Part shown: piece by piece, positions 1 to 64,000 of the stretch
How positions within the stretch are numbered: position 1 is the first letter of the stretch
How the letters are laid out: every line of letters begins with the position of its first letter
From: Candidatus Kapaibacterium sp.
GTDB taxonomy: Bacteria > Bacteroidota > Ignavibacteria > Kapaibacteriales > JAEUSM01
Length of the DNA: 64,000 bases
NCBI GenBank assembly: GCA_016788785.1
Contig: JAEUSM010000009.1
Location: 62,001 to 126,000 of the forward strand
Reading direction: 5' to 3'
Program-made: the position numbers and the translations under genes
The notes under the pieces: generated by a model
What the model was told of the DNA's origin: nothing
The model's input: the letters and a program-made list of their open reading frames with translations, nothing else
The model's database searches: none

Positions 1-33
1 ACTTTCACAACTACTCTCCGTTTCAATTTATAA
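1..33 (+). CDS. C-terminal end of an outer-membrane beta-barrel protein (partial)
   Basis: The first eleven codons read in frame to a TAA at 31-33 and end in TTTLRFNL. A short alternating strand with a hydrophobic last residue is the usual C-terminal barrel-assembly signal of outer-membrane proteins such as TonB-dependent receptors. Only ten residues are visible, so this rests on the terminal pattern and on the HmuY-like gene that follows 2 bases later. HmuY-type lipoproteins are commonly encoded beside their receptor. The rest of the gene lies left of the window. Confidence 0.35.
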   Translation, partial: TFTTTLRFNL

Positions 34-35
34 CT

Positions 36-1043
36 ATGAAGTTAATTCCACTCTATATAATCGTAGTTGTTTTTTGTGTCGCTTGTTTTCCTGAAGATAA
101 AGCCGTAACACCATACGATAGAACAGGTCTACAAACTGCAACTATTGATGTAGGATCAGATTATGCACTTCAAGCATTCTATAGTTTACGAACAAATTCC
201 ATTGTTCGCATTGAACCGTATACGTTTTGGGATTTATCATTTGATTGTCATCCCGATTCTTTTGGAGTGTATCTCAATACTGCACAATTGATGGGAGTGT
301 TTAAAGTCAATGCTTCTTCATTTGAAACTATACCAAATGATACAACAGTATTTGCGAATAAATGGAAATATGATTCACCTTCTGGTATTATCGACTCAAC
401 TGCCATTGGATTTTGGTGGCAAAAAAGGACTACGGATTCTGTTTTATCCAAAAACGTTTTATATGTTACCACGTTAGGTGTTGATGCAAACGGGAAGGCG
501 TTGGGGGTCAAAAAATTTATATTGTTAAATTCAACTCCAACTAACTATAAAATTCGTTTTGCTAATCTTGATGGAACTGAAGATACAACGATGGTGATTG
601 AAAAGAATCCTGACTATAACGTCATTAGTTTATCCATGCGTACAAAATCCATTCAATTTTCAGAACCTCCTAAATCAACGTGGGATTTGCATTGTACTCG
701 TTATACCCAACTTTTTACCATTATCGAAGAATTTCCATATCCTGTAACGGGAATATTTATCAACAAATCGACTGTTAAGGCATATTTGGATACCGTCATT
801 GATTTTAGAGTTCTTACTACTAACTCCATTCAAACGCAGAAATTTACTTCTCGCAAAGATGTAATAGGATATGACTGGAAAACCTTTGATTTTACCTCTG
901 CAGAATTTTTAGTATTGCCTAATAAAACCTATATCATACAATCAAATAATCAAACCCCATACAAACTATTCTTTTCAGACTTTTACGATGAAAAAACAGG
1001 TAGTAAGGGTGTTATTCAATTTCAATATCGTACTATAGAATAA
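36..1043 (+). CDS. HmuY-like outer-membrane lipoprotein with two repeat units
   Basis: The 335-residue protein starts with a hydrophobic signal and a lipobox-like VAC before Cys17, so it is probably lipidated. It has two copies of a pattern seen in the HmuY heme-binding family. Each copy has a YSL/SMRT strand followed by a WDL motif (WDL at residues 65-67 and 216-218). Each then ends in a YKIRF or YKLFFSDFYDE block (about 170-175 and 306-315). The usual HmuY is shorter with a single unit, so this may be a tandem duplication. It starts 2 bases after the preceding barrel gene and is followed 1 base later by a nitroreductase. Heme or another surface ligand is inferred from the family; the heme-binding histidines were not identified. 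Confidence 0.55.
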   Translation: MKLIPLYIIVVVFCVACFPEDKAVTPYDRTGLQTATIDVGSDYALQAFYSLRTNSIVRIEPYTFWDLSFDCHPDSFGVYLNTAQLMGVFKVNASSFETIPNDTTVFANKWKYDSPSGIIDSTAIGFWWQKRTTDSVLSKNVLYVTTLGVDANGKALGVKKFILLNSTPTNYKIRFANLDGTEDTTMVIEKNPDYNVISLSMRTKSIQFSEPPKSTWDLHCTRYTQLFTIIEEFPYPVTGIFINKSTVKAYLDTVIDFRVLTTNSIQTQKFTSRKDVIGYDWKTFDFTSAEFLVLPNKTYIIQSNNQTPYKLFFSDFYDEKTGSKGVIQFQYRTIE

Positions 1044-1044
1044 G

Positions 1045-1614
1045 ATGACTTTATCAGAAGCATTACAAACAAGAAGATCTGTGTTTACCAAACATTTCAC
1101 TGGCGAAGAAGTGCCAAATGATGTGATAGAAAAAGCGTTGATAAATGCTCATTGGGCTCCAACACACAAAAAAACAGAACCTTGGAGATTTGTAGTTTTT
1201 ACCAAAGATTCTATCCCACAATATATCCAAGCTGTAGAACAGTACTTAAATACTGTTACGTTTGAAACGAAAGAAATTGAAGAAGTAAAAAGGAAAAAAT
1301 TGATTCTCTTACAAACAAACGTATCTCATATCATTGGTTGTTATATGAAACGAGACAGTAAAGAGCGTGTTCCAAAAATCGAAGAAATTTGTTCAACCGC
1401 AGCAGCAATTCACAATCTGCTATTAACAATTCACGAACTCGGATATGGGGGATATTGGTCTACAGGAAATGGAACGTATTCACATCAAATGAGAAACTTT
1501 TTAGGTTTAAACGAGGAAGATGAAATCTTGGGGTTTTGTTATATTGGTGTTCCAGATTCTTCAGAACGTACGTCAAAACGCTCTCCTATAGAATCTGTTG
1601 TTGAATGGAGATAA
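1045..1614 (+). CDS. Nitroreductase family protein
   Basis: This 189-residue protein has the compact FMN-dependent nitroreductase layout. An early RRS phosphate-binding motif lies at residues 10-12. APTHKKTEPWRFVVF follows at about 37-52, and a C-terminal block reads GYGGYWSTG and GFCYIGVP. It probably reduces nitro- or quinone-type compounds with NAD(P)H as a cytoplasmic homodimer; the substrate cannot be read from the sequence. The ATG is 1 base after the previous stop, so it is likely translated from the same transcript as the HmuY-like gene. Subfamily resembles the short YdjA-type enzymes. Confidence 0.85.
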   Translation: MTLSEALQTRRSVFTKHFTGEEVPNDVIEKALINAHWAPTHKKTEPWRFVVFTKDSIPQYIQAVEQYLNTVTFETKEIEEVKRKKLILLQTNVSHIIGCYMKRDSKERVPKIEEICSTAAAIHNLLLTIHELGYGGYWSTGNGTYSHQMRNFLGLNEEDEILGFCYIGVPDSSERTSKRSPIESVVEWR

Positions 1615-1743
1615 TGTTTTTGTTTCAACGCTAAACAAAATGGAAATAGTATCTACAATAATAATGAAATAGGTTTGTTTATTTATTGTACGGCACTGTT
1701 TTTGTGTACATCTATTAGTACAAAATTATCTTGAAGAAACACT

Positions 1744-3987
1744 TTGCAAAACAATAAAGAATCATCTATAAAAAATTATATACCTTCTACTTATAAACCG
1801 GGAATAGATCCTGAATTAGATCTTCAAATTCTTATTGAAAAGTGCCAAAAAGCACTTCCTTCGATGAATGAGGAGTTAATTCGTAAGGCGTTCCGATTTT
1901 GTGTGAATGCTCATAAAGGTCAACTGCGAGCGAATGGAGAGCCATATTATACTCATCCATTGGCAGTGGCAGAAATTGCCCTTCACGAGATTCCTTTGGA
2001 TGATTTTTCCATTGCAGCGGCATTATTGCATGATGTTGTAGAAGACACAAGATTTTCACTCAAAGATATTCAAGCCGAATTTGGTTCCGTTGTCGCAAAC
2101 ATTGTCGATGGTACAACTAAAATCACGGGAATATTCCAGTCCAGAGAAATTTCCAAAGCAGAGTCATACCGCAAATTACTTCTTTCGCTTATCAATGATG
2201 TTCGCGTCATTTTAGTCAAATTTGCAGATAGACTCCATAATATGCGTACATTGGATAATTTGCCTGAGCATAAACAACAACAAATTGCACGTGAAACCAT
2301 CGATATTTACGCACCATTTTCCCATCGTTTTGGATTAGGAAGAATTAAATGGGAGTTAGAAGATCTTTCCTTCAAATATCTCAATAGAACTGCTTATGAT
2401 GATGTGAAAAAAGCTCTCAATGCTACCCGTCAAGAACGAGAAGAATATATTGAACAGTTTATTCAACCTTTACGAGAGCAATTAGCGGCAGCTAATGTTT
2501 TATGTGATATAAGCGGACGTCCAAAGCATATTTTCTCTATTTTCTCGAAAATGATTTCACAAGGCAAAACCATAGACCAATTGCATGACCTTTCTGCCAT
2601 TCGAATTATTATAGATTCGACACACAACAGTGATTGTTTTTTAGCATACGGTATTATTTCTGAGATTTATACGCCAATTCCTGAGCGTTTCAAAGACTAT
2701 ATCTCTGTTCCTAAAAAGAATGGTTACAAGTCATTACATACAACTGTCATTGGACCTAAGGGTAAACGCGTCGAAATTCAAATTCGCACTCGCTCTATGC
2801 ATGATGTTGCAGAACAAGGGGTTGCTGCACATTTTCGATACAAATCTGAAACTCTTGAACCAGAAAATCGAATGTGGGAGGATAAAGAACTCGAAGAATG
2901 GGCATCGTGGGTTCGAGATGTTTTTGATAATGCCGGTGAAGAAGCCCCCCAACAATTGTACGAAAGTTTTAAACTGAATCTATACCAAAATGAGATTTAT
3001 GTTTTTACTCCCAAAGGTGAATTACGAATTTTGCCAAAAGATTCTACAACCGTTGATTTTGCATTTGATATTCATACCCAAATTGGATATCATTGTATCG
3101 GTGCAAAAGTCAACGGAAAAATAGTACCACTTTCTCACAAATTAGTGACAGGTGATCAAGTAGAAATTATCACATCGAAAAATCAGATACCAAATCGTGA
3201 TTGGGAAGCTTTTGTTGTTACTCACAAAGCTAAATCTCAAATTCGTAAGTTTTTGAATGAAGAAAAACGAAATAAAGTTCGAAATGGCAAAGAAATATGG
3301 GAAAAATATATCCGGAAGAATAGCGTTCATTTTGGTGATGATGAATTCGATAAAATGTTGTTGACGTTAAAGTACGAGAACAAAACAGAATTTTATTTTG
3401 CTATTTCATTAGGAACATTACCGCCATCATTAGCAATTGATAAATTACGTGAAAAATCCAAATCGGAGGTAGTCGAACCATTTCAGATTAATAAAACATT
3501 AGTTTTGGATACAGTGCGAGAAGGTTCTTCTGATATTCAAATTGCTGATGGTGCATCTGATTCTAAAGATTTAATGTATTCGTATGGACGATGTTGTAAC
3601 CCTGTACCTGGTGATGAAATAGTGGGTATTGTTACCATCGGTCATGGTATTAAAGTTCATAGAGAAAATTGTAAAAACATCGTTGATTTATTAGGGAAAA
3701 AATCATCTCGTATTGTCAAGCTCAACTGGTCTACATTACACGATGGTACTTATGTTGCAGCAATTCGTATAACTGGTGATGACCGTGCTTCAATGCTTTC
3801 AGATATTACCAGTGCAATTGTTGGTGTGAAAAATACCAATATTCGTAGTGTCAATATTGATACTTTTGATTCCGTATTCGAAGGCGTTGTTACGGTTTAT
3901 GTTGAAAATATTGATCATTTGGAAATCATATTTAAACGTTTAGGAAAAATCACCGGTGTGAAATCCGTAGAAAGATATTCTGGTTAA
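1744..3987 (+). CDS. spoT: Bifunctional (p)ppGpp synthetase/hydrolase, RelA/SpoT family
   Basis: The 747-residue product has the full Rel layout. The HD hydrolase domain has His71, HD at 96-97 and ED at 100-101, with ADRLHNM near 161-167. The synthetase domain has GRPKHIFSIFSK at 258-269, YKSLHTT at 328-334 and VEIQIRT, whose Glu344 is the expected catalytic residue. A TGS domain spans about 417-478 and a C-terminal ACT domain about 670-745. Both catalytic centres look intact, so the enzyme should make and degrade the stringent alarmone. The start is TTG: a TGA lies 9 bases upstream in frame and the next ATG would remove part of the conserved N-terminus. A strong hairpin terminator follows. 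Confidence 0.93.
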   Translation: MQNNKESSIKNYIPSTYKPGIDPELDLQILIEKCQKALPSMNEELIRKAFRFCVNAHKGQLRANGEPYYTHPLAVAEIALHEIPLDDFSIAAALLHDVVEDTRFSLKDIQAEFGSVVANIVDGTTKITGIFQSREISKAESYRKLLLSLINDVRVILVKFADRLHNMRTLDNLPEHKQQQIARETIDIYAPFSHRFGLGRIKWELEDLSFKYLNRTAYDDVKKALNATRQEREEYIEQFIQPLREQLAAANVLCDISGRPKHIFSIFSKMISQGKTIDQLHDLSAIRIIIDSTHNSDCFLAYGIISEIYTPIPERFKDYISVPKKNGYKSLHTTVIGPKGKRVEIQIRTRSMHDVAEQGVAAHFRYKSETLEPENRMWEDKELEEWASWVRDVFDNAGEEAPQQLYESFKLNLYQNEIYVFTPKGELRILPKDSTTVDFAFDIHTQIGYHCIGAKVNGKIVPLSHKLVTGDQVEIITSKNQIPNRDWEAFVVTHKAKSQIRKFLNEEKRNKVRNGKEIWEKYIRKNSVHFGDDEFDKMLLTLKYENKTEFYFAISLGTLPPSLAIDKLREKSKSEVVEPFQINKTLVLDTVREGSSDIQIADGASDSKDLMYSYGRCCNPVPGDEIVGIVTIGHGIKVHRENCKNIVDLLGKKSSRIVKLNWSTLHDGTYVAAIRITGDDRASMLSDITSAIVGVKNTNIRSVNIDTFDSVFEGVVTVYVENIDHLEIIFKRLGKITGVKSVERYSG

Positions 3988-3988
3988 G

Positions 3989-4022
3989 AAAAAAAAGCCC
4001 AATGTTCATTGGGCTTTTTTTT
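3989..4022. terminator. Bidirectional rho-independent terminator between relA/spoT and mdh
   Basis: A near-perfect inverted repeat (AAAAAAGCCCAAT and ATTGGGCTTTTTT around GTTC) starts just after the stop codon. The runs of A and T on either side let it work for both convergent genes. Confidence 0.9.
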
Positions 4023-4039
4023 GACAAATGCACCTTTAA

Positions 4040-4984
<945 letters not shown>

Positions 4985-5011
4985 CTATTGTATAGATGGT
5001 TAAAAAAAGTC

Positions 5012-5052
5012 AAAAAAAAACCTCTTGAACACAAAAAACGTTAAGAGGTTAT
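5012..5052 (-). terminator. Rho-independent terminator after rpmA
   Basis: Read on the minus strand, AACCTCTT and AAGAGGTT form a stem with a further AAC/GTT pairing and a loop. A run of nine T follows. It closes the prs-rplY-rplU-rpmA unit and separates it from mdh. Confidence 0.85.
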
Positions 5053-5079
5053 AGTTACAAACAAAAACATAGGTTTATG

Positions 5080-5349
5080 TTAGTTTACAGATGCTTCAAA
5101 AGGGTAAACAGAAATTTTTAAACGAGATTTATCTTTATGTTCAAATTTAACATACCCTTCGATAAGAGAATATAACGTATAGTCTTTACCGATACCAACA
5201 TTTTTACCAGCATGGTAACGTGTACCAAGTTGACGAACAATGATATTACCAGCGACAACTGCTTCTCCGCCGAATTTTTTAATTCCACGACGTTGACCAT
5301 TCGAATCTCTACCGTTTTTGGTGGACCCGCCACCTTTTTTATGTGCCAT
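5080..5349 (-). CDS. rpmA: 50S ribosomal protein L27
   Basis: The 89-residue product begins [16 protein letters not shown], the conserved L27 N-terminus that reaches the peptidyl-transferase centre. It continues with [19 protein letters not shown]. No N-terminal leader for proteolytic trimming is present. It is the last gene of the minus-strand ribosomal unit, 43 bases after rplU. Confidence 0.97.
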
Positions 5350-5392
5350 TGTAAAACTCCTGAATAAGAAGAACGTTTGGTTCTTCGGGAAA

Positions 5393-5701
5393 TTAAGCGT
5401 TAATAGAAGTAATTTTAATTTGTGTATATTTTTGGCGATGACCGTTTAGTTTTTGGTACCCTTTACGGCGTTTTTTCTTAAAAACTAACACTTTTTCATC
5501 ACGACCGTGTTCGATAATAGTAGCCGTAACTGATGCAGAAGTATACGGAGTACCGACAGTAGTTTGACCTTGATTCTCAACTAATAACACATTAGGAAAA
5601 GAAAGAGAATCGCCACTATTACCAGCAAGTAATGGAACGTTAAGAACATCATTAAGACGAACTTCAAATTGTTGAGCAGCTATTTCAACTATAGCAAACA
5701 T
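5393..5701 (-). CDS. rplU: 50S ribosomal protein L21
   Basis: The 102-residue protein has the L21 pattern: [14 protein letters not shown] at the start, GTPY in the middle, and the basic [18 protein letters not shown] tail that contacts 23S rRNA. It sits directly upstream of rpmA, the near-universal L21-L27 pairing, and 32 bases after rplY. Confidence 0.97.
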
Positions 5702-5733
5702 TGTATTTTCCTTAGAATCGTAATTGAGAAAAA

Positions 5734-6294
5734 CTATTTCGCTGCACGAACACGTGGAGCAAGAATAGATACAAGAATAACATCAGGAGTAGAAATCATC
5801 GTAAGGTGTTCCCAAGAAACTTCTCTCAGACGTAATGAACTACCAATTTCAAGATTAGTGATATCAACTTCAACTTGCGTTGGTAAATGTTTTGGTAAAC
5901 ATTTGATAACTAATTTTTTCGTGATTTGTTGAACAATACCACCAAGCATTGCACCTTTTGAATTTCCAACCAATTTGACAGGAACTTTTGCAATGATAGG
6001 TTCATCAGCAGTGATTCCGAATAAATCAAAATGAAGAATTTGGTCAGTCATAGGGTGAAATGATATATCTTTTAATATACATTCAATCGATTGTTTGTTG
6101 TCAACGGTTACCGATAGAAGATGTGCCTTTGAAGTGTAAACAACTGGACGCATATCTAAAGGATTCACAGTTACAGCAATAGGTTCTTGATTTTTGCTGT
6201 AAATAACACCAGGTATCATACCGCCTTGACGAACATCTTTTGCAGCACGTTTGCCAGTTGGTCTGGTTTGAACATTTAACGAAATGTGGCTCAT
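5734..6294 (-). CDS. rplY: 50S ribosomal protein L25/general stress protein Ctc
   Basis: At 186 residues this is the two-domain Ctc (TL5) form. An N-terminal 5S-rRNA-binding domain starts RPTGKRAAKDVRQGGMIPGVIY, and a C-terminal beta domain of about 90 residues follows. It lies between prs and rplU. The prs-ctc neighbourhood is common in bacteria, which supports the assignment. Confidence 0.94.
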   Translation of the reverse strand: MSHISLNVQTRPTGKRAAKDVRQGGMIPGVIYSKNQEPIAVTVNPLDMRPVVYTSKAHLLSVTVDNKQSIECILKDISFHPMTDQILHFDLFGITADEPIIAKVPVKLVGNSKGAMLGGIVQQITKKLVIKCLPKHLPTQVEVDITNLEIGSSLRLREVSWEHLTMISTPDVILVSILAPRVRAAK

Positions 6295-6337
6295 AACGAA
6301 TTGTATCTCTTTAGTGAGTTGTAATTTTTATTTGTAG

Positions 6338-7279
6338 TTACTCAAACAATGAACTTATGGAAGTGTTTGCATGAGTACGAATGATAGATTCTGCAAAAAC
6401 ATCGGCAACCGTAATAATACGAATTTTTGATGATGGACCTTCTCGTAAAGGAATTGTATCCGTTACATACACTCGAGAAATTGCAGAACTATTTTCAATT
6501 AATTCCAGAGCTTTTCCTGAAAAAACAGGATGAGTACATACCCCAATGATGGAAGTAGCACCTTTACTAACCAAGGCTTCAGCACATTTGACAAATGTGG
6601 AACCAGTATCGATAAGATCGTCAACAACGACGATGTTTTTACCTTCAACATCACCAACGATATTGACAATTTCTGCAACATTGTGTGCAGGACGTCTTTT
6701 GTCGATAAGTACCAAATCAGCATCCAGTTTTTTCGCATATCCACGAGCATTTTTCAAACCACCAACATCAGGAGATGCTATGACGATGTTTTTCAAATCA
6801 ACTTCTGCTTTCAATACACGTAAAATGATATTGGAAGCATAAAGATGGTCCAATGGAACATCAAAAAAACCTTGTAATTGTGGAGTATGCAAATCCATCG
6901 TGATGACACGATCTGCACCAGCTTCGGTTAATAGATTAGCAATGAGCTTGGCAGTAATTGAAACTCGAGGTTGATCTTTACGATCTTGTCGTGCATATCC
7001 ATAATATGGAATAACTGCAGTGATTCTTTTAGCAGATGCTCGTTTGGCAGCGTCAATGAGAATCAAAAGTTCCATCAAATTGTCCGATGGAGCATGGGTA
7101 GATTGAATGATAAATAAATCTACGCCTCTAATATTTTCTTCGTACTTTACCCAAATTTCACCATCAGAAAAATTTCGTATGGTTACTTCCGTTAATTTAG
7201 TCTCAAGTGAAGTCGCAACTTTAGTAGCCAAATCAGCATTTGAACGACCGCTTGCTATCTTCAAACTGGAAGTACTCAT
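6338..7279 (-). CDS. prs: Ribose-phosphate pyrophosphokinase (PRPP synthetase)
   Basis: The 313-residue enzyme makes PRPP from ribose 5-phosphate and ATP, feeding purine, pyrimidine, His and Trp synthesis. Visible motifs are NFSDGE near residue 38, PYYGYARQDRK in the ATP flexible region, DLHTPQLQGFFD, and the PRPP-binding loop VVVDDLIDTGST near 219. Length matches class I enzymes. It begins 41 bases after tRNA-Gln with no terminator in between, so the tRNA promoter may also serve it. Confidence 0.96.
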   Translation of the reverse strand: MSTSSLKIASGRSNADLATKVATSLETKLTEVTIRNFSDGEIWVKYEENIRGVDLFIIQSTHAPSDNLMELLILIDAAKRASAKRITAVIPYYGYARQDRKDQPRVSITAKLIANLLTEAGADRVITMDLHTPQLQGFFDVPLDHLYASNIILRVLKAEVDLKNIVIASPDVGGLKNARGYAKKLDADLVLIDKRRPAHNVAEIVNIVGDVEGKNIVVVDDLIDTGSTFVKCAEALVSKGATSIIGVCTHPVFSGKALELIENSSAISRVYVTDTIPLREGPSSKIRIITVADVFAESIIRTHANTSISSLFE

Positions 7280-7320
7280 AATATAGAAATTCTACTTTTG
7301 AAATTGTACGAAGTGTATAG

Positions 7321-7392
7321 CTGGGGCGGCAGGGATCGAACCTACGAATGTCGGACCCAAAACCCGATGCCTTACCACTTGGCGACGCCCCA
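7321..7392 (-). tRNA. tRNA-Gln (anticodon TTG)
   Basis: The reverse complement folds as a cloverleaf. The acceptor stem pairs TGGGGCG with CGCCCCA. The anticodon arm TCGGG/TCCGA encloses the loop TTTTGGG with anticodon TTG, and the T loop reads TTCGATC. CCA is not encoded, so it must be added after transcription. The gene lies just upstream of prs. Confidence 0.95.
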
Positions 7393-7419
7393 ATCACTCT
7401 ATCTTTTCGATAAGGATTA

Positions 7420-7451
7420 CAAAATTAGTACTTTTTTTTGACTTTGCAAAA
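7420..7451 (-). promoter_or_regulatory. Bacteroidota-type promoter of tRNA-Gln
   Basis: On the minus strand TTTTG (7447-7451) is followed by exactly 19 bases and TAATTTTG (7420-7427), matching the -33 TTG and -7 TAnnTTTG consensus of the group's primary sigma factor. The predicted start of transcription is about 20 bases before the mature tRNA. Confidence 0.75.
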
Positions 7452-7600
7452 TTTTTCGTGAAAAAAATCACTATTATCGAAAAATATTTTGGAAGAAATA
7501 CCAAAAACTATTGTACATTCGTTACTACTACTTTGATAGTGTCAAATCCGTTTTGACCGTAAATACGTCTTTTTTTAACTGATATAATTTGAGGAATACT

Positions 7601-8374
7601 ATGGGAATATTCTCACGTGTAAGCGACATTTTTAAAGCTAATGTCAATGATACACTCGACAAAGCTGAAGATCCAGAGAAAATGCTGAAGCAGATGGTTA
7701 TCGAGATGGAAGAGTCTGTTAATAAGGCTACTCTCGGTGTTGCATCTGCTATAGCAAACGAAAAATCGTTAGAACGCAAATTAGCCAAAGCTAAACAAGA
7801 TTCTCAAGAATGGCATAGTAAGGCTGCACAAGCTTTGCAAGCAAATAGAGAAGATTTGGCGAAAGCTGCTCTTCAAAAGAAAGCTACTGCTGATAGAAAT
7901 ATTCAAGATTTGGGTCCTATCTATGCTCAGGCCAAATCGACTGCTGATAAAATGCGTCAACAACTTGACCAATTGAAATTAAAACTTGATGAGGCTCGCA
8001 ACAGACAAAGTACTCTCATTGCTCGTTCTCAAGCAGCAAAAGCTCAAAAACAAATTTCTCAAACATTTTCAGGTGTTGGTTCTGACGCTTTCTCGAAATT
8101 TGATAAATTTGAAAACAAAATTGAACGCTTGGAAGCTGAAGCTGAAGCTCATGAGCAATTAGCTGGTGGTAATACAAGTTTAGACGATGAAATTAGATTG
8201 TTAGGTACTTCCGTTACAGTTGATAATGATTTGGCTCAGTTAAAAGCTTCTATGGGTCTTGCACCTGCATTACCAGAGTCAACTGACCCTCTTGCAGAAT
8301 TGGAACGTGAATTGAAACTTACAAGTGGAAATTCTGATACTACGTCGACAAATTCTTCAACAACTACTCCCTAA
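7601..8374 (+). CDS. pspA: Phage shock protein A/IM30 family membrane-maintenance protein
   Basis: The 257-residue protein begins MGIFSRVSDIFKANVNDTLDKAEDP, the amphipathic N-terminal helix of PspA/Vipp1, and then is almost wholly helical coiled coil to residue 190. It should form membrane-bound rods that stabilise the inner membrane under stress. The ATG at 7601 is chosen over an in-frame TTG 12 bases earlier because it restores the family N-terminus and has GAGG 6 bases before it. The last 20 residues are Ser/Thr-rich and probably disordered. A YbjN-domain gene follows after 27 bases. Confidence 0.9.
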   Translation: MGIFSRVSDIFKANVNDTLDKAEDPEKMLKQMVIEMEESVNKATLGVASAIANEKSLERKLAKAKQDSQEWHSKAAQALQANREDLAKAALQKKATADRNIQDLGPIYAQAKSTADKMRQQLDQLKLKLDEARNRQSTLIARSQAAKAQKQISQTFSGVGSDAFSKFDKFENKIERLEAEAEAHEQLAGGNTSLDDEIRLLGTSVTVDNDLAQLKASMGLAPALPESTDPLAELERELKLTSGNSDTTSTNSSTTTP

Positions 8375-8401
8375 CTGATTTTATCATTTTATCTATAAAT
8401 T

Positions 8402-8842
8402 ATGGAAACACCTCTATCTTTACTCGATCAAACGATTGTTAAAGTTGAAAATATATTAGAAAAAAAATATCCTGAATTCATTTCTTTTGGTCAAGGTTCT
8501 TATACCATTTCCAGAGGTTCATCGCAGGTTATGTTGATTATTCGTCCTTTTAGCAACAATGAAACGTGTGTACAATGTATTTCCCATGTTGTAATGGGTG
8601 CTACAATTACACCAGAATTGATGACATTTTTACTTCGTAAAAATGCTGAAATCAATTGGGGTGCATTTGGTTTGTTGTTTGATAATACCATTGTGTTCTC
8701 ACACTCTATAGCTGGTGCGAATATTGATGAGAATGAATTAGGTACGACTATTGACTCTGTTGCAATTATTGCTGACCATTATGACGATGAAATTGTTTCG
8801 TTGGCAGGTGGGAAACGTGCAAAGGACATGCAAGATCTCTAA
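8402..8842 (+). CDS. YbjN-domain protein (type III chaperone-like fold)
   Basis: The 146-residue acidic protein matches the YbjN/TY3-chaperone-like pattern. It has a DGAF-type strand set (ISFGQGSYTISRGSSQVMLIIRPF) and PELMTFLLRKNAEINWGAFGLLFDNTIVFSHSIAG. It then has a helix ending in ADHYDDEI. There is no signal or membrane segment. Such proteins are thought to act as chaperone-like factors; the client is unknown. The position 27 bases after pspA suggests a joint role in envelope stress, which is inference. Confidence 0.65.
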   Translation: METPLSLLDQTIVKVENILEKKYPEFISFGQGSYTISRGSSQVMLIIRPFSNNETCVQCISHVVMGATITPELMTFLLRKNAEINWGAFGLLFDNTIVFSHSIAGANIDENELGTTIDSVAIIADHYDDEIVSLAGGKRAKDMQDL

Positions 8843-8862
8843 GAACTATTTAGAATTTCTTC

Positions 8863-8902
8863 AAAACCTCTCGTTCATAATCTTGATTGAGAGGTTTTTT
8901 TA
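8863..8902. terminator. Terminator after the pspA-ybjN unit
   Basis: AAAACCTCTC (8863-8872) pairs with GAGAGGTTTT (8889-8898), followed by T. The hairpin overlaps the last codons of the converging comEC gene, so both ends of these convergent genes share the element. Confidence 0.8.
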
Positions 8903-10815
8903 TGTAAGTAATATTTGTAGAGCAAAAATTGTTCTTGTTTGGTGATTTTCAGTGTAGTTACTTCTTTGAGTGTATCAAGTTTTTGAATCATTGGTGCATT
9001 TGTGTTGATCAAAATATGGGTATGTTTATCAGAAAGTAGAAGATATCGTTGTAATTGTTCAAATGTATATTGTGAAGATTTTGGTTCGATATTGAGAAAA
9101 TACGTCACAGTATTGTTGTTTTGATGAATCGGAAGTAAGGTTGCATTTGGAAAATGATAGACAAAATCTTCTTTTACACTGTAAGGCAAATTCTTTGCAG
9201 TAATGTACACAATTGGAAAACAAACTATTACCACTAAACATCGAAATACGAATATTCTCAGATGCTGTGAATAGCTACAATACAGCATTGCAACCCCAAA
9301 AAACAGTGCGACTATCCATATCGAATAACCAGTTATTTCTGTTGGAATAAACTTTTGTAAATAATACATTCCAGTGTTTGCAACATCTATGAAAAGGGAA
9401 GTAGCAATTCCGCTAAAATACGCTAAATTTTCCGAAAGTAAGGAAAAACTATAGGTGATAATTGAGGATAAAAAAGCCAAAAGGTATAAAAACAGAAAAA
9501 CAGTATTACCAATGATTGAGGCAAGGGAAAATTTGTAAAAAATCAAACTTCCAATTATGTTTGAAATAAGCCCAGCTGACAGAGACAACGAAATAGAAGG
9601 AATAAGAACATTGTTCAAAAATCTTTTCCCAATGAAATTTTGAAAGATGTTTTCTACACCAAGTTTCAATAGTGTACTGAAACGAGTATAGCAAAGATAA
9701 ATACCAATTATTGCAGTTGTAGAAAAGTAAAAACTAATTGAAAAAAGCGTTGTAGGTTGAATTATCAATTGGATAACAGTAGCAAATGCCAATAGATTTA
9801 AAGGTCGAATTGTTCTTGAGAAATGGGGAATGATTAAAAACACAAACGACATAATAGCAGCTCGAAATGCGGATATTTGCGTTCCAGTTACATAGACAAA
9901 CAATATTAATAGAATTCCGAGAATAAGAATTTTGAGTATATGTGAACGAATCATAAACAAAGAAAACCAACAAATGAAAGTTATTACAACTACATGGGTT
10001 CCACTTGCAGACAAAATATGAATCAAACCAAAACTTCCAAGAATGTCTATATCTTCTTGTTCAATTCCTTTTGTTTGATCAAAAAGCATTCCTAATAGAA
10101 AAGGAACAAATTTGGGTAATACAAATCTCTGTAAGGAATCCTCTACTGCATTTCGCCAATTGTGAAGGTCACTTTCAAGCGTCCATTTTGGGTTATCAGA
10201 TATGACTATGTTATGAGCAACTATTGACGAATTTGCATGGATATCTTTAGAAATGAGTACTTGTTTGGAATTAAATTCAGAAGGGAAATATGAGTCTTTC
10301 GGAAATTGGATTTGCACTATTGATTCTATATTAGCACCTACTTTGAGATACGAAGGAATGGAATCACCATGTATGTAAGACATCAATCGAATTGTGTATT
10401 TTTCATCTGACAAAACTCCATTGTATTTAACAATCTTAATTGTCCCATCCAAAATACAATTCAACGTGCTGTCAGTTTGTTTTTCGATTTTCTCAATTGT
10501 ACCAGCAAAGTGAGCTGGAATTATTTTTCCTTCCAATGACTGCGGAATCGGAGTGTAGGTGCTGTTCATAAGGAAAAAACCTGTTAGAAACGTAAGTACA
10601 TAATATACACCACTTTTGTGAAACACAAAGAAAATTCCAACAGAAAATATTACAATTAAATTGAAAGCATACACCAAATCAAAGGAAAAGTTTTTCCATA
10701 TCACTACAAACAGCATCCCAAATACCAATACTAATAAATACCGCACCATTGGGTACTCTGTATAGTGGATTTGAGAAGCTACTACTAATTCTTTATGAAT
10801 TGTTTTGTCTTTCAT
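8875..10815 (-). CDS. comEC: ComEC/Rec2-family DNA uptake channel protein
   Basis: The 646-residue polytopic membrane protein has two N-terminal helices, a soluble OB-like region (about 85-235) and the Competence domain. Diagnostic motifs are HILSASGTHVVVITFI, matching the HLLAISGLHV block, and QISAFRAAIMSFVFL, matching SxxRAxxM. About ten membrane helices follow. It would carry single-stranded DNA across the inner membrane in natural transformation. The C-terminus is only a short tail, so the metallo-beta-lactamase domain found in many ComEC proteins is missing, as is common in this phylum. It is divergently transcribed from the OmpA/PD40 gene. Confidence 0.88.
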   Translation of the reverse strand: MKDKTIHKELVVASQIHYTEYPMVRYLLVLVFGMLFVVIWKNFSFDLVYAFNLIVIFSVGIFFVFHKSGVYYVLTFLTGFFLMNSTYTPIPQSLEGKIIPAHFAGTIEKIEKQTDSTLNCILDGTIKIVKYNGVLSDEKYTIRLMSYIHGDSIPSYLKVGANIESIVQIQFPKDSYFPSEFNSKQVLISKDIHANSSIVAHNIVISDNPKWTLESDLHNWRNAVEDSLQRFVLPKFVPFLLGMLFDQTKGIEQEDIDILGSFGLIHILSASGTHVVVITFICWFSLFMIRSHILKILILGILLILFVYVTGTQISAFRAAIMSFVFLIIPHFSRTIRPLNLLAFATVIQLIIQPTTLFSISFYFSTTAIIGIYLCYTRFSTLLKLGVENIFQNFIGKRFLNNVLIPSISLSLSAGLISNIIGSLIFYKFSLASIIGNTVFLFLYLLAFLSSIITYSFSLLSENLAYFSGIATSLFIDVANTGMYYLQKFIPTEITGYSIWIVALFFGVAMLYCSYSQHLRIFVFRCLVVIVCFPIVYITAKNLPYSVKEDFVYHFPNATLLPIHQNNNTVTYFLNIEPKSSQYTFEQLQRYLLLSDKHTHILINTNAPMIQKLDTLKEVTTLKITKQEQFLLYKYYLHKKTSQSRL

Positions 10816-10887
10816 TCGTCTAATATAATCTATAGTAATTACAAGAATACTAAAATTCTCGATTCATAAAATCAAATTTTTTCAATA

Positions 10888-12564
10888 ATGCCCCTTTTAC
10901 ATCTTACATTTTTTGTCGTTTTAGCATTATTTACATCTGTAATTTCTACTTTTGCAAATGATATTACACCTGCAAAACATAGATTACCAGATGTAATAAA
11001 TGCTTATCAACCTACTATTTTACCGGTGATTTCACCATGCGGTACGAAATTGTATTTTGATAGAAAAGAACATCCCGAAGACATTGGCGGAATATATGAT
11101 TCTGACGATATTTGGGTTTCTTCAAAATTGAAGGGGGATAATTGGACTACACCAAAAAATATTGGTGAACCATTAAACTCATCTAAAAGTGATGCATTGC
11201 TTTCTATTTCTGCTGATGGGAAAAAAGCGTTGATTTATGGTGAGTATGACCTCAAGGGGAATAAAAACCCTGGTTTTTCAATTGTAGATATGAATAATAG
11301 CGACATTACAACTTCAGTTAAACCATTAAAAATTCAAAAGTACTATAATTTGTCTCCAAATTATACTGCTCAAATTAGTCACAATTTCCAGCATCTATTG
11401 CTTTCAATTCAAAACAAAGATTCTGAGGGTCAATTAGATATTTATGTCAGTCATTGGAATGAGAAAGAGCAAATTTGGTCAGAGCCAATTTCTTTGGGAG
11501 CAACGATAAATACAAAAGAAATTGAAACTTCTCCCTTTTTAGCAAATGATTTGAAAACACTCTATTTTTCTTCGTCAGGGCATGGTGGGTATGGAAAATT
11601 GGATATTTTTGTAACACGTAGGTTAGATGATACTTGGCGTAATTGGTCAAAGCCAGAAAATATTGGCTCGTCTATCAATTCCTTTGATGATGAATCAAGT
11701 TTTTCATTAACTGCTCAAAACGATACTATCTATTTTGTTTCCAACGATACTATTGCATTACGACAAGGGATTTATGTGGCAGAAATTCCGAAAAAGTTTC
11801 AACCTGAGGGATTTACTATTCATACAGGAATAGTAAAAGGTATCGACTGCTTTAATATTGAAAAGAAACATTACAACACCTATCTTTCAAAATTACAAAC
11901 AATAGAATCAGAGAAAAAAACAATTCTCATTCCATTTGAGTCGTTTCAAAATAGCCATTGCTCGTTAGTTTTTACTACACCATTGGGTGAAAATCGTTCG
12001 ATTCTTCATACAAATGAATTTGGTAAATTTTCTACAATTTTACCTCCAGAAATACAATCTCCTCTTTCATTTTTTTGTAACAACCAATTGTCTGATACAT
12101 ATCATATAAGTAAGGATTTGTTTGCAAAAAAAGAACCAATCACATTTTCGGTAAAACCGAACAAATCATTCAAATGTATTATTGCAGCCTTTTACTTTGA
12201 AAACAATAGTGATTCATTGTTTCCAACCCAAATAGATGAGTTACAAACACTTGTGGAATATGTTCAACAATATATCGATGCATCAATTTTAAAAACGGAA
12301 ATGCTTCGTTTTTCGATTGTTGGCCATACTGATGAAAAGGGGAATAACAATTATAACAAGCAACTTTCCATCAAAAGAGCTAATTCCGTTGCAACACGCT
12401 TTCAACAAATGCTGCAAAACAAGTGCAAAATTGAAAATAGCGGTAAAGGGTGTGATTTCCCTGTAGAGGTAAGTGGGAATATGTCTAACACGAAAAATAG
12501 ACGTGTTGAGATTTATTTAGAATATGATGTTCCAAAACAAGAACTCAAATCAAGTCTTCGATAA
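10888..12564 (+). CDS. OmpA-family protein with PD40 (WD40-like) repeats
   Basis: The 558-residue protein has a signal peptide ending near residue 24. PD40-type blades follow at about 45-300, with motifs such as CGTKLYFDR, ADGKKALIYG, LKTLYFSSSGHGGYGKLDIF and TIYFVSND. A middle region of unclear fold comes next. The C-terminal OmpA-like domain spans about 430-550 (FYFENNSDSL, VGHTDEKGNNNYN, LSIKRANSV, NRRVEIY) and should bind peptidoglycan. Family members are periplasmic or outer-membrane lipoproteins, some linked to type IX secretion, but no lipobox is visible here. It overlaps the next gene by one base (TAATG), indicating translational coupling. Confidence 0.82.
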   Translation: MPLLHLTFFVVLALFTSVISTFANDITPAKHRLPDVINAYQPTILPVISPCGTKLYFDRKEHPEDIGGIYDSDDIWVSSKLKGDNWTTPKNIGEPLNSSKSDALLSISADGKKALIYGEYDLKGNKNPGFSIVDMNNSDITTSVKPLKIQKYYNLSPNYTAQISHNFQHLLLSIQNKDSEGQLDIYVSHWNEKEQIWSEPISLGATINTKEIETSPFLANDLKTLYFSSSGHGGYGKLDIFVTRRLDDTWRNWSKPENIGSSINSFDDESSFSLTAQNDTIYFVSNDTIALRQGIYVAEIPKKFQPEGFTIHTGIVKGIDCFNIEKKHYNTYLSKLQTIESEKKTILIPFESFQNSHCSLVFTTPLGENRSILHTNEFGKFSTILPPEIQSPLSFFCNNQLSDTYHISKDLFAKKEPITFSVKPNKSFKCIIAAFYFENNSDSLFPTQIDELQTLVEYVQQYIDASILKTEMLRFSIVGHTDEKGNNNYNKQLSIKRANSVATRFQQMLQNKCKIENSGKGCDFPVEVSGNMSNTKNRRVEIYLEYDVPKQELKSSLR

Positions 12565-14354
12565 TGAACAACACTATTGACCCATTTGATAGTTTCTTTA
12601 CTGCTTCAACTAAACCTGAACCTATAGATTTTTCCAGTATCGCAAAAACTTTGCAAAATTTGAACGATACTGCATTTGATTTTATCGTTGCAGGCAACAT
12701 CGATTCTGCACAAGAGTCATTACAATCAATCGCTACTACATTCACAAAGAATCCTGATGGATTGACAAATCCTGATTTTCGTTTGCAACAAGGTCGTTAC
12801 TTCAATATCCTGGGCGTCAAACATTGGATGCAACAACAATTTCATCAGGCGTTTTTGCATTATACGACAGCATTAGAAATTTTTGAAATTCTGGGGAATG
12901 ATCGCTACGTTGCCTTGGTATGTAATAATATCGCAAATCTACAACGAAATTTGGGGAACTATAAAAGTGCGATAGACTATTTTAAAATTTCCGTTGAAAA
13001 ATTAGAAGTTTTAGATGATGCGGATAATCTTTCGAAAACATACCTTAACTTAGGCATACTCTATCAAACATTAGATTTATCAGAATTTGCTGAGGAAACA
13101 TTACTCAAAGCACTTCATCTTGCCGAAAAAATTAATCACCAAGATACTATTGCCTCATGTTATCAACATTTGAGTATACAAGCTCGAAGAAAAAAAGAAT
13201 TTGAACTGAGTCAAGAATTTGCTCTCAAGGCGTTAGAGATTTTCCGTCAATTTCATAATAAAGTTGGTGAAATCGAAACAATGAGTTCTTTGGCAAATAA
13301 CCTTTATGCACTAGGACTGTTTGAAGATTCAATTAACAAATATTTTGAGATTATTGCTTTTGCAAATGAACCTCAATTCAAATCTCAACTTGCGAATACG
13401 TACTTTAATATTGCAGGAAGTTTACAGGCACTACTAATTCAACAAAAACCGTTGCCTGCTCTTGAACACGATTATGGTCATTATGCACAATTGGCGTATT
13501 CCATCGCAGATGAACAAGATGATATTGCTCTCAAAGCAGATGCATGTAAAGTTTTGGCTGAATATAACGACTCTAAATCCTCTTTCGAGCAGTCAGTTCA
13601 GTATTACAAAGAATATTTGCTATTACTCAAAGAACAGCAACGCAACGAATCGAAAGCTTCTGCTGAACAATTTCAATTAGAAACTACCTTAGCGGCATTG
13701 GAAAAGAAATCGCTTTTGGAACAAGCCACCTTAAAAGCAACGAATGATTTGTTGTTCAAAGTCGTTCCAGAACCGGTTGCAAAACGTCTCATTTCCGGTG
13801 AAACGCCTATAGCAGATTATATACCTTCTCTGTCGGTGATTTTTACGGATATGGTGGGGTTTACATCCATTGCAAAGTCGAAAGAACCATCGATATTAGT
13901 TTCAGAACTCAATGAAACATTTTCACAAATTGATAGATTGGCAAAGGAGTATTCGATTGAAAAAATTAAAACTATCGGCGATGCATATATGGCTGTGAGC
14001 TTTGACCTTCCCAATGAAGAACATCACAGTTGTCGAATCATTCGATTTGCATTGGCAATTATCGATTCAGTGAAAACTTCATTTCAATTTCGTGTAGGGA
14101 TTCATTCTGGTCCTGTGGTAGCAGGTGTCATTGGATTGGAGCGTTTTTCCTACGATTTATGGGGTGATACGGTTAATGTTGCCCAACGATTGGAAGCAAC
14201 TTCCGAAACCTCGACAGTGCATATTAGTGAGCAAACATACCTTTTGGTCAAAGATACGTTTGAGTGTAAATTTGTAGGAAAAACAGCCTTAAAAGGTATT
14301 GGTTTGGTTAACACCTACCATGTTATTCGTGAAAAATTAACCCAATTGACGTAA
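12564..14354 (+). CDS. TPR-domain class III adenylate cyclase
   Basis: The 596-residue protein has no signal or membrane helix. Residues about 70-380 form tetratricopeptide repeats and 420-590 a class III cyclase domain. FTDMVGFT and TIGDAYM provide the two metal-binding aspartates. The Lys in EKIKTIGD and the Asp in YDLWGDTVN select ATP rather than GTP. TVNVAQRLE supplies the transition-state Asn and Arg. All key residues are present, so it should make cAMP in the cytoplasm in response to something sensed by the TPR array. It is translationally coupled to the OmpA/PD40 gene upstream. Confidence 0.88.
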   Translation: MNNTIDPFDSFFTASTKPEPIDFSSIAKTLQNLNDTAFDFIVAGNIDSAQESLQSIATTFTKNPDGLTNPDFRLQQGRYFNILGVKHWMQQQFHQAFLHYTTALEIFEILGNDRYVALVCNNIANLQRNLGNYKSAIDYFKISVEKLEVLDDADNLSKTYLNLGILYQTLDLSEFAEETLLKALHLAEKINHQDTIASCYQHLSIQARRKKEFELSQEFALKALEIFRQFHNKVGEIETMSSLANNLYALGLFEDSINKYFEIIAFANEPQFKSQLANTYFNIAGSLQALLIQQKPLPALEHDYGHYAQLAYSIADEQDDIALKADACKVLAEYNDSKSSFEQSVQYYKEYLLLLKEQQRNESKASAEQFQLETTLAALEKKSLLEQATLKATNDLLFKVVPEPVAKRLISGETPIADYIPSLSVIFTDMVGFTSIAKSKEPSILVSELNETFSQIDRLAKEYSIEKIKTIGDAYMAVSFDLPNEEHHSCRIIRFALAIIDSVKTSFQFRVGIHSGPVVAGVIGLERFSYDLWGDTVNVAQRLEATSETSTVHISEQTYLLVKDTFECKFVGKTALKGIGLVNTYHVIREKLTQLT

Positions 14355-14375
14355 TTTAGTCCCATCCTCCCGATT

Positions 14376-15659
14376 TCACGTTTTCTGTTTCTTTTTTTTT
14401 GCGGCTGGAAAAAGAATGTTGTTAAGAATTAATCGATACCCCGGTGAGTTTTTGTGTAATGCCAAATCTGTTGGGTCTTCACCAATTTGATGTTGATAAT
14501 CTTCTGGGTCATGTCCTCCATACCACGTAAATGTTCCTCTACCAAAATTACCAGTGATATATTTCACTTCATTTGTACCCTCACGTTCAGCTAATGCAAT
14601 AACGCTTTTTTTCAATAGTTCACGCTTAAAAGCGGTTGTTTGACCTAAAAATCCACGTACAACATTCGTGTGGCATTGTGTTAACATCGTCGGAACAGGG
14701 TCGTATTTTGCAGAAAAATCAAACAGAGTAAAATAGTCTATACTTGGGTTATTGATGGTCGTTGGTCCAACATCAATATCAGAAAACTCATTATTATATG
14801 GATCCAAATACACTTTGAAATTGTCAAATGCAAAGGTACGATTGTATTGCAATTTCGCATTTGCTGCAGGGTCAGCTGGGTCACCATCAAATATTTGGTC
14901 GCAAATATCCACTCCAGCAGTTGCCAATGCAATATCATAGGTGTCCGTTGCAGTACACATTGCGAACATAAACCCGCCATCTGCAATGAAATTCCGAATT
15001 TTTTCAACAACCGATTTTTTCATCTCGGATACTTTTTGATATCCCAATTTTTTAGCAGTAGTTTCTAATAAATTCACTTGCTGGATATACCACGGAGCGT
15101 TGGCAAATTGCACATAAAACTTCCCATATTGCCCTGTGAAATCCTCGTGATGCAAGTGAAGCCAATCATAATCTTTTAATTTCCCTGCTTCCACTTCCTC
15201 ATCCCACACCTTTTCGTACGGAACTTCTGCGTATTTCATTGCAAGTGTTACGGCATCATCCCAAGGAAGTGAACCGGGAGGTGAATAGACAGCAATTTTG
15301 GGTTGTTTTTCCAATCGAGCAACGTCCATATTCGACGATTCGCTTTGTACTTCTGCGTAAATGGATGCTGCTTCTGAACCGCTAATTTGGGTAAAAAAGA
15401 CGTTTTTCAAACGGCATTCCGACGCCAAAAGTTCATCATAATCCATCATAAACGAACCACCACGAAAATTGAGCAACCAATCAACACGAATATCTCGAGC
15501 CAATGCATTGTAGGCAACGCCATACGCTTTCAAATGATCAGTTTGGGATAAATCCATCGGGATCAGCATTTTTTGTGAATACAAAATACTCGAGGTAAAC
15601 AACATCAACACAACAAGATATTTTAACATAGTTCGAACGAAGTGAATACAGAAATTCAT
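14376..15659 (-). CDS. Conserved secreted protein of unknown function (often mislabelled asparagine synthetase B)
   Basis: The 427-residue protein has a clear export signal (MLKYLVVLMLFTSSILYSQ from residue 11). The start may be ATG 15659 or ATG 15629; the second gives a textbook signal peptide, and neither has a good ribosome site. The mature part has Trp- and His-rich blocks, including YDWLHLHHEDFTGQYGKFY, GGFMFAMCTATDTYDIALA, and WYGGHDPEDYQH near the end. From memory of the group, close relatives are annotated asparagine synthetase B, yet neither the N-terminal Cys amidotransferase nor the ATP-PPi motif is visible. The fold hints at a ThuA/gatase-like Rossmann protein. Function unknown. 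Confidence 0.6.
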   Translation of the reverse strand: MNFCIHFVRTMLKYLVVLMLFTSSILYSQKMLIPMDLSQTDHLKAYGVAYNALARDIRVDWLLNFRGGSFMMDYDELLASECRLKNVFFTQISGSEAASIYAEVQSESSNMDVARLEKQPKIAVYSPPGSLPWDDAVTLAMKYAEVPYEKVWDEEVEAGKLKDYDWLHLHHEDFTGQYGKFYVQFANAPWYIQQVNLLETTAKKLGYQKVSEMKKSVVEKIRNFIADGGFMFAMCTATDTYDIALATAGVDICDQIFDGDPADPAANAKLQYNRTFAFDNFKVYLDPYNNEFSDIDVGPTTINNPSIDYFTLFDFSAKYDPVPTMLTQCHTNVVRGFLGQTTAFKRELLKKSVIALAEREGTNEVKYITGNFGRGTFTWYGGHDPEDYQHQIGEDPTDLALHKNSPGYRLILNNILFPAAKKKKQKT

Positions 15660-15727
15660 AGCTTCACTATAAACTATTTGTTCATTCCTTTATTGTGAAG
15701 ATGTCGGAAGAAGGGACAAAAAGAACT

Positions 15728-15751
15728 CCCTCTCCCCTACGAGGGAGAGGG
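15728..15751. repeat. GC-rich inverted repeat
   Basis: CCCTCTCCC and GGGAGAGGG form a nine-base stem in a 150-base gap. The arms resemble the two hairpins at 19950-20130, so this looks like a member of the same dispersed intergenic family. It lacks a T run on the strand of the nearby genes, so a terminator role is doubtful. Confidence 0.6.
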
Positions 15752-15813
15752 TGCATTCTGAATTACTATCTTTTTCTTTTATCGTTAACTATTTGTTTTT
15801 GATTTTCAAAAAA

Positions 15814-16635
15814 TCATAAGTATTGGATTACATTCCAACTAACATCGCCATGATGAGACCACAAGTGGCTTTCTAATGTGCGAATAGTGGTAAAATTCAT
15901 CTTGTTTCCTTGATAAGCAAGATTTGCATAACGTTTGATTGCCATCTCATCACCACGAATTTGATTTGCTGGTTTCTTATTATCCAAAACAACAGGTGCT
16001 AAGTCATTAAAATTATCGGTGATGATAATGGAACTTTGTAACGACGGCAACACATTATAAATCCAATTTCCTTGACATTTACCACCTCCTCCACAACCAC
16101 CTCCATACCGAATGCGAATGATATGGCTGATTATAGCATTTTGTTCTAATAGAACCGTTGAGCAAAACGACTCATTTTCAACAAAAGTATAGATAACTGG
16201 AACGCTATATTCTCCTAATTGATGAGAAGTTACCTTCAATTTCAAAAAAACGACAACATTCAAATGTGGTTCAACTTCCTGAAAATCGACAATTCCATTG
16301 TCTAAAGTGGTATGTAGATTCGGGAGTCTCTCAATGGATTCAACAACAATTTTTGTATGTTCATCTTCAAAAATCAATTTCGTATCCAAAAAATCCGAGG
16401 AACTGTATGGAAAATAATCCGTAAAAATGAACAAATCAGGAAAGGCTGATTCTGCTTGCGAGGCCGGATGTAACTTTGAATAAGCAGAATTTAGATACAG
16501 TAATGATCTAAAATCTGTCCCAGCGGATGGATACCAACAAAGTATTGGTGTGTTTTTAGGTGTAAAGTTTTGTAAATAAGAATGAAACGCACCTTTGTTG
16601 TTCCCATTCAAAAAATTCAATAATTGCATTGACAT
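15814..16635 (-). CDS. Hypothetical protein with PSAGTDFR motif
   Basis: The 273-residue protein starts at ATG 16635, fixed by a GGAGG ribosome site at 16642-16646; a longer reading frame begins upstream but lacks such a site. There is no signal or membrane helix. CWYPSAGTDFRSLLYL near residue 34 is a motif I associate with uncharacterised bacterial proteins. A Gly/Cys run (GGGCGGGGKCQGNW, about 180-193) could bind metal. Neighbours are unrelated. Not recognised beyond this. Confidence 0.6.
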   Translation of the reverse strand: MSMQLLNFLNGNNKGAFHSYLQNFTPKNTPILCWYPSAGTDFRSLLYLNSAYSKLHPASQAESAFPDLFIFTDYFPYSSSDFLDTKLIFEDEHTKIVVESIERLPNLHTTLDNGIVDFQEVEPHLNVVVFLKLKVTSHQLGEYSVPVIYTFVENESFCSTVLLEQNAIISHIIRIRYGGGCGGGGKCQGNWIYNVLPSLQSSIIITDNFNDLAPVVLDNKKPANQIRGDEMAIKRYANLAYQGNKMNFTTIRTLESHLWSHHGDVSWNVIQYL

Positions 16636-16682
16636 AACCAACCTCCAATAGTAATACATTCATAATATCATTTTCAATATTA

Positions 16683-16715
16683 CAAATATACACATTATTA
16701 TGTCATATAATGACA
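16683..16715 (-). promoter_or_regulatory. Possible promoter and operator for the PSAGTDFR gene
   Basis: Minus-strand TATATTTG (16683-16690) fits the -7 element. A six-base inverted repeat, TGTCAT-ATA-ATGACA, lies at 16701-16715 just upstream, and TTTTG follows at a longer than usual spacing of 23 bases. Moderate support only. Confidence 0.35.
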
Positions 16716-16740
16716 AAATAGGAGTATGGTTGAAAAATAC

Positions 16741-17097
16741 TTACTTCCTCAGAATTTTTTCCATTGGTCTGCCTTTGGCTAATTCGTCGATGAGTTTGTC
16801 CATATAGCGAACCTTTCTCATAATCGGGTCTTCGATTTCTTCGATGCGGTAACCGCAGATAACACCAGTGATTTTTGGGGCATTGGGGTGCAATTGTGCT
16901 ACTGCAAAAAGGTCTTCGAAATTGGTTTTCTGCTCCAAATGTTGTCCCAATTCTTCTTGGGTAAACCCAGTCAACCAAAGAATAGCCTCGTCAACTTCCT
17001 CTTTTGTTCTCCCCTTTTTCTCTGCTTTTGTAATGTAATGAGTGTACACACTCGCAAAGGACATTTTGTATACTCTTTCGTTGTTTGATGCTTTCAT
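16741..17097 (-). CDS. DUF2200 family protein
   Basis: The 118-residue protein follows the DUF2200 pattern closely: [77 protein letters not shown]. It is small and cytoplasmic with no catalytic motif that I can name. The family is widespread and uncharacterised and tends to be a stand-alone gene. Confidence 0.88.
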
Positions 17098-17184
17098 TAT
17101 GTTAAATCTTCTTTCTAACTTTTGGTATCACAAACAAAAATAGAACACTTATATGTGAATTACAAATTGATTAGGAAAATGTGG

Positions 17185-17192
17185 TATATTTG
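17185..17192 (+). promoter_or_regulatory. Possible -7 element for the exported 216-residue protein
   Basis: TATATTTG lies about 40 bases before the start codon. The nearest TTG is only 15 bases upstream instead of 19, so the promoter is not typical. Confidence 0.3.
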
Positions 17193-17230
17193 TTTTGGTG
17201 AAATGGAATGTTTAACCAATTCTTAAAAAT

Positions 17231-17881
17231 ATGAAAACACAAATCCTAATTCTAATTATACTCTTTCTTACGGAATGTACTATGTTTGCTCAAACGCAAA
17301 AAGCAACAACAGAAAGTGGCGTAAAAGTTATATTAAATTCTGATGGAACTTGGGATTTTGATAGAGAAAAAACAGAACAAAAGAAGATTTCTATCTTAGA
17401 TACCATCGATTGCTCTAAATGGATTTCGAGTGAAATTGATAAAGTAAATGGAAAAAGTAATTTAACAGCTAAAATTAGAATAGTTGGTGACGATAATGAA
17501 GGTAATCATTGTGAAGGAAGTATCGAAATAATTAAGTCTAATAAAGGACATTTAGAATTAAATTTTGATTTAGCGGTTTATTATACAGAACAGTATGAAA
17601 GTGTATGTATGAGCCATCCAGAAATAAAGATATTAACGGTTGATGAAAAAAGAGCAACTTGGCAAAGTGAATTTAATAAACCAAATTGTAGTGGAGCTTT
17701 TTCAGTATTATTAGGCGGAATTTATTCTAGTAATGACGTTCCAGAAGGTTTAAAAAAACATAAAATCAAAATGATTCGAATTCAGTTAACTAATTTAGAT
17801 GAAAAAGAGTTTATTGACATTGAATTTGACAATAAAACTGCAGAAGAGTTCATTAAAATAATGAATTGCTTGTATAAGTAA
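17231..17881 (+). CDS. Exported hypothetical protein
   Basis: The 216-residue protein has a signal peptide cut near FAQ (residues 19-21). The next stretch, KATTESGVKVILNSDGTWDF, is a short motif found at the mature N-terminus of several uncharacterised exported bacterial proteins. Cysteines at about 56, 98, 118, 146 and 214 could form disulfides. The region 17.2-19.9 kb is more AT-rich than its flanks and holds only small accessory genes. Confidence 0.6.
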   Translation: MKTQILILIILFLTECTMFAQTQKATTESGVKVILNSDGTWDFDREKTEQKKISILDTIDCSKWISSEIDKVNGKSNLTAKIRIVGDDNEGNHCEGSIEIIKSNKGHLELNFDLAVYYTEQYESVCMSHPEIKILTVDEKRATWQSEFNKPNCSGAFSVLLGGIYSSNDVPEGLKKHKIKMIRIQLTNLDEKEFIDIEFDNKTAEEFIKIMNCLYK

Positions 17882-17952
17882 AGCAAAATATTGTGAATTA
17901 ACATTCTAATCATGACCTACTAATTATTTATTCTATATTTTAAAATATTACG

Positions 17953-18435
17953 ATGACAAAGTTCCTACTTTCAATAGTTACAATTTTAATTCTTTGGGGG
18001 TGTTCCACTCCAATATCAACCTATCGTGAACAATATATTGACACAAAATGTAGTATACCTACAGAACAATTGTTTAATCAGTTGTCTGAGTATTTTCTCA
18101 CTAATGGTTATACAATAACGAACTTTGATATTAATCGTGGATTTATGGAAGCACAAGGAAGAGGCTTTTATTCTGGTTTGCATGGTTTGAACCAATCTTT
18201 AAGAGGAAAACCAACAAATCCTAACTTTTTATATGAAGAAAAAGGTGTAATAATTCCTAAATGGTCAATTTTACAAACAAATAATAAAACAAGCATAGTT
18301 GCTATATGCCAAAACTCACAAGGAATTTTCTATTCTGACTCTACATTGAATATTCCAACATACAGTTTCTATTGGAAAACAAGAAATGAGATTAAAAAAA
18401 TATGTGGTAACATTGAGTTTAAAGATAAACCTTGA
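17953..18435 (+). CDS. Hypothetical lipoprotein
   Basis: The 160-residue protein has a signal peptide with lipobox LWGC (Cys17), so it is probably a membrane-anchored lipoprotein. The mature part shows no recognised domain. It is 71 bases after the preceding exported protein on the same strand and may share its transcript. Confidence 0.6.
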   Translation: MTKFLLSIVTILILWGCSTPISTYREQYIDTKCSIPTEQLFNQLSEYFLTNGYTITNFDINRGFMEAQGRGFYSGLHGLNQSLRGKPTNPNFLYEEKGVIIPKWSILQTNNKTSIVAICQNSQGIFYSDSTLNIPTYSFYWKTRNEIKKICGNIEFKDKP

Positions 18436-18544
18436 TTGTGAAAATAAAATGCTCTTTCTTTTATTCCATTTAAAAGTATTTTTTGTACAATCAATATCTA
18501 CTCACTTGAAAAAAATTCGAAATGCTTGAAAGGTTCCAAAGAGC

Positions 18545-18607
18545 TTGTAAAATATTACAATTAAATTAGATTTAAAGCTCAGATTCAACTTTACAATAAA
18601 TTGTAAA
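18545..18607 (+). promoter_or_regulatory. Pair of palindromes with TTGTAA half-sites
   Basis: TTGTAA-AATA-TTACAA occupies 18545-18560 and TTTACAAT-AA-ATTGTAAA occupies 18590-18607, just before the DUF2513 start at 18626. The same half-site appears four times in 63 bases, which suggests a dimeric regulator bound at two sites. No regulator gene is adjacent. Confidence 0.4.
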
Positions 18608-18625
18608 AAATATTAAAGAACAAAA

Positions 18626-19045
18626 ATGGAATATCCAATATACGAAAGAGACTTAGAATATCCATACTACAAAAGAGATATGGATATGATTCGAGAAATT
18701 CTATTTGTTTATGGTGGTTTAGCAAGTGATCAAATAAGAAATGATTTTTTCAAAAGATTAGAAGAATATGACCATAAATTACATTTTCATATCTTACTAC
18801 TTAGAGATGCTGGTTTTTTGTTGTGTCATCAAACCAAAGACCAACAAAAAAACTTAACTTTTGCAATATACATTACGCAATTGACTTGGAATGGATATGA
18901 TTTATTAGAATCAATAAAAGATGAGGGTATTTGGAAAAAGACTAAAGAAACCTGCCAAACAGTAGGTAGTTTCTCAATTCCTATAATTCAAAAAATCGCA
19001 GCACAATTGTTAGCTGAATCAATTAGAACTATTTTTAAACCCTAG
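18626..19045 (+). CDS. DUF2513 family protein
   Basis: The 139-residue protein has the DUF2513 pattern. YKRDMDMIREILF opens the conserved part, a winged-helix-like region follows with HFHILLLRDAGFLL, and ITQLTWNGYDLLESIKDEGIWKKTKE and a C-terminal amphipathic helix close it. The fold suggests a small DNA-associated or phage-related protein; function is not known. A nuclease gene follows after 15 bases, probably in the same operon. Confidence 0.75.
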   Translation: MEYPIYERDLEYPYYKRDMDMIREILFVYGGLASDQIRNDFFKRLEEYDHKLHFHILLLRDAGFLLCHQTKDQQKNLTFAIYITQLTWNGYDLLESIKDEGIWKKTKETCQTVGSFSIPIIQKIAAQLLAESIRTIFKP

Positions 19046-19060
19046 TTTTATAGATAAGAA

Positions 19061-19870
19061 ATGAAAAAAATCTTCCTCATATTCATTCTATCAGTATTAC
19101 CAGTATTTTCACAAATAGAAATACCAAAAGGTGCAAATGATTGTGAGTTCATTAAACATACCTACTTTAGCTTGTGTTATGATGAAGAACATGAACAAGC
19201 TCGATGGGTAGCTTATATACTTACAAAAGAGATGATAGTTGGTGAAAGTGTTTATCGAAAGGAGTATAAACCTGATAAAAAAGTTTCAACAGAATCTGCT
19301 AAAGATAGTGACTACTTAAATTCTAATTTTAGTAGAGGTCATTTAGCTCCAGCTGCAGACTTTAAATTTAGTCAATTAGGTATTGAAGAAAGTTACTTAT
19401 ATTCCAACATAAGTCCACAACTACAAGATGGATTCAATGAATCAGGTGGAGTTTGGAATAATTTGGAACAACGAGTAAGGGAATGGGTGTGCAAGGAAGA
19501 TACCGTATATATTGTTACAGGTCCAGTTTTGGATAACAAACTAATAAAGCGTAAACTTCCTAAAATACCTGATTCTAAAGTTAGCATACCAAAAGAGTTC
19601 TTCAAAGCAATATTAGTATATTCACAAAAAAGCGTTAAAGCTATCGCTTTCGTTGTTCCAAATTCCTCATCAAAAGATGATATTTTTAAGTACTCACTCT
19701 CAATTGATAGACTTGAAAAGTTAATAGGATATGACCTATTCAGCGAATTACCAGATGATATTGAAAAATCAATAGAAATAGATTTTGATACAAATGCTTG
19801 GCATCAAAATCCAAGACCCTATGTAAGAAAAAAACCTTCACCACCTTGTACAATTAAATCAAATAGATAG
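19061..19870 (+). CDS. Secreted DNA/RNA non-specific endonuclease (NUC1-like, His-Me finger)
   Basis: The 269-residue protein has a signal peptide ending near VFS. It then has the His-Me finger signature SRGHLAPAADF at about 90-100 and SNISPQLQDGFNESGGVWNNLEQRVREW at about 112-145. The catalytic His (RGH) and metal-binding Asn (NISPQ) are present. The first residue of the usual DRGH is Ser here, a substitution in a normally conserved spot. It should cut nucleic acid outside the cytoplasm, for nutrition or defence. It lies 15 bases after DUF2513. Confidence 0.82.
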   Translation: MKKIFLIFILSVLPVFSQIEIPKGANDCEFIKHTYFSLCYDEEHEQARWVAYILTKEMIVGESVYRKEYKPDKKVSTESAKDSDYLNSNFSRGHLAPAADFKFSQLGIEESYLYSNISPQLQDGFNESGGVWNNLEQRVREWVCKEDTVYIVTGPVLDNKLIKRKLPKIPDSKVSIPKEFFKAILVYSQKSVKAIAFVVPNSSSKDDIFKYSLSIDRLEKLIGYDLFSELPDDIEKSIEIDFDTNAWHQNPRPYVRKKPSPPCTIKSNR

Positions 19871-19928
19871 AAATTAATTAGAGCTTTGATTCCGAACTAA
19901 TCGCCTAAACGGTGAACGAATATTTCTT

Positions 19929-20151
19929 CAGTCTTACCCCTCTCCCTAACCCTCTCCCCAAAGGGGTGAGGGAGTTTTTGGGGGTAACCCATCGATGGAA
20001 AGGATTCCACCCCGCCATTTCATGGCACCCCTCAAGAGGGGAACCCAGAGAAGAAATCACCCCTTCAATGGAGGGAATTGTGATTTTGTTAATTTATTTA
20101 CCCTCTCCCCAAAGGGGTGAGGGAGTTTTTTTGTAGGTTTTAACCCATCGA
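19929..20151. repeat. GC-rich intergenic repeat cluster
   Basis: The same hairpin sequence (CCCTCTCCCC AAA GGGGTGAGGGAG, then TTTTT) occurs at 19950-19979 and 20101-20130. Each copy is followed by TAACCCATCGA, giving direct repeats about 151 bases apart. Between them is another weak inverted repeat (CACCCCTCAAGAGGGGAACC). Composition is far more GC-rich than the surroundings. An open frame across it is not a gene. Each copy ends in a T run and may also terminate the nuclease transcript. Confidence 0.7.
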
Positions 20152-20158
20152 GAAAAAA

Positions 20159-21286
20159 CTACACTCCCATTTCGTATAATCTGTAGGTTTTGTAGCGTTT
20201 GCCGTTCATGGATACGGTCATTGCTCGGTTCATCATTACGTTGTCTTCAAGTATCCACGATGCTTCCCAATGGAAGATGTTCAATTTTTTGGCTTCAACT
20301 CCGATGTCATGGTACAGCACTGCATCAAGCCCGGTTTTTTGAAATTCTGGTAATACGCCCATTATGGGAAGTCTTCCCCAATTGGTTTTTTTCAATTTGG
20401 TGAGTAAATGCCACACTCCCGTGAGCAATCCGCCGGATTTATTGTGTTTAAGTGCGTCGTTGACATTAGGCAAAGCAACGACAAATCCTGCTGGTTTTCC
20501 TTTCACTTCTGCAAGGAGTATCAAATTTCCATTGGCTATTTGTTTCAAATCATTTGCCAAATAGTCAAATTCTGCGTCAGTCATTCGCACAAATCCCCAA
20601 TTTGGTTGCCATGCTTGATTGTAGATATCTCGTAAAAATTCGACATCCTTTTTGAATTGGGTTTTGTTTTTCAAATCCATTTTTCGAATAGTTATGTCGT
20701 TACGTTCGCGAATCATTGCTTGAACACGAATCATTTTTTCTGTCATATACGTATCGAAATTAATATAATATGCGTACAAATCTTTTGCTTTTTCTAAACC
20801 ACATTTGAGTAAGAGTCGCTCGTAATATGGCGGATTGTAGCACATCAACATAATCGGCGATGAATCGAAACCTTCTACTAACAGCCCTGTTTCGTCGTTC
20901 AGTGTTGGGTTGACAGGTCCTCGGAGTGATGTGCAACCTTTTGCTTTGACCCATTGTTTTGCTGTATCGATGAGTGCATTTGCAATTTCTTGATTGTCAA
21001 TACATTCAAAAAAACCGAAAAAGCCAACTCCATCGTTATGGGTTTTCAAATGATTTCTATTGTAAATAGCAGCAATTCGACCAACAATCTTGTTGCTCTC
21101 AACTGCAATAAAACACTGAATATCCGTGTGTGTATACAAAGGGTTGTTTTTCGTATCTAAAAGTTTTTTCCTGTCCATAATCAATGGTGGTACCCAATTG
21201 GGATCATTTTGATAAAAATTCCATTGTGATTTGATAAATCGAAGTGTATCTTTGGCGTTTTGGATAGGTTGAATAGAAAAACTCAT
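20159..21286 (-). CDS. GNAT-fold N-acetyltransferase-like protein
   Basis: The 375-residue protein has the layout of a large GNAT family common in Bacteroidota. The N-terminus has PNWVPPLIMDRKKLLD and FIAVESNKIVGRIAAIYNRNH. A linker follows with LRGPVNPTLNDETGLLVEGFDSSPIMLMCYNPPYYERLL, and a second acyltransferase-like half ends in GRLPIMGVLPEFQKTGLDAVLYHDI. It is cytoplasmic, and the acceptor substrate is unknown. Confidence 0.72.
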   Translation of the reverse strand: MSFSIQPIQNAKDTLRFIKSQWNFYQNDPNWVPPLIMDRKKLLDTKNNPLYTHTDIQCFIAVESNKIVGRIAAIYNRNHLKTHNDGVGFFGFFECIDNQEIANALIDTAKQWVKAKGCTSLRGPVNPTLNDETGLLVEGFDSSPIMLMCYNPPYYERLLLKCGLEKAKDLYAYYINFDTYMTEKMIRVQAMIRERNDITIRKMDLKNKTQFKKDVEFLRDIYNQAWQPNWGFVRMTDAEFDYLANDLKQIANGNLILLAEVKGKPAGFVVALPNVNDALKHNKSGGLLTGVWHLLTKLKKTNWGRLPIMGVLPEFQKTGLDAVLYHDIGVEAKKLNIFHWEASWILEDNVMMNRAMTVSMNGKRYKTYRLYEMGV

Positions 21287-21368
21287 TGGCGTACCGTATG
21301 CAATTATTTTTGTATTTTTGTATAATATGGTGAAATAGTATCACACTTCAAAATTTTTTCTTGTAAAA

Positions 21369-22781
21369 ATGAACTATCAGAATCTCGTTTATAAGCCAAA
21401 TAAAACCGTTCGCATAGTAACAGCAGCTTCATTATTCGATGGGCATGATGCAGCAATTAACATTATGCGTCGCATTATCCAATCGACAGGAGCAGAGGTG
21501 ATTCACTTGGGTCATAACCGTTCCGTTGGCGATATTGTCTCTTGTGCTATTCAAGAAGATGCACAAGCGGTTGCGATTACAAGCTACCAAGGTGGACATA
21601 TAGAGTATTTCAAGTATATGTATGATTTGCTCAAAGAACGCAACGCTGGACATATCAAAATTTTTGGCGGTGGAGGTGGAACAATACTTCCTTCGGAAAT
21701 CGAAGAATTGCAAGCATACGGAATCAGTCGCATCTTCTCACCTGATGATGGACGAGAAATGGGATTGCAAGGTATGATCAACTACTTAGTAGAACAATCT
21801 GATTATTATACTCCTGTTGTCGCAGAACCAACATTGTTCGATGAAATACGAAGCAAAAATGCAGCTGCTATTGCGAGTGCAATTACACAAGTTGAAAAGG
21901 GAATGCTCACCAAAGAACAACTTGATGCACAAAATCGCACAACACAAAAAGCACCAATTTTGGGTATCACTGGAACTGGTGGTGCAGGAAAATCATCTTT
22001 GACAGATGAATTGATATGGAGATTTTTAGAAGACTTCCCGGAAAAAACAATTGCGATATTTTCTGTCGATCCATCAAAACGAAAAACTGGTGGAGCACTT
22101 TTAGGAGATAGAATTCGAATGAATTCCGTATCAAGTGACAGAGTGTATATGCGTTCATTTGCAACAAAACAAGCAAATATTGCCCTCAATCGCCATGTAG
22201 CAGATGCACTAAGTGTGCTGCAATTAGCAGGATTTGATTTGATTATAGTCGAAACGGCAGGAATTGGTCAATCTGATTCAGAAATTACTTCGATAGCTGA
22301 TGTATCATTGTATGTGATGACACCAGAATATGGAGCAGCATCGCAATTAGAAAAAATTGATATGATTGATTATGCAGATTTAGTTGCAATCAACAAATTT
22401 GACAAACGCGGTGCTTTGGATTCTCTGCGTGATGTGAAAAAGCAATACCAACGTAGTCGTGGGTTGTGGAATGTTGACAAGGAAGAAATGCCTGTATATG
22501 GCACCATTGCGTCACAATTCAATGACCCTGGAACAAATACATTGTATGTGTCTATCATTGAGAAGATTAATTCAATATTTCCTTCGCATTTTGATTCTCA
22601 TTTTTCTGCACAAAACCAAATGAGTGAAAAAATCTACATTATTCCTCCCGATAGAACACGATATTTGGCGGAAATTGCAGAAGAATCTCAGCGCTACAAT
22701 CAAGTTGTAACAGAACAATCCGAACTTGCACGATCATTGTTCCAAGTAAAAGGAACGATAGATTTATTAACAAAACACTAA
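21369..22781 (+). CDS. B12-binding plus G-protein chaperone protein (IcmF-like, lacking the mutase domain)
   Basis: The 470-residue protein matches the first half of the fused isobutyryl-CoA mutase IcmF. Residues about 13-145 are the cobalamin-binding domain, with FDGHDAA (base-off DxH), SYQGG and FGGGGG. Residues about 198-400 are the MeaB/MeaI-type GTPase, with Walker [19 protein letters not shown] and NKFD. The last 60 residues resemble the IcmF linker ([12 protein letters not shown]). The stop follows where the substrate-binding barrel should begin, and the next gene is an unrelated membrane protein. The barrel may be encoded elsewhere, or the protein may serve only as chaperone. Motifs needed for B12 and GTP binding are intact. 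Confidence 0.85.
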
Positions 22782-22800
22782 ATGTAACAGTAGGTACACT

Positions 22801-23397
22801 ATGGGTGCAAGACTCTTCAAAAACTGGTGGTTAGTTTTATTAAAGGGTCTTGCCTTTTTGTTTCTACCATTATTTTCAGAAGGAATATCGTTTTTTGGAT
22901 TGCATTACATTAGTACGGTTTTTCTAATTATTGTGATATTTTCTGTAGCTGCTTCACTTGTCTATTCACTTCCTCCTCGGTATTCCATTTGGCATTTTGA
23001 AGCACTATTTGACATTCTGATGCTAATATTTTCACTCCTTCATGGTTTTATAGGGGATGGTTTTTTTCTCACTACCCTGTTTCTTGGTTATGCTATCCTT
23101 TTCATATTTTTAGGAAAAACACTCTTTGAAATAAAACTATTTCTGTCTTTTATTACAAATACATTCTTTCTCATTGGATTTATAACATTGGTGGTTTCAG
23201 TTTTCTCAGCAATTTGTACACCTGAGGAAATTCTTATATCACCTAATTCTGTGCAATCAAACTTAGCATCTATTTATTCTGCATTGTTTCCAAATTATAG
23301 CATTCTCTTTTTGAGTGTTTTTGGAATTTGTTTTTTGTATATTGCTATTCGAATGAAAATAATAACATCAACCCAACAACATTTACTACCTCGTTAA
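22801..23397 (+). CDS. Multi-pass membrane protein, DUF308/HdeD-like
   Basis: The 198-residue protein has about six hydrophobic helices and begins FKNWWLVLLKGLAFLFLPLF, like HdeD/DUF308 proteins (NWWLLLLRGI). Such proteins are linked to acid resistance in enterobacteria, but the match is only topological and N-terminal. It abuts the CHASE2 gene with no gap, so the two are probably co-expressed. Confidence 0.55.
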   Translation: MGARLFKNWWLVLLKGLAFLFLPLFSEGISFFGLHYISTVFLIIVIFSVAASLVYSLPPRYSIWHFEALFDILMLIFSLLHGFIGDGFFLTTLFLGYAILFIFLGKTLFEIKLFLSFITNTFFLIGFITLVVSVFSAICTPEEILISPNSVQSNLASIYSALFPNYSILFLSVFGICFLYIAIRMKIITSTQQHLLPR

Positions 23398-24732
23398 ATG
23401 GCGGAAGAACACGAAAATTCTCTTAACAAAGAATCCTATCAACCTGTTTTAAAACACTCTACCTTCGAGAATAAGGAAGTACGAAACTGGGTGTTTTTTT
23501 CATGGCAACACGTTGGTGCAATGGTTTTTACGGCAATTGTATTTATACTTTTAGGCGTAATCCCTTGGGGAGAATGGGATTTTATTGATCCAATTTCTGA
23601 AACCTTTGCAGATTTTGAAATTACGGATTTAGTGTTTTCAAAATTACGCGGTAACCAAGAAATTGACACAAATATTGTTATCGTTTCCATTGGAACCTTA
23701 CCTCGAGCAGGAATTGCCGAACAAATTCGCTTGATTCAATTGTATCAGCCTAAGGTAGTTGGAATTGACGCTTTTTTTTGGAATCGAAAGGATTCGTTGG
23801 TAGATGAAGAACTTTTGCAATCGCTCAGAGACTATAAGAATGTAGTGATTGTGTCAAAATTAGATTCACTGGATACAAGTTCTGACAAAGACACCAAGGA
23901 TTGGAAAACTCTTAGGACTTCATTTCCAGATTTTCATAAAGCAGCCACTTCTCACGGATTTGCCAATATGTATTCCGATGAGGATAAAGGTTTTCGAACT
24001 ATTCGTGGGTTTGTACCATTTCAAACAGTTAAAGGGCAACGAATCAATAATTTTGCGGTAGAAATTGCAAGATTGTATGATTCTAATTCCGTCAAATTAC
24101 TTCAAGTGCGAAATAAGGAAGTGGAAGTTATTAATTTTCGAGGTGACCATAATTCATTTTACTTTTTTGATTTTGACCAAATTACTCCTGAAACAGATTT
24201 GTCAGTAGTCAAAGATAAAATTGTTCTTTTTGGTTTTGTGGATAATCGATTCTCAGATGAGACTGGATATAAAGTCATCAATGGCTCAGTTGAAGATGCG
24301 TTTTTTACTCCAATGAATAAAAAATATCTCGGAAAAACATATCCTGATATGTACGGAGTAGCAGTCCATGCCAATGTAGTATCGATGATTTTAAACAAAA
24401 AATACATTGATAAGATGCCGAAAGTATTATCATTGATTGTAGTCTTTGTATTTACATATTTAAGTATTGTACTATTAACATTTCTGTATAACAAATTCAA
24501 AAAATACTATGATACTGTTGCTTTGGTTACACAAATTGTAATGTCTGTATCGTTAATGTTCTTGTTTTTGTTAATATTTGACACATTTGATTTTGATGCA
24601 GATTTTACACTCATTTTTGCTATTTTAGGTGTTTTGATTAATTTAAATGGTATGGAAATTTATTTTGCATTAGTTACTCAAGTAAAAATTTTGTATGTTC
24701 GCTATTATGTTTTGAGAAACAAAAAAGTGTAA
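23398..24732 (+). CDS. CHASE2-domain sensor without a fused output domain
   Basis: The 444-residue protein has one N-terminal helix (about 38-57). A periplasmic CHASE2 domain follows (about 60-330), with ITDLVFSKLRG, NIVIVSIG, QPKVVGIDAFF and YPDMYGVAVHANVVSMIL. Three closely spaced helices (about 340-430) then end the protein with only a dozen residues after them. Usual CHASE2 proteins continue into a kinase or cyclase; here there is none. It begins at the base after the previous stop. The signal sensed and any partner are unknown, but the FecR-like protein downstream is a known genomic companion of CHASE2 proteins. Confidence 0.85.
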   Translation: MAEEHENSLNKESYQPVLKHSTFENKEVRNWVFFSWQHVGAMVFTAIVFILLGVIPWGEWDFIDPISETFADFEITDLVFSKLRGNQEIDTNIVIVSIGTLPRAGIAEQIRLIQLYQPKVVGIDAFFWNRKDSLVDEELLQSLRDYKNVVIVSKLDSLDTSSDKDTKDWKTLRTSFPDFHKAATSHGFANMYSDEDKGFRTIRGFVPFQTVKGQRINNFAVEIARLYDSNSVKLLQVRNKEVEVINFRGDHNSFYFFDFDQITPETDLSVVKDKIVLFGFVDNRFSDETGYKVINGSVEDAFFTPMNKKYLGKTYPDMYGVAVHANVVSMILNKKYIDKMPKVLSLIVVFVFTYLSIVLLTFLYNKFKKYYDTVALVTQIVMSVSLMFLFLLIFDTFDFDADFTLIFAILGVLINLNGMEIYFALVTQVKILYVRYYVLRNKKV

Positions 24733-24776
24733 AGTACTTTGTTTAAATAGTAATTTTCTATAGATAATTGAATACC

Positions 24777-25826
24777 ATGAAACTGACAAGATTATATGTA
24801 GTTCTACTTACTCTGTTTTTGATATGTTTAAATACTGCTTTTTCACAAGAGGTATTTCGAGTGTTAGCGAAAAAGGGAAATGTTTCTATTGAAACAGGTG
24901 GTTCATCAGCACCTGCAAAACCATCTGACAAGGTAATGTCAGATTCTAAAATAGTTATTGGAGATGGTGGATATTTATCATTGGTTCATTCGACTTCACG
25001 TAGAAATGTTGAACTGTTAAAATCTGGCACATTCAAAGGAAAAGAATTATCAGCATCTGTAAGCTCTGTGAAACTTTCAACTTCCCAACGTTTTGCTGAT
25101 TTTGTTGTGAATGAAGTTGGTAAAAGTTCCAATCAATCATACCAAGATAATATGAAACTTGCAGGTTCTGTTTCTCGCTCTTCTAACAAACAGAAGACAG
25201 CACAAGAGCAGTTGCAAGACAAAATGAAAGAAAAATTCGCAGAAGAACAACAAAAACACGAATATCTTAAACATGTGTCTATTGATGATTGGTTCAAGGG
25301 TAATGAAGATGTCAATCTGACTGCATTCTTTCCATATGGAATGGTAGCCGAACCAACAAAAGGTGTATTCAAATGGATTCGAGGTTCAGGAAACAATACT
25401 AAGTTTACAGTCAATATTTGGGATGTTGATAAAGTTGTGTTGCTATATGCAGTAGAAACTGAAGATACGACCGTAACAATTAATTTAGTAGAGGCTGGAG
25501 TTACTGAAAGTTGTTTTTGGTCTATTGAGTCAAAAAATCCATCGTTCGAAACAGAAAAATATGAATTAGCAGTTCTAACAAAAGAACAACAAGATACTAT
25601 GGAAATGGAAAAAGCGGAAATAATCAAAGAACTAGGTGAAACTTCCTCTCCATTTGCAAAATTAGTCTTAGCTCGATTTGCGGAGGAATATTTATTACTT
25701 TCTGAAGCGGAACGATTATTTAAAGAAGTGATGGATGAAAACCCAACAGTTCCTGAATATAAAGGATTATACTGTAAGTTCTTATTACGTAATGGAAATT
25801 CAATTTTAGCAAAACCATATTTATAA
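24777..25826 (+). CDS. Secreted FecR-like domain protein
   Basis: The 349-residue protein has a signal peptide ending at AFSQ. A FecR-type beta region (about 25-100) follows, with VLAKKGNVSIETGG, DSKIVIGDGGYLSLVH and VELLKSGTF. A Gln/Lys-rich helical linker and a C-terminal region with a short TPR-like segment (LLSEAERLFKEVMDENP) come next. ATG 24777 is preferred to TTG 24768 for the cleaner signal peptide. FecR domains next to CHASE2 genes recur in bacteria, so it is probably part of the same sensing complex in the periplasm. Confidence 0.68.
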   Translation: MKLTRLYVVLLTLFLICLNTAFSQEVFRVLAKKGNVSIETGGSSAPAKPSDKVMSDSKIVIGDGGYLSLVHSTSRRNVELLKSGTFKGKELSASVSSVKLSTSQRFADFVVNEVGKSSNQSYQDNMKLAGSVSRSSNKQKTAQEQLQDKMKEKFAEEQQKHEYLKHVSIDDWFKGNEDVNLTAFFPYGMVAEPTKGVFKWIRGSGNNTKFTVNIWDVDKVVLLYAVETEDTTVTINLVEAGVTESCFWSIESKNPSFETEKYELAVLTKEQQDTMEMEKAEIIKELGETSSPFAKLVLARFAEEYLLLSEAERLFKEVMDENPTVPEYKGLYCKFLLRNGNSILAKPYL

Positions 25827-25843
25827 TTAAGGAGAAAAACATT

Positions 25844-26551
25844 ATGCCTGCTGTAACCAGTGAAATAATGTCAGACTTTGAAACTAGTGCTGATATACGA
25901 AGAGCACTCATTTATTCAAGTTTAGTAACACCGGAAGGAAGTGCTCTTGGAGCTGTAGAAGTACGAAATATGCAGGGAATATCAACTATGAGTGATAATT
26001 CTGCTGTTCCTTATGCTTTTTTTACAGGTTTTAGAGAACTACTGTTCATGAGTGTTTATTTAGAACTGAAAAAAAGTCCAACGTTAGCAAGACTAGAATT
26101 AGTAATGACACGATTTCTAATGAAAGCTCGAAACTCAACACAAGATACTGCCTTGGGTATAAATATTTCTCAAGATGAGCGTGGCCGTTACAGCAAAGCA
26201 CTCATGGATATTGTAGCTGCTTATAAACAAAATCAATCTAAAACTATCAAAGTTCGATCTGGTTTATTTGGTAAAAAAACAATTCAAGCTCCTTTTGCAT
26301 GGGATCTTGGGATTTTACAAGTTCTTTATAATCAACTATGGACAAGTGAAGATGTTATGACTGTTTTGAGATATTATTCTGAATATGAACCATCAGATGT
26401 TTCTAAATTAAATACCGTTATCCGCGGCAACAATGAAATTTATTCGATGTTGAATTGGGTGAAAAAAGATATGAGCGGTATGTCAGCAGCACAACAAAGA
26501 AAAGGTATCAAATTTGGTGATTTGTTTAACCCAACTACATTAGGTTTATAA
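25844..26551 (+). CDS. Hypothetical cytoplasmic protein of the CHASE2 cluster
   Basis: The 235-residue protein has no signal or membrane helix and is predicted mainly helical. It starts 17 bases after the FecR-like gene with a good AAGGAG site. No domain is recognised. Its last codon overlaps the converging NUDIX gene by six bases. By position it is the last gene of the unit and a candidate cytoplasmic partner of the CHASE2 protein. Confidence 0.55.
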   Translation: MPAVTSEIMSDFETSADIRRALIYSSLVTPEGSALGAVEVRNMQGISTMSDNSAVPYAFFTGFRELLFMSVYLELKKSPTLARLELVMTRFLMKARNSTQDTALGINISQDERGRYSKALMDIVAAYKQNQSKTIKVRSGLFGKKTIQAPFAWDLGILQVLYNQLWTSEDVMTVLRYYSEYEPSDVSKLNTVIRGNNEIYSMLNWVKKDMSGMSAAQQRKGIKFGDLFNPTTLGL

Positions 26552-27187
26552 GGTGTTCTTAAATCGTTCCCAAATGGTTGTTAATTCTTTGGTGATAATA
26601 GCCGTTGCACCCCAGAGTGGAATGGAAGAATGCACATTCCAATAAGGGACAGAATACTTTAGATTGTTATATTCCATGGGAAAATGTAATATGGAAGAAT
26701 CTTGTAAGAGGTTGATGTTGGTTGTAAATACTTCATCAACCTCTTCTTCGTTCAATTTGTACTTTTGTTCTTTTTGTAATACCGATAGAACGGGACTGAT
26801 GCCTGAATTAGAGTTAGGAACATACAAGGGAGATAGATTGCCTAGAACCTCTATATTTGAAGCTAGTAACCCAATTTCTTCATTTGCTTCTCTCAAAGCT
26901 GTTTCAACGGGAGTTTCCATTTCATCAGCTCTTCCACCTGGAAAGCTTATCTGATTTGTATGATTTCTTAGTTTAGAACTTCTGACTGTATACAATAATG
27001 AAAACGAAGTTACTTCAGGAATCATTAACACCAATACGGATGACTGCTTTGCAGTTGGTGGTGGCAAAAATTCTCTATCAGCAACGCCTTCTCGAAAAGG
27101 TGCCATAATTCTTTGTGAGGAAATTCCTGGCAAAAATCCCTCTTGAGAGATGTTGTTTTGTAAATAATCGACAAATTCTGAAAACAT
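26546..27187 (-). CDS. NUDIX hydrolase, CoA pyrophosphatase (NudL)-like
   Basis: The protein contains a full Nudix box, GGRADEMETPVETALREANEEIGL, which coordinates Mg for diphosphate hydrolysis. It is preceded by LRNHTNQISFPGG, the NuCoA motif of coenzyme A pyrophosphatases. ATG 27187 is chosen; a TTG at 27199 would extend the protein by four residues and overlap murE. The gene ends tail to tail with the preceding gene by six bases. Substrate CoA is inferred from the motif. Confidence 0.88.
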   Translation of the reverse strand: MFSEFVDYLQNNISQEGFLPGISSQRIMAPFREGVADREFLPPPTAKQSSVLVLMIPEVTSFSLLYTVRSSKLRNHTNQISFPGGRADEMETPVETALREANEEIGLLASNIEVLGNLSPLYVPNSNSGISPVLSVLQKEQKYKLNEEEVDEVFTTNINLLQDSSILHFPMEYNNLKYSVPYWNVHSSIPLWGATAIITKELTTIWERFKNTL

Positions 27188-27190
27188 AGT

Positions 27191-28666
27191 ATGAAACAAT
27201 TATCGGAAATCCTTCAATTTGTAACGTATAGTGAGACGGTCAATTTTATTGACTGTTCTATCAACGGTGTTAACTACGATTCACGTGAAGTAATACCTAA
27301 TAGTATTTTTGTTGCTATCAAAGGCGAAAAAGTCTCTGGCGATACGTTCATTTCCATAGCAATTGAACGAGGAGCAACTGTTATAGTCACCGAACAATCT
27401 GTTAACGTTCCAGATTCTGTGGTTGTCGTACTTGTCGACGATGCTCGAAAAGCATTAGCAGAAATTTCGAATGCCTTCTTTGACTTCCCAAGTAAAAAAC
27501 TAACATTAGTTGGCATAACAGGTACAAATGGTAAAACTACTTGTTCATTTTTGCTCAAAGAATTACTCACCTTTGCGGGGAAAAATGTCGGTGTTATTGG
27601 CACTACAGGAATATATTTTGCCGATAAAGTCATAGCTGCAACCCACACAACTCCTGAATCTCCAAAAATTTGTGCATTACTAGTAGAAATGATGGAATAT
27701 GGAATTGATACAGTTATTATGGAAGTATCTTCGCATTCACTTACTCTTAATCGTGTGTATGGGCTTCACTTTTCGGCAGTTATGTTTACAAATCTTACTC
27801 AAGATCATTTGGATTTTCACAAGACAATGTTCAATTATGCATCAGCTAAAAAGATGCTCTTTGATATGGTAGTAGAAAAGTCTATTGCGGTACTGTTTTC
27901 TGGTGATGAGTGGGCGGAATTTATGATTCAAGATTGTATTGCCTCAAAGAAGGTGATAGTTAGTCGTGAAGTTAAAAATTCTACTATCTTTTTTACTTCT
28001 TTGATTTCAAACGAAACCAGTTCGTTAGAGGGTATTTCCTTTGATGTACAGTATTCGAATCACACTACACATATCACTTCATCCAGTTTGGTTGGGAAAT
28101 TCAATTGTGAGAACTTGTCTATTTCGCTTATAATAGCTACAATTCTTACGAATATTCCTTTGCAATTTTTTGCCTCTGCTTGTAAAAGTATTACTGCTGC
28201 ACCTGGGCGAATGGAATCAGTATTGTTGCAAAAAGGTGTTCGTGCTTTTGTGGATTATGCACATACTCCAGATGCGTTAGAAAAAGTTCTTTTGACGGCA
28301 AAAGCTAATATTTCTAACGGAAAATTGATTGTCGTTTTTGGTTGCGGAGGAAATAGAGACGTTACGAAAAGACCGCAAATGGGGGCGATAGCCTCGTCAA
28401 TTGCCGACCTTGTGATTATCACCAATGACAATCCGCGTGAAGAAGAATCTAGAACGATTATTCAAGACATTATTGCTGGAATTTCAAAAGATGTTCATAA
28501 TTATACTGTTATTGAAAATCGTGCAGATGCTATTGAATACGCAGTTGAATGTTCAAACCAAGGTGATTGTATTGTTATTGCAGGAAAAGGGCATGAAAAC
28601 TATCAAATTGTCGGAACAAATAAAACACATTTTTCCGATCAAGAAGAACTACTAAAGTATCAATAA
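27191..28666 (+). CDS. murE: UDP-N-acetylmuramoyl-tripeptide synthetase (meso-DAP adding)
   Basis: The 491-residue Mur ligase has the ATP loop GITGTNGKTT at about 107-116, MEVSSHSL, and GCGGNRDVTKRPQMG. DNPR near residue 413 is the signature of enzymes that add meso-diaminopimelate rather than lysine. So the peptidoglycan should be of the DAP type. The gene starts only 3 bases from the divergent NUDIX start, so its promoter must lie inside that gene. It stands outside the usual mra/mur cluster. Confidence 0.93.
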   Translation: MKQLSEILQFVTYSETVNFIDCSINGVNYDSREVIPNSIFVAIKGEKVSGDTFISIAIERGATVIVTEQSVNVPDSVVVVLVDDARKALAEISNAFFDFPSKKLTLVGITGTNGKTTCSFLLKELLTFAGKNVGVIGTTGIYFADKVIAATHTTPESPKICALLVEMMEYGIDTVIMEVSSHSLTLNRVYGLHFSAVMFTNLTQDHLDFHKTMFNYASAKKMLFDMVVEKSIAVLFSGDEWAEFMIQDCIASKKVIVSREVKNSTIFFTSLISNETSSLEGISFDVQYSNHTTHITSSSLVGKFNCENLSISLIIATILTNIPLQFFASACKSITAAPGRMESVLLQKGVRAFVDYAHTPDALEKVLLTAKANISNGKLIVVFGCGGNRDVTKRPQMGAIASSIADLVIITNDNPREEESRTIIQDIIAGISKDVHNYTVIENRADAIEYAVECSNQGDCIVIAGKGHENYQIVGTNKTHFSDQEELLKYQ

Positions 28667-31047
28667 TTCAATGAAATTGTTTGCTTTTGTATGGATAATG
28701 TTATGCGAATTACACCAAATATCAATAGTGAAATTCCAACGCTTGTGATGGCAATAACAGGTAAAAAAAGAAATGGCAAAACAGTGATTTCGTAAAAACT
28801 TTGCAATAATGTCAATCCCCATATTCCTTTTGGGGTGAAAATGAGTGTTCCAAAAAAGGTAATCAAAATTGCCGAAAGTAATAATGATTTTTTTGAGGTG
28901 TGGTTTTGGAAAGAAGCTAAAAATTGAAAGAGGAATGTCATTGTAAAGACCAGTACGGCTAAAATGAGCATCGAAAGTTGTTCATTTGAGGCGTGTAAGT
29001 ATAATTGACCGTACACTCCAACCGCAAATCCTCCAGCAGAACCAATGATAGATGCTGGAAGGAGGATCGACCAAATTCGTACAAAAAATTCTTTTGTTGT
29101 CGTTTCAGATTTGTTGTACACTGAGAAAAAATACGCAGGAATTGCCGTTGTTAAAAGTCCCAAAAGTCCTGAACGTCTTGGTGTGAAAGGAAAGGGAATC
29201 GTCAATAGAAAGGAGAATACATCAAAAAACACAACGATAAAGTTTTTCACCAAATATAATTGTGTTAGCACCAAACACGTAGCAATGATATTACGTCCCA
29301 TTGCAAAAAGTTTCGGTACTGTTTCAAACGAATTATTTTGTAAAATGATATCCGATATTTCACGAGTAATTGAGCTTCCAGCATTCATTGCTATCGACAA
29401 ATCTGCTTGTTTCATTGCTGGTACATCATTCACCCCATCACCAACCATTGCAACCCTTCCATTCTTTTGAAAATTCTGAATGACTGTTGCTTTTTGATCC
29501 GGTTTCATTCGAGCATAAACGGTTGAATTTGGTATAGAATCAGTAAGTTCAATCGATGTTCCTTCTACTACTGGAAGGTCTGTATGAATATGCAAACGCT
29601 CTACAATTGATTGGATATACTGTGCAGAATCTCCTGAAATCACGACTGTTTTGATTCCCATTTTTTTACACAAATCCAAAGTAGGAATCACATCATATTT
29701 GATTTGTTCTTCAAAGTGTAATATATACTCAGGTATCAAATTAGCAGGAGTTTCTTGATTGTTGATAGAATTTGGCGATAGACACAGTAACAGACTCCTT
29801 TTGGGAGTATTGGAAAGTGCATCGAATACTGTTTTATCGTTACAGAACGGTGCCAAAACTTCTATTGCTCCAACATATATTGTTTGGGTATTTCCTTCAG
29901 AATCTCGTAATTCCAAAGCACTATATTTTCGTTCAGAGCTGAAGGGTATTTCGTTGATTTTTGTATACTTGGGTTTGTAATTATCGTGAAGTAATGCCAC
30001 AATGAGTGAAGATTTTTCGGTCGAATGGTACGCATATTCGCGAATGATTTCTACCGGTAATGTTGGATGTTCATTCACGCTGTTTGCTTCGGTAAAGGTT
30101 ACATTTGCTTCGGTCAATGTTCCTGTTTTGTCAAAGCACAAAACGTCTATTCCTGCCAATGATTCGATGCTTGAGAGCTTTTGGATAATTACGCCCAGTT
30201 TTTGTGCTTTTACGACAGCTATGGCAAAGGTTACTGTTGAAAAGAACACAATTCCTTCAGGTATGAGCGTCAAAACGACTGTTGCAGTTCTGCGGACAAA
30301 GTCGATGGTAAATGGTTGTTGCGAAACAAAATGAACCACTATTTCAACTGCCACTATCAAAAGTGCGATGACAAAGGACAGCTCAAAAATGAGGTTGATT
30401 TTTCGTTGAAGAGGCGTTGTCGTTACAGAATAACTTTGTGCAATTTGGGTGAGCTTTTGTGCGTACGAGTCATTATGTGAGGTGGTGCATTCTACGAAAC
30501 CAACTCCAGCAACGCAGATACTTCCAGAAGTGATGGTGTCGTTGAAGCTTTTCGTTATTACATCTGATTCGCCAGTAATAAGCGACTCGTCTATTTCTAA
30601 TCCAGTACTATAACGAACGATACCGTCGATGGGGATTCCTTCCCCACGTTGAATTTGCACGATGTCGCCAACGACCACTTCTTGTGCAGGGATTTGCTGT
30701 TGTTTGCCATCACGAATGACTGTAAAGATATGTTGTTGGAGCAACCGTGCTTTTTCTACAATGCTTCTTGCACGAATTTCTTGCACAATGGCGATGGTAG
30801 TATTTGCAAATACTACCAAAACGATTCCAACACAATCGAGTAATAATTTGGTATCATTCCAGTAAAAATATAACCCAACAAGAGTGGCTATAAGAAGAAA
30901 ATTGATGAGCGTGAATGGCGAAAAGACATTGCTCCACACGATGGAAAGTGTGGTTTTTGTATGCTGTTGTTTATGGGGTGGTTGTTCGCGAAGTCGCTTC
31001 TTTGCTTCTTCTGTGGACAAACCACCAAGAGGAATTGTTGTACTCAT
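28660..31047 (-). CDS. P-type cation-transporting ATPase, CtpE-like
   Basis: The 795-residue pump has the P-type core. LITGESD lies in the actuator domain; DKTGTLTEA at about residues 304-312 contains the phosphorylated Asp; GDGVNDVPAMKQADL is at about 535. The fourth-helix motif is PEGIVFF, like the PEGLVLL of the actinobacterial CtpE branch linked to calcium uptake, and unlike the CPx of heavy-metal pumps. No N-terminal metal-binding domain is present. Calcium or magnesium is the best guess. It overlaps murE by seven bases tail to tail. Confidence 0.8.
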   Translation of the reverse strand: MSTTIPLGGLSTEEAKKRLREQPPHKQQHTKTTLSIVWSNVFSPFTLINFLLIATLVGLYFYWNDTKLLLDCVGIVLVVFANTTIAIVQEIRARSIVEKARLLQQHIFTVIRDGKQQQIPAQEVVVGDIVQIQRGEGIPIDGIVRYSTGLEIDESLITGESDVITKSFNDTITSGSICVAGVGFVECTTSHNDSYAQKLTQIAQSYSVTTTPLQRKINLIFELSFVIALLIVAVEIVVHFVSQQPFTIDFVRRTATVVLTLIPEGIVFFSTVTFAIAVVKAQKLGVIIQKLSSIESLAGIDVLCFDKTGTLTEANVTFTEANSVNEHPTLPVEIIREYAYHSTEKSSLIVALLHDNYKPKYTKINEIPFSSERKYSALELRDSEGNTQTIYVGAIEVLAPFCNDKTVFDALSNTPKRSLLLCLSPNSINNQETPANLIPEYILHFEEQIKYDVIPTLDLCKKMGIKTVVISGDSAQYIQSIVERLHIHTDLPVVEGTSIELTDSIPNSTVYARMKPDQKATVIQNFQKNGRVAMVGDGVNDVPAMKQADLSIAMNAGSSITREISDIILQNNSFETVPKLFAMGRNIIATCLVLTQLYLVKNFIVVFFDVFSFLLTIPFPFTPRRSGLLGLLTTAIPAYFFSVYNKSETTTKEFFVRIWSILLPASIIGSAGGFAVGVYGQLYLHASNEQLSMLILAVLVFTMTFLFQFLASFQNHTSKKSLLLSAILITFFGTLIFTPKGIWGLTLLQSFYEITVLPFLFLPVIAITSVGISLLIFGVIRITLSIQKQTISLNY

Positions 31048-31167
31048 TAGATGTATTTTGCTATCAATCGTGCAAAGATAACGACGAAGCAGACATTGAT
31101 ACTGTGATTACCAATTTTTTATATAGGATTTGATGCCATATTAGACTTGCATAACATTGAAAATCGA

Positions 31168-31767
31168 ATGATTTTTTTCAGTAGATTCGAAAGAAAAACC
31201 ATGATTTCTCTTGTTTGTACTTCATTGTGTTGGTTTGTTGGTAGCATCATCGTATTTCGATTGATGCGAATGCTGACCACACCGCTTTTCAAAAAAATTG
31301 GGTATTATGAATATTGGTCTTCGATGTTTTTCACCCAACAAATTGCATTCAATGTCTACGAATTCCACATGGGGACATCCTACGATTTTCTTTTTCACAA
31401 TGACTCCTCCAAACAGACATTGGAAAAAGTATGCGAAGGACTTTTGGGGGTTTGCACTGCTATCGAATCAGGGAAATTCTCATCGCAAGATGAATTTTAC
31501 GGCACAATGTATTACTTTTCCGACAAAACGCTCCAACGCTTTGGCTTCACCGTTCGACCACTGAATGTATTACAACGATGTTTTTTCTTCTTAAATCTTG
31601 GCGAACTTTCACTTTTGTATTCCCTGCAAAAAAAGCGACTCGAAATAGTCACCTTCACGAATGTGAAAATTGGTGTCATCGACACCAAAACGCTCCTCCA
31701 ACACAAACCACTCTTCGCACGCTACCTCAAACAATTCCGCAAGGAAGAGGATTTTGTTGTTTGTTAG
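31168..31767 (+). CDS. Hypothetical membrane-anchored protein
   Basis: The protein of about 199 residues has one hydrophobic stretch (SLVCTSLCWFVGSIIVFRLM) near the start and a soluble tail of about 160 residues. ATG 31168 is used; a TTG at 31147 would add seven residues. No domain is recognised. Codon use is more C-rich towards the 3' end than in neighbours, so some doubt remains about its expression. Confidence 0.45.
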   Translation: MIFFSRFERKTMISLVCTSLCWFVGSIIVFRLMRMLTTPLFKKIGYYEYWSSMFFTQQIAFNVYEFHMGTSYDFLFHNDSSKQTLEKVCEGLLGVCTAIESGKFSSQDEFYGTMYYFSDKTLQRFGFTVRPLNVLQRCFFFLNLGELSLLYSLQKKRLEIVTFTNVKIGVIDTKTLLQHKPLFARYLKQFRKEEDFVVC

Positions 31768-31796
31768 TCGGGGAAGAATTTTTTTTTGATTGAGGA

Positions 31797-32810
31797 TTAT
31801 AATAGTTTTCTTTCAATACGCTCTTTTGCTTCCGATAGTAATTGATGTAGCTTTTTTTCTAATTCCTTTTTAGGTGGGATTGCTGTCCAAAACTCGGCTA
31901 CCATTATTCCATCTTTATGCATTTCTAATAGTTCAACTTGTTCTTTGTTACTTTCTGCACAAAGTATCAAGCCTATAGGCTCGTTTTCACCTTCTTGTTT
32001 TTCATATTTATTCAACCATTTTAAATACAACTCCATTTGTCCTTTGTGCTGTGCTTCAAATTTACCTATTTTAAGTTCAATTGCCACTAATCGCTTAAGG
32101 TGTCTGTTATAAAAAAGTAAATCTAAATACAAATCATCGCCATCTATTATCATTCGTTTTTGTCATTCAACAAATGCAAATCCTTTTCCTAATTCTAATA
32201 TAAATGCCTCTAATTCTCTTAGTATTGTTTGCTCTAAATCATTTTCTAGAAACGTATTTTGTAATCCTAAAAAATCCAAAATATACGAATCTTTAAAGTT
32301 GTTTTGTATTTCAGTAGGGTATTGTGACAATTGCACTTCTGCTATTTCTTTTCTTTCAAATGCCTTTCTTTTAATTTGATTCCGTAATTCCCTTACACTC
32401 AATACTTCCTCAAAAGTTTTTTTGAGCATAATACAATTGTGCTTCTATTGACTTAATTGGAATTAGGACTAAAAAATGTGACCAACTTAATTGTCGTGAC
32501 AGTGTAACGACAATTTGAAAATCTTTAAACTTTTCTGCAAATTGAATCATTCTTCTAAAATTTTTTCAGCAAAGTTTCTTCCGTATCTAAGTTCTAATTG
32601 TCGTGACACTGTCACGACAATCTCTTTTCCGTAATCAGCTCGAGTATTATTTAGTATTGCGGTATTTATATGGTTACCGATTTGCCAAAACAGTATGGTA
32701 AGGGAGCTATTAACTTGAGAAACAACTTGTTGTTTGCTTTGTTCTATTAAATTGGAAATTTCATTCACTAAAAGAATTTCTTCACTAAGATTTAATGGGA
32801 TTTTTTTCAT
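31797..32810 (-). pseudogene. PDDEXK nuclease YhcG (DUF1016) with two frameshifts and a stop
   Basis: Three consecutive minus-strand frames (32810-32547, 32429-32163, 32153-31797) make one YhcG-type protein when joined. They give an N-terminal DUF1016 helical domain, LSVRELRNQIKRKAFERKEIA, and the PDDEXK core with YLDLLFYNR and AIELKIGKF. The first lesion is one A missing in a run at 32561-32566. The second is one A too many in the run 32417-32423. The third is an in-frame TGA at 32163-32165 where Arg (CGA) fits. Catalytic Asp, Glu and Lys are still there. The two run errors could be sequencing faults; the TGA is less easily so. Intact homologues act in restriction-like or nuclease roles. Confidence 0.85.
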
Positions 32811-32885
32811 AAGTCAAGAATGTGTAATGAGTCTTTTCAAAAGAAAGGTCAAAAATAGTCATTTATTGGAAGGAATACAAATATA

Positions 32886-32902
32886 CTCAATTGTCAATTG
32901 AG
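32886..32902. repeat. 17-base palindrome CTCAATTG-T-CAATTGAG
   Basis: A perfect eight-base inverted repeat around one base sits upstream of the broken YhcG gene and could be an operator. It lies in the 435-base gap 32811-33245, whose other contents are listed separately; no gene was found there. Confidence 0.5.
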
Positions 32903-32936
32903 AAACGAATCTATAAGAAGGGAGCCACATAAATTG

Positions 32937-32963
32937 AATTGTGTAGCCAGAGGCTACACAATT
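32937..32963. repeat. 12-base perfect stem with AGA loop
   Basis: AATTGTGTAGCC and GGCTACACAATT pair without mismatch around AGA. There is no T run on either side, so it is not a standard terminator. It may be an element end or a structured RNA. Confidence 0.55.
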
Positions 32964-33019
32964 TGAGAAAACTAACAATTCCGCAAAGAATAAGAAATGA
33001 TACTTTTTAGATGGATTTT

Positions 33020-33117
33020 CGTATATTTGAAGGTATTACAAACGACTCTCTATAGGTTAATGTCGTTTTTTAGTAAAAAAGTGACATTTGCGATGAAAAA
33101 AATTTTAAATAAAGCTC
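33020..33117 (+). pseudogene. Truncated duplicate of the DUF4256 promoter, leader and first codons
   Basis: About 98 bases match 36643-36742 with few differences. They include TATATTTG (33022-33029), the AAACGAC/GTCGTTT stem-loop (33040-33068), GTGACATTTGCGATG and the codons MKKILNKA. Similarity stops after about eight codons, so only the 5' end of the gene was copied or kept. The -33 TTG present in the other copy is ATA here, so this promoter is probably dead. Confidence 0.7.
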
Positions 33118-33200
33118 GAACAATCCCGCAAAGAAGCAGATTTGTTTGTTTGTTAGGTCTGTCTCCTACTGTTACTTTCCCATTCATCAACCAAAAATAC

Positions 33201-33226
33201 AAAAAGGCAGGATTACCTACCTTTTT
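33201..33226 (-). terminator. Terminator of the exported-protein operon
   Basis: AAAAAGGCAGG and CCTACCTTTTT pair with one mismatch around ATTA. On the minus strand it ends in TTTTTGTATTTTT, 20 bases after the stop codon of the last gene. Confidence 0.75.
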
Positions 33227-33245
33227 GTTAAATATACATTATGCT

Positions 33246-33975
33246 TTACCTGACATTGCAATTTGCACCACATGGAATATTAAGTGGTTGACCCATTGGG
33301 TTTTTCTTAACACAATGTGTAATTGTTGATGTTGGGCATCCATATACTTCAACACCAGGACCCTGTTCTTGAAATCTTGTTATTGCTAGATATTCAATAT
33401 CTTCTGGACCATCTGTGTAGATTTTTCTTTTTATGTCAAAATCTGCATAACAACATTTTTTACCACAATACACTTCTTTAGATAAATCTAAATACCTTGC
33501 TGGATCAGGGTCTATTTGATACATTTTTGGTATAAGTACATTTTGTCTGTAGTTAGTGTCATCACAACATGTAAATGCTGTATTGAGTAAGGGCTTTACT
33601 GTACATATCACCTTTGTATAACATTCAGTAGTAAAATACACCCTCCAAGTAATATCATCTGATTCTGTAAGATTTGTATACTTTCTTATCAAATGATTAG
33701 TAACTAAATCTTTAACTGCTTTTAGAGATAATCTAGGGTCGTGATGACTCAAATTGTCCCAATCTAACACCAATATACCCCTTAGGATCTCCGCCTTGAG
33801 GTAAACACCATTTGTAGGTCATAGTTGCAACATATCCAATATCTCGATATGATATTTCATCGTCAGTTACATTGGCAAATGTTTTATTTGATGGTTCACA
33901 TGGTTGTGCAATTACAATGAATAAATTACTAAATATAATAAGTATGACAAAGATGGTTATTTGTATTGTTTTCAT
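33246..33975 (-). pseudogene. Exported Cys-rich protein, frameshifted
   Basis: One frame (33975-33733) gives a signal peptide ending VIAQ and about 55 residues of mature protein. A second frame (from about 33821 open, ending 33246) gives about 175 more residues. The frame changes between 33733 and 33821. The mature part is Cys-rich, with CC pairs (TCCDD, CGKKCC) and a KEVYCGKKCCYADFDIKRKIYTDGP block. This block resembles KEACNSGELKTGCC in the first gene of the operon. The signal-peptide end shows that it was an exported protein. Whether the shift is natural or a sequencing fault cannot be told. The upstream stop codon also forms the AAGGA ribosome site. Confidence 0.65.
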
Positions 33976-33987
33976 AAGTGTAATTCC

Positions 33988-35520
33988 TTAATTTTGTTTA
34001 ATAAATGTTGAAGTTTTAATGCTTCCATCTAGCATTGTCATTTTGACCAAATATACACCTGCTGAAAGATGAGATACACTTACTTGCTTTTTGTTAGAAC
34101 TTGTTTGAACTATCTGTCCATTAATATTGAGAATTTGTACACTTGTTATATCATTAGTATTTCCACTAATTGATAGTGTGGTATTTGTTGGGTTTGGAAA
34201 CAATCGAATTTCTTCACTTTCTGTTTCTTCAACACCTGTTTTTGTAGCATAAAGTGATGATTTTAGTAAGAGACCCTGATGTGCTAACAACCAAATATTT
34301 CCTATTCCATCAATTCGAATCCTTTTAAATGATGTGCCTAAATAGTATGATTCTTGGTTGTCAGCATCTTTTTTCATGATTCGAAAAATTGAATCTATTC
34401 TTTCGTCTCGATAGGGGTCAGCTCCATAGTCAGGATCAATAGGATTTGTTACAATTCTATTGCGAAAAACAGTTGTTTCTTTAAAAAATGCATCCATAGG
34501 TACTTCTTCAAACCTATTATTTGAACTTAATTTATACAAATTACCTAACCGATTTTGTAAGTTTGGAGATTGCATTAAGAAAAAATACTCACCATTTGGA
34601 GCTTTTGCCATTGACCAAGGAATGAGCTTTTCTCCATTTTGTGTAGTAGGGTATCCATCACTTTCATCAAAGTATTTCCATACACCATCTTTTAATACAT
34701 GAAGTCCACCACAACATTTTTGCCCTGTGGTTTCATCAATAGCGTTTCGTAAAAGGACAAATGTTGTTCCATCTTCATCCTGATGAATCTGATTTAGTTC
34801 CAGTCTACTTGGGCTAATTCCTAATCCATAATTAGGATACATTGGAGATAATTCACCAGCCAAATTCCTAGAGCTAATTGCATTCGTAGAATTCTGAAAA
34901 AGTAGATTGTTACCATCAAATGTAAATGGAGTCTCAACATCAACAGCAGTATTTGTAAAAGTCTTCATTGTTGGATATAATTCTGAAAAGTTCTTTCTAT
35001 CAAAATTTGCTCCATCAAATGTCATAATTTCTGTTTTGTTTTTTCCTGTTAATCCCTTATTGTATCTTTCCACTTGGACATACATTAGATTGTTTTTGTC
35101 AAATTGGTAATCAAAATACCAATCAATCAACACTGAATCGTACAAGGGATTAGGAAATACGGAATAATCCCTCCAACCATCTTGTTCAAAAGAATGCACT
35201 CTAAAAGCTGTCAACCAAAGTTTACCATTTCTGTCAAAACGAACTCTGCCTCCAGAATGACCTTGAGCTAATTCTTTTCCATTTGGGGTTTGAATGGTGT
35301 CTAACAATATTTTCCAAGAATTATTCTGATCAATTTCTGCAACTTGAATTATAGTTGACTGTGGTCGATGAAGCAAAACTACCACTCTGTCACCGTAAAC
35401 ATCAATATCGTTATAGAAAAAACCAACATTTTTTGGAAATTGAGGTAAGGATAAATCTTGGGCAAAAGATGGAACAACTGTGATTACTACAGTAAGAAAA
35501 TATAAAATTAAATTTTTCAT
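33988..35520 (-). CDS. Type IX secretion cargo protein with C-terminal sorting domain
   Basis: The 510-residue protein has a signal peptide (cut near FAQ at residue 21) and a beta-propeller-like body with repeated WLL/WLTA strands and IDGIGNIWLLAHQGLL. The last 75 residues are a Por secretion sorting domain. They have IRLFPNPTNTTLSISG, VQILNINGQIVQ, HLSAGVYLVKM and a basic terminal strand. It should be exported by Sec and then carried across the outer membrane by the type IX system. Its start shares the TAAGGAAT ribosome site with the preceding stop, and it is the middle gene of a three-gene operon. Confidence 0.88.
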   Translation of the reverse strand: MKNLILYFLTVVITVVPSFAQDLSLPQFPKNVGFFYNDIDVYGDRVVVLLHRPQSTIIQVAEIDQNNSWKILLDTIQTPNGKELAQGHSGGRVRFDRNGKLWLTAFRVHSFEQDGWRDYSVFPNPLYDSVLIDWYFDYQFDKNNLMYVQVERYNKGLTGKNKTEIMTFDGANFDRKNFSELYPTMKTFTNTAVDVETPFTFDGNNLLFQNSTNAISSRNLAGELSPMYPNYGLGISPSRLELNQIHQDEDGTTFVLLRNAIDETTGQKCCGGLHVLKDGVWKYFDESDGYPTTQNGEKLIPWSMAKAPNGEYFFLMQSPNLQNRLGNLYKLSSNNRFEEVPMDAFFKETTVFRNRIVTNPIDPDYGADPYRDERIDSIFRIMKKDADNQESYYLGTSFKRIRIDGIGNIWLLAHQGLLLKSSLYATKTGVEETESEEIRLFPNPTNTTLSISGNTNDITSVQILNINGQIVQTSSNKKQVSVSHLSAGVYLVKMTMLDGSIKTSTFIKQN

Positions 35521-35531
35521 GGTGTGATTCC

Positions 35532-36437
35532 TTAATTATTCTCAAAACAACGACGACATTGACGACGGTTACTTGCGGGTGTAGGGCATTGAGGGCTTAT
35601 TGGTGCACTCCAATTGGAACACCCCCCACCGGAAGAAGTAGTTCGTCTTATTGGTCCCTCATAGAATACAAATTGAGCAGGATACTCTTCATTGCTTTTA
35701 TATCTATAAACAATTTCACAACAACCGGTTTTCAGTTCTCCTGAGTTACATGCTTCTTTGTACCAATATTCAATATACCTGATTCCGCTTGCAGCATCTG
35801 TTAAGATTGGATAACCTAATATTTCATCAATTTGTGTTGTATCTCCACCAGAACAACAATAATCTAACAACCCAATTCTACATCTCCTTTCCCAAAAGCA
35901 GGTATCTTGTTCAAACATTACAATTTCTAATATTCGATTACTATCTGGATAAACAGATTCCATTCGAGCTAAAGAATCAAGAATATAAATTTTAGAATAT
36001 TCGGACATAGTAGCATCATCAATTCCTGTGAGATGTTTTAATGAGTCATTTGCATCATCGGTATATCGATTTGAATCTGTAAGTGGATTAGGACCGTTAA
36101 ACTGAACCAAAATTCTAGTATCTGAGATTTTCTTATATTCAAATTCTCTTACAAAGCCCTCAAACATCCAATCAGGATAAATACTATCTAAATGTGGGGT
36201 CACTCGTACTTTTGGTACAGGATTCTGTATCCAACATTCTGGACTAATTTCATTTTGAGCATTCAAACATAAATGAGAACAAAACAATAAAATTGATATG
36301 AAGGACAAAAAGACTGTCGTCTTTCGGAAAATTATTGATTCAAAATAATTGAACCAATTAATTGATTTTTGACTGTACTGTACTGTACTGTACTGTTTCG
36401 AAGGTTGAGAAGATAACTTCCCAGTGAACTGAATCAT
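35532..36437 (-). CDS. Exported Cys-rich protein with pentanucleotide repeat in its 5' coding end
   Basis: The 301-residue protein starts at ATG 36437, supported by GAGGAAG at 36443-36449. An unusually long n-region of about 40 residues precedes the hydrophobic signal (VFLSFISILLFCSHLCLNAQ). That n-region is partly encoded by five ACTGT units (36372-36396, plus strand). No further ATG occurs in this frame before the signal peptide, so gain or loss of one unit would abolish the product. The mature part is rich in Cys (CCSGGD, CNSGELKTGCC, CRRCFENN) and Tyr/Trp with no known domain. It heads the three-gene exported-protein operon. Confidence 0.72.
   Translation of the reverse strand: MIQFTGKLSSQPSKQYSTVQYSQKSINWFNYFESIIFRKTTVFLSFISILLFCSHLCLNAQNEISPECWIQNPVPKVRVTPHLDSIYPDWMFEGFVREFEYKKISDTRILVQFNGPNPLTDSNRYTDDANDSLKHLTGIDDATMSEYSKIYILDSLARMESVYPDSNRILEIVMFEQDTCFWERRCRIGLLDYCCSGGDTTQIDEILGYPILTDAASGIRYIEYWYKEACNSGELKTGCCEIVYRYKSNEEYPAQFVFYEGPIRRTTSSGGGCSNWSAPISPQCPTPASNRRQCRRCFENN
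36372..36396. repeat. Pentanucleotide microsatellite, ACTGT x5
   Basis: Five uninterrupted copies of ACTGT on the plus strand (ACAGT in the coding sense) lie inside the first codons of the 301-residue exported protein. The unit is not a multiple of three, so slippage changes the frame. Confidence 0.95.
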
Positions 36438-36622
36438 GACGACTTCCTCGAGAAAATGGAAAATATATAACTAAACAATAATTATTCTTCTATTTTTTAT
36501 GATTCGAATACAAATTACGGAATAAAAATCTAATATCCAAATAAAAATCAATATAATTTTGTTTTCTTCAATTTCGGTCAAAAAAAGAGTTTTTACTTTA
36601 AAAAGAATTTTTATGATCAAAC

Positions 36623-36652
36623 TTGTTTTCTTTGTCAATTATCGTATATTTG
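36623..36652 (+). promoter_or_regulatory. Bacteroidota-type promoter of the DUF4256-VOC unit
   Basis: TTG at 36623-36625, 19 bases, then TATATTTG at 36645-36652, matching the consensus exactly. Transcription should start near 36659, just before the leader stem-loop. Confidence 0.65.
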
Positions 36653-36663
36653 GAGAGTGAAAT

Positions 36664-36696
36664 AAACGACTCCTTATAGGTAAGTGTCGTTTTTTT
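36664..36696 (+). promoter_or_regulatory. Conserved leader stem-loop followed by a T run
   Basis: AAACGAC (36664-36670) pairs with GTCGTTT (36686-36692) around a 15-base loop containing TATAGG. T residues follow to 36696. It lies in the 5' leader 20-50 bases before the DUF4256 start. The stem is retained in the partial copy at 33040-33068 while the loop differs at several bases. Attenuation or a structured regulator site are both possible. Confidence 0.5.
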
Positions 36697-36717
36697 AGTA
36701 AAAAAGTGACATTTGCG

Positions 36718-37275
36718 ATGAAAAAAAATTTAAATAAAGCTCAAACTGATCAATTTCTGGCTATTCTCAAAGACCGTTTTGGGAAAATAAACTATATAAA
36801 ACAGCCTAAATTGTGGGAGATAATCGAACAAAAACTAACGAATGCTCCCCAAAAACTGTGGTCGTTGAATGCAATGGAAGAAAGTGGTGGTGAACCGAAT
36901 GTCGTTTTATATGATTCCAACGCCAGTGAATTTATTTTTTACGATTGTGTGGTCGAATCCCCTAAAGGTCGTCGTAGTTTTTGTTATGACCCAGCGTCTT
37001 TAGCCTCAAGAAAGGAACACAAACCAGCTCATTCAGCGATTGGCTTTGCTGATGAAATTGGTATCGAAATGCTGAACAAAGAGGAATACCGATTTTTGCA
37101 ATCATTGGGTAAATTTGACAACAAAACATCCAGTTGGCTTTTAACACCAAAAAAAATTCGCGATTTGGGTGGAGCTATTTTTGGTGATTGCCGTTATGAC
37201 ACTGTTTTCACCTATCACAATGGTGCCGAATCGTATTATGGCTCCAGAGGTTTTCGTGGAAAGTTGGTTGTGTAA
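36718..37275 (+). CDS. DUF4256 family protein
   Basis: The 185-residue protein matches DUF4256 from LWSLNAMEESGGEPNVV through EFIFYDCVVESPKGRRSFCYD, LNKEEYRFLQSLGKFDNKTSSWL and GGAIFGDCRYDTVFTYHNGAESYY. ATG 36718 is chosen over an in-frame GTG 12 bases upstream, because the partial copy at 33092 keeps the same ATG context. It is cytoplasmic, function unknown. The VOC gene starts at the next base, so the two are translated together. Confidence 0.82.
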   Translation: MKKNLNKAQTDQFLAILKDRFGKINYIKQPKLWEIIEQKLTNAPQKLWSLNAMEESGGEPNVVLYDSNASEFIFYDCVVESPKGRRSFCYDPASLASRKEHKPAHSAIGFADEIGIEMLNKEEYRFLQSLGKFDNKTSSWLLTPKKIRDLGGAIFGDCRYDTVFTYHNGAESYYGSRGFRGKLVV

Positions 37276-37653
37276 ATGAAAAAACCATCAAATCCAGTTA
37301 TCTATTTTGAAATTTCTGTTTCCGATATGGAAAGGGCTGTTCAATTTTATCAGAGTGTATTTCAATTTGACTTTCAGCTGGAAACCATTGACAACTATGA
37401 AATGGCGTTGTTTCCTTTTTATGATAACGCTAAGGGAATATCGGGAGCGTTAGCAAAAGGAGAAGTGTATATTCCAACAAAGAATGGTATCATCATATAT
37501 TTTCATACAGATAACATAGAACAAACGCTTAATTTGGCACTCTCAAATGGTGGTCAAATTCTTTATCCTATCACTGACAATGGCATTGGACTTGTCGCCG
37601 AATTTGAAGATACTGAAGGAAATAGAATAGCATTGTTTCAAGAGAAGGGATAG
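37276..37653 (+). CDS. VOC-superfamily (glyoxalase/bleomycin-resistance fold) protein
   Basis: The 125-residue protein shows one complete VOC module set: VIYFEISVSDMERAVQFYQSVF at the start, then LFPFYDNAKGISGAL, and a C-terminal GLVAEFEDTEGNRIALFQ. His and Glu positions used for metal in glyoxalase I are incomplete, so it may bind a ligand rather than catalyse. It begins directly after the DUF4256 stop. Confidence 0.82.
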   Translation: MKKPSNPVIYFEISVSDMERAVQFYQSVFQFDFQLETIDNYEMALFPFYDNAKGISGALAKGEVYIPTKNGIIIYFHTDNIEQTLNLALSNGGQILYPITDNGIGLVAEFEDTEGNRIALFQEKG

Positions 37654-37666
37654 GGTCAAAAAAGAA

Positions 37667-38164
37667 TTAGTTACCTAGAAACGCCTTTTCTAAGGTAGAA
37701 ATATCAAATTTTTGCATTTGTAAGTATGCTGCAGTTACTCTTTGGACTGCTGCAGTGTCAGTGGAAGACATCCATTTTCCCAATTGCGATGGTACAATTT
37801 GCCATGACAAACCAAATTTGTCTTTGAGCCATCCGCAATGTGTTTCTTCACCACCTTCGGTTAATTTTTCCCATATATAATCTATCTCTTCTTGCGAGTC
37901 AACTGTAACGACTATGGAAATAGCCTCATTGAAGGTATACTTTGGTCCACCATTTAATGCCAAAAACTCCATATCGTTTATCCAAAATTGAACTGTAAGA
38001 GCGGTACCTTCTGGCATTTGATGAAATTCAAACCCTTCTTTTCCATAGCGAGAAATGGCACCAGTTTTGGAGTTTGTGAAAATAGAAGTATAAAACTGCA
38101 CTGCTTCTTCGGCCTGTTTGTCAAACCAAAGGCAAATTTTCATTGTTGCGGAAGTACTATTCAT
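37667..38164 (-). CDS. PhnB-like VOC protein
   Basis: The 165-residue protein has the PhnB/3-demethylubiquinone-methyltransferase-like pattern: KICLWFDKQAEEAVQFYTSIF, GTALTVQFWINDMEFLALNGG, FNEAISIVVTVDSQEEIDYIWEKL and CGWLKDKFGLSWQIVP. Function of the family is not settled. It overlaps the upstream DUF6157 gene by ATGA, so the two are coupled. It converges with the plus-strand VOC gene. Confidence 0.85.
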   Translation of the reverse strand: MNSTSATMKICLWFDKQAEEAVQFYTSIFTNSKTGAISRYGKEGFEFHQMPEGTALTVQFWINDMEFLALNGGPKYTFNEAISIVVTVDSQEEIDYIWEKLTEGGEETHCGWLKDKFGLSWQIVPSQLGKWMSSTDTAAVQRVTAAYLQMQKFDISTLEKAFLGN

Positions 38165-38571
38165 ATTTTTTCGAAAAAAGATGTAATTTGAATTGGTTGT
38201 AATTTGATAATCGAACTATCGTTGCTGAGTTTATGATACTCAGTAGTTTCTTTCCCAATGAGAGACATTAATCCGTGTTTATTGTGATGAATACCCCAAC
38301 CATAGTTATGAACCAATGGGCTTTGAAGCAAACAATCAATCGGTTGAGACAAAAAACTTTTTTTCTTATGTTCAAAGTCTTCTTCAAAGATATCATTCAA
38401 TTTAGCATATACCAAATAGAGGAGATCATCCGAAACAAATTCATACGGATTATGATAAAGCAAATCAAATTGCAATTGTGCAATCTCGTTTTGAGTGGGA
38501 AATGTCCCAGAGGTGAGTGTACAAGTGGAAGGAACTTGTATCAATGTGTTGTAATAATTTGTTGAGTACAT
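38161..38571 (-). CDS. DUF6157 family protein
   Basis: The 136-residue protein matches a small uncharacterised family: STNYYNTLIQVPSTC near the start, LQFDLLYHNPYEFVSDDLLYLVYA, QSPLVHNYGWGIHHNKHG and YHKLSNDSSIIK. No catalytic motif or signal is visible. Its stop overlaps the start of the PhnB-like gene. Confidence 0.78.
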   Translation of the reverse strand: MYSTNYYNTLIQVPSTCTLTSGTFPTQNEIAQLQFDLLYHNPYEFVSDDLLYLVYAKLNDIFEEDFEHKKKSFLSQPIDCLLQSPLVHNYGWGIHHNKHGLMSLIGKETTEYHKLSNDSSIIKLQPIQITSFFEKI

Positions 38572-38597
38572 AGGTAATCAAAAGTGTATCATTGGTA

Positions 38598-38642
38598 CAA
38601 ATGTACAAAATATATTACAACAATTAATTGACATTTGTCAAT
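38598..38642 (-). promoter_or_regulatory. Possible promoter and operator of the DUF6157-PhnB operon
   Basis: Minus-strand TACATTTG (38598-38605) fits the -7 element. A perfect palindrome ATTGACA-TT-TGTCAAT lies at 38627-38642, just upstream of the expected -33 position, where TTA replaces TTG. A repressor or activator dimer could bind there. Confidence 0.4.
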
Positions 38643-38644
38643 AC

Positions 38645-38757
38645 TTTGTCTGAATCTAGATTTACAGGTAAGATAGTCTGAATCAGGATTTACAGAATAT
38701 ACAGGATAGGAAAAAGAATCAAGATAATCCTAAAATCTAGTAAATCATGATTCCGAC
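38645..38757. repeat. Dispersed intergenic repeat with inverted ends
   Basis: TCTGAATCAGGATTTACAG near 38669 is matched in reverse by GTAAATCATGATTCCGA near 38740-38755. A degenerate direct copy (TCTGAATCTAGATTTACAGG) lies near 38650. AT-rich TCTGAATC-AGGATTTACAGGAT elements of this type are common between Bacteroidota genes; origin unknown. The 38572-39013 gap otherwise holds the promoter, tRNA and terminator listed. Confidence 0.55.
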
Positions 38758-38764
38758 AAAAACG

Positions 38765-38796
38765 AAAAAAGCCTTCAAGATTCCTTGAAGGCTTTT
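38765..38796 (-). terminator. Terminator of tRNA-fMet
   Basis: GCCTTCAAG and CTTGAAGGC form a perfect nine-base stem around ATTC, flanked by A and T runs. It lies just after the tRNA 3' end on the minus strand. Confidence 0.85.
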
Positions 38797-38802
38797 GTGT
38801 TG

Positions 38803-38875
<73 letters not shown>

Positions 38876-38886
38876 ATGTTAGAATA

Positions 38887-38918
38887 CAAATATACGGCTT
38901 TTTTACCAAACTACAAAA
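38887..38918 (-). promoter_or_regulatory. Bacteroidota-type promoter of tRNA-fMet
   Basis: Minus-strand TTTTG (38914-38918), exactly 19 bases, then TATATTTG (38887-38894). It is the best match to the consensus in the window and ends 12 bases before the mature tRNA. Confidence 0.78.
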
Positions 38919-39013
38919 TAAATAATTAAAATTTGCTAATATGGTAATATTTTCCTTATTTGCATTGATTTTCCAAAATTCTGTTACAACGAACACAAAC
39001 CTTTTCTATAAAT

Positions 39014-41440
39014 ATGATAGTTTCTCACTCTTGGTTGGCTGATTTTACCGAACTTTCAAATGACGTTGAATATAACGCAGATGTACTAACGCAGGTTGGT
39101 TTTGAGGTTGAACATATTGAAAATTCCGCACGAACATTACTCGGTTTTGTGGTGGCAGAAGTGCTAACTTGCGAGAAGTTACCAAAATCTGACAAATTGT
39201 CTATTTGTACAGTGAATGCAACTGCAGATGAGCCAATATATCAAGTAGTTTGCGGTGCACCTAATGTTGCACAAGGACAAAAAATTGCGTTTGCAAAACC
39301 AGGTGCTATTGTTCCTTCAAACGGAATGGTGATTGAAGAAAGAAAAATCCGTGGTACGGTGTCGCGTGGAATGATTTGCTCCAAATCCGAATTAGGAATG
39401 GAGGATGATATCGACGGAATATGGGTATTGCCAGCTGATGCACCTATCGGAATGGCATTGTCTCAATATTTACAAAAGGAAGAGATTACCTACGATATTT
39501 CTGTGACTCCAAACCGTGGAGACGCACTTTCTCATCTTGGATTTGCACGCGAACTTGCTGCTATAACCAATAAAGAATTGCAATTACCAACAAGACCAAC
39601 AATTGCTACAAGTGGCACTCCAACTGTTTCGATAGAAATAAAAAACAATGAACTTTGCCCTATCTACGCTGGAAGAGTAATGCATAATGTTTCGATTGTA
39701 CCATCACCAGAGTGGATGCAACGCCGTTTGGAAAGCATAGGAATACGACCAAAAAACATTATAGTTGACGCAACAAATTATGTTATGATGCATATTGGAC
39801 AACCACTTCATGCTTTTGATTTGTCAAAGATTGAAGAGAAAAAAATCGTTATTCAAACAGCAAACAACCAACAAAAATTTACGACCTTAGATAGCAAAGA
39901 GCGTATATTATCAAACACTATGCTCATGATTTGTGACGGAAAAAAACCGTTAGCAATTGCAGGTGTGATGGGTGGTCAAAATAGTGAAATTTCGGAAACA
40001 ACAACATCAATATTTTTAGAATCTGCGTATTTCCATCCTTCGTCAGTCCGCAAAACACGTACTGCTTTGGGAATTTCTACAGATTCATCGTATCGCTTTG
40101 AACGTGGTGTCGATCCTACCATAGTTGAAACTGCATTAGAACTTGTGTCTTCGTTGATACTTGAATATTCTGGAGGTATTGCAGAACCATTAGTAGTACA
40201 ATCTACAGTTGTTTCAACAGTAAAAACAATAGAAGTTTCCCAATCAAGAATAACGGCAATGCTTGGTATGGAAATACCTGTAGAAACCTCCTTATCCATT
40301 TTGCAGCGATTAGGATTTACTCCTTCAAAAACATCAAATGGAATAGTTGTAAATGTACCTACTCATCGAAACGATATTCATGAACAAATTGATATCATCG
40401 AAGAAATAGCCAGAGTGTATGGATACGACAAATTACCAACTTCAGAAGTTGCAACCATACCTCTCAAAGGTGCTGTTATAGAACAAAGTAATCTTCGAAT
40501 GCCAACAGAAAAAAAACAATTACGAACATTCCTTTCAACACTCGGTTATCAAGAAATATTGACCTACAACTTGTCTGATGAAACTAGCTCAACCATAGCA
40601 ACAATTCAACCCTTGTATTTGGCAAATTCTGTAAGTAGCGAGTTTTCTACGTTGCGAACATCATTGATTCCATCAATGTTGAAGGTGATTGATAGAAATT
40701 GCAAGAATTTTCAAAAAAGTGTTTCACTGTTTGAGATTGGAAAAATATTTTTCCATACAAATGATTTGGAAGCAAAGACCTATGTAGATGGAGTGATGGA
40801 AGATGAACGTTGTTGCATAGCCCTAACCGGTAAAAAAGATAGTGTTCATTGGTCAAAAAAATCAGAAGATGTATCATTTTACGACATAAAAGGTTTGGTA
40901 GAACTTCTTTTAGAACAATTCGTAAAAAAAGAGTCTCCAATTTTATTACAAGAGACCTCTCAAAATCCATTTTTATCGGCTAACTCGTATGATATTCTTT
41001 TTGGAAACGAGATAGTTGGTTCATTTGGAGAGATTGCTTCAAAGGTTGCAAAAACACATTTTGATATAGATCAACCGGTATATATTGCAGAGATTTCAAC
41101 ATCAGTACTCTTCGAACAATTGCCATTTTTAGGCAAATACATACCAATTTCTCAATTCCCATCAATGAAACGAGATTTGGCAATGGTGGTCAACGATGCA
41201 GTTTCGCATTCGATGATAGAATCGCTAATTTGGAAATCGGGTGGTTCGTATTTGCAACAGGTAGAAACATTTGATTTATATAAACATACCAATTTGGGTG
41301 AAGGGAAAAAAAGCATAGCATTTTCACTTCGATTCCAAGCTCTTCATAAGACATTGAGTGTTGAAGACGCCACATCTGCAGTAGATCAAATAATCAACGC
41401 AGTAACTAAAGAACTTTCGGCAGAAATAAGAGCACTATAA
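39014..41440 (+). CDS. pheT: Phenylalanine-tRNA ligase beta subunit
   Basis: The 808-residue protein charges tRNA-Phe together with PheS, which is not in the window. It has the N-terminal tRNA-binding OB fold (about 40-150, VVAEVLTCEKLPKSDKLSICTV, VVCGAPNVAQGQKIAFAKPG) and B3/B4 editing domain. B5 follows (about 405-475, THRNDIHEQIDIIEEIARVYGYDKLP), then the catalytic-like core. The C-terminal FDX-ACB anticodon-binding domain is at about 715-808 (QFPSMKRDLAMVV). Length is standard. A coiled-coil gene follows after 22 bases. Confidence 0.96.
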   Translation: MIVSHSWLADFTELSNDVEYNADVLTQVGFEVEHIENSARTLLGFVVAEVLTCEKLPKSDKLSICTVNATADEPIYQVVCGAPNVAQGQKIAFAKPGAIVPSNGMVIEERKIRGTVSRGMICSKSELGMEDDIDGIWVLPADAPIGMALSQYLQKEEITYDISVTPNRGDALSHLGFARELAAITNKELQLPTRPTIATSGTPTVSIEIKNNELCPIYAGRVMHNVSIVPSPEWMQRRLESIGIRPKNIIVDATNYVMMHIGQPLHAFDLSKIEEKKIVIQTANNQQKFTTLDSKERILSNTMLMICDGKKPLAIAGVMGGQNSEISETTTSIFLESAYFHPSSVRKTRTALGISTDSSYRFERGVDPTIVETALELVSSLILEYSGGIAEPLVVQSTVVSTVKTIEVSQSRITAMLGMEIPVETSLSILQRLGFTPSKTSNGIVVNVPTHRNDIHEQIDIIEEIARVYGYDKLPTSEVATIPLKGAVIEQSNLRMPTEKKQLRTFLSTLGYQEILTYNLSDETSSTIATIQPLYLANSVSSEFSTLRTSLIPSMLKVIDRNCKNFQKSVSLFEIGKIFFHTNDLEAKTYVDGVMEDERCCIALTGKKDSVHWSKKSEDVSFYDIKGLVELLLEQFVKKESPILLQETSQNPFLSANSYDILFGNEIVGSFGEIASKVAKTHFDIDQPVYIAEISTSVLFEQLPFLGKYIPISQFPSMKRDLAMVVNDAVSHSMIESLIWKSGGSYLQQVETFDLYKHTNLGEGKKSIAFSLRFQALHKTLSVEDATSAVDQIINAVTKELSAEIRAL

Positions 41441-41462
41441 TTACCAACATAAGGACACAACA

Positions 41463-43751
41463 ATGATTCCAAATGAATATAATGAAGGAAATTTGAATTA
41501 TACTCCTTCGACCGAAATAAAGGTCTTTATGGAGGAATTTTGGGCAATTCTCTATAATGTCGTCAATGAATTAGATAGAATAAAACAAAACTATCGTACG
41601 AAGGCAATTGACTTTGCAACGCTGGAAGAAGAAGTTCGCACATTACGAAAAGAACTTTCCGATGCTACTGAAAGCGTTGAAGCACTTAATATATATGTAA
41701 GCGATTACAAAGCAAAAGATGGCGAGTTAGACGAAGCATTTTTAGTCATAAATGAACTTCGACAACAACATACTACTGATTTTGAGTTATTGGAAACTTT
41801 GAAACAGCAGTTGTCATCAGTCCAAATAGAAAATTTCCAATATCAAGCTTCACTCGATGCAAAAACTGAACAACTCGTTCACATTTCTGACGAAAAAACC
41901 GCATTTGAAGAAAAAGTTATAGCAATGGAAGAACGATTAGTATCGTTTCAAAATGTTGAACAACAATTGTTGCAAACAAATCAACAGCACAAAGAAGAAG
42001 TTCGTAAATTACAAGAACGAATTACCTTTTTGGAAACAATTCACTCTGATTTACAAAAAACAATAGATGCCAAAGATCAGCAATTGGTAGAAATTACAGA
42101 AGAAAAAGAATTTATTGAACAGCTTTTCAAAGAAGAACAGCAGAATTCAACACAACAATTTCAGTCAATTTCACAAACAGAAAAACAAGTACGCGAAGAA
42201 CGAGATGTATTGAAAACATCTTTGGTTGAATTAGAACAACGTTACGCACATCAAGCGGATGAATTTAATGTTGATAGACTACAAAAAGAGCATGAAAAAG
42301 CAAAGTTGTTGACATCCATAGAAACGTTGAAAACGAATGAACTGCAATTGCAAACATCAGTAGCTGATTTGGAAACGAAGTTATCATTAATAATTTCAGA
42401 GTTTGATGAATATAAAGAACGAAATACACAAGAAATCGTAACACTTACTGAACATAAACAATTGTACGAGCAATTGGATCAAGAATTGGAGGAACGATTA
42501 GAGTCAGAACGAATACTATTTAAGAAAAAAGAGGAAGAATTATTAGAACAAGTTCTAAATTTTGAAGCAAAAGAAGACGCTTTGGTCAAACAAGTACAAC
42601 AACAACAACAGATTCTTTCTCAGTATGCCGAAAAATTGCAGGAATTTGAACGTGTAAATTTGTTGCTTACTGATAAACGTGAACTGTTGGAAACGCAATT
42701 GGACTCGATGCAACAAATGGTTGCCGAACAAACAAAACAATTGGAACAAGCAACGAATCGCACAAAGTTGATGGAAGAATATTCACAGCAACTTCAAACA
42801 AAAACAACAACATTAGAAGCCAAAATTGCAGAGCAACAGCAACTTATCGATTCAAAATATCATTCTTCTGCAGAGTCTGCAGAACTTATTGCTTCTATGC
42901 GTGGTGAATTAGATATATTTAAAGCTGACAACAATCAATTACGTGAGCGTTCAGAGTCACATTATCGTGATGTAGAACGAGCAAGATCTGAGATAGCGTC
43001 ATTAAATCAAGCTGTGGAGATTCTTACACGTCAAATTCAAACGGAAACATCTTCGAAAGAAGAAATTGAAAAACAATTGATAGAAACAAGGTTGCTCAAT
43101 AACCAGTTGGAAGAAGCTCAAATTATGGTTAGTTCTGAGTTTCAAATGACGATAGCTCAACAGGAATTGGCGATTTCTCAATTGCAAGATCAACTTGAAC
43201 AATTGAAAAATGAGCAAGAATCCATGGTGCCATATGAAATCGTATTGGGGTATCAACAACAAATTTCTCGTTTAGAAGAAGAAGTTGCAAATTCTCCTCA
43301 ACAATTTGAGGTAAAAAGCAAAGAACATGAAGAGGAAATTGCTCAATTGAATGAAGAGAAAACGACATTGCAATCAAAAACTGATGAACTAGAACAAACG
43401 ATTAAAACACTTCAGTCGAAATTAGATGATGTTTCGAACGTAGCTCAATTGTCAGAACTGTTGAAAATTCAACTTGAGGAAAAAGAGCAAGAATTGGATG
43501 CATTGAATGAACGTTTGCATTTGTCAGAGGTTGCACTTTCAATGGCTCAAACGCAAGCTGCTTTATCGAAAGACCAATCAGAAAACATGAACGAATTTTC
43601 TGCTATGTTGCAATCACAACAAGAAAAATTCTTGACATTACAAGATGAAATTGAAACTATTAAAGAATCAAAGGCTCAATTGGAAGACCAACCAAGTGTG
43701 CAAGATGAAGAGTTGATTTCAAAAATGAAAGATATGTTCGACAAATTATAA
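41463..43751 (+). CDS. Very long coiled-coil protein downstream of pheT
   Basis: The 762-residue protein is almost entirely Glu/Gln/Leu-rich heptads from about residue 45 to 745, without signal, membrane helix or ATPase motif. The first 45 residues (EYNEGNLNYTPSTEIKVFMEEFWAILYNVVNELDRIK) differ in composition and may be the binding head. AAGGA stands 7 bases before the ATG, and the gene follows pheT after 22 bases. In many Bacteroidota pheT is followed by a short coiled-coil gene and zapA. By position this could be a septum-associated scaffold, which is inference. Similarity to myosin or SMC is only due to heptad bias. Confidence 0.75.
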   Translation: MIPNEYNEGNLNYTPSTEIKVFMEEFWAILYNVVNELDRIKQNYRTKAIDFATLEEEVRTLRKELSDATESVEALNIYVSDYKAKDGELDEAFLVINELRQQHTTDFELLETLKQQLSSVQIENFQYQASLDAKTEQLVHISDEKTAFEEKVIAMEERLVSFQNVEQQLLQTNQQHKEEVRKLQERITFLETIHSDLQKTIDAKDQQLVEITEEKEFIEQLFKEEQQNSTQQFQSISQTEKQVREERDVLKTSLVELEQRYAHQADEFNVDRLQKEHEKAKLLTSIETLKTNELQLQTSVADLETKLSLIISEFDEYKERNTQEIVTLTEHKQLYEQLDQELEERLESERILFKKKEEELLEQVLNFEAKEDALVKQVQQQQQILSQYAEKLQEFERVNLLLTDKRELLETQLDSMQQMVAEQTKQLEQATNRTKLMEEYSQQLQTKTTTLEAKIAEQQQLIDSKYHSSAESAELIASMRGELDIFKADNNQLRERSESHYRDVERARSEIASLNQAVEILTRQIQTETSSKEEIEKQLIETRLLNNQLEEAQIMVSSEFQMTIAQQELAISQLQDQLEQLKNEQESMVPYEIVLGYQQQISRLEEEVANSPQQFEVKSKEHEEEIAQLNEEKTTLQSKTDELEQTIKTLQSKLDDVSNVAQLSELLKIQLEEKEQELDALNERLHLSEVALSMAQTQAALSKDQSENMNEFSAMLQSQQEKFLTLQDEIETIKESKAQLEDQPSVQDEELISKMKDMFDKL

Positions 43752-43755
43752 TGAA

Positions 43756-45279
43756 TTAGTCTATTTTACTATATTTTTTGTTTCCGGCAACATAGGTAGC
43801 AACAACTGATGCATTGAGAATTTCATTTCGACTTGCAGATTCAAAGTTTGTATCGAAGACAGAAATATCTGCGTCAAATTTTGGCTGTAAAACTCCTCGT
43901 CGATACCCAACATCAGCAATTGAATGAGCAGAAGATGTATACAAATCGATTGCTTGTTTCATAGAAATACATTCGTGGTTATACCATGGAGTAGTCGAAT
44001 TAAACGGAATTCTGTGTACTAACGCATCTAAACCAATCCGAGGGTCTGGAGATTCGATTGGTGCATCTGATCCACTTCCCACAACAACTCCTGCATCCAA
44101 CAACGTTTTCCAAGGATACGCATACGAACAACGATTGGTTAAGCGTTGCTCTGCCATAAATGCATCGCTAATACAATGAATTGGTTGTATTGCTGCACGT
44201 ATATCGTACTTGTGAAATAATTCAATTTCAGAAGGAATTACATTTTGAGCATGTTCAATTCTCAGAAGTGAATAATTATCGGCAATACCTTCTCGACGAA
44301 GTTGAGAATACAATTCAAGTACGATGGAATTTCCTTTGTCACCAATCGCATGCGTGGATAATTGCCAACCATCTTCTAAAGCTCTTACATAGTTATCATG
44401 CAAAACTTTTTCATCAATAAGCTGAATTCCAGATGTAGATGCATCGTCAGAATAGGGTTCAAATAGTAATGCACCACGAGAGCCAATTGCTCCATCGATG
44501 TAGTATTTTACACCACTAATTCGATGCAATTCACCACCAGCAGGAAGCAGTCCATTGTGGATCCATTCGTCATTTTGAGCTTGAACATAGGATTGTACTC
44601 GTATTGGCAGCGTTCCTCTTTCTGCACCGTCACGAAAGATTGGGAGTAAATCATTATACACATCCAAATCATGCACTTCTGTTAATCCCAGTGAAGATAA
44701 TGAATTCATAGATGCAGAAATAATGTCACTTTTTTGTTCGTATGTGAAATCTGGGATAAATGACCGTACTAATTCTATTGCAGTGTCAATGAGAATTCCA
44801 TTTGGATTGCCTGAGGTATCTTTACTGATGATACCTCCAAGAGGATTTTCAGTTGAGGCAGTGATTCCGCACAAACGTAGTGCAACAGAATTCACCCAAG
44901 CTGCGTGACCATCAACCCTTGTGAAAAAAACTGGAATCGAAGGGAAGTAATAATCTAACATCTCTTTTGTAGGCATTTTATTATTCTTCCAAAGCTCTTG
45001 ATTCCATCCCATCCCAACCAACCAAGAACCTCGAAATATGGTATGTTGTAATGCTAATTCGCAGCATTCTTCGGCACTTTGTGCTTCATAGAACGACAAA
45101 CCAGTGATTCGCATTCCATATCCAAAAATATGTAAATGGGAATCTACAAAGCCAGGATATGCAAACGCATTTGGATAGGTATGGATTCCAGCTTCAGATC
45201 GTATAACAACTTCACCTACAGATGGTATGAGGCTTACAATTCTACCACGTTCACAGGTTATTGTTCCTTGAAATGCCAT
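43756..45279 (-). CDS. Amidohydrolase family 3 protein (YtcJ-like)
   Basis: The 507-residue protein has the metal-dependent hydrolase pattern. GFVDSHLHIFGYG at the start gives the HxH metal site. WLVGMGWNQELW, VHDLDVY, HAIGDKGN (third His), RIEHAQNV (fourth His) and VVGSGSDAPIESPDPRIG (metal Asp) follow. A C-terminal GVLQPKFDADISVFD closes the second beta sandwich. The substrate of YtcJ-type proteins is generally unknown. It ends the minus-strand signalling run, 6 bases after the histidine kinase. Confidence 0.88.
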   Translation of the reverse strand: MAFQGTITCERGRIVSLIPSVGEVVIRSEAGIHTYPNAFAYPGFVDSHLHIFGYGMRITGLSFYEAQSAEECCELALQHTIFRGSWLVGMGWNQELWKNNKMPTKEMLDYYFPSIPVFFTRVDGHAAWVNSVALRLCGITASTENPLGGIISKDTSGNPNGILIDTAIELVRSFIPDFTYEQKSDIISASMNSLSSLGLTEVHDLDVYNDLLPIFRDGAERGTLPIRVQSYVQAQNDEWIHNGLLPAGGELHRISGVKYYIDGAIGSRGALLFEPYSDDASTSGIQLIDEKVLHDNYVRALEDGWQLSTHAIGDKGNSIVLELYSQLRREGIADNYSLLRIEHAQNVIPSEIELFHKYDIRAAIQPIHCISDAFMAEQRLTNRCSYAYPWKTLLDAGVVVGSGSDAPIESPDPRIGLDALVHRIPFNSTTPWYNHECISMKQAIDLYTSSAHSIADVGYRRGVLQPKFDADISVFDTNFESASRNEILNASVVATYVAGNKKYSKID

Positions 45280-45285
45280 AGATAA

Positions 45286-47274
45286 TTATTTTTGTAAAGG
45301 AAAAGCAGTGAAAAATGTTGCACCCTCACCGAAAGTGGATTCACACCAAACATGACCTTGCATCATTTCAGCAAGTTTTTTAACTATAGAAAGCCCTAAA
45401 CCAGTGGAACTTTCACCACCGGTTGGTTTTGCAGAAAGTTTACCGAATTTGGAGAAGAGTTTTTTCTGGTCTTCTACAGAAATACCTGGTCCTTCATCTT
45501 TCACGCTGACAACATAGTACGGAACTTCCTTAGGTACATTAGGAATTTGGATGTTATCTTCTGTTGAAACAAAAGCTCTAACCCAAATGGATTTTTCTTT
45601 CGGAGAATATTTTACTGAATTTGAGATGACATTTTCCAAAATCTCGTGTAAGGAATTTTTATCAACATTAATAGTACAATCTTCAGCATCATTGATAAAA
45701 TTAAGTGTGATATCCTTTTGTTTTGACATTGCTACATAATTATTGACCACGTCAAAAAGAATCTCGTTACCATCGATTACTTCATAATTCAAATTCATTT
45801 TACCAGTTTCTATGGCATTGACATCCAAGAGATTAGAAATAATTGAACGCATTCTCTTGGCAATGTCTTCAATCTTATTCATTTCTTTTACCAATTTCTC
45901 TGGGTTGAGTCGTTGATGGTATTCTTTGACCATCGAAGCTGTGAGCATTATTGAAGCTAATGGATTTTTCAAATCGTGTGCAGCAATCCCCAAAAACTCA
46001 TTTTTCTCGTCATTGAGTTCTTGTAAGCGTTCATTGAAGCTCGCCAATTCGATATTTTTCAATTTGTAGATTTCCGCTTCTTTCTCTTTTTGAGCAACAT
46101 CGTGAAGTACTCTCATTGATTGGATTTGCTCATCTGACTTTTCGTTAAATACTTCGTTTTCTAAATTGTGAAATTCTTCATAATGTTCCAAAGCCTTTTT
46201 ATAAAGCTTTTTATCCTTGTAATACAAAGCTAATTCTTCATGAGCCTTAAAAAGAAGTTCTTTTGCTTTAATTTCTTTACTTAAAGTAAGAGCTTCTTGC
46301 AATAGTTTTTCGGTTTTTTTTGACTTTTCGAACGTTCTATAGGTAGTGGCAGTTTCAATTAGTGAAGCAATGATTTTGAAAACATCATTTGTTTCTCGAG
46401 CTAATTCTAAGCCTTTATCTGAAAATTTTAAAGCCTCTTCTGGATTGTTGAACTCCCTGTGTAATGCAGATAACAATCTATAGGAATTTGATATTCCTAA
46501 CTTATCTTTGACTTGTTCTGAGAGCTCTAAAGATTGTAATGCTTTTTCTAATGCTTCATCATTTCTTTTGAGAAGTCGTAATGTTGCAGCTGTACTGTGT
46601 AAAGCTAATGCTAGACGACGAGGTTCTCCAATCTCCTTTACTATTTCGATACTTTTCTCATGAAATTCTAAGGATTTTTCATAATCTTTCAAATTTTCAT
46701 AAACAATTCCAATATTGGTGAGTGAAATTGCAACGCCAATTTGATAATCAGCTTGTTCAAAGAGTTCTGGGCATTTTTGGTAATATTCTAATGCTTCTGC
46801 AAAATTACCAATTTGGTTATTTGTTGCAGCAATGTTATTATAAACTGAAGCTAAGCCACGTGAATTACCAAGTTCATTAAAAATTTCTGGACAATTTTGC
46901 CAATATGAGAGAGCTGCTCCATAATTACCAAGTGATTTATTAATAACTCCAAGCAAATTGTAAACATTGGCAATTTCCAATTTATTTGCTAACTTGACCC
47001 AAATTTCTAATGCAGCATCTGCAAGTTGGGACGCCTCTTCTAATTGATTGAGAATTGTTTTTGCAGTACTTAAATTTTGAAAATAATATGCTTGATGGTA
47101 ATCGGATGGGAAACTATCTAATAAAAGTTTTGTCTCTTCTAAAAGAGCAATGGTTTCATCAGGAAAAACAGGTTTTATTTGATTTGTAGCGGCAACATAT
47201 GCGTCAAGCTTTTCTTCAATAGTTTTTGAAGAGTTCAATTGGGAACGTAATTCTTCAAGAACTTTTTCTAACAT
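45286..47274 (-). CDS. Soluble TPR-domain sensor histidine kinase
   Basis: The 662-residue protein has tetratricopeptide repeats (about 55-370), a short coiled linker (EVFNEKSDEQ...EAEIYKLKNIELASFNERL) and a HisKA-HATPase core (about 425-660). AAHDLKNPLAS holds the phospho-accepting His. NVISNSVKYSP is the N box, DEGPGIS and TGLGLSIVKKL the G boxes. No membrane helix or receiver is present, so it should sense a cytoplasmic state through the TPR array. The linker closely resembles that of the TPR cyclase two genes upstream. No response regulator is adjacent. Confidence 0.88.
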   Translation of the reverse strand: MLEKVLEELRSQLNSSKTIEEKLDAYVAATNQIKPVFPDETIALLEETKLLLDSFPSDYHQAYYFQNLSTAKTILNQLEEASQLADAALEIWVKLANKLEIANVYNLLGVINKSLGNYGAALSYWQNCPEIFNELGNSRGLASVYNNIAATNNQIGNFAEALEYYQKCPELFEQADYQIGVAISLTNIGIVYENLKDYEKSLEFHEKSIEIVKEIGEPRRLALALHSTAATLRLLKRNDEALEKALQSLELSEQVKDKLGISNSYRLLSALHREFNNPEEALKFSDKGLELARETNDVFKIIASLIETATTYRTFEKSKKTEKLLQEALTLSKEIKAKELLFKAHEELALYYKDKKLYKKALEHYEEFHNLENEVFNEKSDEQIQSMRVLHDVAQKEKEAEIYKLKNIELASFNERLQELNDEKNEFLGIAAHDLKNPLASIMLTASMVKEYHQRLNPEKLVKEMNKIEDIAKRMRSIISNLLDVNAIETGKMNLNYEVIDGNEILFDVVNNYVAMSKQKDITLNFINDAEDCTINVDKNSLHEILENVISNSVKYSPKEKSIWVRAFVSTEDNIQIPNVPKEVPYYVVSVKDEGPGISVEDQKKLFSKFGKLSAKPTGGESSTGLGLSIVKKLAEMMQGHVWCESTFGEGATFFTAFPLQK

Positions 47275-47299
47275 TGTATTGCTAATGGTCTATTTTGGA

Positions 47300-48910
47300 T
47301 TATTGTAATTTTGAAGTAATCTTTTCTTCAAACGTAGACAATTTTGACGTATGAGGGGAATAAAAAATGTTTGATGTTCCACGTTCGGTATCTTCCCAAA
47401 ACATTGGACCATGAATTTTGAAATGAAATAGTAAATCCTGTACCATTTTTTCCGCAGTTTGTTTTGGATATGATTTCAAGTCTTTACAAATATCTTCTAT
47501 GATTAAATTTGAAAGTAAATGAGAAGTTTCAGTATCTGAATCAAGATAAAACAAGCATAATGATACTTGGATTTGTAATACTTGCGTAAGAATTACATCA
47601 GAATTATTAGTATTACTTGAGGTTGGATTGTCCATTTTCAAAAATCCAGAAACTAATAAAACTTGCGTATCAATATCCCAATCAAGTTTATAAACTAAGA
47701 TAAGTAAGTTTTTCATCTCACTGGTTAATACTGCACTTATGAACATCAGATTTTTTTGCATCTGAGATTGTAAATATACTTGGTTGCTGTACCATTGCAA
47801 ATACCAAACAGCTTGTTTAACCGCTGCAACTTTTCCAGATACAATCAATTGCTCAATGAATTTACCATAATGATATGCCAAAGTATAAAGATTTCTTGGA
47901 TCATTTTTACTACTTCCATCTTTAATAGCAAATCTCATCATCGTATTGAAACGTACAAGCACAAGAGAAATGAGGTTATCATCGTCAACTTCACAAACTT
48001 TTTTACCGATTTTTACTAATTCCGAACCACACAAAGAGGCTAAATCAAAAGAATTTATATTCAAGAATTTAAAGTAGGCATCACCTAAAATGCGGAAGCA
48101 TTTTACTTCAAAAAAGGTTTTATTATCTTGAATTTCTTGGTATTGACCTGAAAGAGTTTGGAACGAGGTATCCTGCTCAATAGTTTCGGACATTGTGAAA
48201 AAATGTAAAGGAATTTTGCGTTTAACTTCTATATAATCTCTGACTAAAGCACAGGTTATACGAACTGTTTGTGCTTGATATTCTTTAAAATTGACAGAGT
48301 GAAATATATTATCTAATTGATTCATAGATGTCAATAAAGAAATCTGGAATCCTTCAGCATTTCTTGGTATATCAATATAATCTTGAAGTCCGGGTTTTAT
48401 TAAATCTTTAATGACACTTTTTGCGTTTTTATACAAATTGCGAATGATTGCACTCGGTTTCGTTTGTCGTAAAATATAAAAAACATACGGAAAAACAAAT
48501 ATGAGAGAAATTGGCAATAGAATATAGACATTTAAAAAAGAACTTGCAGGTCGAGTATTTTCAACAATAAGGATTGTATGAAGTGCTGAAAGTATAATAA
48601 GCCATCCAAAAAATAATGATGGCATATCATTCATATATAAATCAATTAATCGAGGAATCATCTGTGAGGCGATGGTAATGATGATGATTAACGTACCAAG
48701 AACCAAACCTACAACACCTAACCATACCTCAGGTGCAAAAGAAATATCTTTTAAAATTGGGGCAGAATTGTAAAATTGTTGAAATAGTTCTGTTGAGAAT
48801 ATAGCATTTACTGCAAGGTCAAGCAGCAAAATTGCTATAGCCATGGATAAAAAACTTGCTATAAATCGATGTTCTTTGAAATAAACTTTCAGTAAGTAAA
48901 CTGATTTCAT
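47300..48910 (-). CDS. Membrane protein with four N-terminal helices and a large soluble domain
   Basis: The 536-residue protein has four hydrophobic segments (about 17-35, 60-84, 99-112, 125-147). A cytoplasmic helical region of about 390 residues follows with no recognised motif. Topology and the SQMIPRLIDLY stretch after helix two recall DUF2254 membrane proteins, but the match is weak. It sits between the TPR cyclase (2-base gap) and TPR kinase (25-base gap), so it may be the membrane component that the two soluble sensors report on. That is inference. Confidence 0.6.
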   Translation of the reverse strand: MKSVYLLKVYFKEHRFIASFLSMAIAILLLDLAVNAIFSTELFQQFYNSAPILKDISFAPEVWLGVVGLVLGTLIIIITIASQMIPRLIDLYMNDMPSLFFGWLIILSALHTILIVENTRPASSFLNVYILLPISLIFVFPYVFYILRQTKPSAIIRNLYKNAKSVIKDLIKPGLQDYIDIPRNAEGFQISLLTSMNQLDNIFHSVNFKEYQAQTVRITCALVRDYIEVKRKIPLHFFTMSETIEQDTSFQTLSGQYQEIQDNKTFFEVKCFRILGDAYFKFLNINSFDLASLCGSELVKIGKKVCEVDDDNLISLVLVRFNTMMRFAIKDGSSKNDPRNLYTLAYHYGKFIEQLIVSGKVAAVKQAVWYLQWYSNQVYLQSQMQKNLMFISAVLTSEMKNLLILVYKLDWDIDTQVLLVSGFLKMDNPTSSNTNNSDVILTQVLQIQVSLCLFYLDSDTETSHLLSNLIIEDICKDLKSYPKQTAEKMVQDLLFHFKIHGPMFWEDTERGTSNIFYSPHTSKLSTFEEKITSKLQ

Positions 48911-48912
48911 TG

Positions 48913-50898
48913 CTATTTGGCATCCAAGAGGAAATAGGTGTTCATCGTACCTTTTCCTTTGATAGTTAATGGTCCTCTAAATTCAAAAGTAAACAAATCT
49001 TGTAAAATAGTATATACTTTTTCGGTAACATGAATTTTACCAACCTCACCATGTGATTCCATTCGTGAGGCTGTATTGACTGTATCACCCCATAAATCAT
49101 ATGCGAATTTACGTTTGCCAATAACCCCAGCGACAACAGGACCTGTATGAAATCCGATGCGAGCATTAATATCTATACCATAACCGCTATCGAAATTTTT
49201 TATGATTTCTCTGATTTCCAAGGCAAATCGTGCCACTGCTTCTGTGTTGTTTTCCATTACTTCTGGTAGCCCACCAACACACATATAATTATCACCAATA
49301 GTCTTAATTTTTTCTAAGCCATATTTGTCTGCAATTGCGTCAAACTCCGTAAAAATATTATTCAACATTCCAACAATAGTTTCCGGAGAAATAGAAGATG
49401 AAAGATGGGTAAACCCTGCGATATCAGCAAAAAGAACGGTTACATTTTCAAATCTATCAGCTATAGGATTTTCATTTGCTTTCAACCTTGCTGCAATAGC
49501 GGGAGGCAGTACATTGAGCAACAAACTTTCCGAAAGTGAGTGTGCTTCTTCAATGAGTATATTTTTTTCGTTCAGTTCTGTATTTGCAAGCTCAATTTCT
49601 GCTGCTTGTTTTTCTAAGATATCCTGTTGACGCAAAATTTCATCGTTTGCTGATTGTAATTCGACATTACGAAGTCTATAGATTTCTGCTTCTCGTTCTT
49701 TCTTTTCAACTTCAAATGTTACTTGAAGTTGTTGCATTTTTTCATTGGATTTTTCATTAAAAACTTCCTTCTCCAAGGTAAAATATGATTCGAAAGATTC
49801 TAAGGCAGATTTGTAATTTTCCAAATGTTTGAGAACAACTGCACGATCTTTATGAATTTTAAAGAGAAGTTCTTTTGCTTGTAAATCTGTAGCAATAGTA
49901 ACGGCATTGTTCAATAATTCTAAAGAAGAATTGAAGTTTTTATATTTCTCGTATGTACGAGCAAGTTCAATCAACGATGCAGTTTCTCTAAACTTGTCAC
50001 CAATCTTTTTTGCATTTTCGATGCTCTTCATACCAAAATCAATAGACTTTTCTTCTTCATTGATTTCTCGATACAATGCACATAAAAGTCCTTGAGTAGT
50101 TGTAATGCCAAGTAAATCTTGCAATTCTTCGCGAATAGCCAAAGATTTTTTTGCCATTTCCTTTGACTCTGCATATTCGCCTTTGAATTTCAAAACACCT
50201 GCGATATTGTGATAGGTCATTGCCAATCCACGCTGGTCATTGGTTGATTCTTGTAAAGGAATACTTTGTTTGAAATATTCTAAGGCTTGGTCATATTTTT
50301 CTAAGTTTTCATAGATGATACCAATATTACTAAGTGTCATCGCTAAACGTGGAAGATTTTCAAATTCTTGAAATATCTTCACAGACTTTTGATATGAATC
50401 CAACGCTTCAGTAAAATTTCCTAATTGAGTTTGTAAAGCACCCAAATTATTTAATACTGCACCTTCACCAATTTTATTTTCTGCCCGCTGATAATAACTG
50501 GAACTGGACTGCCAATTTACTAAAGCATCTGCAAAGTTACCTTTTTGACGTGAAATTATACCCAACATATTATAGTTTGAGCCTATTTCATCATATTTGT
50601 TGGTCTTTTCAAGTAATTCAATAGATTTTTTTATTTCTGCTAAACTAACATCTACTTTAGAAAGCATGAAGTGAGAAACACCTGATGCGTAAAAAGCCAA
50701 TGCCAAGGCAATCGTATCATTTTGATTGATAGCCTCTTCTTTAATTATTTCTGCGAACTCAATTGTGAGGGCTGGTTTTGTTTGGCAGAATTCTTTTGCT
50801 ACAGTATTGTACACAGTCAATTTGTCAGAATTAGTATCCCCTGTGGATACAAACTCTTCAAATCGTTGTTGCGCAATTTGTAGTAATTCGTTGGACAT
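48913..50898 (-). CDS. TPR-domain class III adenylate cyclase (second copy)
   Basis: The 661-residue protein has TPRs (about 85-380), a helical linker (EVFNEKSNEK...EAEIYRLRNVELQ) and a C-terminal cyclase domain (about 480-655). FADIAGFT and TIGDNYM give the metal aspartates. Lys in EKIKTIGD and Asp in YDLWGDTVN give ATP specificity, and TVNTASRME the transition-state residues. ATG 50898 is chosen over a TTG two codons upstream. The linker and TPR half resemble the histidine kinase downstream much more than the other cyclase at 12.6 kb. It follows the barrel gene by 9 bases. Confidence 0.88.
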   Translation of the reverse strand: MSNELLQIAQQRFEEFVSTGDTNSDKLTVYNTVAKEFCQTKPALTIEFAEIIKEEAINQNDTIALALAFYASGVSHFMLSKVDVSLAEIKKSIELLEKTNKYDEIGSNYNMLGIISRQKGNFADALVNWQSSSSYYQRAENKIGEGAVLNNLGALQTQLGNFTEALDSYQKSVKIFQEFENLPRLAMTLSNIGIIYENLEKYDQALEYFKQSIPLQESTNDQRGLAMTYHNIAGVLKFKGEYAESKEMAKKSLAIREELQDLLGITTTQGLLCALYREINEEEKSIDFGMKSIENAKKIGDKFRETASLIELARTYEKYKNFNSSLELLNNAVTIATDLQAKELLFKIHKDRAVVLKHLENYKSALESFESYFTLEKEVFNEKSNEKMQQLQVTFEVEKKEREAEIYRLRNVELQSANDEILRQQDILEKQAAEIELANTELNEKNILIEEAHSLSESLLLNVLPPAIAARLKANENPIADRFENVTVLFADIAGFTHLSSSISPETIVGMLNNIFTEFDAIADKYGLEKIKTIGDNYMCVGGLPEVMENNTEAVARFALEIREIIKNFDSGYGIDINARIGFHTGPVVAGVIGKRKFAYDLWGDTVNTASRMESHGEVGKIHVTEKVYTILQDLFTFEFRGPLTIKGKGTMNTYFLLDAK

Positions 50899-50907
50899 GA
50901 ACAAATA

Positions 50908-52566
50908 TTAAAAAGATAAAGAATACTGCAATGTAGATTGCAACTCTCTAAAAGAACTGCGGACTCTTTCATCTTGAGAAAGAAAGGAATTGAGAGAACT
51001 ATTCAGTAAAATTTTACCCAAATTCTCACCCAAATCATATTGAATTTGTGTTAGTATAAGCATTTGAACATCGGAATTATCCGCTTCAATATAGTTTATA
51101 CCAATTTGCAAACTGGTTGTCAACCCATGATTTGTAAACCCTTTTGAAACTTTCTCTTGTACAGAAAAAATTTTGGTACTTAATAGAGATGTTATGACCG
51201 AATTAAACGACAAATTGGTGTGAAAGGAAAGTGTGGAAGGAAAAATTAGTGAATGAAAAATACTTGCTAATTGAACTTTTGATCGATTGGTAAATTGTAA
51301 AACAGGATTTTGGTCTTCTACATCTTGAAAACTATACAATCCACCTATTGTTGAGGTAGCATCAAATAGTCGGAATGTATACCGTGGGTTGATTGAGAAA
51401 AATGAAAAGATATTCCGCATTAATAGTGTATCATTTTGGTGTTCAGATGACATACCAAAATTAGTATACGTTGTATTCAGTGAAAATTGAGATGTCGGTT
51501 GCCACATTCCCACAAAAGAGCCAATTGTTCGTGTTGTTGTGGAAAATTTATTCCCTACAACGTTATTATTTCTAATACCTACAGATGGTTTTAGGAATAA
51601 TGTGTTGGAAAAGAGGCGTATCGATGGCGAAACTGTCCATTCAAAAATATCATTTTGTAACTGTGGGAATCCTTGCGAAATAAACCCAGGTCCAATCCAT
51701 TGTGCCATACTTTGGAGTGAAAATGCGTTTGTTGGTGTCAGAAACGCTGAAACTCGGAATGCTTTATCGTATGAAGATGAGCTATTTACTGGCAAAACCC
51801 ACGTTGGAATAGTAGTTGTATTTTCTGATGATAGTGAAGGTAATGACAGTGACCGAGTAGTAGCAGAAACACTAGCCTCTCCATTTATTCTCAAATATTT
51901 GTCTACTTTCAAACCAGATGAAATACTTGCTACAGTATTAGCCATGGGTTGAGGAGGTGTAATTGAAGGAGTAGTTTTAATGGAATTTGTATCATCAATT
52001 GAACGAACAATATTCACATGCATAAAGCTTTCCATTTCATCACCATATCCGAGTTTTATAGCAGAAATTGTTCTCGAATATTCGCCTTGATATGCAATAA
52101 GCGAATCAGGGGAACGTGCTATTCGTCCTAATCCATAGACTATGGAGGCACGAAAATCCCCCGGTGTAATATCAATTCCACCACCAAGAATCCGTAAATC
52201 GCCAAAGGTCAAATTTGAAAGTTTTTTTGAAAAATACCCTGCGTGAAGTTGAAGCCAATCACCAATTTTGGGGCTGATACCAATTTGGTTAAATGGTTGT
52301 TGGAATCCCACTTGGTTTGTTGTTAGATACACCTCAAACGGTAATTGTATGATGTTATTAATAGAAACTGTTGTTCGAGCAATTGCTCGTGATACAAACC
52401 CCGGATGCCGAGCTTCTATTCCATTTGCTGAATAGAAATCCGCATTAATATTTACTTGTCCATTCACAGTTACTCCATCGGAACAAATTAAAAGAGAAGC
52501 TCCAAATGTAAGAAACCACAAAATAAAACTGAATAACAACAGTTTGACTATCAAAGCTTTACACAA
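50908..52566 (-). CDS. Outer-membrane beta-barrel protein
   Basis: The 552-residue protein has a signal peptide (about 1-30) and then alternating Ser/Thr/aromatic strands throughout. It ends in QSTLQYSLSF, with a terminal Phe typical of barrel-assembly signals. GDWLQLHAGYFSKKLSNLTFGDLRILGGGID near residue 105 is the most conserved-looking part. The start is TTG; no ATG is available before the signal peptide. It heads the signalling operon, which suggests the operon watches over an envelope process. No known porin family is recognised. Confidence 0.68.
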   Translation of the reverse strand: MCKALIVKLLLFSFILWFLTFGASLLICSDGVTVNGQVNINADFYSANGIEARHPGFVSRAIARTTVSINNIIQLPFEVYLTTNQVGFQQPFNQIGISPKIGDWLQLHAGYFSKKLSNLTFGDLRILGGGIDITPGDFRASIVYGLGRIARSPDSLIAYQGEYSRTISAIKLGYGDEMESFMHVNIVRSIDDTNSIKTTPSITPPQPMANTVASISSGLKVDKYLRINGEASVSATTRSLSLPSLSSENTTTIPTWVLPVNSSSSYDKAFRVSAFLTPTNAFSLQSMAQWIGPGFISQGFPQLQNDIFEWTVSPSIRLFSNTLFLKPSVGIRNNNVVGNKFSTTTRTIGSFVGMWQPTSQFSLNTTYTNFGMSSEHQNDTLLMRNIFSFFSINPRYTFRLFDATSTIGGLYSFQDVEDQNPVLQFTNRSKVQLASIFHSLIFPSTLSFHTNLSFNSVITSLLSTKIFSVQEKVSKGFTNHGLTTSLQIGINYIEADNSDVQMLILTQIQYDLGENLGKILLNSSLNSFLSQDERVRSSFRELQSTLQYSLSF

Positions 52567-52643
52567 AAAAAAGAGATTACATTTTTATATTCAAAACTAT
52601 ATACGACAAAGTAGCCAATTTTGTTCCAAATAATGGTAAATAT

Positions 52644-53180
52644 ATGAAATTTATTGGTTCATTCAACGAAAAATTATGGCAATTATGTGTCGAAACTGGA
52701 GCCGTTCAATTGCCAATTCATCCAATTGAATCGGATACTTTTCGATTGAACAAGATATGTCAATTTCCTCCATTTTGTCGAAAGATTGCCTTTGAAATCG
52801 TTTCACATTTTTTAGACCAAGATGTTCAGGTTGTTACAACCACATCACCAGAGAGTATATTGTTGGTTGCAGAAGTTGCTCGACAATTAGAAGCAAGAAT
52901 TTTGATGCCATCGTTACAATTGCAACCAGAAAGCCAATTTTCACTTCAACATCCATTTGAATTGCATTCTGGGGATAGAATTATTGTTATTGAATCAGTA
53001 GTAACAGAAAAAACAACTGCTATTTCATCGTTGTTTCGAACGATTTTGACTGCAAATGCACGACTTGTTGGCATTGGTTCTTGGATTGATTTCAAATCAA
53101 GTTCACGACTATTAAACATTCGTCAGGTGAGTGCATTTCGTTTGGATGATAGTAGTGAAGCCGATGTAGATGAGAAGTAA
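52644..53180 (+). CDS. Phosphoribosyltransferase-like protein with degenerate PRPP loop
   Basis: The 178-residue protein follows the type I PRTase order of orotate phosphoribosyltransferase. VQVVTTTSPESILLVAEVARQL is the dinucleotide-like region and DRIIVIESVVTEKTTAISSLFRTI takes the place of the PRPP loop. In the loop the usual acidic pair and TTG are altered to ESVVTEK, so PRPP binding is doubtful. It may be a regulatory or degenerate member. It starts 77 bases from the divergent barrel operon and precedes ffh. Confidence 0.6.
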   Translation: MKFIGSFNEKLWQLCVETGAVQLPIHPIESDTFRLNKICQFPPFCRKIAFEIVSHFLDQDVQVVTTTSPESILLVAEVARQLEARILMPSLQLQPESQFSLQHPFELHSGDRIIVIESVVTEKTTAISSLFRTILTANARLVGIGSWIDFKSSSRLLNIRQVSAFRLDDSSEADVDEK

Positions 53181-53228
53181 AATTACGTTGAATCGTACAT
53201 AAAGTATTCATAGGTAAAAAAAAATCCG

Positions 53229-53236
53229 TATATTTG
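53229..53236 (+). promoter_or_regulatory. Possible promoter of ffh-rpsP
   Basis: TATATTTG lies 31 bases before the ffh start. At the 19-base spacing upstream there is TTC instead of TTG, so the match is partial. Confidence 0.4.
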
Positions 53237-53266
53237 TAATTCGTGTAAAATATAAAAAACAACACC

Positions 53267-54616
53267 ATGTTTGAAAGTTTAAGTACAAAAATAGAGTCTG
53301 CACTCCGAAGATTTCGTGGGCTAAACAAGTTATCAGAGGAAAACATTGAAGAAGCGTTACAAGAAGTTCGTAAAGCACTCATTGATGCAGATGTTAACTT
53401 CCAAGTTTCAAAAAAGTTTGTCGAAGATGTAAAGCAAAAAGCCATTGGATTGGAAGTAAAAGGTAATGTATTACCTGGTCAAATGGTTATAAAAGTCATC
53501 TATGATGAGTTAGTAACGTTGATGGGCAGTACCAAAAGTGATATCAACCTTTCATCTCCTCCTGCAGTTATTATGGTTGCAGGATTACAAGGTTCTGGAA
53601 AAACTACATTTTGTGCCAAATTGGCATTATCACTTAAGAAAAAAGGCAAACAACCACTTTTAGTAGCTTGTGATATCTATCGTCCTGCGGCAATTGATCA
53701 ATTGAAAACGTTAGGTCAAACAGCCAATGTTGCGGTGTTTACAGTTGAAGGGAAAAGCCCTGTAGAAATCGCAACAGAATCGTTGGTGTATGCTCGTAAA
53801 TATGCACGTGATGTTATCATTGTCGATACAGCTGGTCGACTAACCATCGATGAAGAAATGATGCAAGAAGTTCGCGAAATAAAAGAGAAAACGAAACCGA
53901 ATGAAATTCTTTTTGTTTGCGATGCAATGATTGGTCAAGATGCTGTAACAACGGCAAAATCATTCCATGATTCATTGAATTTAACGGGTGTAGTTTTATC
54001 CAAATTGGATGGTGATACACGCGGTGGTGCTGCACTTTCAATTCGTCAAGTAGTTGGACAGCCGATTAAATTTGTTTCTACAGGTGAAACAATCGATACA
54101 TTGGAGCCTTTTTATCCTGAAAGAATTGCATCTCGTATTTTGGGTATGGGAGATGTTCTTACCTTAGTAGAAAAAGCACAACAGCAATTTGATGAAGATG
54201 AAGCAAAGGTATTAGAAGAAAAGATTCGTAAAAATCAATTTACCTTTCAAGACTTTTTAGAACAGCTTCGCACGATTAAAAAAATGGGCTCTCTAAAAGA
54301 GTTACTTAGCTATATACCTGGAATGGATAAGGCTATGAGAAATGTTCAAGTTGATGATTCTGCTTTCAATAAAGTGGAAGCCATGATATTGTCAATGACG
54401 AAAAAAGAACGTTCGACACCAACAATAATAAATGGTTCTCGTCGTCGAAGGATTGCTACAGGTAGTGGCACTACTGTGCAAGATGTGAATAAACTGTTAA
54501 AACAGTTTGAGGAAATGCAGAAAATGATGAAGTCGATGACCAACAAAGGTGGAAAGGCTCCAAACAAACTCCGCAATTTCAAAATGCCAACCGGGTTTGG
54601 AAGATTTTCAAACTAA
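53267..54616 (+). CDS. ffh: Signal recognition particle protein Ffh
   Basis: The 449-residue GTPase has an N domain, G domain and Met-rich M domain. GLQGSGKTT (about 106-114), DTAGRL (about 190) and TKLDGD-type SKLDGDTRGGAAL are the G motifs. The tail holds FEEMQKMMKSM for 4.5S RNA and signal-sequence binding. It delivers nascent membrane proteins to FtsY. rpsP follows after 48 bases, the usual arrangement. Confidence 0.97.
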   Translation: MFESLSTKIESALRRFRGLNKLSEENIEEALQEVRKALIDADVNFQVSKKFVEDVKQKAIGLEVKGNVLPGQMVIKVIYDELVTLMGSTKSDINLSSPPAVIMVAGLQGSGKTTFCAKLALSLKKKGKQPLLVACDIYRPAAIDQLKTLGQTANVAVFTVEGKSPVEIATESLVYARKYARDVIIVDTAGRLTIDEEMMQEVREIKEKTKPNEILFVCDAMIGQDAVTTAKSFHDSLNLTGVVLSKLDGDTRGGAALSIRQVVGQPIKFVSTGETIDTLEPFYPERIASRILGMGDVLTLVEKAQQQFDEDEAKVLEEKIRKNQFTFQDFLEQLRTIKKMGSLKELLSYIPGMDKAMRNVQVDDSAFNKVEAMILSMTKKERSTPTIINGSRRRRIATGSGTTVQDVNKLLKQFEEMQKMMKSMTNKGGKAPNKLRNFKMPTGFGRFSN

Positions 54617-54664
54617 CGGATTTTCTAATTTTATTTACTTTTTAATAGAGTAGGGTATTTCTCT

Positions 54665-55078
54665 ATGGTTAAATTACGTTTACGTAGACGCGGTCGCAAA
54701 AGAGCTCCTTTTTATGATATAGTAGCTGTTGATGCGCGTCGAAGAAGAGATGGTGCTTTTATTGAGCGTGTTGGATACTACAATCCAATGACACAACCAT
54801 CTACTATTGTTTTAGATCACGAGCGTTCCATTTATTGGTTAAATGTTGGTGCACAACCGACAGACATCGTTCGTTCGTTGTTAAGTTATGACGGTGTGTT
54901 GTTACGTCGCCAAATGCAATTCAAAGGTAAAGAAACTGCAGAAATTTCTACTGCTGTTGACAATCACAAAGAAAATGCTTTAGCTCGTTACAAACGTAAA
55001 AAAGAACAATTATCAGTGAAAAAGACTAAAGCTAAGGAAGCTAAAGCAGCTGAGGCTGAAAACACTGCTTCTGAATAA
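54665..55078 (+). CDS. rpsP: 30S ribosomal protein S16
   Basis: The 137-residue protein has the S16 core in the first 80 residues (VKLRLRRRGRKRAPFYDIVAVDARRRRDGAFIERVGYYNP, AQPTDIVRSLL). A C-terminal Lys/Ala/Glu-rich extension of about 50 residues follows, as often in Bacteroidota. It closes with a strong terminator. Confidence 0.96.
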   Translation: MVKLRLRRRGRKRAPFYDIVAVDARRRRDGAFIERVGYYNPMTQPSTIVLDHERSIYWLNVGAQPTDIVRSLLSYDGVLLRRQMQFKGKETAEISTAVDNHKENALARYKRKKEQLSVKKTKAKEAKAAEAENTASE

Positions 55079-55100
55079 ATTACAGTATAGTATTTCGTTT

Positions 55101-55152
55101 TGCCTTGCATAGTTCTATGAGAATCTCTCTTCCTATGCGAGGCATTTTTTTT
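55101..55152 (+). terminator. Rho-independent terminator after rpsP
   Basis: TGCCTTGCATAG pairs with CTATGCGAGGCA (one G-T pair) around a 20-base loop, followed by eight T. Confidence 0.88.
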
Positions 55153-55233
55153 GTATATTTGTTATTCGTTGTTGTTATTGTTTACCTACGGTTTCAATAG
55201 GTTACTTGGGTTATATTTCTTATTTTGTTTCCA

Positions 55234-56319
55234 ATGAAAATAGTTCTCATAGATGATGATAGTGTTATAACGAATCAGTTTGCTTCCATTATTGAAAATG
55301 ATAGCCATTCACTAACTGTAGTGAATGACCCATTGAAAGCAATTTTTACTATCGTTACGACAAAACCAGATTTGATTTTCGTTGATTTTCTTATGCCATT
55401 ATTGAGTGGTATTGATTTGATGAGAAGAGTTCGTTCTATACCGGGTTTTTCTACTATCGATATGTATTTTATGGTTCATGAAGAAGATATTCAGTTTTAT
55501 GAATCTGCTGATACGAAAGGAATTCAAGGATATATTACAAAACCACTGGTAGCACAAGAAATACATACCATTCTTAAGAATAACCTATCAAACCACGTTG
55601 TCGTAAGCAAAAGTGACTTTAAAAAACCAGAAGAAATTTTGGACAATCTACCATTGAATGATGAAATAAAAATAGTAGATGAACTGAGCATCAAACAAAC
55701 TAACCAAGACTCGAAAGTACCTAGCGTTGATTCTTCTACGATAGTTCATTCTATTGTTTCAGAAGAGGTATTGCCAAAATTTGAAACCTTGATGTCCCTA
55801 TTGGGTTTATTGCATCAGAATATTTCTAATTTACCAAAATCACTCATTGTCGAAAGTATAGAAAGAACTATCACTTCGGCTTCTTATATTCGTGAGTCAT
55901 TATTAGATTTGCAAGTGTTATCGTCTGATCAAACCACTCAAGGCACACCAACTGCTTCATCGGAACAAATTCATAGTACAATTGTTGAGTCACTTGGAAG
56001 TTTTGTCAAATTCCCAGAAGTTTTGACAACAAACGAATTTGAATATCAAATTCAATCTCAATCAGTGCTGAAAATCTTTACTGCGTTGAAGAAATATTTT
56101 AAAGACTTATCTGTCGAATATACAATTGACGCAATTGTTACTGCTAATATTAATGAATTACGGTATACATTTTCATTTTTACCGAAAAATGATATTATTG
56201 TTACTGTAGATTCAGAAACAAATTTGCAACAACAACTTCAACAATTAGTACAAATTGCTCCTCTATATATACAATTGAATTCCATTTCGACTACCGTACA
56301 CTTCTTTGTATCAAAATGA
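55234..56319 (+). CDS. Receiver-domain protein with unknown C-terminal region
   Basis: The 361-residue protein has a CheY-like receiver (1-120). IDDD gives the acidic pocket, FVDFLMP the phospho-accepting Asp, and GYITKPL the conserved Lys. The Thr/Ser that couples phosphorylation to the switch is His here (FMVHEE). The remaining 240 residues carry no DNA-binding or enzymatic motif. One part (about 175-235) is helical and resembles a dimerisation helix pair, the rest mixed. ATG 55234 is used over TTG 55225. It overlaps the next lipoprotein gene by ATGA. Confidence 0.75.
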   Translation: MKIVLIDDDSVITNQFASIIENDSHSLTVVNDPLKAIFTIVTTKPDLIFVDFLMPLLSGIDLMRRVRSIPGFSTIDMYFMVHEEDIQFYESADTKGIQGYITKPLVAQEIHTILKNNLSNHVVVSKSDFKKPEEILDNLPLNDEIKIVDELSIKQTNQDSKVPSVDSSTIVHSIVSEEVLPKFETLMSLLGLLHQNISNLPKSLIVESIERTITSASYIRESLLDLQVLSSDQTTQGTPTASSEQIHSTIVESLGSFVKFPEVLTTNEFEYQIQSQSVLKIFTALKKYFKDLSVEYTIDAIVTANINELRYTFSFLPKNDIIVTVDSETNLQQQLQQLVQIAPLYIQLNSISTTVHFFVSK

Positions 56320-57221
56320 AACATCATCCATTATCATTTTCAAAACATCTTCAACCATTCTTTCTCTTTGTTTGTATAGCGACACTAATGATAAGTTGTG
56401 ACAAATCAGCAACCAAAGAACAACCGTTGAAAGACTTTGTATTGGTACCTCGTCCAAATTTTACCTATGAGGGTGATACAACGAAAATTCAAAGAGTTTT
56501 ACGACCAGATATTGATAAAGATGGTTACGATGATGTAATAGTTCTTTTTGGAAAAAATAGTAATTCAAAAAATAATTTTGATTCTATCAAAGTGTATCAT
56601 TTCAATCCAGCAACAAATTCGTATAGACAATCGCCTAAATACAAATTCGAACGTGGTGAGCGAATTGAATTCAAAAGTGTTACGAATGACACAATACCGG
56701 AAATTTTGGTATTCACTGATGAAGGAGGAACTTCTCTTTCAGGTTCACGTGGATTGGTCGTTATAGGTCTAATGCCTGAAGGATTTACCATTCTTCGATC
56801 GTATGATGGTGGTAATCCAAAGTTAGTAAGTTTTCATTTGGATTCTGTTCGTGCATTGGCAATTTCTTCCGATTTTACCAAGGGTACCTCCAGAAGTGAA
56901 GTAATTCCATTTGTTGATTCTTTGGATTTTATTGCTCCAATTGACGAAACAACGAAAAAACAATACGAAGAAAAATATTTTTCTGATTTAGTTACATTGA
57001 AATATCGCGAGTATGTCAATACTAAATCATTACTACAACAAAACAATAACGGCAATTCGAATAAACTCTATCGATTTGCAATTGAATATATGTTGTACCA
57101 AACAAAATTGAATAATCAAGATAAAATTGATCAATTCCTTCAACAAGAAAAATCGTTTTTACAGTCAGTTCTTCCAAATGCTCAGGCAGAATTGATACTT
57201 GCTTTTACATCGAAAAAATAA
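56316..57221 (+). CDS. Lipoprotein with FG-GAP-like calcium motif
   Basis: The 301-residue protein has a signal peptide and lipobox LMISC (Cys28). DIDKDGYDDVIVLFGKN near residue 68 is an FG-GAP/EF-type calcium loop, and NDTIPEILVFTDEGG may be a second degenerate one. The C-terminal 100 residues are helical. The start overlaps the preceding receiver gene by four bases, so the two are translationally coupled although one acts in the cytoplasm and the other outside. Confidence 0.62.
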   Translation: MKHHPLSFSKHLQPFFLFVCIATLMISCDKSATKEQPLKDFVLVPRPNFTYEGDTTKIQRVLRPDIDKDGYDDVIVLFGKNSNSKNNFDSIKVYHFNPATNSYRQSPKYKFERGERIEFKSVTNDTIPEILVFTDEGGTSLSGSRGLVVIGLMPEGFTILRSYDGGNPKLVSFHLDSVRALAISSDFTKGTSRSEVIPFVDSLDFIAPIDETTKKQYEEKYFSDLVTLKYREYVNTKSLLQQNNNGNSNKLYRFAIEYMLYQTKLNNQDKIDQFLQQEKSFLQSVLPNAQAELILAFTSKK

Positions 57222-57237
57222 TTACCTAAACTTAGAT

Positions 57238-58617
57238 ATGTTCGATTTACCAGTACTTACTGAAGTAAAACCAAAACAAAAATCCTCCCAAATATTAGCG
57301 GAAACAACCAAGGTATATATTGAAACCTATGGTTGCCAAATGAATGTCAATGATTCCGAAATCGTTGGTGGTGTGTTGCAAGCTCAAGGATTTGTTGCGA
57401 CGCACAAACCTGATGATGCAGATGTAATATTGTTGAATACGTGTGCTATTCGCGACAATGCTGAACGAAAAATCTATGACAGACTAAATCATTTAAAATA
57501 CTACAAAAAAAGAAATTCTCATCTTGTCGTTGGCTTATTGGGTTGCATGGCAGAACGTTTGCGAACACAACTTTTGGGAGAAAAGAACTTAGTAGATATC
57601 GTTGTTGGACCTGATGAATACAGGAAAGTTCCTCAACTTATCGAATCAGCATTGCACGGTTCACGTGGAATTGCTATCAAATTAAGCAAAGTAGAAACCT
57701 ATGATGATATTGAACCATTACGCACAGAAGGTATCTCAGCGTGGATTTCAATCACACGTGGATGTGATAAATTCTGTACGTATTGTGTTGTGCCATTTAC
57801 TCGTGGACGTGAACGGTCAAGACCATTTACTTCTATTGTTGATGAGGCAAAACGTTTGTATGATTCTGGCTTTAGAGAAATCACCTTGTTGGGACAAAAT
57901 GTCGATAGTTATTTCGACAAAGATGACAACAAAAACTTTGCAGACTTACTTCGTGCTACAGCAATTGCAGTACCAAAAATGAGAATCCGTTATACCACAT
58001 CTCACCCACAAGATATGAGTGATGCTGTGATTGAAACAATGGGTGAATTTGATAATATCAGCAAGTTTATTCATTTGCCGTTTCAAGCTGGTTCGAATAG
58101 AATTTTGGAATTGATGAATAGAACCTATACCATTGATCGGTATATGAACAGAATTCACAAAATAAAAGAAGTAATGCCAAATTGTGCATTATCTACCGAT
58201 ATTATTTCGGGGTTTCCAACTGAAACCGAGGAAGAACATCAAGAAACCTTGAATGTCGTTCGTGAAGTTCGTTTTGATGGTGCATTTATGTTCAAATATT
58301 CCCCTCGAGAAAATACAAAAGCTTGGAAAATGGGTGATGACATTTCTGATGAAGTGAAAACAAGACGATTGAACGAAATAATAGAACTTCAATATTCTAT
58401 TGCCAAAGAAATCAATGAAACCTTGGTTGGAACAACGGAAAAAGTGTTAGTTGAAGGTCCAAGCAAACGAGACGCATCTATTTGGATAGGCAGAACTGAT
58501 ACCAATAAAGTTACCTTTTTCCCGCATATTGATACCAAAGGGTACGTTATTGGTGATATTGTGGATGTTACGATTACCAAAACAACATCAACAACACTTA
58601 ATGGCGAAATTAACTAA
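57238..58617 (+). CDS. miaB: tRNA-2-methylthio-N6-dimethylallyladenosine synthase
   Basis: The 459-residue enzyme adds a methylthio group to position 37 of tRNAs reading UNN codons. It has the N-terminal MTTase domain with Cys33, Cys69 and Cys103 (YGCQMN, NTCAIR, LGCMAE). The radical SAM motif CDKFCTYC has Cys176, 180 and 183, and a C-terminal TRAM domain covers about 385-455. ATG 57238 is chosen since an upstream TTG start would overlap the lipoprotein gene. Confidence 0.94.
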   Translation: MFDLPVLTEVKPKQKSSQILAETTKVYIETYGCQMNVNDSEIVGGVLQAQGFVATHKPDDADVILLNTCAIRDNAERKIYDRLNHLKYYKKRNSHLVVGLLGCMAERLRTQLLGEKNLVDIVVGPDEYRKVPQLIESALHGSRGIAIKLSKVETYDDIEPLRTEGISAWISITRGCDKFCTYCVVPFTRGRERSRPFTSIVDEAKRLYDSGFREITLLGQNVDSYFDKDDNKNFADLLRATAIAVPKMRIRYTTSHPQDMSDAVIETMGEFDNISKFIHLPFQAGSNRILELMNRTYTIDRYMNRIHKIKEVMPNCALSTDIISGFPTETEEEHQETLNVVREVRFDGAFMFKYSPRENTKAWKMGDDISDEVKTRRLNEIIELQYSIAKEINETLVGTTEKVLVEGPSKRDASIWIGRTDTNKVTFFPHIDTKGYVIGDIVDVTITKTTSTTLNGEIN

Positions 58618-58651
58618 TGAATGTTCATTAGCAAATTATTGGTTATATTTG

Positions 58652-58682
58652 AACTCTCAAAATTATTTGAGAGTTTTTTTTT
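58652..58682 (+). terminator. Rho-independent terminator after miaB
   Basis: AACTCTCAAA and TTTGAGAGTT form a stem with an ATTA-type loop, followed by seven or more T. Confidence 0.88.
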
Positions 58683-58694
58683 GTAAAGAACACA

Positions 58695-60029
58695 ATGCGA
58701 AAATTTCTTTCTTCTCTCTTTTTTCATTCTAGATTTTTCTATATCGCAACAGCAATTATTCTACTATTTGTCGTAGGATATTTTGTCCCAGTATTTTTGC
58801 CAATAAGCAAGATTTTACTACTGCTCTTGATTTTAATAACTATCTTAGACATATTCTTACTGTATAAATCCGGTACTGTCTTCGTAACAAGAAGTATGTC
58901 CGAAAAACTTTCGAATGGAGATAAAAATCCAATTGAACTATACATAGAAAGTAGATATACGATTCCCATTACTTTGGAAGTAATTGACGAATTGCCTGAA
59001 CAATTCCAATTTCGCTCAGATATACACGCTAAACTCGATTTTTCTCCGAATATGAAGGGAATGTACCAATATGATGTTACTCCCAAAAAACGCGGTGAAT
59101 ATACATTTGGTAATATCATCGTTTTTGTTCGTTCGAAGTTATCGTTGGTCAAAAAGAAATTTATAGCAACTACTCCTTCAACGGTTGCTGTATATCCATC
59201 GTATATTCAAATGAGAAAATATGAATTGATGGCAATATCAAACAGACTTACTGATTATGGAATCAAAAAAATTCGTAAAACTGGACAGAGTAACGAATTT
59301 GATCAAATTAAGCAATATATACCCGGTGATGACTACCGGACAATCAATTGGAAAGCTACTGCTCGTTCGCAACAATTGATGGTAAATCAATATACAGATG
59401 AAAAGTCACAGCAAATTTACTGTATCATTGACAAAGGTAGAACAATGAAGATGCCATTTGAAGGAATGACATTATTAGATTACGCAATCAATGCAACAGT
59501 ATCATTGGCAAATGTTGCAATAGTCAAAGATGACAAAGCAGGATTAGTGACGTTTTCAAATCGTGCTGGTGCATTTGTCAAAGCAGATAAAAAAAGAATT
59601 CAAACCAAAAAAATCATTGAAGTACTTTACAACCAAAAATCCAGCTTTAAAGAATCAAGTTACGAATTAGTTACCGGTTCACTACTTTCGCTGATACCAC
59701 AACGTTCGCTTTTGATGTTTTTTACCAATTTTGAAACATCATTTGGCATGCAAAGACAATTACCGTATTTGAAAATGTTAGCAAAACGACATTTGGTCGT
59801 AGTGGTATTTTTTGAAAACACAGAATTACACGAAATCACAACATCAGTTTCCACTTCAACTGAAGAGATTTATACCAAAGCGATTGCTGAGAGTTTTGAA
59901 TTAGAAAAGAAGCTAATTGTGAAGGAATTACAACAACATGGAATATTGACATTGTTAGTTCAACCGAAAGAACTTACTGTCAGTGTAATAAACAAATATT
60001 TGGAAATAAAATCCAGACGATTGTTGTAG
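58695..60029 (+). CDS. DUF58 domain protein
   Basis: The 444-residue protein has two N-terminal membrane helices (about 13-34 and 38-56). An Ig-like region follows and then the DUF58 signature IRKTGQSNEFDQIKQYIPGDDYRTINWKATARSQQLMVNQY at about 195-234. A von Willebrand-type A fold follows (CIIDKGRTM, with the MIDAS Ser positions altered). DUF58 proteins usually sit beside a MoxR ATPase, which is not seen here. It starts only 12 bases after the miaB terminator, so it probably depends on some read-through or an unseen promoter. Confidence 0.85.
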   Translation: MRKFLSSLFFHSRFFYIATAIILLFVVGYFVPVFLPISKILLLLLILITILDIFLLYKSGTVFVTRSMSEKLSNGDKNPIELYIESRYTIPITLEVIDELPEQFQFRSDIHAKLDFSPNMKGMYQYDVTPKKRGEYTFGNIIVFVRSKLSLVKKKFIATTPSTVAVYPSYIQMRKYELMAISNRLTDYGIKKIRKTGQSNEFDQIKQYIPGDDYRTINWKATARSQQLMVNQYTDEKSQQIYCIIDKGRTMKMPFEGMTLLDYAINATVSLANVAIVKDDKAGLVTFSNRAGAFVKADKKRIQTKKIIEVLYNQKSSFKESSYELVTGSLLSLIPQRSLLMFFTNFETSFGMQRQLPYLKMLAKRHLVVVVFFENTELHEITTSVSTSTEEIYTKAIAESFELEKKLIVKELQQHGILTLLVQPKELTVSVINKYLEIKSRRLL

Positions 60030-60041
60030 TGTAGAGAAAAA

Positions 60042-61130
60042 TTATTCGAAAATTCTTTCTTTTGTTGAAGCATCAAAACAAAAGAATTGATTGTCTATCG
60101 AGTGAAGAGTATACCATTGAGTTATATCTTGTGAAAAATTAGCAGATAAACGAACAGTTATTCTTTGTTCACCACTCAAAAAAGTTCCCAACGATTCATT
60201 TCCAACGTATTCAATATATTCAAATGTAAAAGCTCCGTCTACTTTTGAAGAAGGGGAAATAGTACATGATTCTGAACGAAAACAACATAGTATATTCTCT
60301 TGTGATTGAGCATTTTCTGGTATGGAATTTACACGTAAGCAGATGCCACTTTTCGTATCCTGAAACAAATATTTACCTTTATTCTCAATGAATTTCCCTT
60401 CAAACGTGTTGATTGTGGGACTCCCAATAAAGGTTGCTACAAAGTATGTTTTTGGATTCAAGTACAGCTCTGAAGGAGTACCAATTTGAATAATATTCCC
60501 CTCCTTCATAACAGCTATTCTTGTTGCCATTGTCATAGCTTCAATTTGGTCATGTGTAACGTAAATTGAGGTCTTTTTATACCGTTGATGCAAAGAAAGA
60601 ATCTCCAAACGCATTTGGGCTCGCAAATGAGCATCAAGATTAGAAAGAGGTTCATCAAAAAGAAAAATTGAAGGATTTTTGACGATTGCTCGTGCCAAAG
60701 CGACGCGTTGGCGCTGACCACCGGAAAGTTCTTTTGGTTTTCTATCTAATAAATTCTGGAGTGAAACTTGTGTAGCAACACTTACTACAGCATCGTTGAT
60801 TTCTGTTTTGTTCTTTTTTTGAATTTCTAATGGAAATGCAATGTTCTCATAAACTGACAAATGCGGATATAGAGCATAGTTTTGAAATACCATTCCAATA
60901 TTTCGTTGTTTAGGTTCAGCGTTTGTGACATCGTTGTTATCAAAAAAAATGCTTCCTTTTTGTATCGATTCTAAACCTGCAACACTGCGTAATAATGTAG
61001 ATTTTCCACAACCAGATGGTCCAACTAAAACGAAAAATTCCCCCTCCTCAATAGTGAAAGAAATATTGTTTAAAGCGTTATATCCATTTTCGTAGGTTTT
61101 TGCTACGGAATCAAAACGAATTGATGGCAT
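60042..61130 (-). CDS. ABC transporter ATP-binding protein, MalK/UgpC-like
   Basis: The 362-residue ATPase has Walker A GPSGCGKST (38-46), Q loop VFQNYALYPHL, signature LSGGQRQR and Walker B IFLFDEP with the H loop THDQ. A C-terminal OB (TOBE) region (about 240-360) follows, typical of sugar and glycerol-phosphate importers that share one ATPase. No permease or binding protein is nearby, so its partners are elsewhere. It is coupled to the DnaJ-like gene by a one-base TAATG overlap. Confidence 0.88.
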   Translation of the reverse strand: MPSIRFDSVAKTYENGYNALNNISFTIEEGEFFVLVGPSGCGKSTLLRSVAGLESIQKGSIFFDNNDVTNAEPKQRNIGMVFQNYALYPHLSVYENIAFPLEIQKKNKTEINDAVVSVATQVSLQNLLDRKPKELSGGQRQRVALARAIVKNPSIFLFDEPLSNLDAHLRAQMRLEILSLHQRYKKTSIYVTHDQIEAMTMATRIAVMKEGNIIQIGTPSELYLNPKTYFVATFIGSPTINTFEGKFIENKGKYLFQDTKSGICLRVNSIPENAQSQENILCCFRSESCTISPSSKVDGAFTFEYIEYVGNESLGTFLSGEQRITVRLSANFSQDITQWYTLHSIDNQFFCFDASTKERIFE

Positions 61131-62047
61131 TACGAACTTTTAGATAGTGTGGCAAGTTTTTGGAATAGTTCTTTTTCTTCTGAGGAAAGTTTTGTTGGAA
61201 TAAGGACATTCAAACGAACATACAAATCACCAAAGACTTTTTCTTTACCATAAATAGGCATACCAAGTTTTCGTAACACTAAGGTACTTTTTTGTTGTGA
61301 TTCTGGAGGTATTTTTACATTTACTTTCCCATGAAGGGTGGAAACTGTAACATTGCCGCCAAAAAGTGCCGTGTACAAATCGACATCAACATCGATGTAT
61401 AAATCATTTTCTAATCGTTGAAATAACGGATGTGGAGTAACAACAATTTTTATGAAAACATCCCCATCTTGTCCACCGGATGCAGATTTTCCCCCTCTTC
61501 CAGATATTTTTAATTCTTGTCCAGAATTAACTCCAGGCTTTAATGCAATTTCAATTTTGCGATTTTCTACAGAAATGACCTTTTTGGCACCTTCAAAAGC
61601 TTCCTCTAAACTAATTTCTAAATTTACTTCGAAGTGAGTGCCTTGCTTTTTTTGTTTTTTTGGTTCAAATGAGCGAAAATTTCCAAACATTTGCTGGAAG
61701 AAATCGGATACTCCACCATCAGCAAAGGTATCGCGAAAGCTATCGGTTGTTTTGGTTGTTCGCTTGCTGTTTCTCCATTGACTCCAATCAAAGTCATTAG
61801 TGTTTCCACCTGCTTGAGAAAATGAATTCCATGATGACCCAAGTGTGTCATATTTTTTTCGTTTTTCTTCATCACCTAATACTTCGTATGCCTCAGCAAC
61901 TTCTTTGAATGAAGCTTCTGCAGCAGCATTCCCAGGATTTTTATCAGGGTGATATTTTAACACTAAGGCACGGTACGCCTTTTTAATTTCGTCTTTGGAT
62001 GCTGTTTTTGGAACACCCAATATTGCATAATAGTCTTTATATTTCAT
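61130..62047 (-). CDS. cbpA: DnaJ-like co-chaperone (CbpA type, no zinc finger)
   Basis: The 305-residue protein has a J domain (1-70, HPD at 33-35), a Gly/Ser/Trp-rich linker, and the C-terminal peptide-binding domains (about 140-300, [16 protein letters not shown]). The CxxCxGxG zinc repeats of true DnaJ are absent. It should stimulate DnaK and may bind DNA like CbpA. It lies 38 bases after the FtsL-like gene. Confidence 0.86.
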
Positions 62048-62085
62048 AGGTCAATTCAATTGTACATTCATTCATAATCAGAGTA

Positions 62086-62382
62086 TTATGGAATCGTCAA
62101 AGGAGATTTTGTTTGGTGCATCATTCCAAGTTTTTGGGTTGCAATACTTTCAATTCTCGGTGCTGATTGTAATTTGCTAATTTCCGTTCGTAAAGCTTCA
62201 GAAGTAGAATTAATTGACGAAATTTTACGTTCATTCAATTCAATTTCTGATAGAAGTTTGTTGATTATGATAACTTGAGAAACAAAAAACGACGCAATGA
62301 TGGCTATACTACTAACAAGTAGTAACATACCCCAACGTCCAAACGTACTATTTTTTTTTGCTGGTTCGTTCTCGATTTCCAT
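62086..62382 (-). CDS. FtsL/FtsB-like septum protein
   Basis: The 98-residue single-pass protein has a short cytoplasmic tail, one membrane helix (about 19-39) and a coiled coil (about 43-75). The end SAPRIESIATQKLGMMHQT matches the C-terminal RIExxAxxxLGM of FtsL and DivIC-type proteins. It would join the divisome FtsQLB complex. It overlaps the metG stop by one base (TAATG), an unusual place for ftsL, which normally lies between mraW and ftsI. Confidence 0.65.
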   Translation of the reverse strand: MEIENEPAKKNSTFGRWGMLLLVSSIAIIASFFVSQVIIINKLLSEIELNERKISSINSTSEALRTEISKLQSAPRIESIATQKLGMMHQTKSPLTIP

Positions 62383-64000
62383 TATCGTACCTCTGCGTTT
62401 AATAACGCACCATTCTTCATGTCTATTGTTACTATTGATAACGTTCCTTCAGCAGAATTTGCTGCTAAAAGCATTCCGTTAGAAGTTTCACTCATTAATG
62501 TTGCCGGTGCTAAATTATACACGACAACTATGACTTTTCCTATCAGTTCTTCTGGTGTATACATTTGGGCAATTCCAGCCAAAATCTGACGTTGTTCCTC
62601 ACCAAACGACACCTGCAATTTTAGTAATTTCTTTGATTTTGGCACTGCCTCAGCAGAAATTATTTGAGCTGTTCTCAATTGCACTTTTTTGAAGTCATCA
62701 ATTGTTATAACACCTTCAATTTTCTGAGATTCTTTCTGTTTTTTGTCAACGCTTATTGGTTGTTGTTTTACTGGTTCAATGATTGATTTTTGCTCTAATT
62801 GTTTTTTTAATTCTTCAATTAGGGCATCTTCAATTTTGGTAAACAGAATGCCAGAGTTTATAATAGTTGTATCTTTTGCGAGAGTAAACTGCAGTGCGTT
62901 GTTCCAATTGTTGTCGGTATTGTCACTAAAAGAATTTTGAATTCTTTTGCAGGTAAATGGCAAAATTGGTTCGAATACAATTCCTAATATCTTAACAATT
63001 TGCAAACAATTGAGTATCGTCTTCCCAGCAATATTTTTGTCAGTTTTGATGGTTTTCCACGGTTCTGCATCGTTAAAATACTTATTTGCAGCTCGAGCCA
63101 TTGACATTAGTTCAACGATAGCATCTCGGAACTTACATTGTTCAAAATACTCAGTTGCTTTTTTGTGATGTTCGAACAATGAAGAAAGGACTGCTAAATC
63201 TACTTCATCAAAATTTACACGAATCGAATCAGTAAGTTCAATGTTATTTTGAAGAGATTGAATGACAGAATTCCATGAAGTTGCTATGGTTTCGAAGTTT
63301 TCTAATGTGGGAACTGCTGAATCAAATGATTTATCAGTAAATGTTAACGTACGATTGATAAAATTACCTAAAATTGCTGATAGTTCATTATTGACTCTTG
63401 CTTGAAAATTCGTCCAAGTAAAGTCAGAATCTCTTGTTTCAGGAAAGTTCATTGCAATGGTATATCGCAGAGAATCTCTATATTCTTCTTGTGGGAATTG
63501 TTGTAAAAATTCACGTAAGTCAATACCCCAATTTGCTGATTTAGAAAACTTGCGACCTTCCAAATTCATAAATTCATTTGCAGGTACATTTGTCGGAAGT
63601 ATGTAACCATCTTGCAGTGCAGAAAGCATCGCAGGAAACATCAATGTATGAAAAACTATATTATCTTTTCCTATGAATGCATAGTATTCAGTTGCAGGAT
63701 TCTTCCACCATTGTTCCCATGATGAATTATGGGTTTCAGCCCATTGTTTTGTAGCAGAAATATACCCAAAAACAGCTTCAAACCACACATACATCGCTTT
63801 TCCATCGGTATCGTTTAATGGAAGTGGTATACCCCAATCTAAATCTCGAGTAATAGCTCGTTCGCTCAATCCGCTTTGTAGCCATGAACGCGTTTGTTGG
63901 AGTACATTCTCCTTCCATTGAGAGGATTTATCTTGGATATATTCTTCTAAAAACTTCTGAAACAAATCATAGCGAAAATACCAATGTTTTGTCGTTTTTG
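62382..64000 (-). CDS. metG: Methionine-tRNA ligase (cut by the right edge)
   Basis: The visible 540 residues are the C-terminal part. The reading frame runs on to the window edge, with KTTKHWYFRYDLFQKF at the edge, so the HIGH motif lies outside. KFSKS (around 63540-63554) is the KMSKS-type loop, followed by the anticodon-binding helices. The final 115 residues are a Trbp111/EMAP-type tRNA-binding domain (ITIDDFKKVQLRTAQI, SKKLLKLQV, SNGMLLAA). It is upstream of the ftsL-like gene in a coupled pair. Confidence 0.94.
   Translation of the reverse strand, partial: KTTKHWYFRYDLFQKFLEEYIQDKSSQWKENVLQQTRSWLQSGLSERAITRDLDWGIPLPLNDTDGKAMYVWFEAVFGYISATKQWAETHNSSWEQWWKNPATEYYAFIGKDNIVFHTLMFPAMLSALQDGYILPTNVPANEFMNLEGRKFSKSANWGIDLREFLQQFPQEEYRDSLRYTIAMNFPETRDSDFTWTNFQARVNNELSAILGNFINRTLTFTDKSFDSAVPTLENFETIATSWNSVIQSLQNNIELTDSIRVNFDEVDLAVLSSLFEHHKKATEYFEQCKFRDAIVELMSMARAANKYFNDAEPWKTIKTDKNIAGKTILNCLQIVKILGIVFEPILPFTCKRIQNSFSDNTDNNWNNALQFTLAKDTTIINSGILFTKIEDALIEELKKQLEQKSIIEPVKQQPISVDKKQKESQKIEGVITIDDFKKVQLRTAQIISAEAVPKSKKLLKLQVSFGEEQRQILAGIAQMYTPEELIGKVIVVVYNLAPATLMSETSNGMLLAANSAEGTLSIVTIDMKNGALLNAEVR

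Follow-up and report, generated by a model that had tools for sequence, protein, structure and literature searches.

A pentanucleotide repeat array ahead of the signal peptide of an exported-protein gene: a candidate slippage contingency locus in Candidatus Kapaibacterium sp.

Can a short tandem repeat within the coding sequence of an exported protein act as an ON/OFF switch in a bacterium that encodes parts of a type IX secretion system (T9SS)? The question is raised by a pentanucleotide array in gene 1, the first gene of an operon that continues with genes 2 and 3 (Table 1). The operon lies in a 64,000-nucleotide stretch (i.e. C5:62001-126000; hereafter, the window) of a 2.97 Mb genome assembled in 18 contigs with an estimated completeness of 99.45%. 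The array was examined for its rarity, its effect on the reading frame and its presence in related genes, and the possible explanations were then weighed.

Table 1. Coordinates of the array, the genes of the operon and associated signals within the window.
Feature	Position	Strand	Remarks
GAGGAAG, Shine-Dalgarno-like	36443..36449	(-)	five bases ahead of ATG 36437
Gene 1, 301-aa Cys-rich exported protein	35532..36437	(-)	ORF; signal read from sequence; no family match
(ACAGT)5 array, candidate slippage switch	36372..36396	(-)	coding-strand unit ACAGT
Gene 2, 510-aa propeller-like protein with type IX sorting domain	33988..35520	(-)	PF18962, TIGR04183
Gene 3, frameshifted exported Cys-rich protein	33246..33975	(-)	80-aa + 175-aa parts, different frames
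Terminator-like hairpin past gene 3	33199..33228	(-)	pattern match only

Exactly five perfect ACTGT units were counted, as the initial annotation had reported, and these read as ACAGT on the coding strand. The array lies within the gene 1 ORF, approximately 40 bases (i.e. about fourteen codons) past the ATG and ahead of the signal peptide, and is translated as QYSTVQYS. The period-5 run at this position, taken from a 523 kb sample of the genome, comprises 20 consecutive matches, whereas none of twelve equally large 4th-order Markov simulations went beyond 13. The array is not a product of chance. Repeats were surveyed in sampled stretches amounting to ~0.90 Mb of usable sequence from the 2.97 Mb genome (one 20-kb stretch, L119, consisted entirely of N) and in 0.40 Mb drawn from four relatives within the order. 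The gene 1 array was the sole period-5 array with at least three copies in these sequences, and no second array of 4-10-base units with at least four copies was detected in them. Across the whole 2.97 Mb genome, three or more ACTGT units in a row occurred in a single place, and the leader DNA of gene 1 had no further genomic copy except short chance matches. The exact 25-base (ACTGT)5 array was also present in six IMG/VR viral contigs (L138-L143).

The consequences of a change in unit number depend on where translation starts. The start codon had been described as well supported. The Shine-Dalgarno-like motif and the frame, which is open from the ATG through the array, uphold this description in part, but the use of such motifs is weak across the genome, with a four-base Shine-Dalgarno core at -20..-4 in 49 of 282 ORFs as compared to 22 at a control position. 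The motif therefore supports the ATG at 36437 only moderately, and this codon is likely to be the real start of gene 1. The N-terminus then runs from the ATG through about fourteen codons and the array to QKSINWFNYFESIIFRKTTVFLSFISILLFCSHLCLNA followed by QNE, which has the appearance of a Sec-type signal with a plausible cleavage site between the two. This places the hydrophobic core late, at residue 39; in the 71 proteins of the genome that a simple hydrophobicity rule marked as putatively exported, the median onset is at residue 2 and the 95th percentile at residue 33. Structure prediction for the mature protein gave a mean pLDDT of 29 (three sequences).

Computation of the frames for different unit numbers produced a clear pattern. 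With two, five or eight units the frame of gene 1 is open (296, 301 and 306 aa, respectively), whilst with one, three, four, six, seven or nine units it stops after 19, 31, 24, 36, 29 or 41 residues, respectively. No in-frame ATG or GTG is present between the array and the signal core; the start-like codons in this interval are ATT/ATA codons, beginning with an ATT 19 residues ahead of the hydrophobic segment SFIS, and one TTG, located one residue ahead of that segment. Three further claims of the initial annotation (i.e. that a signal peptide follows the repeat, that no in-frame ATG precedes this signal and that a change by a single unit breaks the frame) were thus sustained, the first by reading of the gene 1 sequence.

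Gene 1 had been assigned to an undescribed family, and searches of Pfam, NCBIfam and PDB agreed in giving no match. No orthologue was found among 61 genomes of the order and 391 of the class (all from outside the taxonomic family of this genome), with a family profile, or among GTDB contigs and plasmids. Weak matches to gene 1 in L003 and L004 were taken as chance, with the ORFs of L003 reading as ordinary housekeeping genes; a weak match within the same genome (L002; E 0.38) does not fall on a related gene, and an alignment of the propeller proteins against GTDB contigs confirmed no relative. Two more full-length relatives of gene 1 are present in the genome, both adjoining propeller genes related to gene 2. 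The nearest, on C6 (L043 12667-13593), exhibits 22% identity over 191 residues (E 1e-7). The other, on C15 (L040 11935-12660), was detected by profile and, as it is merely 13% identical, its family membership rests on the alignment together with the common context. Conserved cysteines of the family include C180, C186, the pair C239-C240 and C294. In these searches, this 301-residue Cys-rich family, encoded upstream of T9SS-tailed propeller proteins, was found in this genome alone.

The paralogous operon lacks any array. The C6 paralogue opens with MKPNFYLIDWCIRKT at its signal region (four residues earlier if a GTG is used), so that the leader and array are extra in the gene 1 copy; in the simplest history, one member of the family would have acquired a repeat-bearing N-terminal extension. 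A promoter and ribosome-binding site in common with this paralogue looked plausible by eye and was not significant, as 30 of 496 other genes equalled the score over 30 bases. Approximately eight propeller paralogues of gene 2 are encoded in the genome. One of those on C6 (L043 13909-15501) contains an internal TAA, and in the C15 operon a stop interrupts the third gene (L040 about 9600-10520). The gene families around the array look like they are both expanding and decaying in this genome.

Gene 1 had further been proposed to head an operon containing a T9SS cargo, such that expression of a surface set could vary. Gene 2 is co-directional with gene 1, starts 11 bases downstream of it and carries a C-terminal type A sorting domain with scores above the cut-offs (TIGR04183, 47.5 bits as compared to 23; PF18962, 51.7 bits as compared to 27), in a genome that also encodes PorV-family proteins; the cargo proposal is therefore supported. 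Type IX secretion genes of this kind point to a member of the Bacteroidota or a close relative. A surface location of the gene 1 product and joint switching of the set are more conjectural: the C-terminus of gene 1 had no match to a type IX sorting domain, and genes 2 and 3 each have their own AAGGA. TAAGGAATCACACC lies ahead of the gene 2 start and overlaps the gene 1 stop codon, and gene 3 has a near-identical counterpart ahead of its own start. With ribosome-binding sites of their own, genes 2 and 3 can be translated independently of gene 1, so that the set would switch together only through polarity or a loss of coupling. No terminator-like site was found within the operon on the same strand. 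Control of the whole surface set by the array might follow if such effects operate, and any influence on genes 2 and 3 is a guess.

Gene 3 is divided into an N-terminal part (33975..33733) and a C-terminal part (33773..33246) in different frames. The C15 relative, in which the matching stretches share one frame ahead of a stop, indicates that the two are pieces of one protein. The operon is flanked by direct repeats (33026-33121 and 36651-36746) of ~87% identity over 100 aligned columns. The right repeat includes the start of a DUF4256 gene (36706-37275), and the left repeat contains a truncated copy of this start. Such repeats are as expected after duplication or single-crossover insertion, and the operon could be lost through recombination from one repeat to the other. 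Beyond the left repeat, a YhcG/DUF1016-type nuclease gene (31797-32810; Pfam PF17761 and PF06250) is split into three ORFs and contains a pair of near-palindromic ATTGTCGTGACA(G/C)TGT(A/C)ACGACAAT copies (32488-32621).

The best explanation of the array is a functional switch in a translational contingency locus similar to opa, a reading to which we give about even odds. During replication the (ACAGT)5 tract would slip by one unit and, as five is not a multiple of three, gain or loss of a unit would put the signal peptide out of frame with the ATG. A peptide of 24 or 36 residues would then replace the exported protein, and reversion to two, five or eight units would restore it. The OFF state would remove the gene 1 product and could lower expression of genes 2 and 3 via polarity or lost translational coupling. 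A raised slip rate, mixed populations and selection keeping the tract are all three properties that we infer for such a switch. A non-triplet array beyond chance expectation is present in coding sequence, one unit more or less brings an early stop without rescue, and the unit number is exactly that used as the threshold (i.e. five) in surveys of contingency loci (PMC6321876, PMC5953494). As its anatomy is in these respects that of a slippage contingency locus, the locus was classed as a candidate. The array being far above chance and unique, the frame outcomes with an open frame downstream, and the absence of an array from the nearest paralogue all favour a switch, as do the late onset of the hydrophobic core, the layout shared with opa and the precedent of four units in H. 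influenzae hsdM. A more elaborate version, in which a lineage-specific Cys-rich/T9SS operon is governed by a pentanucleotide slippage switch, with the leader added to one member of a multi-copy family and the effect polar on the cargo, is considered unlikely.

Three other explanations were weighed against a switch. The tract may have lengthened by neutral slippage within an N-terminal extension that tolerates change, in a gene that is weakly selected and heading for decay like its neighbours; its length might shift on occasion, but with no adaptive role. This is a serious rival because the unit number is the lowest usually accepted, no second such locus was seen in the sampled DNA and the neighbouring relatives are decaying, and the same features (i.e. 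a lone array in the sampled DNA, a unit number at the accepted minimum and related genes broken by frameshift or stop) count against a switch. The frameshift in gene 3, the stop in the third C15 gene, the internal TAA of the C6 propeller, the lack of a counterpart of the gene 1 leader in the paralogues and the failure to find another such array in ~0.90 Mb of the genome are all consistent with neutrality, whereas the frame of gene 1 itself runs unbroken from end to end and a five-unit non-triplet coding array stands far outside what this genome and the four relatives otherwise contain. Neutral slippage is regarded as somewhat less probable than a switch.

The remaining alternatives alter the role of the array itself. 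If translation started at the downstream ATT or TTG, the array would lie outside the true coding sequence and lengthen the 5' untranslated region. The paralogue starts at approximately the position of the ATT, the gene 1 leader is unusually long and the weak use of Shine-Dalgarno motifs makes GAGGAAG only moderate evidence for the upstream ATG. ATT is, however, a very rare start codon and has no Shine-Dalgarno-like sequence ahead of it here, and the TTG would leave no charged n-region, whilst the upstream ATG has a well-spaced GAGGAAG and a frame open through the array; a downstream start is thus judged improbable. Even less credence is given to the array being a row of regulator-binding sites or a structural DNA element. 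Proteins can bind tandem short sites, but this array is inside an ORF and past the ribosome-binding site, and it is not a shared operator in its present form since ACTGT x3 is found nowhere else in the genome.

A slippage switch in gene 1 would have close parallels amongst known systems. The opa genes of Neisseria contain (CTCTT)n in the sequence coding for the leader peptide, with each of ~11 copies carrying the repeat and a measured switching rate of ~1e-3 per generation (PMC6803597). In both opa and gene 1, a five-base unit is located in the ORF between the start codon and the mature protein, the product is an exported member of a multi-copy family and one unit more or less shifts the frame. 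The proteins are, however, unrelated, and the repeat occurs in every opa copy but in one copy here, where switching is putative. A short pentanucleotide tract in coding sequence is also found in hsdM of H. influenzae, where four units of (GACGA)4 are enough for frequent change (PMC2651432); hsdM differs in being a restriction-modification gene, not one for an exported protein, and in varying between strains. The mutation rate of some tracts above survey cut-offs may be too low for genuine switching (PMC6321876), and the genomes surveyed (PMC6321876, PMC5953494) carry many arrays in contrast to the lone array in the DNA sampled here. Surface functions of Bacteroidota do undergo phase variation at Bacteroides loci, yet in the cases named in one review this occurs through invertase-driven DNA inversion (PMC11868660) and not tract slippage. 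In the titles and abstract openings of the open-access papers retrieved, no exported-protein locus of Bacteroidota that varies in phase by repeat slippage was found. The mechanism itself is well known, and the locus would be a new instance of it in a new lineage and gene family.

The array provides a simple marker whose variation is testable via PCR or read counts. If the tract varies, a T9SS-bearing lineage would join the bacteria that switch exported proteins by repeat slippage within coding sequences, and such variation would point to a selective pressure, from phage, host or grazer, on this undescribed Cys-rich exported family.
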